A stretch of DNA of 64,000 nt from contig NC_019863.2 in the NCBI RefSeq assembly GCF_002234675.1, forward strand, positions 1,177,109 to 1,241,108. Reading direction: 5' to 3'. The stretch comes from Oryzias latipes. Lineage: Eukaryota; Chordata; Actinopteri; Beloniformes; Adrianichthyidae. This document shows positions 1 to 64,000 of this stretch, one piece after another; the first letter of the stretch is position 1, and every line of letters starts with the position of its first letter. The notes under the pieces are model-generated. The model had not been told where the DNA came from and did not search any database. It saw only the letters and a list, made by a program, of their open reading frames with translations. A program made the position numbers and the translations under genes.

Positions 1-64
1 AATTCCGTGGCTTATGAAGAAATATTTTACTATGAAAACAACTTTCCCCAGTGGACAATTAATA

Positions 65-88
65 TGTCTGTCTGTCTGTCTGTCTGTC
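65..88. repeat. (TGTC)6 microsatellite
   Basis: Six perfect tandem copies of TGTC are visible. This is a simple short tandem repeat with no evident function. Confidence 0.95.
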
Positions 89-600
89 TAATTGCACCTA
101 TATCTGCTCCGCCAGACAGACACATTAACGAGAATATCAGTTTTGTACATTATTTCGTTCTGTTAACTATATTATTTATGAGGATGAATTGCACAACATG
201 CCAATATTGCAGAACATGTTTCACTTTTCTTTTTGCAAATATGTGTTCATTTGAATTTCTGTTGTAATTTTCGTTTGATTTTTTTTTTGTTTGTTTCACT
301 GCTGATCGATCAAACGGGTGTTCGTGTAGGCTTCTAATTGTAAGACTTGCTTTGTGAAGTCTTCATGTTATTTATGAGAGGCAGTATTGTCATTTTCACT
401 TTCACGTGTTTCTTCCATCTGTCGAAGGTGTCGCCATTTCTCATTTCACCCGTTTTTGTGCTTACGCCTGGGTCAGAGCTTGCGTGAAGGACCGCACATT
501 TTCCCGTCAAGTTTGCTTTTTATAAATCTCAATTATTGCGTAGAGAGTGGCGTACGGCTTCTTTTGTGCGTACGCAATGTTTATAAATGAGGCCCCAGGA
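89..600. other. Non-coding stretch, possible MITE end at its right side
   Basis: No gene is visible; the short open frames here look random. The right part (about 515-598) has an imperfect inverted pair, GCGTAC at 549 and GTACGC near 574, followed by TTTATAAATGAGGCCCC. This resembles the terminal part of short DNA elements common in fish. I cannot find the other end, so the assignment is weak. Confidence 0.3.
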
Positions 601-626
601 CGGAAACAGCACTGTTGTTCCTGAAT

Positions 627-2367
627 CTAAGGTTCGACTATCGGACGGACTCTCCTCTCCAGTACCCTGGCATAGACTTTCCCATGGAGGCTGAGGAGTG
701 TAATTCCCCTATAGTTGGGACACACCCCATGGTCCCCCCTCTTGAAGAGGGGAACCACAACCCCTGTCTGCCAATCCAGTGGTACAGTTCCCGACTGCCA
801 CGCGATGCTGCAGAGACGTGTCAGCCAAGACACTCCCACAGCATCCAGAGACTTGAAGTACTCAGGGCGGACTTCATCCACCCTGAGTACTTCATCCACT
901 CCGCAACAGTCCGCTCGCTTAGACTCCCGATACCTGTCAGCTGCCTCTGGAGTCCCGCAAGCCAGCCAGGCCTGGTAGCACTCTTTCTTCAGCTTGACGG
1001 CATCCCTTACTTCCGGTGTCGACCACTGGGTTCGGGGGTTACTGCCGCGAAACGCACCAGAGACCTTGCGACCACAGCTTTGACTAGCAGCAGAGACAAT
1101 GGTAGTGGAAAACATGGTCCACTCAGACTCAATGTCCCCAACCTCCCTCGGTACCTGTTTGAAGTTCTCCCGGATGTGGGAGTTAAAGACTTCCCTAACG
1201 GAAGGTTGGCCAGATACCAGCCGACCCTCACAGTACATTTAGGTCTTCCAAGTCTTTCCGTCCTCCTTCCCCGCCATCGAATCCAACTCACCACCAGGTA
1301 TTGATCGGTGGAAAGCTCTGCCCCTCTCTTCACCCGAGTGTCCAAGAAGGTCGCCTGAAAAAACTACAAAGTCGATCATTGACCTCCTGCCTAGGGTGTT
1401 CTGATGCCAGGTGTATTGATGGACACGCTTGTGCTCGAACAAGGTGTTCGTTATGGAAAAACTATGACGAGCACAGAAGTCCAATAACAAAACACCACTC
1501 GGGTTCAGATCGGGGGGGGGGGGGGGGGGGGGCATTCCTACCAATCACCAGGAGGACAATGGAGTGCCCTGTTGTGGCACTTTCCAGTACCCCTTCGAGA
1601 GACACCAAGAAGGTCTGGTACTCCAAACTGCTGTTCAGCCCGTAAGCTGAAACCACAGTTAGAGACTTGTCCCCCACCCGGAGGTGGAGGGACATGACCC
1701 TCTCGTCCATCAGGGTGAACTCCAACACTTGGCGACTAAGCAGGGGGCTCACGAGTAAGCCCACACCAGCCCGCCACCTCTCACCTTGAGCAACTCCCGA
1801 GTGGTAGAGAGTCCAACCCCTCTCTAAGGACTGTATTTCAGAGCCCAGGCTATGTGTGGAGGTGAGCCTGACTACATCTAGACGGTATCTCTCAACATTT
1901 CGCACCAACTCAGGCTCCTTCCCTCCCAGAGAGGTGACATTCCATATCCCAAATGCCAAGTTCCATGACCTCGACTGCCACCAAAACCACCTTGCACTGG
2001 CCCCTTTTGAGGTCTCCTATGTGTGGCAGGCTCATGGGAGAATGGTCCCATGTTGCTCCTTCGTGATGTGCCCGACCGGGGTCTGTGGGAAAAGCCCCGG
2101 TCACCAGGCGCTCGCCTGTGAGCCTCAACCCCGGGCCTGGCTCCAGAGAGGGGCCCCGGTGACTCCAATCCAGGCGACGTAATCGGGTCCTTGTTGTTTC
2201 TTTTCATTAGGGGGTTCTGATCCGCTCTTTGTGTGGCTCGTCACCCAGGACCTGTCTGCCATGGGAGACCCTGCCAGGGGCTTAAGCCCCAGACAGCTTA
2301 GCTCCTGGGATCACTCGAGCTCTCAAACTCCCCCACCACGTTAAGGTGGCGGTTCACGGGGGAGCTG
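627..2367 (-). mobile_element. Degenerate non-LTR retrotransposon (LINE): 5' UTR, endonuclease, start of RT region
   Basis: Read on the minus strand, this is one LINE whose 5' end lies near 2367 and whose coding region runs down to 627. Positions 1960-2367 look like its 5' UTR. Positions 1959-1462 encode an AP-endonuclease start (WNVTSLGGKEPELVR) followed by GVGLLVSPLLSR and a VVSAYG core. Positions 1544-1239 continue with the ITNTLFEHKRVHQYTWHQ and RRSMIDFVV segments. Positions 1238-627 carry the linker and the first RT blocks (LDWQTGVVVPLFKRGD, NYRGITLLS). The frame changes several times, a poly-G run at about 1513-1532 interrupts it, and part of the linker is missing after ESKRAD. It is a dead copy. 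The family is widespread in fish, but I cannot name the clade securely. A second relic of it lies at 38090-38500. Confidence 0.85.
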
Positions 2368-2389
2368 GCTGATGGGTCTTTTTGTGAGA

Positions 2390-3074
2390 GCATATTGGAT
2401 GCTGAGTCGTCTTGCCCCCCATCATGTGCGGTCCTTCAGGGTTCAGTTCTAGGACCACTGCTGTTCTCCCTCCACTTGTTGTCTTTAGGTTCTATCCTTC
2501 GGAGACACAACGTTGCCTTCCACTGCTATGCTGATGATTGCCAGGTCTACTTACCTTTGAAAAAGAATGATGGCTTCTTAGCTAAAGCACTCTTGGATTG
2601 CCTACAGGGCATAAAAGTACAGTTGGCCCTGAATTTCTTATATTTCAATGAAAACAAAACAGAGGGCATAATGTTTGGACCTGGTGGCCCTTGTGAGTCC
2701 ACTTTGCTTTTTAAGATTGACAGTGATTTTAAATTGGAGGGCCAGATTGAATCAGTGGTGAAGTCCTGTTTCTTCCACTTAAGATGATTGGGAAAGGTGA
2801 AATTGTTTCTTTCCAGGCAGCACTTAGAAACCTTGATACATGCATTCATCACATCCCATCTGGATGATTGCGATGGACTTTAATTTGGAATGAGTCCGTC
2901 CTTGCTATCTCGTCTGCATCTGCTTCAGAATGCTGCTGCTCGACTTTTAACTGGGACTCGTAAGAGAGAGTGCATCACCCCAGTCCTTGCATCACTCCAC
3001 TGGCTGCCTGTGTTTTATAGAGTTCATTTTAAAATTCTCTTGCATGTTTTTAAGTGTTTACACGGTCTTGTGAT
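2390..3074 (+). mobile_element. Rex1-like LINE fragment (reverse transcriptase C-terminal half)
   Basis: The plus-strand reading contains the RT signature VLQGSVLGPLLFSLHLL followed by the catalytic block CYADDCQVYLPLKK, then ALNFLYFNENKTEGIMFGP. In a shifted frame it continues with the thumb and tail segment LLQNAAARLLTGTRKRECITPVLASLHWLPV. These blocks, from memory, are typical of the fish Rex1/Babar family (CR1-related). The 5' part is missing, and at about 3074 the coding sequence is cut by an LTR-retrotransposon piece in the opposite orientation. The RT and tail are in different frames, so the copy is inactive. Confidence 0.85.
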
Positions 3075-3202
3075 GCGTCCGGGACCACCACTGGACGAGG
3101 TTGTGGTGCATCCGGGACCACCACTGGACGAGGTTGTGGTGCATCCGGGACCACCACTGGACGAGGTTGTGGTGCATCCGGGACCACCACTGGACGTGGC
3201 TG
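3071..3202. repeat. 33-bp minisatellite, about four copies
   Basis: A 33-bp unit containing GGGACCACCACTGGACGAGG repeats about four times with almost no divergence. On the minus strand it encodes an 11-residue repeat rich in Pro and Val (QPRPVVVPDA core), in frame with what looks like the N-terminal gag reading frame of the adjacent LTR element. Confidence 0.9.
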
Positions 3203-3413
3203 TGGGGGACGGCGGGAACGACGTCGACGTCGACCCCCCCTCATGGCGAGACGGCTCCCAGCATAATCTGGACGGCTCCCACTCCAGGGAGATGATGAAA
3301 ACTGGGCCTGATCAAAAATCCAAAATGTTCTAGTCCTTTCAGCTTCCTGGCAGTAAGCCTCTAGGAGCATCATGTCCCGCTCCGCTGGGTCCAGAAAAAA
3401 TGGCTGGTTCATT
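3073..3413 (-). pseudogene. Truncated gag-like N-terminus of an LTR retrotransposon
   Basis: On the minus strand an open frame begins two bases after the LTR boundary (ATG near 3412) with a short acidic segment that includes a DPAERD motif. It becomes Arg-rich and then runs into the 33-bp repeat that encodes Pro/Val-rich repeats. A start codon immediately behind the LTR and a gag-like N-terminus recall fish Gypsy-type elements. The frame stops where the sequence joins the Rex1-like LINE, so no protease, RT or integrase is present. Family assignment is inference. Confidence 0.5.
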
Positions 3414-3414
3414 C

Positions 3415-3850
3415 TGTCATGTGTAGAGGAGGCTCGAGAGCCGGTTGGACCCAGACGCAGAAGCGGAGGCACGAGGATCAGGGACTAGTGGTTTTAATAC
3501 AAGGAAACAAACAAAAAGCGCTGCAGAGCAGGTTCACAAAACAAAAACAAAAACTTACTTGGGGAGGCATGAAACGTGGACGAGGCAAGAGACAGGACCA
3601 TGGACTAGACAGGACATGAACACCATAACAGAGGTAATGAACCAGCACAGGAGGAAGGCAAAGACAAGACTTAAATACAGACAGGGCAGACAAGACACAG
3701 GTGGACACGATCAGGGCTGATGGGGACCAAAGGAAGTAAAACTCAAGAAACAAGACAAGACAGGACCTTTCAAAATAAAACAGGAAACAGAAAACAAGAC
3801 AGAACAAGAACTAAGATGAAAAACAAGACAACAAACTCAAAACCATGACA
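3415..3850 (-). mobile_element. LTR (minus strand), 436 bp
   Basis: The segment is bounded by TGTCATG at 3415 and CATGACA ending at 3850, giving the TG...CA ends and short inverted repeat of an LTR. On the minus strand it begins TGTCATGGTTTTGAGTT and is followed directly by the gag-like start. No matching second LTR is in the window, and no target duplication can be tested because the left side is internal element sequence. It is the 5' end of a truncated LTR retrotransposon inserted into, or recombined with, the Rex1-like LINE. Confidence 0.65.
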
Positions 3851-4551
3851 CTCTAAGTATTGTAGACTACAATTCTACTGTTATTTTATTGTATGTTATC
3901 ATTTTCTTCATTTTTTATTTATTTCTGTTTTATTTATGTGAATATGTGTGTCATCTTTTGAAGTTCTAATAAAAAAAAGAAAAAGAAACTAGAGGAGCTG
4001 CATTTCCAGAAGAAAATGCAGGGTTGAATGCTGTACTGCTAAATGAAAGCTGAATTTGCTGAAGAAATGGTTGAACTATTGAAAGTTTGAAGAACACAAA
4101 ATGACTGCCAAACGGTCGTCATCCCATGATGCTGTAGTCTAAAGCCTTGTGATCATTTTAACATTTGAATGGTGTCCCTAGCTAAAAGTATGTTGAAGTT
4201 ATAATGGTTGAAAGAAGCTGAAGTTTTCAAGGATTCTCCATGTATTTCAATGAAGGTGAAGTCCTGGAATATTTTGAAAAGTTCAAGGGTTTGAAGGACC
4301 AAAATTCATGGCTGGAATAAGCTGAAACAGCAGAACATTTTAATACTAGAATGGTTTAAAATAGGTGAAAATTGGTGAGAATTTGTAGAAGGAGTTTAAA
4401 GCCGAAAAACGGTGGAAGATGCTATGATAAATAAATAAATAAAGAGAAACATGGAAACAAAAGGTTGAATGCTTTACAGCATTTCAATAACCCAAAAAGA
4501 AAGAAATGGAATATACTGTGGTCCGTTAGGGGGCGAAACGGGTTCGACATT
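3851..4551. other. Possible LINE 3' tail, then AT-rich unassigned sequence
   Basis: Positions 3851-3990 are T-rich and end in AATAAAAAAAAGAAAAAG, which could be the 3' tail of the interrupted Rex1-like LINE. From 3991 to about 4551 the sequence is A-rich, with loosely repeated phrases around GAAGTTTTCAAGG and TGAAG. It holds no gene or element I can name. Confidence 0.35.
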
Positions 4552-4607
4552 TTTCTAAAGGAAGACACGAGTGACGCTCCTGCGTCACTTCCGCTCTACT
4601 TAAAAAA
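4552..4607 (+). promoter_or_regulatory. Compact krr1 promoter: palindrome with two TGACG half-sites, ETS site, TISU-like start
   Basis: Just before the krr1 start codon there is a perfect inverted repeat, GTGACGC/GCGTCAC with a 4-nt spacer (4571-4588). It contains two opposed TGACG half-sites of the CREB/ATF type. It overlaps CACTTCCG (4586-4593), a consensus ETS/GABP site on the minus strand. The start codon itself sits in AAAAATGGCG, which fits a YY1 or TISU (short-leader translation initiator) element. With these motifs only 14-37 nt upstream of ATG, the 5' UTR is probably very short. Factor binding is inferred from motif matches only. Confidence 0.5.
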
Positions 4608-14854
<10,247 letters not shown>

Positions 14855-15260
14855 GGAGCATCCTGAAGCAGAGCTGGACGGGTTTGGGTTTCACCACAAA
14901 GGGTTTCTTCTGATTCAGAGAACTTCCTCTCTGACAATGAGAAAGTGGACAAAAGTGGGAAGAGAGGATCTGTTTGTTCTCCTGTTCTCTCGCCAGAGTC
15001 TTTGTGAAGATTTTTATGAATATTTATGCAGTTTGACTGTATTGACTCAGAAACAAATGTAAAAAACCAATTTATTACTGTGTTTATCTCACTTTTAGAT
15101 TGTCTTGTGAACATGAATGAAAGATTTTGGGCTTGTCTTGTCTTTTGACCATCTGTTGTTGTTAGGAATCGGCTTCTGTTATTACCTGACAGTTACAGTA
15201 ATTGTTTAATTACACCTCAAAATGTTATTTCAACAGTACGAAATAAAACATTTCTCCAAA
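14855..15260 (+). terminator. krr1 3' UTR with AATAAA at 15242-15247
   Basis: The stop codon TGA is at 14852-14854. The first canonical polyadenylation hexamer downstream is AATAAA at 15242, giving a predicted 3' UTR of about 400 nt. Confidence 0.6.
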
Positions 15261-15311
15261 ACGTAAATTCTAAGGAACATGACATTTTTTGAAGATCGTT
15301 TCAAATAGATT

Positions 15312-15564
15312 TTCTGGTGACACTTAATATTAAGATTCCTTAACAAGCTTTAACGTATTAACAAGCATAATAGAATTTTAGGGCCTTAGTAAGACATTTA
15401 TTAGTACAATAAGTCTAATAAGGTTTATGAAATTACTTAGTTAACACATTTACAAGCATTATTATTAGGATGTTTTTAAGATGCTAATTATACATTTATT
15501 GGCATTATAGGTGCCTAACAAATTTGTCAGTGTTAATAAGCTTAATAACATTTATTAACAACCT
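15312..15564. repeat. Diverged direct copy of the neighbouring arm sequence
   Basis: From TTAGTACAATAAGTCTAATA to TTTATTAACAAC this stretch parallels 15815-15990 in the same orientation, with about 10% differences. It lies just outside the 649-bp inverted-repeat arm. The region before it (GACACTTAATATTAAGATTCC) may be the terminus of the same repeat family. Confidence 0.7.
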
Positions 15565-16213
15565 TATTCACCTGTAAGGGCAGATAAGGGTCACCTTTGC
15601 TCGTTCGCGCCTTACACTTTGGGTTGTTCCTCCAAAGACCCGAGCTGACAGTCAACTATGAGGCCAGAACACTGGAAACATTACTAAATAGGCTAATTTT
15701 TCTATTCCTCTACACTTTTTTCTGCTGTGTTGAAAGTCTTCTGACCACCTTGGTCACTTCATGGTTTTTTTGGTAATTGTACTGGGAAAGTACTTAGAGG
15801 ACCAACTCTTTACATTATTAGTACAATAAGTCTAATGAGGTTTATTAAATTACTTAGTTAACACATCTACAAGCATTATTATTATTAGGATCTTTTTAAG
15901 ATGCTAACGATACATTTATTGGCATTATAGATGCCTAACAAATGTCTCAGTGTTAATAAGCTTAATAAGATTTATTAACAACTTTTGTTAACAAATTAAG
16001 AAGTATTATTAATGTTTGGGTTTTTAGTAAGACATTTATTAGCATTATAGATGTCTCATAAGTGTTAATAAGCTTAAAAGTTTGATTAACTAACTTAACA
16101 AATTAATAGGCCTTATTAATGTGTAAGATGCTAGTAAGATATTTATTAGCATTATAGATGTCTTGCAAATACCTGAAAGTGTTAATAAGATTTATTAACA
16201 TCTAAAGTCAGAC
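15565..16213 (+). repeat. Left arm of the 5.7-kb inverted repeat
   Basis: 649 bp, paired with 20588-21236. See the parent entry for structure. Confidence 0.93.
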
Positions 16214-16984
16214 CATGGTCTTCAAAATCCATATTACTAAACTGCTTATAAGCTTAACAAATGTATTAATTAACTTTGTTAACAGTTTATTAATTGTTTT
16301 GCAGCACCTCATCTAAAGTGAGGAAGGTTTTTACCACAAACAACCACAAAGCATAAAGCTTGTAAAAAGAGCTTTATAACATTAAACAGACTAAGCGTAC
16401 AAAAATCTTTCTGTAAAATAAATACAATTACAATAAATAATTTCAGACAAATTAAAAAAAAAACACAGGGACCGGTGTTGAATGACTAGCATCATAGCTA
16501 ATTAGGATAAAGTATTAGCAAACTATCCTGAGTGAAACATTCATTGAAATCCCATCACTAACAGACAGTTCTCTGGATTCAATGCCAACTGCATTCAACC
16601 ACTGTTGCATTGCTTCCAAGTCCACTGGAAAGTTGCACAAGCCAGTAATTTTTGAAGGCTATGGGCGGGGCTTTTTGTCACCTAGGTGAAAGCTTAGAGA
16701 AAGTCTAAGAGGCCATGCAATTGGCTGAAAGCGAGTACGCCTGTTTTGCTGAGGAGTTTGATTGACAGACTCAATTGTGATCTTAGTTGACCTGCCCATA
16801 TTTGATTCTGTACCGGTCGGACGTTAGCGTGTTAGCTTTAGCATGGCTCCTGTAGGTTTATTCAATGATTTATTTCGCTAGAGGAGACACGCCCCTTGGG
16901 AAGCCTATCCAATGGTGGCGGAGCGCGACGCCATCTTTGGGAGTTCGTTGGCGCCAACATGACAATGATTTCCATGGCCTTTAG
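16214..16984. other. Spacer left of the nested element
   Basis: AT-rich first half, then a GC-richer part around 16650-16970. No coding sequence is recognised. It joins logically to 19108 onwards if the nested element is removed. Confidence 0.5.
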
Positions 16985-19099
16985 TATGGAGTCCTGTACT
17001 GTTCATAATTAAATAAATAAATATTTAATTAAATAAATAAATATGACCTCATGCAAATACACAATCAACCAATAAATCTCTCATAAATATATAAAAAGAT
17101 CATGAAATTGTGAAAAACCTGCACAGCGATTTTATATAAGCCATTATATTATTCAATATGTTTCATTTTGCTTTAAAAACCTGTTCATTATTTTAAAACA
17201 GTATTTTAAAATATTCATTTTATTCATGTGGAATATTATTATAATTCTACGTCTTTTTTCAGAACCTTGGATTTCAAAATCAATATTTACCAAAGTAGCT
17301 TCGTTTTTATTTCATGTTGCTGTTTTTCACAATGACTGATTTATTTCATGAAGAGATTTTTCAGGAGAATGGGTCTGTCTGTCAATCAAACTAGACGAGT
17401 CGGAGACACTTTTGTGATTGGCTACTTCTTTACTCAGACATGAGCAGCAGCACCCTGACTACATCGATCGAAGATGCTTCAGCAAACGTGACGGCGCGAT
17501 GCTCACTCCTCAACACTAGGGGGAGTATGCACCTCAACACATCCACGTTGTTACACGAAATTGGGCAGTTTTGGTTTTAAATTTGAGGATAAAAGTGGCT
17601 TTGGGCAAGTGTGCATAATTCAGGCGATTTTGTTGTCAGTTCGGCGGTTTTCATCTTCTCATTAACATCTAGTAGTGGCCTAAGTTAGGATGAGTGGTTG
17701 TTGGAGTTCCACAAAACTTCTATGAACTGGAGTTCCATGAACGCAACAGGCCGCGTGTGGGAGGAGCTACCAGCTAATATTTTAGCCTGATAGCCACATG
17801 GAGCCATTGCTTGTGCTTATCTCATAAACAATGCATGAATGCACAATGCACAGGGAGTGTTAAAAGATCAGGTTTATTTATTTTGAATAGTTCCACATGA
17901 TAAAAATGTTTCCATGTTTGAGTTCATATGATCATCCCAGAGAGTCTCTGCTTCAGGTCCTGCAGTCAAACTACGTCTTAAATTGCGTGTAAAGAGCGCC
18001 CAGGCAGCGCAAGAGTGTGTGTGTGAGCGCAAGTTAAGGGTCTGTTGCTCAGTTCCCTGGAAAAGTAATAGTAAAAAAAGGTTTCCTCCAAGTGTAGAGA
18101 CTGGTTCTTTTAACCCGCTCTGGAAGCGTCTGAACGGGGAAAGTGAAACCCAAATCAAACCCCGGATCTCCGCTGCGTTTTCCGACCACAGTCAGAAACG
18201 TCATCGCAGGAAAGGTTCAACATTTTCCCCGAGAAGGGAAAATAAAACCAGAGGACCTGGTTATAATCATTGTCTCATTGAAAATAGAAAAATATCATAA
18301 GGTTCAGGAGGCCCGAGCAGGCTTGTTCCGTTTTGCGCAGCTGCCTGGTCTGAGTCTGTTGGTCCTGCCAGCTGACAAGGCACGATGTGAGCTCTGAGAG
18401 AATGGCGTGAGAATGAGGAGTGTTTCAACGGGGGACTTCTAGACGTGGACGACCGGAGCTCCTCAGTGGTTTGGTTCACACAAACCCTCAAACTACAAAA
18501 ACAGAGTTGTCCATGTTTGCATCTTCTGCAGCAGACAGATTGTCTCTATTTGATCTCTAATGTCAGCAAAGCCTCGCGGATATCGCTGAAATATGTCATC
18601 TCTCTGACTGGAACACCGCTGAGCGGGTATCGAGGAATATGAGTCGATTTCCATGGATGAGCCAATGAGCGTTTAGATCCCGCCCACTTTCACTGATTGA
18701 CAGATAGAGTCATTCTCCTGAAAAAGCTCTTCATGAAATAAATCAGTCATTGTGAAAAACAGCAACATGAAATATAAACAAAGCTACTTTGGAAAATATT
18801 GATTTTGAACTACAAGCTTCTGAAAAAAGAAGACAGAATTATAATAATATTCAACATGATTAAAAATGAATATTTTAAAATGCTGTTTTAAAATAATGAA
18901 CAGGTTTTTAAAGCAAAATGAAATATATTGAATAATATAATGGCTTATATAAAATCAGTATGCAGGTTTTTCACAATTTCATGATCTTTTCAAATATTTA
19001 TGAGAGATTTATTGGTTGATTGTGAATTTGCATGAGGTCATATTTATTTATTTAATTAAATATTTATTTATTTAATTATGAACAGTGTAGGACTCCATA
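16985..19099. mobile_element. Nested fold-back element, about 411-bp inverted ends, 7-8-bp target duplication
   Basis: The left arm (about 16985-17395, beginning TATGGAGTCCTGTACTGTTC) and right arm (about 18690-19099, ending GGACTCCATA) are inverted copies with scattered differences and small indels, so it is older than the outer structure. It is flanked by CCTTTAGT at 16978-16985 and 19100-19107, a 7-8-bp direct duplication overlapping the terminus. The 1.3-kb interior has no transposase. It is a non-autonomous DNA element; an 8-bp duplication would point to hAT or a similar superfamily. Confidence 0.75.
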
Positions 19100-19500
19100 C
19101 CTTTAGTGGCATCTAAGTAGCTTTTATATGATTCATATACATTCATATTTCTTTATATTTATACATATATATAAATATATAATATATACATATATTATAT
19201 TATACATACATGCATCATTTGTTGCTGTTAAATAAGAGAAACAGTAAGCCTTAAAAGCTCAAACTTTAATGAAAAATGCATTGTTGACGGACTTCTTATT
19301 ATTTAAAAAATTATTACAAAGAATTTTTAAAGATGATTTCTAAACATTTAGAAGTTTTAGACCTCTTTGATATTTAATTTAAATTATTTAGATAAGCCCA
19401 ACAATAAGTAAATAGTAAGTCAATAATGATAATAATGAATCAATAAAAAATAATAATAATAAAAAATCAATAGTCAATAAAAATAATAAATAATAACAAC

Positions 19501-19838
19501 ATATACATAAGTCAATGTGGAAACACATTTGGAAACACACAACGGCTCATGTTGCCTGTGTTAGCGACAAAGTCAGAGAAGCCAGACTGAGATGGTTTGG
19601 ACATGTTCAGAGGAGGGATAGTGGATATATTGGTAGAAGGATGTTGGAGATGGAGCTGCCTGGCAGGAGGGCAAGAGGACGGCCAAAGAGGAGATACATG
19701 GATGTCTTAACAGAGGACATGAAGTTGGCTAACGTTAGGGTAGAAGATGTCCATGATAGAGTGAGGTGGAAAACGATGATTCGCTGTGGCGACCCCTGAT
19801 GGGAAAAGCCAAAAGAGAAAGAATATACATAAGTCAAT
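19501..19838 (+). mobile_element. 5'-truncated LINE 3' end with 16-bp target duplication
   Basis: The 16-bp ATATACATAAGTCAAT occurs at 19501-19516 and again at 19823-19838. Between them lie 306 bp with an uninterrupted frame (19515-19799) ending in the LINE C-terminal domain LRWFGHVQRRDSGYIGRRML, ARGRPKRRYMDVLTEDM and RWKTMIRCGDP. These motifs, from memory, are of the RTE-like type found in fish. A long exact duplication and intact frame indicate a recent insertion. Confidence 0.85.
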
Positions 19839-20587
19839 AATAATAATAAATCAAAAATAAGTCCAAAAGTTAACAACAGATTTACCCTTAAAAAAAAAAG
19901 AAAAACAATAGATTTACTGATTCATGTGAGTGATCAATTTGTGTAACACAGATGTTCTGGTGTCTGGTTTCAAGCAAACAGTCTGGCCTCTCATCAAAAT
20001 GTGTTTCCACAAAATATTTTGAACATAGCCAGACTGTATTACTAGTTGGTACCACAGTGATCCATCTGGGTTAGCTCTTTTGATAGCTAAGGCCCACTTT
20101 TTCCTTAAGTCTGAATTCATTGGAAACCTGCAAGAAAAGTTCAGTCACTGAGTCAGAAATGTTTAAATCTATATTACTATAATAGCCTAGTCCTAGTATG
20201 CTGTATATAGGTTTAACACAATAAAATATACATTTATGTCGACAGCAAATTCTCCGTACATCATGCAGCATGTTGATAACAGCCCTGCAGCATCATACTT
20301 GTCAACATGTGTTCTATTAATGAAGCCCCTGCAGCATTAAAAGAAAAAATTATAGTACTTACCTGTGAAATGTTATGCCTTCCTCCTTCATGGATTAATT
20401 TATCTTATTTTGTCAGTTGAAACCCGCACAATGAGCTGGAATTTTGGAAAAAATGTGTTCACATGCATTCACTGCAGTAGTGACTTGACCTCACCAAGAT
20501 GGCGGTGCTCTCCTCCCATGAGGAACCACGTGACGTCTCCTCTAGTGATATAACTCATTTTGTTTATTGCCTTCGGTCATCTAAGTC
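19839..20587. other. Spacer right of the nested element
   Basis: AT-rich, with A-rich microsatellite-like patches. No gene is recognised. Confidence 0.5.
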
Positions 20588-21236
20588 ATCTGACTTTAGA
20601 TGTTAATAAATGTTATTAACACTTTCAGGTATTTGCAAGACATCTATAATGCTAATAAATATCTTACTAGCATCTGACACATTAATAAAGCCTATTAATT
20701 TGTTAAGTTAGTTAATCAAACTTTTAAGCTTATTAACACTTATGAGACATCTATAATGCTAATAAATGTCTTACTAAAAACCCAAACATTAATAATACTT
20801 CTTAATTTGTTAACAAAAGTTGTTAATAAATCTTATTAAGCTTATTAACACTGAGACATTTGTTAGGCATCTATAATGCCAATAAATGTATCGTTAGCAT
20901 CTTAAAAAGATCCTAATAATAATAATGCTTGTAGATGTGTTAACTAAGTAATTTAATAAACCTCATTAGATTTATTGTACTAATAATGTAAAGAGTTGGT
21001 CCTCTAAGTACTTTCCCAGTACAATTACCAAAAAAACCATGAAGTGACCAAGGTGGTTAGAAGACTTTCAACACAGCAGAAAAAAGTGTAGAGGAATAGA
21101 AAAATTAGCCTATTTAGTAATGTTTCCAGTGTTCTGGCCTCATAGTTGACTGTCAGCTCGGGTCTTTGGAGGAACAACCCAAAGTGTAAGGCGCGAACGA
21201 GCAAAGGTGACCCTTATCTGCCCTTACAGGTGAATA
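20588..21236 (-). repeat. Right arm of the 5.7-kb inverted repeat
   Basis: 649 bp, reverse complement of 15565-16213, with substitutions near AAATCTAATG, GGCTTTATT and GTGTCAGATG on the complementary reading. Confidence 0.93.
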
Positions 21237-23937
21237 CGGGCTGCCTGCGGTAGCAAAGGGCATCTACATGAGGTGAGGATGCTGGTGTGTCGCATGGATT
21301 TTTCTTTTTTTCAGATTATTTTTTTTTTTACTTTAACAGCACTAACAGGCGTGCCATTCCTATAACTGTACTCAACACCACACAGCTGCTTTCACACCGT
21401 ACTTGTTGGCAGACATCCTAGACTCCCAGTTGATCTGATTTTTGGGTTCTTAACCACCAATGAAGGTGGGTACAGGAAATATGTCCAAAAATGACATGAC
21501 AGCCTCTCACTTGATCATGCTCAAGCAAACCAATCTTCTCGGCATGCTAAAGAGCAGAAGAAGAAGTTCTATGACAACAAAACAGGCAATAGAGAACAGA
21601 AATCTGCTAACATCGCATGTTTCTTCCAGTGGAGGAAGACCAGGAAGTGAGTGTGGGAGATGAAGGACTGCATTACAGATAGGTTTAAAAAATGTTTTAA
21701 TGTAAATTGAGATTGAAACTTTGACTCAAAGCAGACAGTCAAACCATCTTAAAACACCAGTTTAAAATATTTTCCCTACCCTTAGAGGTAAAGAATCAAA
21801 GGAAACAACACAGCTTTGATACTGGAGCCACACATCACTGAGTGGACGTGATGGTAGTACTGGGTGGGGTTTGTGGCGGGATGAGATCTTAAGAGTCAGT
21901 AGAATTAAGCTACATTAGTGACCTGTTCTGGTGCTGCTGACAGGAAGTTAGAGGCTGGTTTCACTCAAACAGGATTCAATTTAATTAAAGTAATTTTAGC
22001 ATCAATAGACATTTTTCGACTTTCATTTAATTTCGTTTCAACCTAAAAATAAACTCAACCTTTGATGCAAAAAACTCCAAATCATTCTGTGTTTTACAAA
22101 AGAAAAATACTATAATCAGACAACTGTGTGTTACGTCGATGGTTGGAATAGAAGCCAAGCTGAAGTCCCACCATTTGTCCACAGTGTGGTGAAATGGATT
22201 CTCTGCATCTAAGTCCTTCTCTGGAAGAGCAGTGAGCCGCCGCCCTCAGTTTGGGGGTTTAACTCTCCAATCCAAACATTTGATGCCATGTCAATCAAGT
22301 ACATGAGGGTTTGACACATTTTTGGAGACGTTGGTATTATCGGATCATAGACATATCTTGCAGGATTTATGAACTGGACATCTTGGTAGTGTGTGGACCA
22401 GTCAGCCTGCCGGTAGTGAACCAGCAGGGCTTATCAGCTGGCAGCAGACGCCTCTTGACCCTTATCTGTCAGACTCCAAACTGCAGCTTTGTCTCTGATG
22501 ATCCACTCGTACCGTTGGTCTTCTCCATCAAACCAACGTTCTTGTGACCCGGGTTAGGAACGAGCTCATGTTTATGCTTTATAAGTTGTTTATGATAAAA
22601 ACTTTTCTTGTAACCATCAAGAGTTGGAAAAACGCCGGAAGACGTGGGGTACGTCTAAATTTTCCTTCTGATAATGATCCTAAGTGAAAGAGGTTATAGA
22701 CCTCCAGAATAATGACAGGTCCAATGTATCCGGAGGAATTTAGGCTGCTTTTGGGATCTCATTCTTTATGGTAGCCATTTTTTTTAACTATTTTAAAACT
22801 AACATAACATGTTGGCTGTTGCAACCAAGCAGCAGAAATGTATACCAGCAAAACTCCCTGAACTGCAGTTCAGTGTTTATATGTGGTGAATATTGTTCAC
22901 TCCTAAAAGAAACAGTGACGTGTGATCTCCCTAAAATTAAATGTATCATTTGCTGTCAGACTCATTTAGCTCTTTCAATTTTGGTTTTTCAAAATAGAAA
23001 GAAACCTCAAACATCTCAAAGCCTCTGGCCTGAAGAGGTTGATCAAAAATCTCACAGCTGCTCCAGTTTCAGGGCTCCATTGGTTTAATACACATGAAGA
23101 AAAACGGTATTTGCATTTATTTTGCACATTTCTATTTTCCTGTTATTTGTTTTGTTTTTTTTTTATGTAAAAACGTGTTTCTTTGGCTATAATTCTTAGT
23201 AGATACACCGTAGATAAACTTTCAGCCGTTTCAGCTTTCTGGAAGTTTCTTCTCTGACAGTTTGGGGTTGAAATTTAAAAGTTAGTCATTTTGGTCAAAC
23301 TACATTTTTTTTTTAAAAAAATCAAAAATTGTTGTAACAGTTCATTTCTACAAAAGCTAATATTTGCATTTAATGCTAGAAGCAAAAGCATGTCTGGCTG
23401 GAAAACCAGCCTCCCAACAAATTCACTAATCGGCTTCTCTGCTGCATGTTTGAACTCCTCACCTGACAAAAACTTTGGTAGAGTCTTCAAAGAGGCGAGA
23501 GACTTTAACAGTAGTGTTGTGTCTTCAGAGAAGTGTTGGTCTTTTCCTGTCTGAGGAGAGGAGTGACCATTACTTCTTAGTGGATGGTCCAAACCTCCAG
23601 AACATTCTTTCTGTTGAGCTTAAGACAGATCCTGACACACTTTTGTTTAGAGCAAAACTTCTGTCAACCAAGTCTCCAGCTTCCATTTACCAAATTTCAA
23701 GCAGACTCAGAAGTATCACATGTTGCAGTTCCTCAAATGACCACCAGGAGCTGGTTAAAAAAAAGACAAATGAGACAAAAACTGAACGGGTAGAAGCCAC
23801 ATACTCAGCTCCTTCACCCATTCCACACCTGCTTCTTACCCGTGTGGCATCATTTCAGGTGGAAATAATCGAGCTTCCCAACAGAAAAGGTTTATTGCCA
23901 GGAATCACTGTTACAGCAAATGATCTGCCAAACAGAA
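21237..23937. other. Intergenic sequence, no gene recognised
   Basis: Low coding potential. The longest open frame (23475-23942, 155 codons) has no family resemblance and no convincing splice context, and overlaps other random frames. An undetected upstream non-coding exon of the MISP-like gene could lie here, but nothing identifies it. Confidence 0.45.
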
Positions 23938-23942
23938 GGTGA

Positions 23943-24149
23943 AACCCTTGTGCTATCCTATGACCCCCCCTTCCATTGAGGTGTTCTCCCTACCATGACA
24001 AAGGTGGATAAAGGTGGAAAGATTTCATGTGATCCATGGACACCAGTGAAGATCACAAATCATTGAAGAAAAAAGGTTCAGAGCTCTGTCTAGTGGGTCT
24101 AGATGACCCAACTCCCAACATTAAAGTGCCTAGAATAGCACAAGGGTTA
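23943..24149. mobile_element. MITE of the CCCTTGTGC family (complete copy)
   Basis: It begins CCCTTGTGCTATCCTA and ends TAGAATAGCACAAGGG, with TTAA directly after the right end. Internal landmarks are GTTCTCCCTACCATGACAAA and TCTAGTGGGTCTAGATGACC. Other copies are at 32893-33111, 33890-34009 and 36259-36357. CCC ends with TTAA suggest a piggyBac-type non-autonomous element; no transposase is present. Confidence 0.8.
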
Positions 24150-24329
24150 AATGCTCTTTACAATGTTATCAATAAATCCATAAATTGATAAGGAAAAAAA
24201 TGAAAATCTATTTCTGTTTCTCTCAGGTGAGTAAAGCACACAATAAACCTTTTTATAAACGTGTTTTTAAAATGTTCTCTTATCGTTTGGTTGAGTAGAC
24301 AGTTCAAGAAATATACTTTTTCATTCATC

Positions 24330-24616
24330 TTCTTCCATTTATTCCCTTTTGGGGTCACGGGGCTGCTGGGCAGAGTGTCCGCAATCACACACACACTCTC
24401 ACACAATTTAGAGTAACCAATTAACCTATGAAGCATGTTTTTGGACGGTGGGAGGATGCTGGAGACCCCGGAGAAAACCCACACATGCACGGGGAGAACA
24501 TGCAAACTCCACACAGAAAGGTCCCCCATTGATGTTCTGGTTCAGGTCCCCCAGCCGGGACTTGAACCGGGGGCCTTCTTGCTGTGAGGCACGAGCGAAC
24601 CACTCTCCCACCATAA
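24330..24616 (-). mobile_element. tRNA-derived SINE (minus strand)
   Basis: On the minus strand an RNA polymerase III B-box-like GGTTCAAGTCC (24568-24558) is followed by the body GTTTGCATGTTCTCCCCGTG and GTGGGTTTTCTCCGG, then CATGCTTCATAGGTTAATTGG and AATTGTGTGAGAGTG. Body and tail order match the SINE split at 32456-32657/34010-34168. Confidence 0.8.
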
Positions 24617-25138
24617 AATAAAAGAAGAAATATACTATAAACTGTATATTCCCTTATTCAACTGAAGCTTCTTTTGTGTTTCTTTTTTCATATCTGTTCT
24701 TGAGTATTTAGACTGTTTAAACAGCAATGTAGAATAATGTTTGTGGTTTGTTATATTCCATAATGAATTACATAATACAATGATAATAATAATAGCCCTG
24801 TGACAGATTGACAAGGAAATACTGTGACCCCAAAAGGGACTAAGTAGCTTCAGAAAATGGAAGAATGGATGGACAAAACCAACATGACTACTATGACCTC
24901 CACTAACATAAGAATCTTTCTTTGATCTCTGTTGTGTGTTTTTTTTACATATTAGCCATACTCCCATCAAGACTTGCTTCCTCTTGTAACAGAATTAAAA
25001 TCTTCTCCTGCAGTTGTTACCATGTAATTCTCATAGTGTCACCGCCTTTGGTTGTTTCTTTTTTCCTTCCACCTGCTGCAGTTTGGATGTTTCTCTCATG
25101 TTGTCATAGTAACGTTTCCTCCTCTCTGTTGTTTCAGA
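24617..25138. other. Intergenic, SINE tail at about 24790-24885
   Basis: The phrase TGTGACCCCAAAAGGGACTAAG plus GAAAATGGA and GAATGGATGG is the usual 3' tail of the SINE family above, in plus orientation. Otherwise nothing is recognised before the acceptor at about 25138. Confidence 0.5.
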
Positions 25139-25250
25139 ATCTCTCAGTAAATCATCATCTGGATATTAAGAGATTTCAGAGACTTTAGAGTTCTGTTCAT
25201 GATCCTTTTCCATCAGAAGCCTTGTTTTCCTGCTAAATCCCCCTACAGTC

Positions 25251-27000
25251 ATGAACAGCACCCCCAAAAGGTGGATACTGAAACCTCTGTCCCCCATCCT
25301 GAGACCTTCAGACCTTCAGAGGATGACTTTTCCTGCCTACCCTCTCAACTGCAGCACCTCTAGCAGCAGTAACTCCTCTCTTGTGGAATCTTCATTTAAG
25401 AGGGAAAGTTCCCTGGACAGATTGGCTCAGACCAGCCATGTTTCCATTTTGCAAAATGGGAACACAGATGATTCTGATAAATATCATCTTAGCAGTTCCG
25501 GTAGCGTTGAATGTCCCAGCAGCTCTTCAAGCCTCCGGTGTGGGTTCTATTCTTTTGTAGAGGATCCCATGAGTCCGGAAGCGAAGCAAAACGAGTCTTG
25601 GATGGTATCATCTCAGCGGCAGACTTACCTTGCCACACTGAAGGAGGAGACTGGATTCAAACTGCAGGCCTACAACGGCATCAAAAAGCCTCAAACTCTA
25701 TTTTCTGTGGACAAAGAAGATTTACAGTACAAAATAGATCCATGCATCTGCATTGAAGTGATCTGTGAGACAGAGGAAATGCAGCTCCGAAAAGAAATCA
25801 TTCGTAGTCAGGCACCAAGAAAGATTCTAGCCCAGACGACACGCCTGGAGGGAAATCTGAGCCAGTGTACAGAAACCTACAGGACTGTCCTCCAGTCCTC
25901 CAGAACAAAACCCTGTCAACCCACCCAGCCAGAGACCACGGAGAAATATCAGACCAACTTCAAAACTATCAGGAAGCACTTTCTGAACATGGAGCAGGAG
26001 AATTTGAAAGCTCCTCTCAGCCCTGATAGGTCCACAAAGTTCCCTCAGGTTTTAGCACTGCGGTCCAATCTTAATGTTCCTCTATCGCAAAGACAGGAGG
26101 AGCAAAGCACAGGGAAAATCAGCCCAAATTTAGCAGCAACGGAAGAAGATCAGCTGAACCAGCAGAAGAGGCCGCAGACAAGTCTGAGCAGACCTGATGA
26201 GCTTGAGAGGCGCCACAGGCTGACATCCGAACAGGAGGACGGTCGCCTCACAAGTAACCTGAACCTGTTTACAACTCATAAATCTGCATTGCTTAATGGA
26301 AGTCCCACTGGAAAGGAGATCTTATTACTAAAGGAAGAGAACCTGCAACGTTCTTCTGAACTGGACAACAACAGTCCAGGAGAGGAGGCTGAAATGAAAA
26401 GTAAATGTTCATCATCCTATCTTTCCCCCAGAGACACTAAATTTGTTGGTCAAAACCTTAAAAAAGAGAATGACACGCAGAATCTAGAGGAGCAGGATCA
26501 TCAACACCATGAAATTCCAGAGCAAAGTCCCTTAAGGGGAAATGCTGACAGGACTGATAACATAGAAACTGAAGATAAGCCACAGGTGGAATCTGGAACA
26601 GGTGACAGTTTCCCATTTCCTTGCTGTCCACATCGTCATCATGAAGAATCAAAGTTCTGTCGATCAAATGTTGCTGCTTCCTCCCGTTCTGAAGGTGATA
26701 GTGAGGTCTGGAACGCAATGTGCTTTCAAAAAGACCCAGCTCCCTATTTTACCTCAGCGCCCTATCTCCCTTCATTTCCATCCCTAAAGTCAACACCTCA
26801 CTGTGAATCAGACTCTAGGGGACCGGCACCTCTAAACTTAATTAAGAAAGAGATCCAAGAGGTTCTAAAACGAGAACAAGAACTAAAAGAGATGATGGAG
26901 TCCAGAAAAGTGATCCGCCAACAACTCCTGTCTCCAGCTTCTCTGGTGGAAACGGCAAACATGATGGCTGTCAGACAGTTCTACCCCCAACCAAACAAGG
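25251..27000 (+). CDS. Large first coding exon of the MISP-like gene
   Basis: 1750 bp encoding 583 residues plus one base, ending at a GTAAGT donor after PNK. A single giant 5' coding exon followed by very small ones is the organisation I recall for AKAP2/MISP-type genes. No frameshift or stop interrupts it, which argues for an active gene. Confidence 0.9.
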
Positions 27001-30000
27001 GTAAGTGATCCGCTTCTCCTCAAGCTCCACGTCCAAATGTCTGTATTCTTTGCTTTACTGATGACTTCCATTACAATCACTGTAGTTAGGAAAGCTGTGT
27101 CTAGATGTGTAATTCGTTTGTGGTCTTTTGTCAGGAACTGCAGAATTGTTTTAGTCATTCAGCATCAACTTTGATCCCACTTCAATGCTGTCACAGTAAA
27201 AACCCTGTTTAAGGTTCCTGGATGAAACTGGACAAACAGCACAAAACCACAAGGATTTTCTTTGAGCTGCACTTGAGAAACCTGCTTTCCAGGACAAATG
27301 TCTGTTAACAGACACACATATGACGCAGAAACTAAAGGCTGGTTTCAAGAAGGAGACCCAACATAGCCTGTTGTTACTGAGAAACCCCATTGAGACCAAG
27401 TCTCTGAGCGGGGGAGTCTTTTGGTTGATGGATCTACCATGGCGAAAATCCGTTTTTGTGGTCAAAGTATTTTATAGAGCTAGAAATGTTTTGAATATCA
27501 ATTTATTAAAACCTATTTTTAAAAAACCTTTTGGAAACACGGAAACTTGCTAAAGACTCATTAAGGTGAAGATCCAGATCAATGCAGACAGAGAACGATC
27601 TACATCCACAGTCTGGATGATCCGGCTGTAGAGAGTTATGGATGGCAGGAATAACATTCTAAAAGATCCTGCAGACCTAAGAACCTTTATCTTTACCAAA
27701 TTAGAGGATTGACCACAAATTCTCAATGGGATCAAGATGTGGGGAGTTTCCAGGACATGGACCCAAAATGTCAATGTCCCCGAGCCACTTAGTTTTCCCT
27801 TTTGCCTTATGGCACAGTGCTCCATAGTGCTGGAAAATGTATTGTTGGTCACCAAACCGTTGTTGGATTGTTGGGAGAAGTTACTGTGCAGGGTGTTTTG
27901 GTACCATTCTTTATTCATGGCTGTGTTTTTTGGGCACGGCTCATGCGTGACTTGAGCGCAAATTCTGTCTGTCATCAGAAAGTCGCTACTTGCCTCATGG
28001 CACGTCAAGTCCCCGGCAGAAGACCACTCCGGCCCACTGGAGGGTTAATTGAGGCCTCCCCCGTGCCTCCTCGATTTGGACTCGCCCCTTCTGACACAGC
28101 TGTCCTGCCACATTTCCCGCCCGATGGATCCGAGCCCACTAAGGCAGCAGTGTTTTCCTGTGGTGCGCGCTTCTCGAACGCTGCCCACGCAGCCAGCAGC
28201 GCTTTACAAGTGCCATGCTCCCCCTATTGCACGGTTTACAGCATGGCATGAAAAACAATAGTGGCTGCTTTCTGTTTTTGTAATAAAACGCCTCATCTGT
28301 TAATACAAGTATCTCCTCACATAGATTTGTGTACTCTTACTATGTAGTTTTTGAATTATCAGTACATAAATGTCAGATAAATGCATCTAGACATTAAAGA
28401 AAAACACAAGTGTAAACAATAGACCACAACAAGTGTTACGGCTGTGGCCGTATTTGGTTTTGTTTTGTTCTGTGTTTTGTGTATTATTTCTGTATCAGAG
28501 TGGGACTTGTGTTTTGTGTGGAGCTTTGGGTTTGTATGTCTTTGTTTGTGATTAATTTCAGGTGTGGTGGAAAGGGCGTGGCCTCCCAATCGGACCAGCT
28601 GGTGGAGGCAGCCTTTAAAGCCACCACTTGGACCTCCACACCGTGGGGAAGGGAGCCTTGCTGCAACAGTCTCCACTGCAGCTTGGCCCTCTTCTCCATT
28701 TTGGTTTTGATTTCACCTCTTGTTTAGTTGTGTGTTGCACTTTAGTATTTTGTATTCGTAGTTCTTTGTAGTTTGTATTGTTTGTGCCCACTCTGATTAG
28801 TCTTTTGGTTTATAGTTATTTAAGTGAAGCTGTAGGGGTGAACCGCCATTTTGTTTAGTACATGTTTTCTCCTGTTTTTGTTAGGTTAGGGAGGTTAGAG
28901 TTTTGTCATTTATTTCCCTTTCCTTTCATTTACAGGTAAGATTACATGTTTCAGTTAGTTGGGGTTTTGTTTGTTATTTTGGCCTGGGTTCACCCTGAAG
29001 CCTTTTAGCTTCACTTTTAGTTATTGCTGGATTGTTTGTTTATTTGTAAATATTTTGGTTATTTTATGGAGACATTCGTTTGGTGCTTTTTGTTACGGTC
29101 AAATTTGGTAGCCAAACCGTTACTTTTTTATGTTATGCCCCCCCTAGCACCCCTAGACACAAAGGGGGCGTAACAACAAGATTCAAGTTTCTCATGCAGG
29201 AGGGAGAGGAGCAAGAGTGACAGAAAATGTCTACCACGTTTCTCTTCTCCAAGGTCTGCCTCTCCTCGTGCTGCTTTTATTAAGAACACAAGAAGGAGGT
29301 AACATTTTCAAGACAAAGAGAAAAGTTCATTAGGGGGTGTCGTCAAATGACCCTTTTGGTTGGATTCTAAGTTCAAACAGTATTCCTTATCAGCTGAGGA
29401 CAGTGTTGTAAAACCCCCTCTTCCTGGCTGGGGAAGAGAAGCAGATGAACAAACACAACTGTTTTTAGAAGAGGTAAAAAGGTCAATCTGAGTTAACATT
29501 TAAACATACATTTAACCAAATACATTTAAGCAATGATAATACTAAAACAATTTCCTTCACAATAAGCAATGTCATGTACTAATAGCTCATAATATTATGT
29601 TATTAAGGTAGGTAATAGCAACCAGGCTAATGCCAAACAAGAGCAAACAGTCAAACAATGCTCAGGCACTGGATTACACTCACCCAGAAATAAAAAGAAA
29701 TGAAATGAAGTGGAAATACAAAATAAACAACTTCATATTTATCCAAATGCTCCCCACAGCTTAGATTATTGTGGGCACGATAATTGCATGATGAAAAACA
29801 ACAACCACCCCCACAGTAAGTAACTGCTGGAAGTATAGTGGCTGGGTGGCTCGGTTGGTAAGGTTGGTAAGCTACCATGCAGGAATCCAGGGTTCGATTC
29901 CCGCCATATCAATGGCGAGCAGTTAACATCACCCAGTGGGGGTCCTTAGGCAAGGCCCTTAACACTACTGCCTCCCGAGCGCGGTTCAGCTGCAGCTCAC

Positions 30001-33000
30001 CGCTCCCCCAGGGGATGGGTCAAATGCGGAGAAGAATTTCCCCATTGAGGGATGAATACAGTATAAATTTATTTATTCTTTATTTAGCTGTCAGTTGTTT
30101 CCACTCTGATGTTTTGCTTGCAGGCTCTCAGTACCTGTTGTCCTTCGTCTGGGGTCAGACCAGCTGCAGAACTTCATTCTCCTCGTCTTAGTGTCTTTCT
30201 GCACACTGGTTTCTCTGCGTTACCCGAAGCTAACAATAGACCGGCACCCGCCAGTTTACCTTCCAACCCGGTGTTACATGGCTTAGCTAAATATTTGGTG
30301 CTGTTATGCAATCAAAATTTGTGTGGCTTTTTTGTTTGCGTTGTTTTTTTATTTGCAGCAGTGTTTCTTTTTACTTGTAGCATTTCTTTTATTTTCAGTT
30401 TTTTTATCTTTGCACAGTTCCTTTTTTTTTTTTTCGCTGTGTGGCAAGTGAAGATGATGTAGAGGAGAGGGTTAGATGGGGGTGGGGGGTATTTGCTGTG
30501 GAGCCACCTAAAAGAAGGCCGCCAAAAGGTAAATGGCGTTTACATGTAGCGCTTTACCTTCAGAGAAGGCCAAGAGCGCTTTGCAGCCACAGCCAACCTA
30601 TAACCATCAGGAGCAAAGTTCAGTTCAGTGTCTGAGGAAAGAAGATCGTTTATAGAGTGCAGTTTTGTGCCAACATTTCAATGATTCTAGAAAACAGCTC
30701 CTATCTCTTGTACTACCTGACAATGAACAGCTTCTTACAGCATTCTTAAACTACATTTAGATATTGTCACCAAACAAATCTCTCTAACGGGAAATCATGT
30801 GCCTCTTCTGTGATGTGAACAGGTGTTTTGCCACTGTGGAGGACATGAGTCTATTCACAGGTTTACACAGATTACAGTGGAATTCAGAAACCACTCCTCA
30901 CACTAACTTTGTGAACTCAGTTATTCAAACAACTTTAAAAACAGCTGGAAGGCTCTGTGAACATTGGGATGTAGAAGAAGACATTATTTCATTAAATGTG
31001 GAAATATATAAACAATATGTCAGACATAGCAGAAACATTTGTATTTTAAATGGCTAATTTTTCATTCAAAAGATGTTTCTTTTCTTTTCTTTTTTTGTAT
31101 GATTCAGAAAAACTAGTAAGTTTTTCCTCCTCATCTGCCTGTCCTTCTGGCCATGTGACCTCCGATTCCTCCAATGCCCATCAGCGTTGGACAACCTCCT
31201 CCAGGGTCCAGCAGGTTCCACCAAGTCTGCAAAGTCTGACCGAGATTCCAGTGCAGGACTTTGAGGGGCATCAAGCCAAGCTGAGGTTGGAAGAAAGCTC
31301 AGTGAGTGTTGCCTCATTTGTCGCTCAGCTTCTTTCTTTGTAGTTCAGGAGAAGACATGAAGAGCAGCAGCACCTGTGGTCATGACCATCTGTATCTGTG
31401 TTTTTCAGTATGGAGGGATCCTGCTGGTTGACAACATTAACAACAAGGTGCAGACTGCCGTTCACATTGACCCTAAAGGTTTCAAAACTGGTCCTTGACT
31501 GAAAACTACAAACACCAGCACTGCTGATCTTCAAAGTCCCATTCTGATCATCTTTTGATCTATTTTCAGAGTGTTCCTGGTGGTCTTTTAATGATGATGA
31601 TACAGTTTTTAGCAAAAACCCAAAAATCTGTGTCGTTTTCTGGGACATAGTTTCTGCAGAGCAGCAGGAGTTCATGAAAAAGTCACCTCTGAGTTGTGGG
31701 CGGGACTGTGGGGGCAGAAGTAAGCCTCTGCTTCTTTCCCATCATCCCTTTGTTTACACTCTCTTAGGCTAATATACAGCCCCTCACTCAAGTAGATGCA
31801 TCAGAATGGAGCAGAGGAGGGAGACCCAATCCCCAGCTAAATGAGTCTGGAAGGATGATTGTGGAAGTGAAATGTTTTGCACTGTTTGTGTGTTTTCTAC
31901 TTAAAAACTGAGAGCTTTTCAATTTGCATTTTTCCTCTGCTCCTGATGCACCTCAATTTGAATAAAGCAATACTAGGTAACACAGTTTGAAGTTGATTTT
32001 TTTATATGTTCTCTAGCATGGTAGCGCAGAGAAAGTGAGAAAGTCCTTGTTCAAATCCCGGTTGAAACCGTTCAGTGTGGAGTTTGCATTCGTAGGCACT
32101 CCAGCCTAAAGGACCCAGGTGTGCCTAAAACCGCTACTAGTGCGTGCCCACCCGTTATCGCATTGGTGCGCCCCACTATTTGAGAAGCACTGCTCTAAAG
32201 CAAAGATGTCCAACTCTAGGTCTCCAGGCCAACCTCCTGCTGGTTTTCCAGAAATCTACTGCTGATTGCCTGGATGGATCAGGTGTGTTTAGCTACTGAG
32301 TAGTTTTAATGGCAGGTTGGTTGGAGAACATGTTGGACACGGCTCTTGAGGCCTGGATTCTGACCACCCTGCTCTAAAGTGTCCCTAGGTATGTGTGTGG
32401 GAGTGATGGTATTCGTTACATGACCGTGAAGTCAGCCACGTACTGAGAAGATTCTTCAAGATACAGTGGAGCATTGGTTAGTGCTCTTGCCTCAGAGCAA
32501 GAAGACTCCAGTTCAAGTCCCCACTGGAGGATCTGAAACAAACAACCAACAGGGCTTTCTGAGTGGAGTTTGCATGTTCTCCCCGTGAACAAGTGGGTTT
32601 TCTCTGGTGGACTCCTGGCTTCCTCCCCCATCCAGAAAAACATTCTTCATAGGTTAACCCCATGGTTCTAACTTTTTCTCTTGTTCCCCCCTTTGGTGGA
32701 GGAAAACATGTTCACCCCCCCATCGCGAAAAAACTGTGACAAAATAAGCCAAATATGTTCAACTTTACTACCATATCAAAATCTCAAACATTCTTGCTGC
32801 TAGAGACTAGAAAAAAATACTTTTTAACAACCATAACTAAAACAAAAAGTTGTGTTAATGGCTGCAATGTGTCTGCTTTGGGCTGCACATCTTGTAACCC
32901 TTGTCCTATCCTAGGCCCTTTGACATTGGGAGTGGGGTCATCTAGACCCACTAGACAGTGCTCTGAACCTTTTTTCTTCAATGATTTGTGATCTTCACTG

Positions 33001-34563
33001 GTGTCCATGGATTACATGAAATCTTTCCACCTTTATCCACCTTTGTCATGGTAGGGAGAACACGTCAATGGAAGGGGGGGGGGGGGTCATCTAAGATAGC
33101 ACAAGGGTTAAAAACGAGGTTGCAGGTTTGTTACTGCAACTCTCAAGTCATGCTCAATACTGAGCCAAGATCTGTTCTTTGTTTTCAAAGTGGCAACAGC
33201 AGAAAAGCCTATCTCACAAACATGGGATGTAGCGAATGGAAGCAGAATGCCCACAGCCTTCTGCCCAATGAGTGGATGCTCCCTCTCCACACCCGGCCAG
33301 AATTCAGTGATTGTCTGTGCTGGAAAGTTCATCCTCAGGGTGGAGTCTGATTGGTCAGACTGATGACATGTGATTGAGCCTTCAAGAATGATTGGTGGAG
33401 ACAGTTAAAGGGGCGGGACTTGTTGAATGTTTGAGATTTTGATATGGTAGTAAAGTTGAACATATTTGGCTTATTTTGTCACAGTTTTTTCGCGATGGGG
33501 GGGTGAACATGTTTTCCTCCACCAAAGGGGGGAACAAGAGAAAAAGTTAGAACCATGGGGTTAACCTATGAAGAATGTTTTTCTGGATGGGGGAGGAAGC
33601 CAGGAGTCCACCAGAGAAAACCCACTTGTTCACGGGGAGAACATGCAAACTCCACTCAGAAAGCCCTGTTGGTTGTTTGTTTCAGATCCTCCAGTGGGGA
33701 CTTGAACTGGAGTCTTCTTGCTCTGAGGCGAGAGCACTAACCAATGCTCCACTGTATCTTGAAGAATCTTCTCAGTACGTGGCTGACTTCACGGTCATGT
33801 AACGAATACCATCACTCCCACACACATACCTAGGGACACTTTAGAGCAGGGTGGTCAGAATCCAGGCCTCAAGAGCCGTGTCCAACATGATCTTCACTGG
33901 TGTCCATGGATTACATGAAATCTTTCCACCTTTATCCACCTTTGTCATGGTAGGGAGAACACGTCAATGGAAGGGGGGGTCATCTAAGATAGCCCAAGGG
34001 ATAATTGGTCACTCTAAATTGTCCCTAGATGTGAACGTGGGCACACATGGGTGTGTGATTCTGACCCTGTGACAGACGGGCGACCTGTCCAGGACGTCCC
34101 CCGCCTTTGCCTACGAGTGGCCGGGTTAAGCCAAAAGGGACATTATGGGTTTTAGATAATGACTGAATATATTCATGGTTTTGAGTTAATCAAGTAATGT
34201 ATTAAAAATATGCTAATTCAGTAAAACAAAAATATTTTTAAAAGTTATTGATTCAATATAATGTATATTATGCAATCAGTTTCTTCATAAATCTTGAGTT
34301 CACTGAACCCATTCAGGTTTACAGTATTCAAAAACATGTTCAAACACTGTTTGCATTACAGTGGGTCTTTAAGAACATAGCTGAAGTCCATTCTTCCAAT
34401 GCGTTGCTACCTTAGGCTAATTACCGTTGTGTGACTTTGTCCCCTGACATGTTTGTGCTGCTGCATCTGTTTCCAGGTCATTGAGTCCACAAGAGTTGTT
34501 CGACAAAAAAACCGGCAAGCTCTGCGTTGGGAGGCTGGCGTGTTCACCAACAAGGAGAAGTAA
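25251..34563 (+). CDS. MISP/AKAP2 C-terminal-domain family protein (4 coding exons)
   Basis: Exons 25251-27000, 31108-31301, 31409-31447 and 34477-34563 join in phase (1, 0, 0) to 2070 bp, 689 residues plus stop. MISP and AKAP2 relatives bind actin or anchor signalling proteins at the cortex. Family marks are [19 protein letters not shown] with the following [13 protein letters not shown] (about 115-150), a [11 protein letters not shown] segment (about 245), a charged helix [19 protein letters not shown] (about 530-550), and the C-terminal [20 protein letters not shown], which parallels the ends of MISP and AKAP2. The rest is Ser/Glu-rich and probably disordered. The start ATG lies 112 nt after an acceptor (TTTCAG ending at 25138), so an upstream non-coding exon is likely. 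Which paralogue it is cannot be settled here. Confidence 0.85.
27001..27559. other. MISP-like gene intron 1, first part, unassigned
   Basis: No element or RNA is recognised. Confidence 0.4.
27560..28000 (-). mobile_element. Tc1/mariner-type transposase relic
   Basis: On the minus strand, pieces in different frames read [20 protein letters not shown] and NLWS, the catalytic region of Tc1/mariner (DDE) transposases. Flanking similarity is weak and several frameshifts are present. No terminal repeats are found. Confidence 0.6.
28001..28433. other. GC-rich unassigned block, then AT-rich sequence
   Basis: Positions 28010-28235 are clearly richer in GC than the surroundings and may be a foreign fragment. 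No protein family is recognisable in any frame. Confidence 0.35.
28434..29175. mobile_element. Candidate solo LTR, 742 bp, with 5-bp target duplication ACAAG
   Basis: The segment starts TGTTACGG and ends GCGTAACA, so it has TG...CA ends and a short inverted repeat (TGTTACG/CGTAACA). It is flanked on both sides by ACAAG (28429-28433 and 29176-29180). Size, ends and 5-bp duplication together define a solo LTR left after recombination of an LTR retroelement. It encodes nothing and its family is unknown. Confidence 0.8.
29181..29838. other. MISP-like gene intron 1, unassigned
   Basis: A-rich intronic sequence, with no gene or element boundary recognised. Confidence 0.45.
29839..30075 (+). mobile_element. 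tRNA-derived SINE
   Basis: It contains an A-box-like TGGCTCGGTTGG (29847-29858) and a perfect B-box GGTTCGATTCC (29891-29901). The fish SINE body follows: TCCTTAGGCAAGGCCCTTAA, CCGCTCCCCCAGGGGATGGG, then GAAGAATTTCCCCATTGAGG. The tail is ATGAATACAGTATAAATTTA. Confidence 0.85.
30076..31107. other. MISP-like gene intron 1, end, unassigned
   Basis: T-rich tract at 30420-30435; otherwise nothing recognised up to the exon 2 acceptor at 31107. Confidence 0.45.
31409..31447 (+). CDS. 39-bp microexon of the MISP-like gene
   Basis: Thirteen codons ([13 protein letters not shown]) between a TTTTTCAG acceptor and a weak AAG/GTGCAG donor. Together with exon 4 it reads as the YxGI...VDxxN segment followed by the [10 protein letters not shown] motif, as at the end of MISP. 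It is too short to show as an open frame. The weak donor suggests it could be skipped in some transcripts; being 39 bp it keeps the frame. Confidence 0.8.
31448..32328. other. MISP-like gene intron 3, first part
   Basis: No gene. From about 32190 a repeat with the phrase GATGTCCAACTCTAGGTCTCC begins and reaches about 32380 (CACCCTGCTCTAAAG). It appears to be a short DNA element, because CTGCTCTAAAG occurs at both sides (about 32193 and 32369). Confidence 0.45.
32893..33111. mobile_element. MITE of the CCCTTGTGC family in the spacer
   Basis: It starts CCCTTGTCCTATCCTAGG and ends ATAGCACAAGGG followed by TTAA. Internal landmarks match the copy at 23943-24149 in reverse orientation. A run of G at 33075-33088 is a likely length-variable site. 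Confidence 0.8.
33108..33332 (-). pseudogene. hAT transposase C-terminal remnant (ZBED/SCAND3-like)
   Basis: On the minus strand, 74 codons read [20 protein letters not shown] then [20 protein letters not shown] and [11 protein letters not shown]. This is the C-terminal dimerisation region (the CExxFSxL block) of hAT transposases, best known from the ZBED5/SCAND3/FAM200 group. It lies between two inverted copies of a hAT-like end (CATGGTTCTAAC), so the spacer plus inner arms derive from a hAT element. The catalytic part is missing. Confidence 0.7.
33890..34009 (+). mobile_element. Half copy of the CCCTTGTGC-family MITE at the duplication junction
   Basis: It is a direct repeat of 32991-33110 (GATCTTCACTGGTGTCCATG onward) and begins exactly where the right arm ends. 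It runs to CCCAAGGG followed by ATAATTGG, where the SINE tail starts. The shared bases TGATC-like at the junction suggest a microhomology switch. Confidence 0.85.
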
Positions 34564-35185
34564 AGAGTCTGTCCAAAAACACTGAGTGGAGACAGCTGCA
34601 TCTGAAGCCAATACTTTTGGGGTGCACACTCACACCTCTTGGCCCTAAAACTACACACTTGTGGCATCATACATGGCCACAGAAGGTTGAGCTGTTCTGC
34701 AGCAAAACAAACCTAAAGAAAAAACTGAAGAAGTAAAACAAATGTCTTTAATGTGTTCTGTTGTTTGAGAAAATGAAATGAGCTTTTTTAGAGGTTGTAA
34801 CCAGCAGAAATAATTTTTGCCACTGATTTCAAACTTTTATTTTGTTCATGTGCTCTGCTGTTTTGAACAAGCTTGGATGCGATGCTTGTAAAAAAACTGC
34901 TGTTTATTACGTATTTCAAATTGCTTGATTGCTTGCTTTAACAAAGATCAGGTCATACACCACTGTTTTTTCATCAACAGAATCAAATTCATTATTTGGT
35001 TGATGTATGAAAGATGTTAGGTTAAAGGCCTTTTGATGGGACAACACTGACTCTTGTTGCTGATTGCTTTTATTAGCTTTACAAAGTCTGAACTCTTAAA
35101 TATTGTTTAAATATTTAATTTTAATGTCACTTAATATCTGAACATTAAAAACTGTTTGAAATAAATGACACATTTTTAAGAGATT
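34564..35185 (+). terminator. MISP-like gene 3' UTR with AATAAA at 35160-35165
   Basis: After the TAA stop at 34561-34563, AT-rich sequence leads to AATAAA at 35160. The predicted 3' UTR is about 620 nt. Confidence 0.6.
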
Positions 35186-35630
35186 AACTCAATCTGCTCT
35201 TGTCATTTGTAGAACATTGTATTTATTTATTACAAGAAACAGAAGGCTGAACAATGTTCTACACAGCAGATAGAAGAGGAGGAAATTGTAGTGAAGAAGT
35301 TTCTTTCAAAAAAGTAGAGAAAAAAAGTAGAGAAATGTTCTCAATAACTGTGGAGGTCTCTTGTCGATCCTGTTTTAACACCTTTGCCCACAAAACTAGT
35401 GTTATGGCAGGTGGGTGGAAGGTGGAATCCAAATGTGGACACGGCTTTGTGGGTAGCAAATTTTCATTTTAAACTGGTGGAGTGAGAGAGATAGAGGCAG
35501 AGAGGCAGGATGGGAGGATCAGAGCACATAAGAATAACTTTCGGCTCTGCTAAAGCTGTCAACATTGTTACCAGAGGTGAACGATAGTCTGGTGTCGGCT
35601 GGAGGTCCATCTGAAGAATATGTAGAGTGG
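35186..35630. other. Intergenic, nothing recognised
   Basis: Short stretch between the gene end and the minisatellite. Small open frames on both strands look random. Confidence 0.4.
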
Positions 35631-35636
35631 CTGATG

Positions 35637-36225
35637 AGGTGCAGGTGTGTGATCAGGAGGAGGTGCAGGTGTGTGATCAGGAGGAGGGACAGGTGTGTGA
35701 TCAGGAGGAGGGGCAGGTGTGTGATCAGGAGGAGGGGCAGGTGTGTGATCAGGAGGAGGGGCAGGTGTGTGATCAGGAGGATGAGCAGGTGTGTGATCAG
35801 GAGGAGGTGCAGGTGTGTGATCAGGAGGAGGGACAGGTGTGTGATCAGGAGGAGGTGCAGGTGTGTGATCAGGAGGATGAGCAGGTGTGTGATCAGGAGG
35901 AGGTGCAGGTGTGTGATCAGGAGGAGGGGCAGGTGTGTGATCAGGAGGAGGTGCAGGTGTGTGATCAGGAGGAGGGGCAGGTGTGTGATCAGGAGGAGGG
36001 ACAGGTGTGTGATCAGGAGGAGGTGCAGGTGTGTGATCAGGAGGAGGTGCAGGTGTGTGATCAGGAGGAGGTGCAGGTGTGTGATCAGGAGGAGGTGCAG
36101 GTGTGTGATCAGGAGGAGGTGCAGGTGTGTGATCAGGAGGAGGTGCAGGTGTGTGATCAGGAGGAGGGACAGGTGTGTGATCAGGAGGAAGTGCATGTGT
36201 TTGATCAGGAGGAGGTGCAGGTGCG
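35637..36225. repeat. 24-bp minisatellite, about 24 copies
   Basis: The unit GTGTGTGATCAGGAGGAGG plus five variable bases repeats without length change for nearly 590 bp. Variants (GTGCAG, GGGCAG, GGACAG, GATGAGCAG) are shuffled along the array. Because 24 is a multiple of three, all frames stay open and give spurious 236-255-codon ORFs on both strands. Confidence 0.97.
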
Positions 36226-36258
36226 GTTCAGTCACTGGAAAAGAGCACGCCCACAGGA

Positions 36259-36357
36259 TCACAACAAATCATTGAAGAAAAAAGGTTCAGAGCACTGTCT
36301 AGTGGGTCTAGATGACCCAACTCCCAATGTTGAAGTGCCTAGGATAGATCAAGGGTC
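36259..36357. mobile_element. Partial CCCTTGTGC-family MITE
   Basis: It matches the right half of the 23943-24149 copy (ATCATTGAAGAAAAAAGG to CCTAGGATAGATCAAGGG). The left half is missing and is replaced by the minisatellite flank. Confidence 0.8.
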
Positions 36358-37689
36358 ACACGATGCATGCATGGGGGGTGCTCATGATGCATAACTGCCT
36401 ATAAGAGGCATATAAGAGGGTAGGATGTCCACACCAGCTACATCCTGACTGTCAAATGACTGCCAGGATGCATGAAAGGATGTAAAAAGAGCACGCTCAT
36501 TTCACTTGAACAGCACTAACAAAGTGCGCAAGGTCCGGTGGGTAGTAAAAATGAAAAATCCATAGGATGTGCATGCACCTACTTCAACCTTACCCCTTAC
36601 ATGTCGTTTAGGTGTTCGCTACAACCTGTCGGCCACAGCATGCCCGTAGAAAAATGTGCATGAACATTTGGGTTATACAGGCTCACTGGGTGGTCTATGA
36701 TCTTAAAATTTTGTGCAGTTTATCTGAGTGTCCCGTACAGATTCGCCCATTTTTCACCCGCGTCCACCTGTAAGTGTGATTGTGACTAAGCCATGAGATG
36801 AGTACTGGCTGCTGAATGCTGCATACACGCAAGAGTACCTAGCTGCAGACAAGATGGCGGATGAAGCCTCACTCCATGCTGAAAGCAGGAGTTGGTGTTC
36901 CCCAAAAGGGAAGTAGTGGCTTTGGTTTTTTTGGTCTTTCTTTTTTGGGATGCTAGACAACCAAAGCTGAAATGTAAAATAAAACTCAATAAGCTCACAT
37001 ATTTGTGACGGGGTGTGTTGTTATTGCGTTAATTCTGGGCTCCTCGTTCTGGACTGTGATGCTGTGAGCAGAAATTTTGAGGACCTTGAATTCCTCACCG
37101 GCGTAATTGCAGAACTAGAAACAGGTGTGGAGCTGGCATGGATCAGCTTTTATAAGAGAGCAGGACAAAAACAGGAAAAGAGGGAGAACACCAGAATGAG
37201 AAAGGAGAACAGACAGGATGCCAGGTTACCCCCCTCCCTACCGGATCCGTGGAGTGAGTTGTGTGCAGTCTCCCCGCTTGGGAGAGGATGAAGATGGGAA
37301 TGACCCATCCCCCTGAGAGAACATGATGCTGCACTGGCACTGATGGAGCCCCCTTGTGGTGGGCGGAACCCTAACTGAGCCTCGTTGCAGGACAACAACA
37401 GAGGACGCGGGACCACTCTGCTGGAGGAGAGAGACACGCCGCCAGGACGCAGAGCTAGAAAGGAGAACCGTATGGACCAGCAGAGGCGTGTGGTCGCAGC
37501 GGGGTTTTCATGTACAAGGAGTTGCCTTGTTTTTGCGGGGATTATGTTGTCAAAAATAACCTGCATTGTTGAAATCTACAAAATGGGTTACAAATGTTTT
37601 AATCATTTCAGTAACGAATTGGATTTATCTGCGTTTTTCCAGACCCTTCCAGTGCTTCCAGTGTGTCCGTCATTCATTCATACTTGGTG
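36358..37689. other. Intergenic, probable retroelement debris
   Basis: A block at 37013-37560 is GC-rich and starts TGTGACGGGGTG, which could be LTR-like, but no matching end or coding domain is seen. Frames on both strands around 37150-37560 have no family resemblance. Confidence 0.35.
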
Positions 37690-37943
37690 ATGGTAGCTAC
37701 TGATGTGCCACAGCTGCCCTGGGGCAGACTGACAGAGGCGTGGCTGCCGGTTCGCGTCTGCGGCCCTCTGGCGATCATTGGGACATTCATATGCATTCAC
37801 ACTCCTGTGGAGCCACACTGGAGGCATGGAGGGTGAAGTGTCTTGCTCAAGGACACAACAGTTGACTTGGGGGACCGGGGATCAAACTGCCGACCACGCA
37901 ATCTATGGCTGACCTGCTTAATTATCTGAGCCACTGCCCCCCT
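37690..37943 (-). mobile_element. tRNA-derived SINE (minus strand)
   Basis: On the minus strand a tRNA-like head (GGCAGTGGCTCAGA, GTTTGATCCCC) is followed by TGTTGTGTCCTTGAGCAAGA and a CAC-rich body. The plus-strand phrase GAAGTGTCTTGCTCAAGGAC is a common fish SINE landmark. Confidence 0.7.
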
Positions 37944-38089
37944 GAATGACAGCTTATAATGAATGCAATATTGTCAGTATTCCAGTAGGCCACGCCCTCT
38001 TGAGAGAAACTGTGATTGTGAGGCTGCTGGAGGCCAGACAAACCTCTGCAGAACAAAGAAGATTCTGGTCTGCAGCAGGCCGCATACTG

Positions 38090-38500
38090 TTAACCAGTAG
38101 GACTGTCTGGGCATCTTCTACCTCTCCAAGTGACCCATAGAAAGGGCAAATTTCTGTTCAGCCTGCATGGCGAAACTAAAGTCAGACCCATTTCCGCCTG
38201 AAGCCATAGAAACAGGACCTTTCTTTTCCCCCGGGGTGAACTCTGGGAAGTGGCTGAGCTGGGGGCTTGAGGGTAAGCCCACACTTGCCCATCACCTCTC
38301 TCTTCTCATTTAGCAAAAAGGTGTTCTCAGTTCATCCCCAAAAGCCGGGGTCGCTGCTGGCGTGGACTGCTGGTACCCGTCAGCTGCCTTATTAGTCCCA
38401 CAAGTCAGCCTGGCTCCAAAGAGTTTCTTCTTCAGCTTGTCGGTGATGAACACCAGAGGAAGGGATTTCCACCCTGTAGGTCACCAGCACCGGTAAAGGT
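38090..38500 (-). mobile_element. Relic of the same LINE family as 627-2367
   Basis: The phrase ACCCGTCAGCTGCCTTATTA, followed by CCCACAAGTCAGCCTGGCTC and TCTTCTTCAGCTTGTCGG, parallels 935-1000 of the LINE at the window start (CTGTCAGCTGCCTCTGGAGT, CTTTCTTCAGCTTGACGG). It is highly degenerate. Confidence 0.65.
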
Positions 38501-39505
38501 TAAGTTCTGTTTGTGATTGACATGATTGGTTGTTCTATACGTTTATTTGGTTAGACATTCTAGGCAAAACGCCCTGCATTTACCCAAACACAGAGGCACT
38601 AGATTGCACCCTCTTGTGGTTGCATTATTTTGCCTAAAAATGTCCCTTTATGAATCCAAATGTCCTTTTTTATTATTGTTCTATTTTATTATAACACTTA
38701 TGATCATTAATATATTATTTATCAATAACAAAGTTTTATGTTTATTCTAATAGTTACAGTTAATAGATTTGCTATTCACATAATTTTATATTAATGTTCA
38801 TTAGTCATACGTTTATTTTATATTTGGTTATATTTATTTTGATATCATTTGGTTTTATATATATATATATTGATTATATATGTGTTGATTATATAACATT
38901 TCTTTGATTATGTATATGTATATCTATATTATACAAATATTTCACCTATTTAATAAAATGTTTTCTTGTTACAGGCAGAACTGCCTTTTTCTAGAGGATG
39001 TCATTTGGGATAGCTTTTAAATAAATAAATACATAAAAAATTAACAGCCAGCTAACAAATTAACTTAGAACTTCTAAATCTTAAACAGCTAAACCATTTT
39101 TTTTCACTCTTCTTGCATATCTGGACTCCTGGGTATGAACTAACGGCATATTTATTATAGAACTTTTTCCTGACAGCGTTGCACTGCAGCATCCTGAACC
39201 CTGCCTTTACCAAACAGTAACTGCATTAGTCTCCAGCAGTCTCATGACCCCAAAAGGGGTTCAGTAAATGGATGATTGTTTTGTTCATTTGCATTTTCTA
39301 GAAATATTTTCTTCTCATGAAACACTACAATTCATGCGACTTCATTCAGTGTTGAATGGTCGGTTGGGGCTTTTTTATGTATTCTCATAGGGGGCTCCAA
39401 AGTTTGGGATCATTTCAAAATGAATTATGAAGAAGAAGCAAATGACTTCTAGGCAGTTTAAACATTTCAGAAACAGTTAAATAAAGATGATATACAGAGC
39501 AGGAC
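38501..39505. other. AT-rich intergenic sequence
   Basis: Contains a (TA)n tract at about 38856-38869 and a SINE-tail phrase, CATGACCCCAAAAGGGGTTC, near 39245. No gene is seen. Confidence 0.5.
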
Positions 39506-39526
39506 AGAGGTGGAACTGATAAAATC

Positions 39527-39532
39527 TTTATT
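39527..39532 (-). terminator. Candidate ywhab polyadenylation signal
   Basis: AATAAA on the minus strand about 2 kb after the ywhab stop codon. No better-placed signal was evident closer to a plausible 3' end, and long 3' UTRs are usual for 14-3-3 genes. Confidence 0.45.
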
Positions 39533-41560
39533 TCATTTTACATCATCTCACATCTTGTCCAGATTATAACATGTAAGGTGAAACAAGAGTCTGATTTTTT
39601 TTAAAGATACACTAATCTAGTATTACTCTTATAAACTGGGTGGAAGAAGGGTCCCGAAAGGGTTTTTCATTTATTGTTGGGGTTTTTTTTCTTTTTCTGA
39701 TGTCCTCAAGCTTACTAAAACTCACAACCACAGGCTGGCTAAGCAGGAAAACCACCAAAGAAGCAAGTATACGTTATGAATTTTGTACTTTGATTTTAGG
39801 CAAAATACTGTTGAGCAAAAATGACTTCAGAGAGCAGAGCAACATGAACTTACTGCCACATCCACCATCGCGTGGGATCTATAATTTTTTTTCTTTAAAA
39901 ATTGGAACGCACATTTGTCTTTCAGGAAAAGAAAAAAGCAGCCGGGATGATTTTTTAAAAATCCTTGGATGTTGGTTCATGACAACCGTCTCTGGTTTAC
40001 AGACCATTTCTACAACTATAGTGGAATGTCACTGAGCTTTATGAACATGGTTTTTGACACTGACGATTTCCTGACACACAAAAGTAAAAGCTAAAACAGT
40101 GGTGGTGTTGCAACACATGGCAGTTCTTTAATTGTTTTGTCAGAGGTTTAACAAAAGACCATGGGGTCAAAAAACTGAGAATGTAGCAGTGATCGATCGC
40201 ATGCAAGACATTTCTGACGCAGGTTGCCTGAAAAAGCATACGGGTTACTGAAACAGGGATTTCAAAATAAAAATGGAAAACGTTCCTACTTTTCCTGGCT
40301 GATGAGCTTTAATTTTACTCCTTCACTTTACAAACAAATGCTGGCGACTAACTACTTCCTTTGAATTTACTTCAGATGATCTAGCTTGAAGAGCAGGGTC
40401 CAGGGGGAGTGGGATTCACCCCCCTGAGCCACATGTTCAGATGCTTTACCATTCTGAGACTTAACTAGACCTGCTGCTAAAAGCAAAAAACATTAAAAAA
40501 AGGATGTAATGAATGATGGCAAAGAAGGAGAAAACAGTCAAACACCAAAGCACACAATAGCAACTAACCATCAGCTCTAATGACCAAGTTTTCTCTGCAA
40601 GAAACAAGATTGATTAAATTTACAGCACATATCCTAAAAACAAGCAGGGAAAGAGGCTCGTCACTATAGAATCAGATGTAGCTACAGTGGTGCTGACATT
40701 CACCTGCATGTGCCAGCCACATCCAAAACAAAAGACTAGTACAGTCCAGTTTATGTCTGAAATATGCTTTCAGTCTAGGATAAGAAGGATGGTATGCTTA
40801 AGCTCAATTTTCCAGATTTATTTAAAAACTCCAGCTCAAAGTGTTTGATGACATTTGTTTGGCAGTGTCACAATAAAACCGTACAAGAGGACCCTTCTGT
40901 ATAAACCTCAGCAGAATCACATTGCTATCCGATAAGCCCCGCCTCTCCAATCGTTTTTCTCTCGTCGGCATGATTTGGTGGTGAAGTGGAGAAAAAAAAA
41001 GTAAGCATCACAGTGATTGTTGAAAATAAATGGATTGTTTAATAACCTCTTTATTTTCTTTAAAGTAAAAATGAAACCAGTCATGTTTGCCAGAACACTA
41101 AAAAGCCAAAAGAGGAGGAAGGAATGGAACACTGCATGAGCCTACAAGAGAGAAGTAAAGCAGGGAAGGGCCAGCCAATGGACAGATGTTAGGAAAACAT
41201 AAATGCAATTAAGAGGGGAAAAAAGATTTTAAAAAAAAGTGGCCTGTTTAAGGTCGTTATCGATGTTTGGAGTTGTTCCTGCTCGTTTTTTGACTGGCCA
41301 GATTGCTGGGCTGCTCTGAAGGGCCATGATGGAGGAAGGGAAGGTGGATGAGTGCTGAGGACCAATGAAAGAATTGAGGACTTATTTTCCTCTTTCAATT
41401 TATTTTATTTAACATTTGAAGTTCAAGTACTATTCATGCTGTTGGTTATACAGAAGGGACACGGGAATGAGCAGGTATCTTATGTGTACAAAGAGGAGAA
41501 GAAAGAGGAAGAGAAAAACAAGAATAGGATTGTTGGGATGAGTTAACATTGAAGTGCACA
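39533..41560 (-). other. Predicted ywhab 3' UTR
   Basis: This 2-kb stretch after the stop codon lacks recognisable transposons, in contrast to most of the window, as expected for transcribed UTR under constraint. Extent is inferred from the AATAAA at 39527. Confidence 0.45.
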
Positions 41561-49251
<7,691 letters not shown>

Positions 49252-49464
49252 TTAGGCTGCAACATCAAAAAACACACACAGGGTTATGTTTACAGGAAAA
49301 TGACTAAAAATTAAAAAGGAAACTAAACTGTGTGCACATTAAGAACGTCATCAAAGCTTGACATGGTTGTGGAAATGGGGGGGGGGGGGGAGTGTGATAA
49401 GCAATAAAGTATAGACAGACAAAGAGTTGTTGAATAGTCAAATGTCATAACCCAAGACAATGTG

Positions 49465-50285
49465 ATAACAGTAGGGTTGCAACAATCAATTTTGCAATTT
49501 ATCCAACTAGATGAATCCGTTTAAAGCAAGTTGTTAATCGACCTATACCGTTAAAACGTTTCAAAATGACAAATCGATAATCGAATTGGTATTGGGAAAT
49601 ACCATTTGGATTGAGGTGCGGTAGGTTTATTTTACTCTCAAGCCAAGACGCTTGTATTTGACTTTTGCATCCGAAGGAGATGCTGGTGGGAGGGGGGAGG
49701 AGATGAAGAGCAAGTCGGCCCGTCGGCTTCCTTGCCGGCTGCTAAGGAATATTTCCACTATTCCGACATGTTCCTGAATCGCAATGACCAAAGTTTGTGC
49801 CCCTGCAAAGAAAAATGACATCAGCTGACTCTGAAGCTGATCAGCTGATACACCGAGTAAGATAATCAGGGAGAATAAACCTCATCCAGAGCACGGACTC
49901 CTGGTTTTAAGGCAGAGAGCGACAGCGTGACACTACTAATGTGCCTTATAAAGTACGCCACGTTACAGTCCATTGGTCTGAATTTAAAAAAAAATCTTTA
50001 TGTTGAGCAATCTTCCAGTGTTCTTTAAAGCATCAGGAATGTTTCAGATGGGTTTTTGATGAGAAAGGATTGCTGAAGGACATTCTTCGGCCGCAGGGGA
50101 AAGGATGGTTCTCCTTACCCCCCGTGAAAAAGGGGGGAATACTGCACTGTAAAAACCAACACACGTGTATCACAGCAGACAAAACACACGTGATGAAGCA
50201 AGAACTGTTCAGTCCATCATTCCAGTCCAATGTGTGAAAAGACATGTGACCATACAGTCTGCAATAATGTTCCCTTTGGTAGTTA
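49465..50285. repeat. Dispersed repeat copy A' (ywhab upstream intron)
   Basis: Its left end (ATCAATTTTGCAATTTATCC, AAGCAAGTTGTTAATCGACC, GGTAGGTTTATTTTACTC) and right end (TCAGTCCATCATTCCAGTCC, AATGTTCCCTTTGG) match the two halves of 4985-5310. Here they are separated by about 500 bp of extra sequence. Confidence 0.6.
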
Positions 50286-50319
50286 GCACAAAGGGCGCCG
50301 CCCATGCCGTTCGCACACG

Positions 50320-50775
50320 TTCACTTCGCCAAAGAAGAACTTGGTTTTTTTGGGGGTTTTTTCCGGTGCTTCCTCAGTTGGGACCTCTCCCTCTGGATCG
50401 GCTGCTGTTCAGCACTGCGGCTCTGGATGGGGACCTGCATCACCACTTAGCTGTGGTGGAGCGGTCCCCGCCTGTGATGCTTCATTTGGCTGATTATGCG
50501 GCTATTCACAGAGAGGAAGGTTCCAATAATCAGCGTTTCCAACATCTTGTTTTCATGCTCAGCCTGTTTCTATTTCTTATTGGGGGTGGGAGATGTGAAA
50601 GAAGTGGGGGTAGTGTAGGCACGGGGAGGGGGGCCCTATTTTTATTTATTTATTGATTTTGTGCTTCTTTATTTTAATTTTCTTGTTTTTTTCATATTAT
50701 TCATTTTGTTCTTTTTAATGTACAGCAGTGTTATATTATTACATGAACAGTACTTTAGAAATAAAGTTTGATTGG
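50320..50775 (+). mobile_element. LINE 3' terminal fragment
   Basis: This matches the 3' part of the minus-strand LINE at 53790-54835: GTGGTGGAGCGGTCCCCGCC, then a GGGGAGGGGGGCCCTATTTT block and a tail with GAAATAAAGTTTGATTGG. It is a 5'-truncated copy in the opposite orientation. Confidence 0.7.
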
Positions 50776-51339
50776 TTTCAGTACTGGAAAATGTAAAGTG
50801 TTAATATATGCGTTGCTGTGCTTACTGGGATAGCTTATAGTTTGATTTTAATTCAGAAAGAAGGTAAAGTGGACTTAGCGGACATTTGTGAGCCAACGGC
50901 AGCGCTCTAATGACTTTGGATCAATTTCACACCTTCGTGAAAGGTACAAAATAAATTAGTTCCCCAAAACCACCCCCCCACTGAGGAAACTCGATGTAAA
51001 GCGCAACGTTCATCGTTACAGATCCACATCCCACACATCACATCCCAAATGAATTATATTAAGGAGCGGTCACAGGTTCAAGCCCTTAATACAGAATAAT
51101 AAAATGCACAGATGTTTAGAGCACAGATAGAGAAGATGCATCTAAAAACTTTGCAAAACATTCTGATGGCGTGGAACAATGCTGGAGACAAAGACCAGAG
51201 CCAAATCTGAGCATTTCTTGGTATTTATTCAAATCGTAAATCAGGAGCAAATGAAAGATGCAGTTGAAATGTGATGTAGAAGCTACTATGGCAAGCCACA
51301 AGCTCCCTGCTCTGCTCCATTCTGATGAATCCACTTGCA

Positions 51340-51660
51340 GACAAATGGATCTGAGCTGGAATCTGGATCTGAGCTGGAATCTGGATCTAAACTGTACGGC
51401 TGGAAAGCTCCAATATTGCTCGCCATTTTTGTTGCATTGCTAATGTTAGGTTACCACACTGAGGGACTGTAAGCTAGCAGGAGAGCATGTAAACAGATGG
51501 ATGATGAAGAGTGGGCAACAGTCCCACCAACAGTTCAGAGGTGAATTTCTAAGTAACCCTTGCCACTCTGCAGAAACTATGTCCTAAATAAAACTACAGT
51601 TTTTTTCCTTTGGGCTAAAAACAACACAATCATAATCAATCACAATCATTGGACACAGAA
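51340..51660. repeat. Dispersed repeat family B, copy 3
   Basis: Contains CTGAGCTGGAATCTGGATCT in tandem, then AACTGTACGGCTGGAAAGCT, GTAAACAGATGGATGATG, AGAGGTGAATTTCTAAGTAA and CTCTGCAGAAACTATGTCC, matching copies 1 and 2. Confidence 0.65.
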
Positions 51661-53460
51661 CGAATGCTAATGTGGACCCACAGAGTTTTACTGCTGTAAG
51701 AGCTAATAGTCACAGTTTTATTCATCCATTTTCTCCATTAAACTTATCTAACCTAAAGTCACTCAACTCATCAATGCAGCTCATTTTAGAATCCGTTGTT
51801 TCTTCTTCTTTTTATGATTATCATTATTCCTCGACTCCTGTTTTATTTTTGTTTCGTGTTTGCTGGCGAGCTGCTAACATTTCCCATTCAGAATCAATTA
51901 AGTTGTTTCTATCAAAACAGTTTAAAGTTTAAGCTTTATGACAGCTTGATCAAGTTAGGGTCAGATGATTAAAATATTTTCTGAACAAACCTTTTTTCTT
52001 TTTCTCTCTAAGAGGACTGTTCTTTTGCTAATGCATAAACAGGAACAGGCGAAAAAGTATATATAACATGTAGTGAATGTTGCAGTAGTTATTCGCTATG
52101 GATGCGAAAAACACTTCAGGCGATGTACAAACTTGGTACGATGGAAAGGTGAAAACCCGTTAAGGTATCAAAAACGCGGATATGCAGCAGGGTTGGGGGC
52201 CTTTTCACGACAATCTTTGGCAGGGCCCGGACATTCTAGTTTAATGCAAACAGCCAACAACACAAACATAGTTAGTTATGCTTGATATGTATGTTTTCTG
52301 ACAATTATTCCCTTCTTATATGTCCTTTCAGAATTTTAAGATGGAGAGGGACAAGATAACGTCAGTTAGCTAGCAAGCCAGCTAACTGCACAGCCGAGCT
52401 CCTACGGAGGATAGCTTAGCTGTTAGCAAGACTTGACCCAATTTAATCTGCTAGGCGAGCAAAAGGTCAAAAATGTATACGAACAAAGCACTTCAAACAA
52501 ATAAATCGTATGCATTAAAAAATAACTCTTGGGCTTTCTGATTCACATTTATTTTAATATTCATACATGTTCTTGGGTCCATGTTAGCTTTCCCTTTGAC
52601 GTTCCATTACGCCACGGCACTGGCCGTTAAAACCACAATTAACAACCAACGAGGCTTCTTACATGATACTGGTCTGCATTTAGTGGATGCTATAGGATAA
52701 CATGTTCAAGAATGTGCCAAGCACCAATAGCTAAATGTCGAACGTGTTTCTTCGACGGTCGGGGCTCGATCGCTGTTGTCAAAATGGCCCAGCTTGAGAC
52801 TGAGTAATGCTTCACCCTCCCTACATGGACACGCGCGCTGAACGTGTAGGAAGGGAGTAGTCTCTGTCCTTAAAACAAGCGTATAGCTGCTTCATCTCGA
52901 CTTCAAATTAACGTGCACAACCCAACAGTATGTTTTTGCTTTGCGATTTTCAAATGTATCCATTTATTTTCATTTAATTACATTCTTGGCCTATTTTTTT
53001 GCAACCAACATCAAACCGCAGTAAGAACGTTCCGCGGATGAGGTACGTGAGCTCGTGGGCAGATATATCAACTCGATAGCCGGTATAAGCCAATGAATAA
53101 AATGTTATGATCATGAACTCACATTTAAAGTGTACTGGTGATCCCGACTTTATTCTCTGAATGATTAAAGTTCTTCGAGCCGTCCTCCGCTCTTTGGGTC
53201 CTCAGGGCAGTTCCACTTCCGCCTGTTTTGATACTTCCGCTTCCTCTAAAACCCTCATTTCACCCTCCCCTCCCCGCAGTTTCCATAGCAACCCTGCCAG
53301 GGGGTTTCTTAATGACCTTGCAAGGGGCTTTGACGTCAGGAGGATCATGGCAACCGCTTAAAGATGACGTGCAACAGTCTCCGTGGAAACTGCTCTTGAG
53401 GCCGCCTCTTTCACATTATAGATTTATCAGAACAGCGAATGCAGCTCAGTCCTAAATAAA
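51661..53460 (-). promoter_or_regulatory. Probable ywhab 5' region (non-coding exon and promoter not resolved)
   Basis: Transposon density drops and CpG content rises between about 52380 and 53460, with GCGCGC at about 52833 and CCGCGG at 53033. This is the only CpG-richer block upstream of the ywhab start codon, whose leader must be spliced from further right. No unambiguous first-exon donor could be chosen. Confidence 0.35.
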
Positions 53461-53789
53461 CAGACACACGCCAGCCAACATATTAACTACTCACAATAAG
53501 TTCGAGATATTGTGAAAAAACTCAGTGGAATTTGTTTTTATTGTCGTAACAAACATACTTCTCAGATGTTCAGGATTGGGAGTTGCAGCTGTATTGGGGT
53601 ACAAACACAACACAATTTGGCCCAAAATATTCTGAAAGAAAAACCTTTTCAACATGGCATCAATTTAAACATTCTAAGGCTCTAAAAAGCCGATTTTGCC
53701 ATCAAGTCATTCCAAGTTCATCATTCAAACAGCCATGAACACACAACGTTGCTTAATGGACAACGGCAGCACCACCTGGCCATAGCACG

Positions 53790-54835
53790 CCTTCAAATCA
53801 AATCAAATCAAATTAAAACTTTATTTATAAAGCACTTTTCATATAAAAATATAACACAAACTCCTTTACATTAAAACACAACAAGATATAAAAACAAGCA
53901 TGACGATTAAAATAAACAAGCACAAAAATAGGGCTCCCCTCCCCGTACCTAGACCCCCACTCCTTTCACACCTCCCACCCCCTAACTGATGAGAAAAGAC
54001 AATGAGAAATAGGCTGAGCACCAAAGCAAGACGTTGGAAACGCTGATAATTGGAACCTCCCTCCCAGTGGACAGCTGCATAGACAGCCAAATGCAGCATC
54101 ATAGGCGGGGACCGCTCCACCACAGCTAAGTGGGGATACAGTTTCCCATCCAGAGCTGCAGCGGCTATCAATTATTGTTTTTAAATTATTGTTTAAAATC
54201 AAGAGAAGCAAGCAAGTCCAAGAACTGAGTGGTGCAACAGTCCGAGTTCCTGTCTATATGCAGGTTAAAATCACCTGTTATTAAAATCATGTTAAAGGAA
54301 GTGTGGACAGATGCTAAGAACTCAGAAAACTCCTCAATAAAAACAGAGCTTGGTTTGGGTGGTCTGTACACTGTGATGCATAAAACTGGAGGGCTGTTAA
54401 AAACAAAGGCATGATGTTCAAAGCTTGGGTACTCATCGAATGACATCTGTTTTACTGCAAAGAAGTTGGACTTTATAGATGCAGTACCCCCACCCTTTTT
54501 GCCCTCCCCGGTTGAAAAAACAAAGCTAAAATTGGTTGGAGAGGCCTCTGTGAGAACAGTAGATGCATCCGTGCTCAGCCATCTTTCTGTTAAAAAAAGA
54601 CCATCAATATTATAATCTTGGATAAAATCGTTTATAATAAAAGTTTTGTTCGACAAAGATCGAATGTTAAAAAGTGCCATGTTAAAAGAGGGGGGTGGAG
54701 TGGTTGTGGAAGCTGCTTCCTCAGGTTTTGGTGCTTCCTTTAGTGGACGAAGCCAGTTAATGTTTGCTTTTCTTCCAGCACGTCCCTTCATAGAACACCT
54801 GGCTGTAATATTAGTCTTAATGGGATAGACTGGGG
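53790..54835 (-). mobile_element. LINE with endonuclease domain fused to 3' UTR (internally deleted)
   Basis: On the minus strand 54791-54186 encodes an AP-endonuclease N-terminal part: ALFNIRSLSNKTFIINDFIQ, LTERWLSTDAS, GEGKKGGGTASI and ILITGDFNLHID. It then passes directly into the element's 3' region (54180-53790), which ends in AAATCAAATCAAATC on the plus strand, a TTTGA-repeat tail. RT is missing. Confidence 0.8.
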
Positions 54836-55569
54836 GGGGGCAGCAGATCGTGGCAAGGAAGCTCTGAAGCAGTTTCTTGGGGTATGTGGAGGGAAGATAC
54901 CAAATCCAGTCAGTCAGGTTGGTAGTAAACAGTCAGATGTTACAGGTGAATGTGGTAGTGTCATCAGCAGACTTGCTTCAAGACACAGAACTACTGGCAG
55001 AATTTGTCACAGACCCAGGAGTGGAGCCATGCAAGTGACAGACCACAACCATGAGCAGTACAAGGACCTCTTTACTCAGATATGGTTTAGCAAATGCCAC
55101 ACAGCTGCAGGCCTGTTTACCAGACGTGAGGGGTACTAAGTTTCCAGAAAAACCTGACTCCACAGCTTTGATTTGATTGCCAGATGACCGTTGCTGGTGA
55201 CCCCACTAACAACACCAGAATGAATGTTTGCAGTAGGAACAAGAGTATGTGGCCTGGACAATGCAACAATGTGTGGCAGAAATGGTCTACCCCTGATGAG
55301 GGGTGGGCCACCTTGAGCAGAAACGTTGGTTGTCAACTTTTCTGGCGAAGGCGAAGTGAGTGATACATCAAGATCAACATGGTGTCCAGGGTTGGTTTTG
55401 GTGTGTGTGTGTGGGGGGGGGGGGGGGGGGGGGGCAACAGTCTGGGCAGGCATCACCAGTCAGCACAAAACTGATTTGGTTAATGTAGATGACCCAGTCA
55501 CTGCACAGATACATCATAGAACCCATCATCATCATGTGGTATGACCAGGTATGACCACAGACCTGAACA
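54836..55569. other. Unassigned, with a G-rich tract at about 55404-55434
   Basis: No gene is seen. The G tract follows a GT-rich stretch and is likely length-variable or uncertain in assembly. Confidence 0.45.
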
Positions 55570-55577
55570 CCATAGAG

Positions 55578-56650
55578 CAGGGGTCGGGAACCTTTTTGGC
55601 CAGGAGAGCCATAAACGCCACATATTTTTAAATGTAATTTCGAAAGAGCCATACAATAATGTAGTGTCCCTTTCCCACACTGAGGCACTGAGACTTAACC
55701 TCTTTTAAGGTTCTTTATTCTGGTTACTGTAGACCACAACAAACGCCGTACGATTAATTCAGCAACTCTTGAATCTCTCCCGCCGAGACGAGAGCACTTC
55801 TCCCAACTTTATATTCCCCCGTCCTGCTCCAGCCCTCCCATTTCCCTTATTCGGCCCATAGCTGAACCCCATTGGTCCAAACTCCCTAACAACAGGCTGA
55901 GCGACAGAACTGAGGGCCAATCAGATCTCTGCTTGAACGATGCGTTCCATGAACTCCAGAACTTTTAACGCGGCCCAACAGCCAAGTTAAACTCAGTCCG
56001 CGACAATATGTTTAAAACTAAAATACAAGTGAATGTGTGCATTTGATGTAATTTCAACATTTTTAAAGTCCAATAAGTCTGTGGATTCTTTTTAATAACA
56101 TTGTTATACTGTTGCTAATAAATAATGAGTATTTCTCGTGGTGGTTTTGCTGATGGTCTAGTCTGGTTGATCCGTGGTGAGTTTCTGCTTCATGCAGGCG
56201 TTGAGACTTTAAACGTGATCGTAGGTCTGAATGTTCTTTAGATGTGAGACAGACATGGAACAAACACACACACCCACGCTGCAGGAGTGACGGGCAGCAG
56301 GTTTACGTTTTTACCATCTCTGCGCGATTCACCTGCTGCCGGTCCCCCCCCACCCCCCACCCCCTCTGCTTTCTTCCTCACACATCCCGTCCCCAAAACT
56401 GCGCGCTCTTCCTCAGGGAGGCAATTCAAAGGTTTCCGGGTGGTACAAACTCTGTGAAATAATAGATAACAGTAAACTGATAGTTTTTTCTCCAAGCACC
56501 GCTACTACTGCGCGCCTCTGGCATTGCATCGCGCCGGAGAAGGACTGGTCTAATGAAAAAAAAAAGTATAATTAAGGATTTGTCTGCGAGCCACATGTGA
56601 CCATCAAAAGAGCCATATATGGCTCGCGAGCCATAGGTTCCCGACCCCTG
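55578..56650. mobile_element. hAT element, non-autonomous, with perfect 8-bp target duplication CCATAGAG
   Basis: Ends CAGGGGTCGGGAACC and GGTTCCCGACCCCTG are inverted repeats. Exact CCATAGAG flanks it at 55570-55577 and 56651-56658. The 1073-bp interior has no transposase frame. Both facts define a hAT insertion. Confidence 0.92.
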
Positions 56651-56658
56651 CCATAGAG

Positions 56659-57154
56659 CATGTCTTGGACCAGCTGAGACTGAATGATAGTGTACCACTC
56701 CTAAGTGTCCAGGCAAAAAATCTGTAGCACTTGTAGAAGATTGGAAGGCATTGCCTCGGTAAAATATCACAGAGTTGGTGAGGGGCATGAGAAGTCGCTG
56801 TAAAACTGTCAAACGGTAGAAATATCCCCTATGAACATGGTTGGTTTTTGTTACGTGGGGCAATCTTTAAAATTGTCTTAATTTGGGGGGTAATAAATAT
56901 CCAACTACTGGAAATGGTGTTTTTTCTCATACATCATTAGTAAAATCAAAGGGAATTTTTCCCAATTTCTTGCTAAAATTGAGACCAATTTTTTGTAAAA
57001 AAAAAAAAAAAAAAAGTCCCAAACTTGCATTTTGTTTTTGCATTAAATCATTTTTTGGAACAGCCCCTCTATTACAAGGCATTCCCTCTGGGCACTTTAT
57101 CACTCTGCCTTCCAAGTGACTTTTAGTAAAATGTAAGCTCAAAACCTTCACTGA
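56659..57154. other. Unassigned, poly-A run at about 56997-57015
   Basis: Nothing recognised. Confidence 0.4.
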
Positions 57155-57159
57155 CAATC

Positions 57160-57822
57160 AGGGCTTGGCAGCCTTTACCACTCAAAAAGCCATTCAGACC
57201 ATTTTCCCACAGAAATTAAAACACAGAAAGCTGCAACATGGATTTAATGGGTTCTGGTGAGAACTATTTCCAGAGAGGCATCAAAACTAGAAAATATGTC
57301 ATAATAGCAGTTAATCCACTTCTCCAAAAGATTTTTGTCAACAGCTTTTTTTCTCATCTCGATCAGGATGTTTTTGGGCAAACGCTGCGGGTTTATTCTG
57401 GATTGTCTTGCCACATTTGAGACTTTGTTATTTGCCAATTCCTCATTACATATTAATCATACTGGTAAAGTCATTGAAAGCAGACAAATCTGCCCAGTTG
57501 CCATTAGACGTACTGTTGTCTTCAGGAACTTCCATTTTCTCAAAATTCTTCATCGTTGTTCTACCTGGGTTGGAACATTGTTGGGATTACACGCCGGCGG
57601 GAGTTGTGGCAGTGACGCAGGTCAATAGTCACGTAGAACTTTACTTAGAAAATGTCAACATTTAGATTTTTGTTTTTTAAACATAATACTCTGCCTGTTA
57701 GTTTAGAACATAATAGTTCATAATAATTCTAATATTTATAAAACCACGGAGAGCCACAGCACTGGGATGAAAGAGCCGCATGCGGCTCCAGAGCTGCAGG
57801 TTGCTGAGAAAATCCCGACCCC
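57160..57822. mobile_element. Second hAT-type element (diverged)
   Basis: The left end CAGGGCTTGGCAGCCTTTAC with CAAAAAGCCATTCAGACC and the right end AAAGAGCCGCATGCGGCTCC...CCCGACCCCTG have the layout of hAT ends with AGAGCC motifs. No target duplication is preserved. Frames inside do not show a transposase. Confidence 0.6.
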
Positions 57823-58765
57823 TGGTCCAACTCTGTTCTAATTTTTTCACCTCATATGATGCAGTTTGAAACACCCTTCAAAGTTATTATGCAAATTTCA
57901 CAAAGATACAATTATTTGTTTTTCAATTAAACTAATGGATGATATTGTTTCTCGGGTCTCTTTGGATTATAACATAAATCTCAGAAACCTGTGAATATCC
58001 GTTTGCCATGTGAATTCAATTAAAGAAAAAACTATAGAAGGATGTTCAACATTAAATAGCAGACAAACATTTTCAAGCAATATGGAGATAAAATGAATCT
58101 CTTCTGCTGAAAAGTGTGAAATAGTTAAAAGCTTTGGATAAAATTTAACTTAAAGTTAAAGTCCCATTATTTATCACACACCTACACAACCTAACCCCAA
58201 CCATAATCCTAACCGGAGCCCATCCTCTGGGTCCGTGCAGCCAAGAAAAAAGTTAAGGGCTGGCTGCAGGCCTTTTGAAAATGATGTGCGAATAGACACT
58301 TTCACAAAAACGTAAAAATTATTATTGTACTATGAAGAAATTTGTGGCTGATTCGGAGCACCCACAGGTTGGTGCAGATAAAGGCAGAATTAGGAAGGGT
58401 TCTGTGTTACTGCCCCGACAGGCAAACCTGTCCCAAACATGTTGGTTTTGCAGGGCTTTGTCCCCAGCTAAATCATTTGTTTTCCTGAGACATCCAGCAT
58501 CTACTCCACAAACCTCAGGCTTAAGCGCATATGCATGTGCGCATATGCACACGCGGCGCCATGGTGTGGCAGCTTATCTGGGCAGCTCTACCTTTTTGTG
58601 TTCCTTACTTTGCGTTTTTTAATATTTTCTTCCAACTTATTTGTTTTTTTTTTTGTATTTTTCAACAACTATTACAAAGTTCTGCGACAAAGGACAGGAA
58701 CATCATTACTTTTGCTTTTTGTTTTTTTATTTTTTGTCAACTTTTTGAACCGGCCTCGGGGGATC
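57823..58765. other. Unassigned sequence upstream of the LINE coding region
   Basis: AT-rich to about 58330, then T-rich. The latter may be LINE 5' UTR or the end of a first ORF, but no domain is visible. Confidence 0.4.
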
Positions 58766-59182
58766 CGTTAGGATGCAGCTCCATTGTTTACACTCGAGAT
58801 CAGCTGTTAGCTCTTGGACGAGTTGAGATTCTCCTCGCTGGAAAGCCAGATGTTCCAGCTGAAATACGGAGGAAACGACGAGGCTGCAGAGCTGAAGTTA
58901 AACGCCGGGAGAGAAGACGGAGGTACAATCCATGTTTACCATCCGTTACTATGGGAAACGTCCGCGCACTCTCTAACAAGCTGGACGAGCTAACAGCGCT
59001 CATCATGCGTCTGCAGCGGGTGTACCGTGAGAGCAGCCTGCTGTGTTTCACCGAGACGTGGCTCCACCAGGACATGACAAACTCCGTGGTCTCAGTTAAC
59101 GGATTCACGCTGGTGCGGGCGGACCGGAGCGCGGCGCAGAGCGGAAAGAAGAAAGGCGGTGGTCTGGCGGTGTTCGTGAATG

Positions 59183-59492
59183 ACTGGTGTCAAGCCAGCC
59201 CCCTCTCGTTGAACGGCTGTCAAGTGAGCCCTCTCTCAAATACGGTGTGCCGCTTTTTTACATACATTGCGGTAAAAGCAAGAATGCCTTCATTCGGGTA
59301 AAAGCAAAGTGTAAGAACTGTCATTATACTCATTTACTATTTACACATACGCCCCCCTCCCCCGTATATAACTATATATTTATATGTGTATATTTAATTA
59401 TATGTTTCAGGTGAATTATCAATTAAAGACCAAATTAAAATCATATACTGAAGAGGATTTACTATAATGTTCACTTATGTTTAGAGAAAAAA
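59183..59492 (+). repeat. Left terminal inverted repeat of the palindromic element
   Basis: About 310 bp. Includes GCGGTAAAAGCAAGAATGCC and an AT-rich part (TATATAACTATATATTTAT). Paired with 62596-62903. Confidence 0.93.
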
Positions 59493-61098
59493 CTGCTAGT
59501 TTCCACTGAGTCATTTCACTTCTCACTGATAGTAACCCACCTGGTGATGTCACAAAATAAGTTTCAGAGGGATCTGATGTGGAATTTCAAAGTAAAACCC
59601 AATTGAAATCTGGTATGCACGCGTTATCACCATATGTTGACAGAGCTGTAAAATGAAAACTGCTAGTTTCCACAGAGTCATTTCACTTCTCACTTATAGT
59701 ATCCCAGCTGGTGATGTCACAAAATAAGTTTCAAATGGATCTGATGTGGAATTTCAAAATAAAACCCAATTGAAATCTGGTATGCACGCGTTATCACCAT
59801 ATGTTGACAGAGCTGTAAAATGAAAACTGCTAGTTTCCACAGAGTCATTTCACTTCTCACTTATAGTATCCCAGCTGGTGATGTCACAAAATAAGTTTCA
59901 AATGGATCTGATGTGGAATTTCAAAATAAAACCCAATTGAAATCTGGTATGCACGCGTTATCACCATATGTTGACAGAGCTGTAAAATGAAAACTGCTAG
60001 TTTCCACAGAGTCATTTCACTTCTCACTTATAGTATCCCACCTGGTGATGTCACAAAATAAGTTTCAAATGGATCTGATGTGGAATTTCAAAATAAAACC
60101 CAATTGAAATCTGGTATGCACGCGTTATCACCATATGTTGACAGAGATGTGAAATGAAAACTCCTAGTTTCCACAGAGTCATTTCACTTCTCACTGATAG
60201 TATCCCACCTGGTGATGTCACAAAATAAGTTTCAGAGGGATCTGATGTGGAATTTCAAAATAAAACCCAATTGAAATCTGTTATAACAGTGTTATTGTCA
60301 TATGTTGACAATGGTGTAAAATGAAAACTGCTAGTTTCCACAGTCATTTCACTTCTCACTGATAATATCCCACCTGGTGATATCACAAAATAAGTTTTAG
60401 ATGGATCTGATGTGGAATTTCAAAATAAAACCCAATTGAAATCTGTTATTACAGCGTTATTGTCATATGTTGACAATGGTGTAAAATGAAAACTCCTAGT
60501 TTCCACAGAGTCATTTCACTTTTTACTTATAATATCCCACCTGGTGATGTCACAAAATAAGTTTTAGATGGATCTGATGTGGAATTTCAAAATAAAAGCC
60601 ATTAGAAATCTGGTATAAATGCGTTATCGCCATATGTTGACAGAGCTGTGTAATGAAAACTGCTAGTTTCCACAGAGTCATTTCACTTCTCACTGATAAT
60701 ATCCCACCTGGTGATATCACAAAATAAGTTTTAGATGGATCTGATGTGGAATTTCAAAATAAATCCCATTAGAAATCTGTAATAAATACGTTATCGCCAT
60801 ATGTTGACAGAGCTGTAAAATTAAAACTGCTAGTTTCCACAAAGTCATTTTAGTTCTCACTGATAGTATCCCACCTGGTGATGTCACAAAATAAGTTTCA
60901 GATGGATCTGATGTGGAATTTCAAAATAAAACCCATTAGAAATCAGGCATAAATGTGTTATCGCCATATGTTGACAGAGCTGTAAAATTAAAACTGCTAG
61001 TTTCCACAGAGGCATTTCACTTCTCACTTATAATATCCCACCTGGTGAGGTCACAAAATAAGTTTCACATAGATCTGATGTGGAATTACTAAAACCCA
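59493..61098 (+). repeat. 167-bp satellite-like array, forward half
   Basis: The landmark CTGCTAGTTTCCACAGAGTC recurs at 59493, 59660, 59827, 59994, 60161, 60328, 60493, 60660, 60827 and 60994. Spacing is 167 bp except one 165-bp interval, where GA is deleted from CAGAGTC. The last copy is partial. Each monomer also has GGTGATGTCACAAAATAAG and GATCTGATGTGGAATTTC. Confidence 0.97.
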
Positions 61099-61109
61099 GC
61101 TTTTTACAA

Positions 61110-62605
61110 CTTTATCACCTTATGACAATAACACATGTATACCAGAATTTAATGAGTTTTATTTTGAAATTCCACATCAGATCCCTCTGAAACTTATTTT
61201 GTGACATCACCAGGTGGGATACTATAAGTGAGAAGTGAAATGACTCTGTGGAAACTAGCAGTTTTCATTTTATAGCTCTGTCAACATATGGTGATAACAC
61301 GTGCACACCAGATTTCAATTGGGTTTTATTTTGAAATTCCACATCAGATCCATTTGAAACTTATTTGGTGACATCACCAGGTGGGATATTATAAGTGAGA
61401 AGTGAAATGACTCTGTGGAAACTAGCAGTTTTCATTTTACAGCTCTGTCAACATATGGTGATAACGCGTGCATACCAGATTTAAATTGGGTTTTATTTTG
61501 AAATTCCACATCAGATCCATTTGAAACTTATTTTGTGACATCACCAGGTGGGATACTATAAGTGAGAAGTGAAATGACTCTGTGGAAACTAGCAGTTTTC
61601 ATTTTACACCATTGTCAACATATGACAATAACGCTGTAATAACAGATTTCAATTGGGTTTTATTTTGAAATTCCACATCAGATCCATCTAAAACTTATTT
61701 TGTGATATCACCAGGTGGGATATTATCAGTGAGAAGTGAAATGACTCTGTGGAAACTAGCAGTTTTCATTACACAGCTCTGTCAACATATGGCAATAACG
61801 TATTTATTACAGATTTCTAATGGGATTTATTTTGAAATTCCACATCAGATCCATCTAAAACTTATTTTGTGACATCACCAGGTGGGATATTATCAGTGAG
61901 AAGTGAAATGACTGTGGAAACTAGCAGTTTTAATTTTACAGCTCTGTCAACATATGGCGATAACGTATTTATAACAGATTTCTAATGGGTTTTATTTTGA
62001 AATTCCACATCAGATCCCTCTGAAACTTATTTTGTGACATCACCAGGTGGGATACTATCAGTGAGAAGTGAAATGACTCTGTGGAAACTATGAGTTTTCA
62101 TTGTACAGCTCTGTCAACATATGGTGATAACGCGTTCATACCAGATTTCAATTGGGTTTTACTTTGAAATTCCACATCAGATCCATTTGAAACTTATTTT
62201 GTGACATTAACAGGTGGGATATTATAAGTGAGAAGTGAAATGACTCTGTGGAAACTAGCAGTTTTCATTTAACACCATTGTCAACATATGGCAATAACGC
62301 ATTTATAACTGATTAGAATTGGATTTTATTTTGAAATTCCACATCAGATCCATTTGAAACTTATTTTAGAACATCACCAGGTGGGATACTATCAGTGAGA
62401 AGTGAAATGACTCTGTGGAAACTAGCAGTTTTCATTTCACAGCTCCGTCAACATATGACAATAACGCTGTATTAACAGATTTCAATTGGGTTTTATTTTG
62501 AAATTCCACATAAGATCCCTCTGAAACTTATTTTGTGACATCACCAGGTGGGATATTATAAGTGAGAAGTGAAATGACTCTGTGGAAACTAGGAGATTTT
62601 CCTAA
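61110..62605 (-). repeat. 167-bp satellite-like array, reverse half
   Basis: The reverse-complement landmark (ending CTAGCAG) falls at 61261, 61428, 61595, 61762, 61927, 62094, 62261, 62428 and 62595, again 167 bp apart with one 165-bp interval. The shortened monomer is offset by one unit relative to its mirror position in the forward half. Confidence 0.97.
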
Positions 62606-62903
62606 AAATAAGTGAACTTTATAGTAAATCCTCTTCAGTATATGATTTTAATTTGGTCTTTAATTGATAATTCACCTGAAACATATAATTAAATATACAC
62701 ATATAAATATATAGTTATATACGGGGGAGGGGGGCGTATGTGTAAATAGTAAATGAGTATAATGACAGTTCTTACACTTTGCTTTTACCCGAATGAAGGC
62801 ATTCTTGCTTTTACCGCAATGTATGTAAAGAAGCGGCACACCGTATTTGAGAGAGGGCTCACTTGACAGCCGTTCGACGAGAGGGGGCTGGCTTGACACC
62901 AGT
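62596..62903 (-). repeat. Right terminal inverted repeat of the palindromic element
   Basis: Reverse complement of the left terminus with differences such as CTCGTCGAACGG versus CTCGTTGAACGG and CTTCTTTACA versus CTTTTTTACA. Confidence 0.93.
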
Positions 62904-64000
62904 CGTGAATGACAGGTGGTGTAACCCGAACCACATCACTGTGAAAGAACAGCACTGCAGCAAGGACATTGAACTGGTGGCAGTCAGCGTTCGGCCGTAC
63001 TACCTTCCACGGGAGTTCTCCCATGTGCTGGTGGTGACTGTTTACATCCCTCCGTCGGCTGACGCTGCTGTCGCTTGTGAGCGCGTGCACAGCACCGTGT
63101 CCCAGCTGCAGACACAACACCCACAGGCCCTGATCCTGATTTCTGGGGACTTTAACCATGCATGCACCCCCCTCTCCGCCACCCTGTCCAACTTCACCCA
63201 GTATGTGAACTGTCATACGAGGGACAGAAAAACTCTGGACCTTTTCTATGCTAACATCAAGAATGCATATGCTTCTGCCCCCCTCCCCCCTTTAGGACGC
63301 TCTGATCACAACCTGGTCCATCTTTTCTGCGTACACTCCAGTGGTGAAACAGCAGAAACCACAGATTAAAACGGTGAAGATCTGGACTGAGGAGGTAACA
63401 GAGCGACTAAGGGACTGTTTTAACACCACAGACTGGGACGTTCTCTGCAGTCCACACGGGGAGGACATTGACAGTCTCACTAACTGCACCACGGACTATG
63501 TCAATGTTTGTGTGGAAAACACAGTGCAAACAAAATCAGTGCAGTGTTTTTCCAACAACAAGCCCTGGGTCACTCCTGAGCTGAAGACCCTCCTAAATGA
63601 GAAGAAGAGGGCTTTTCTCTCTGGGGACAAGGAGCTACGCAGAGTACAGAAGGACCTGAAATACAACATCAGGAAGTGCAAAGACGCTACAGGAAGAAGC
63701 TGGAGCAGCGCCTGGAACAGAACAACATCCGTGATGTGTGGAGAGGTCTGAAACACATCTCAGGACATGCTGAGGCTGGAAATGGTCCCAGGTCACAGGT
63801 GACCAAGCCTGGGCAAATGAACTGAACCTGTTCTTTAACCGATTTGATTCTGCCCAGCCCCCAGTCTCCACCCACACGGCCCCTCTTCACACCTTTCCAG
63901 CTCAGGCGTCTCCTCCCAGCTGCAGCTGTTACCACCTCGGCACCAAACAGTCCACTCTCCCCTTCTTCCAACAGAAGCAAAGGGACCCCCCCAACGACTC

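Follow-up and report, generated by a model that had tools for sequence, protein, structure and literature searches.

Recent insertion of a putative non-autonomous foldback transposon carrying opposed satellite arrays in Oryzias latipes

Closest described systems

Target-site duplications of 8 bp are made by hAT and P elements, and Zisupton elements occur in fish. Zisupton has been described with 8-bp duplications and inverted repeats as well (PMC12730594). The described system closest in plan to the family reported here is Tetris, a foldback transposon of Drosophila virilis with tandem repeats of ~220 bp within its inverted ends and duplications of 8-10 bp; in the published description, one arm of the copy shown has 3 or 4 repeats, and three of the copies are structurally complete (Dias et al. 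2014, PMC4079207). Galileo, a Drosophila element of the P superfamily, has long inverted ends, internal tandem repeats that grow and shrink in number, and chimeric and recombinant ends; its account includes copies with transposase segments and from none to three repeats (PMC3573991). In oysters, satellite-like arrays are spread by the mobile units called Cg_HINE, which are non-autonomous Helentrons with tandem arrays of mostly 140-180-bp monomers (PMC7492417). Finally, Dada elements are described without terminal inverted repeats, with duplications of 6-7 bp and with small RNA genes as targets (Kojima and Jurka 2013, PMC3706591).

The family that we found in the teleost Oryzias latipes can be likened to Tetris by structure. 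As in the published description of Tetris, its copies are non-autonomous, each arm has an outer flanking domain with tandem repeats on its inner side, which gives opposed arrays, the middle is variable, repeat number differs between copies, and the duplications (8 bp against 8-10 bp) are of similar length (PMC4079207). The long inverted ends, variable tandem repeats in each arm, 8-bp duplication and, in the copy studied here, non-coding content are all present. It differs from Tetris in its 167-bp monomer, with dozens per arm at most, in its 28 end pairs and in its size range of 0.75-27 kb. It resembles Galileo in the three traits named above, whereas arrays dominate its copies and no transposase of its own was found. 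With Cg_HINE it has in common the spreading of satellite-like arrays of similar monomer length; unlike Helentrons and HINE, it has inverted ends and 8-bp duplications. Cg_HINE and Helentrons have other ends and another mechanism, and to our knowledge Helentrons lack inverted ends and staggered-cut duplications. Inverted ends and 8-bp duplications also set the family apart from Dada, as, it appears, do its targets: the duplications differ from copy to copy, and the copy studied here lies in a LINE frame. The foldback plan is thus already known from Tetris, and what is new is the size range, the copy number, the common junction, the youth and the vertebrate host. Searches of the open-access literature for such a family led to Tetris, Galileo and HINE, and among the titles listed we saw no fish family of this build.

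The window copy and its insertion site

The window is the whole stretch of 64,000 nucleotides that was analysed (C5:1177109-1241108 of the source assembly), and it contains one copy of the family (Table 1). A preliminary description of this DNA had proposed a coding-free unit with inverted ends of about 310 bp that differ at a few bases, an interior of two opposed arrays of a 167-bp monomer, and an exact 8-bp duplication produced by insertion into a LINE endonuclease frame. Each of these points was borne out. The inverted ends span 308 nt at 98% complementarity and run on into the opposed arrays, and 296 of their 300 terminal bases are identical. The arrays, with the copy numbers measured in Table 1, are 91% complementary across 1438 nt, with a spacer of 68 nt. 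No open frame of at least 120 aa lies wholly within the element; four enter it from the flanks. The palindrome CATATG, considered as the point where the arrays join, proved wrong, the actual junction being AAACCCAGCTTTTTACA. The longest words common to end and monomer have 8 letters, the same as in shuffled sequences, and no common motif exceeds chance, so there is no sign that the arrays bind a transposase.

Table 1. Parts of the window copy and its host frame (positions in the window).
Feature	Position	Strand	Remarks
Whole element	59183-62903		3.7 kb; palindromic, inserted in fish (Oryzias latipes) DNA
Left 8-bp target-site duplication	59175..59182	.	CGTGAATG
Left terminal inverted repeat	59183..59489 (arm alignment 59182-59489)	+	starts ACTGGTGTCAAGCC; 98% to the right one; same end genome-wide
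Left array	59489..61087	+	167-bp monomer, 9.6 copies, 93% matches
Inversion junction	61092..61108	+	AAACCCAGCTTTTTACA; meeting point of the two arrays; once in each of 12 copies
Right array	61102..62601	-	167-bp monomer, 9.0 copies, 89% matches; opposed
Right terminal inverted repeat	62597..62903 (arm alignment 62597-62904)	-	finishes GGCTTGACACCAGT
Right 8-bp target-site duplication	62904..62911	.	CGTGAATG
Disrupted LINE frame (endonuclease region)	58525..63369	+	hosts the element; open across the empty site

The flanks of this copy alone fit symmetric duplications of 6, 8 or 10 bp, because flank and end have bases in common. The other insertions fix the length at 8 bp, with ends ACTGGTGTCAAG..CTTGACACCAGT, and it is these copies that settle the duplication, CGTGAATG, seen on both sides here. 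When the element and one duplication are deleted in silico, an open LINE frame results (..GGGLAVFVNDRWCNPNHITVKEQHC..). The 3' part of this frame has a weak match to the endonuclease family PF14529 (E 3.8e-5, 24 bits, below the model cut-off of 27.4), and its 5' part had no match in the same family search. There were no Rfam matches at gathering score within the window.

Other repeats are present in the window. A 5.7-kb unit (15565-21236) is enclosed in 648-bp inverted repeats that are 99.2% identical (15565-16212 and 20589-21236) and holds a second inverted pair (16984-17388 and 18694-19100, 93.6%); its arm ends show no plain duplication. Positions 32325-33893 hold a pair of 469-bp inverted repeats, 99.6% identical and ~0.6 kb apart, whose arm ends lack a clear flanking duplication. 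A 24-bp tandem repeat (35636-36223; 24.5 copies, 94%) has several open frames, and a remnant of a Tc-type transposase (PF01498) lies at 9143-9733.

Copies across the genome

We searched the source assembly (734 Mb, 25 contigs) with the ends of the element. The 318-bp end has at least 40 matches (all 40 that were scored among 91 candidates, counting the window's own two). Its 19-bp terminus occurs at 76 places, 60 exact and 16 with one mismatch, against 0 for a reversed-pattern control; with up to three mismatches, the numbers are 221 and 34. We read pairs from the 95 places with at most two mismatches, all of which fall within the first 100 of the 221, and obtained 28 pairs of facing ends on 18 contigs. 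The conservation of the terminus is partly selected by the search, because copies were found by it. The units are 0.75-21 kb long, or up to 27 kb if a gapped copy is counted, and the long pairs (8.9, 10.2, 15.6, 17.2, 21.0 and 27.2 kb) are joined by terminus position alone.

Copies with one end also exist (L017, L018, L024 and L030). Among 10 single ends that we retrieved, 4 belong to a third subfamily with the monomer and 2 have 74-77 bp in common with the family. Two further single ends match over 24 bp and one over 25 bp at 92%, and these three may represent either remnants or unrelated families that happen to have this terminus. In the remaining one, at C18:3299079 (L059 1-47), 40 bp of one end are directly followed by CACCAGT; this 47-bp stretch is probably a deletion copy or remnant that has lost nearly the whole inside.

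We looked for duplications at every pair but C21:3727252, 27 in all. They are exact in 19 pairs, and match at 7/8 positions in 4, at 6/8 in 2, at 5/8 in 1 (L015) and at 0/8 in 1 (L022); we count the last two as lacking a duplication. Among 380 mispairings of the first 20 copies, used as a control, none reaches 7/8 and 4 reach 6/8. The recurrence of the ends together with the duplications excludes a chance origin. All six long pairs (8.9-27 kb) have exact duplications; the weakest is the 27.2-kb pair, which has a 1-kb run of N inside and whose duplication, TGTGTGTG, proves less because it sits in a TG repeat. Of the 17 copies with at least 7/8 matches in the first check set, 13 have a duplication ending in C, which suggests a mild target preference.

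Most copies have the anatomy of the one in the window: 17 of 20 pairs read end to end consist of end, array, opposed array and end. The other three are two units of 749 bp with monomer remnants on both strands and one broken by an LTR retrotransposon. For five of the six long pairs we read ~9 kb on the right and found array in all five (in L020, a single array orientation in this part; in L021 and L028, a Dada piece amid the array); the C10 pair is represented by its ends only. The copies form at least three subfamilies. The first, the window's type, includes a group with one full end and another end that matches over ~108 bp only. The second has ends ~74% identical to the window's type and, in six copies, a unique centre of ~0.86 kb; these centres are 99.4-99.8% identical across ~960 bp, array edges counted. 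The third is known from the four single ends mentioned above, at 85-89% to the second.

The junction AAACCCAGCTTTTTACA was found exactly once in 12 copies of the window's subfamily, after scanning 32 sequences; several of the 20 that lack it are of other subfamilies or have their centre outside the sequence. Since twelve copies have one inversion junction, the head-on structure is most simply explained by a single origin within this subfamily, with later copying through transposition. Around the common junction, the arrays vary many-fold in length, which implies that they grow and shrink. Relative to the ends, the junction is flipped in two (L023 and L027) of the five copies in which both unlike ends were read, as exchange between opposed arrays would do. 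We compared 668 monomers and found a mean identity of 0.91 within the window's element and 0.86 to other elements. The nearest relative of 10 of the 17 window monomers lies in the opposite array, which suggests local homogenisation in this element. Such homogenisation is not general, because most monomers of 17 of the 25 elements are nearest to a monomer in another element; this pattern could reflect recently copied elements or little homogenisation. About 2.3 kb past the family copy, L023 also contains ~3.5 kb of strongly biased simple repeat with several open frames (5353-8928).

These results agree with the earlier expectation of many insertions with common ends and 8-bp duplications. The recurrent ends, the duplications and the near-identical copies all point, as far as sequence can tell, to a young mobile family. 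The preliminary description thus stands as regards a mobile, young and non-coding unit with common ends, opposed arrays and an 8-bp duplication. Two of its parts fare differently: no autonomous copy with the same ends and a transposase was found, and its remark of knowing no named family with this layout has to be revised, since Tetris is described with the same plan (PMC4079207).

Explanations for the family and the Dada fragment

We consider it very probable that the window copy was inserted recently and belongs to a non-autonomous family of foldback DNA transposons in this teleost, moved in trans. The mobile unit would consist of an inverted end of ~300 bp, an array of the ~167-bp monomer, an inversion centre, the opposed array and the other inverted end. 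A DDE-type transposase supplied in trans would recognise the ends, excise the unit and reinsert it with an 8-bp stagger, by cut-and-paste. The arrays may become longer or shorter between jumps through internal unequal exchange, gene conversion or slippage, and exchange between opposed arrays may flip the centre. The same two ends would thus carry very different amounts of satellite, and a centre that at times holds foreign DNA, as with the Dada piece in three copies. On duplication length, hAT, P and Zisupton are possible superfamilies, 8 bp being the length expected of hAT and Zisupton; they are not told apart here because no autonomous copy with a transposase was found. The family ends begin ACTGG, which is not known as a usual hAT start.

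Satellite arrays might also have spread by recombination or as circular DNA, the ends being array flanks carried along. The satellite is indeed the bulk of most copies, and the one-ended copies would fit, since duplications count against this origin for two-ended copies only. Yet the ends are sharp and identical, 19 of 27 pairs have exact 8-bp duplications, and the LINE frame is open across the empty site, which makes such spread very unlikely. A fold-back or inverted misassembly might be suspected where long inverted arrays are hard to assemble and one copy contains a run of N. This is hardly credible, because the two arms are 2% divergent in the ends and 9% divergent in the arrays and the 28 end pairs span 18 contigs; flanks, lengths and duplications vary from one occurrence of the structure to the next. 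Rolling-circle elements of the Helentron type, like the oyster HINE, are described with arrays of monomers in the same size class (PMC7492417), but the inverted ends on both sides and the 8-bp duplications make an origin of this kind extremely improbable for the fish family.

An engine of the Dada type is another alternative, on the grounds that three copies (L021, L028 and C4:2329500) have a Dada C-terminal exon in their centre. P0096 is an O. latipes protein of 1343 aa with DUF6729, and its C-terminal part has 74-78% identity to the fragment. Motifs of relatives agree with the published account of Dada: a D-D spacing of 68, DxxH, and CCCC and CCHC fingers whose spacing is identical or almost so. 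A Dada-type protein was modelled by AlphaFold with moderate confidence, and the RNase H-like core of this model most resembles the ISCth4 transposase. Moreover, L028 matches 575 bp at 81% in a stretch beside a Dada-type gene on C20. Against this, the outer ~280 bp of the C20 flank have no match in that comparison, and a search with the exon, in which all 48 candidates were scored, matched only 3 of the 28 pairs. The family has inverted ends, 8-bp duplications and varied targets, and we judge mobilisation by a Dada-type transposase very unlikely. Because Dada is described without inverted ends, with shorter duplications and with RNA-gene targets (PMC3706591), the fragment is probably a captured passenger and not the engine. 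The centres of L021 and L028 have ~1.1 kb in common at 97%, in opposite orientation. We saw no case of ACTGGTGTCAAG ends with 8-bp duplications that enclose an intact Dada gene. Proximity of family ends to Dada genes was also considered, and none of the 95 places with at most two mismatches is near the C20 Dada-type genes.

If the favoured reading of a foldback family moved in trans is correct, the family would carry whole satellite blocks to new places in the genome. A broader idea is that it is a vertebrate transposon with open-ended cargo, in which the transposase needs the ends alone and arrays of any length move as single pieces; we regard this as possible, if rather doubtful. Each jump would then install a complete palindrome of satellite DNA, its monomer close to nucleosome length, and a mobile element could in this way give rise directly to a new satellite, to heterochromatin or to an inversion breakpoint. 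How satellite DNA moves between chromosome places is an old question. Here the putative moving unit can be seen together with the traces of its insertion, since 8-bp duplications flank units with opposed arrays that measure from 0.75 to more than 20 kb, and near-identical young copies make satellite movement testable. A vertebrate also seems to have the foldback layout known from flies, in a far larger form.

The C20 locus has features of its own. It has three Dada-type genes within 46 kb, 93-100% identical to P0096 over most exons. Beside one of them (L041 301-345; C20:4277600-4278800) is a stretch that we take, by eye, to resemble the first half of tRNA-Ala; GCGCAA follows it, and ARAGORN detected no intact tRNA there. 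GCGCAA is the site reported for the Dada-tA_OL element of medaka (PMC3706591). We found no mention of DUF6729 (PF20499; P0063, P0096 and relatives) in the open-access literature. The domain seems to form the N-terminal region of Dada transposases, and the best 120 of its 543 matches come from fishes, amphioxus, a hemichordate, an echinoderm, a mollusc, a shrimp and a priapulid, among others.
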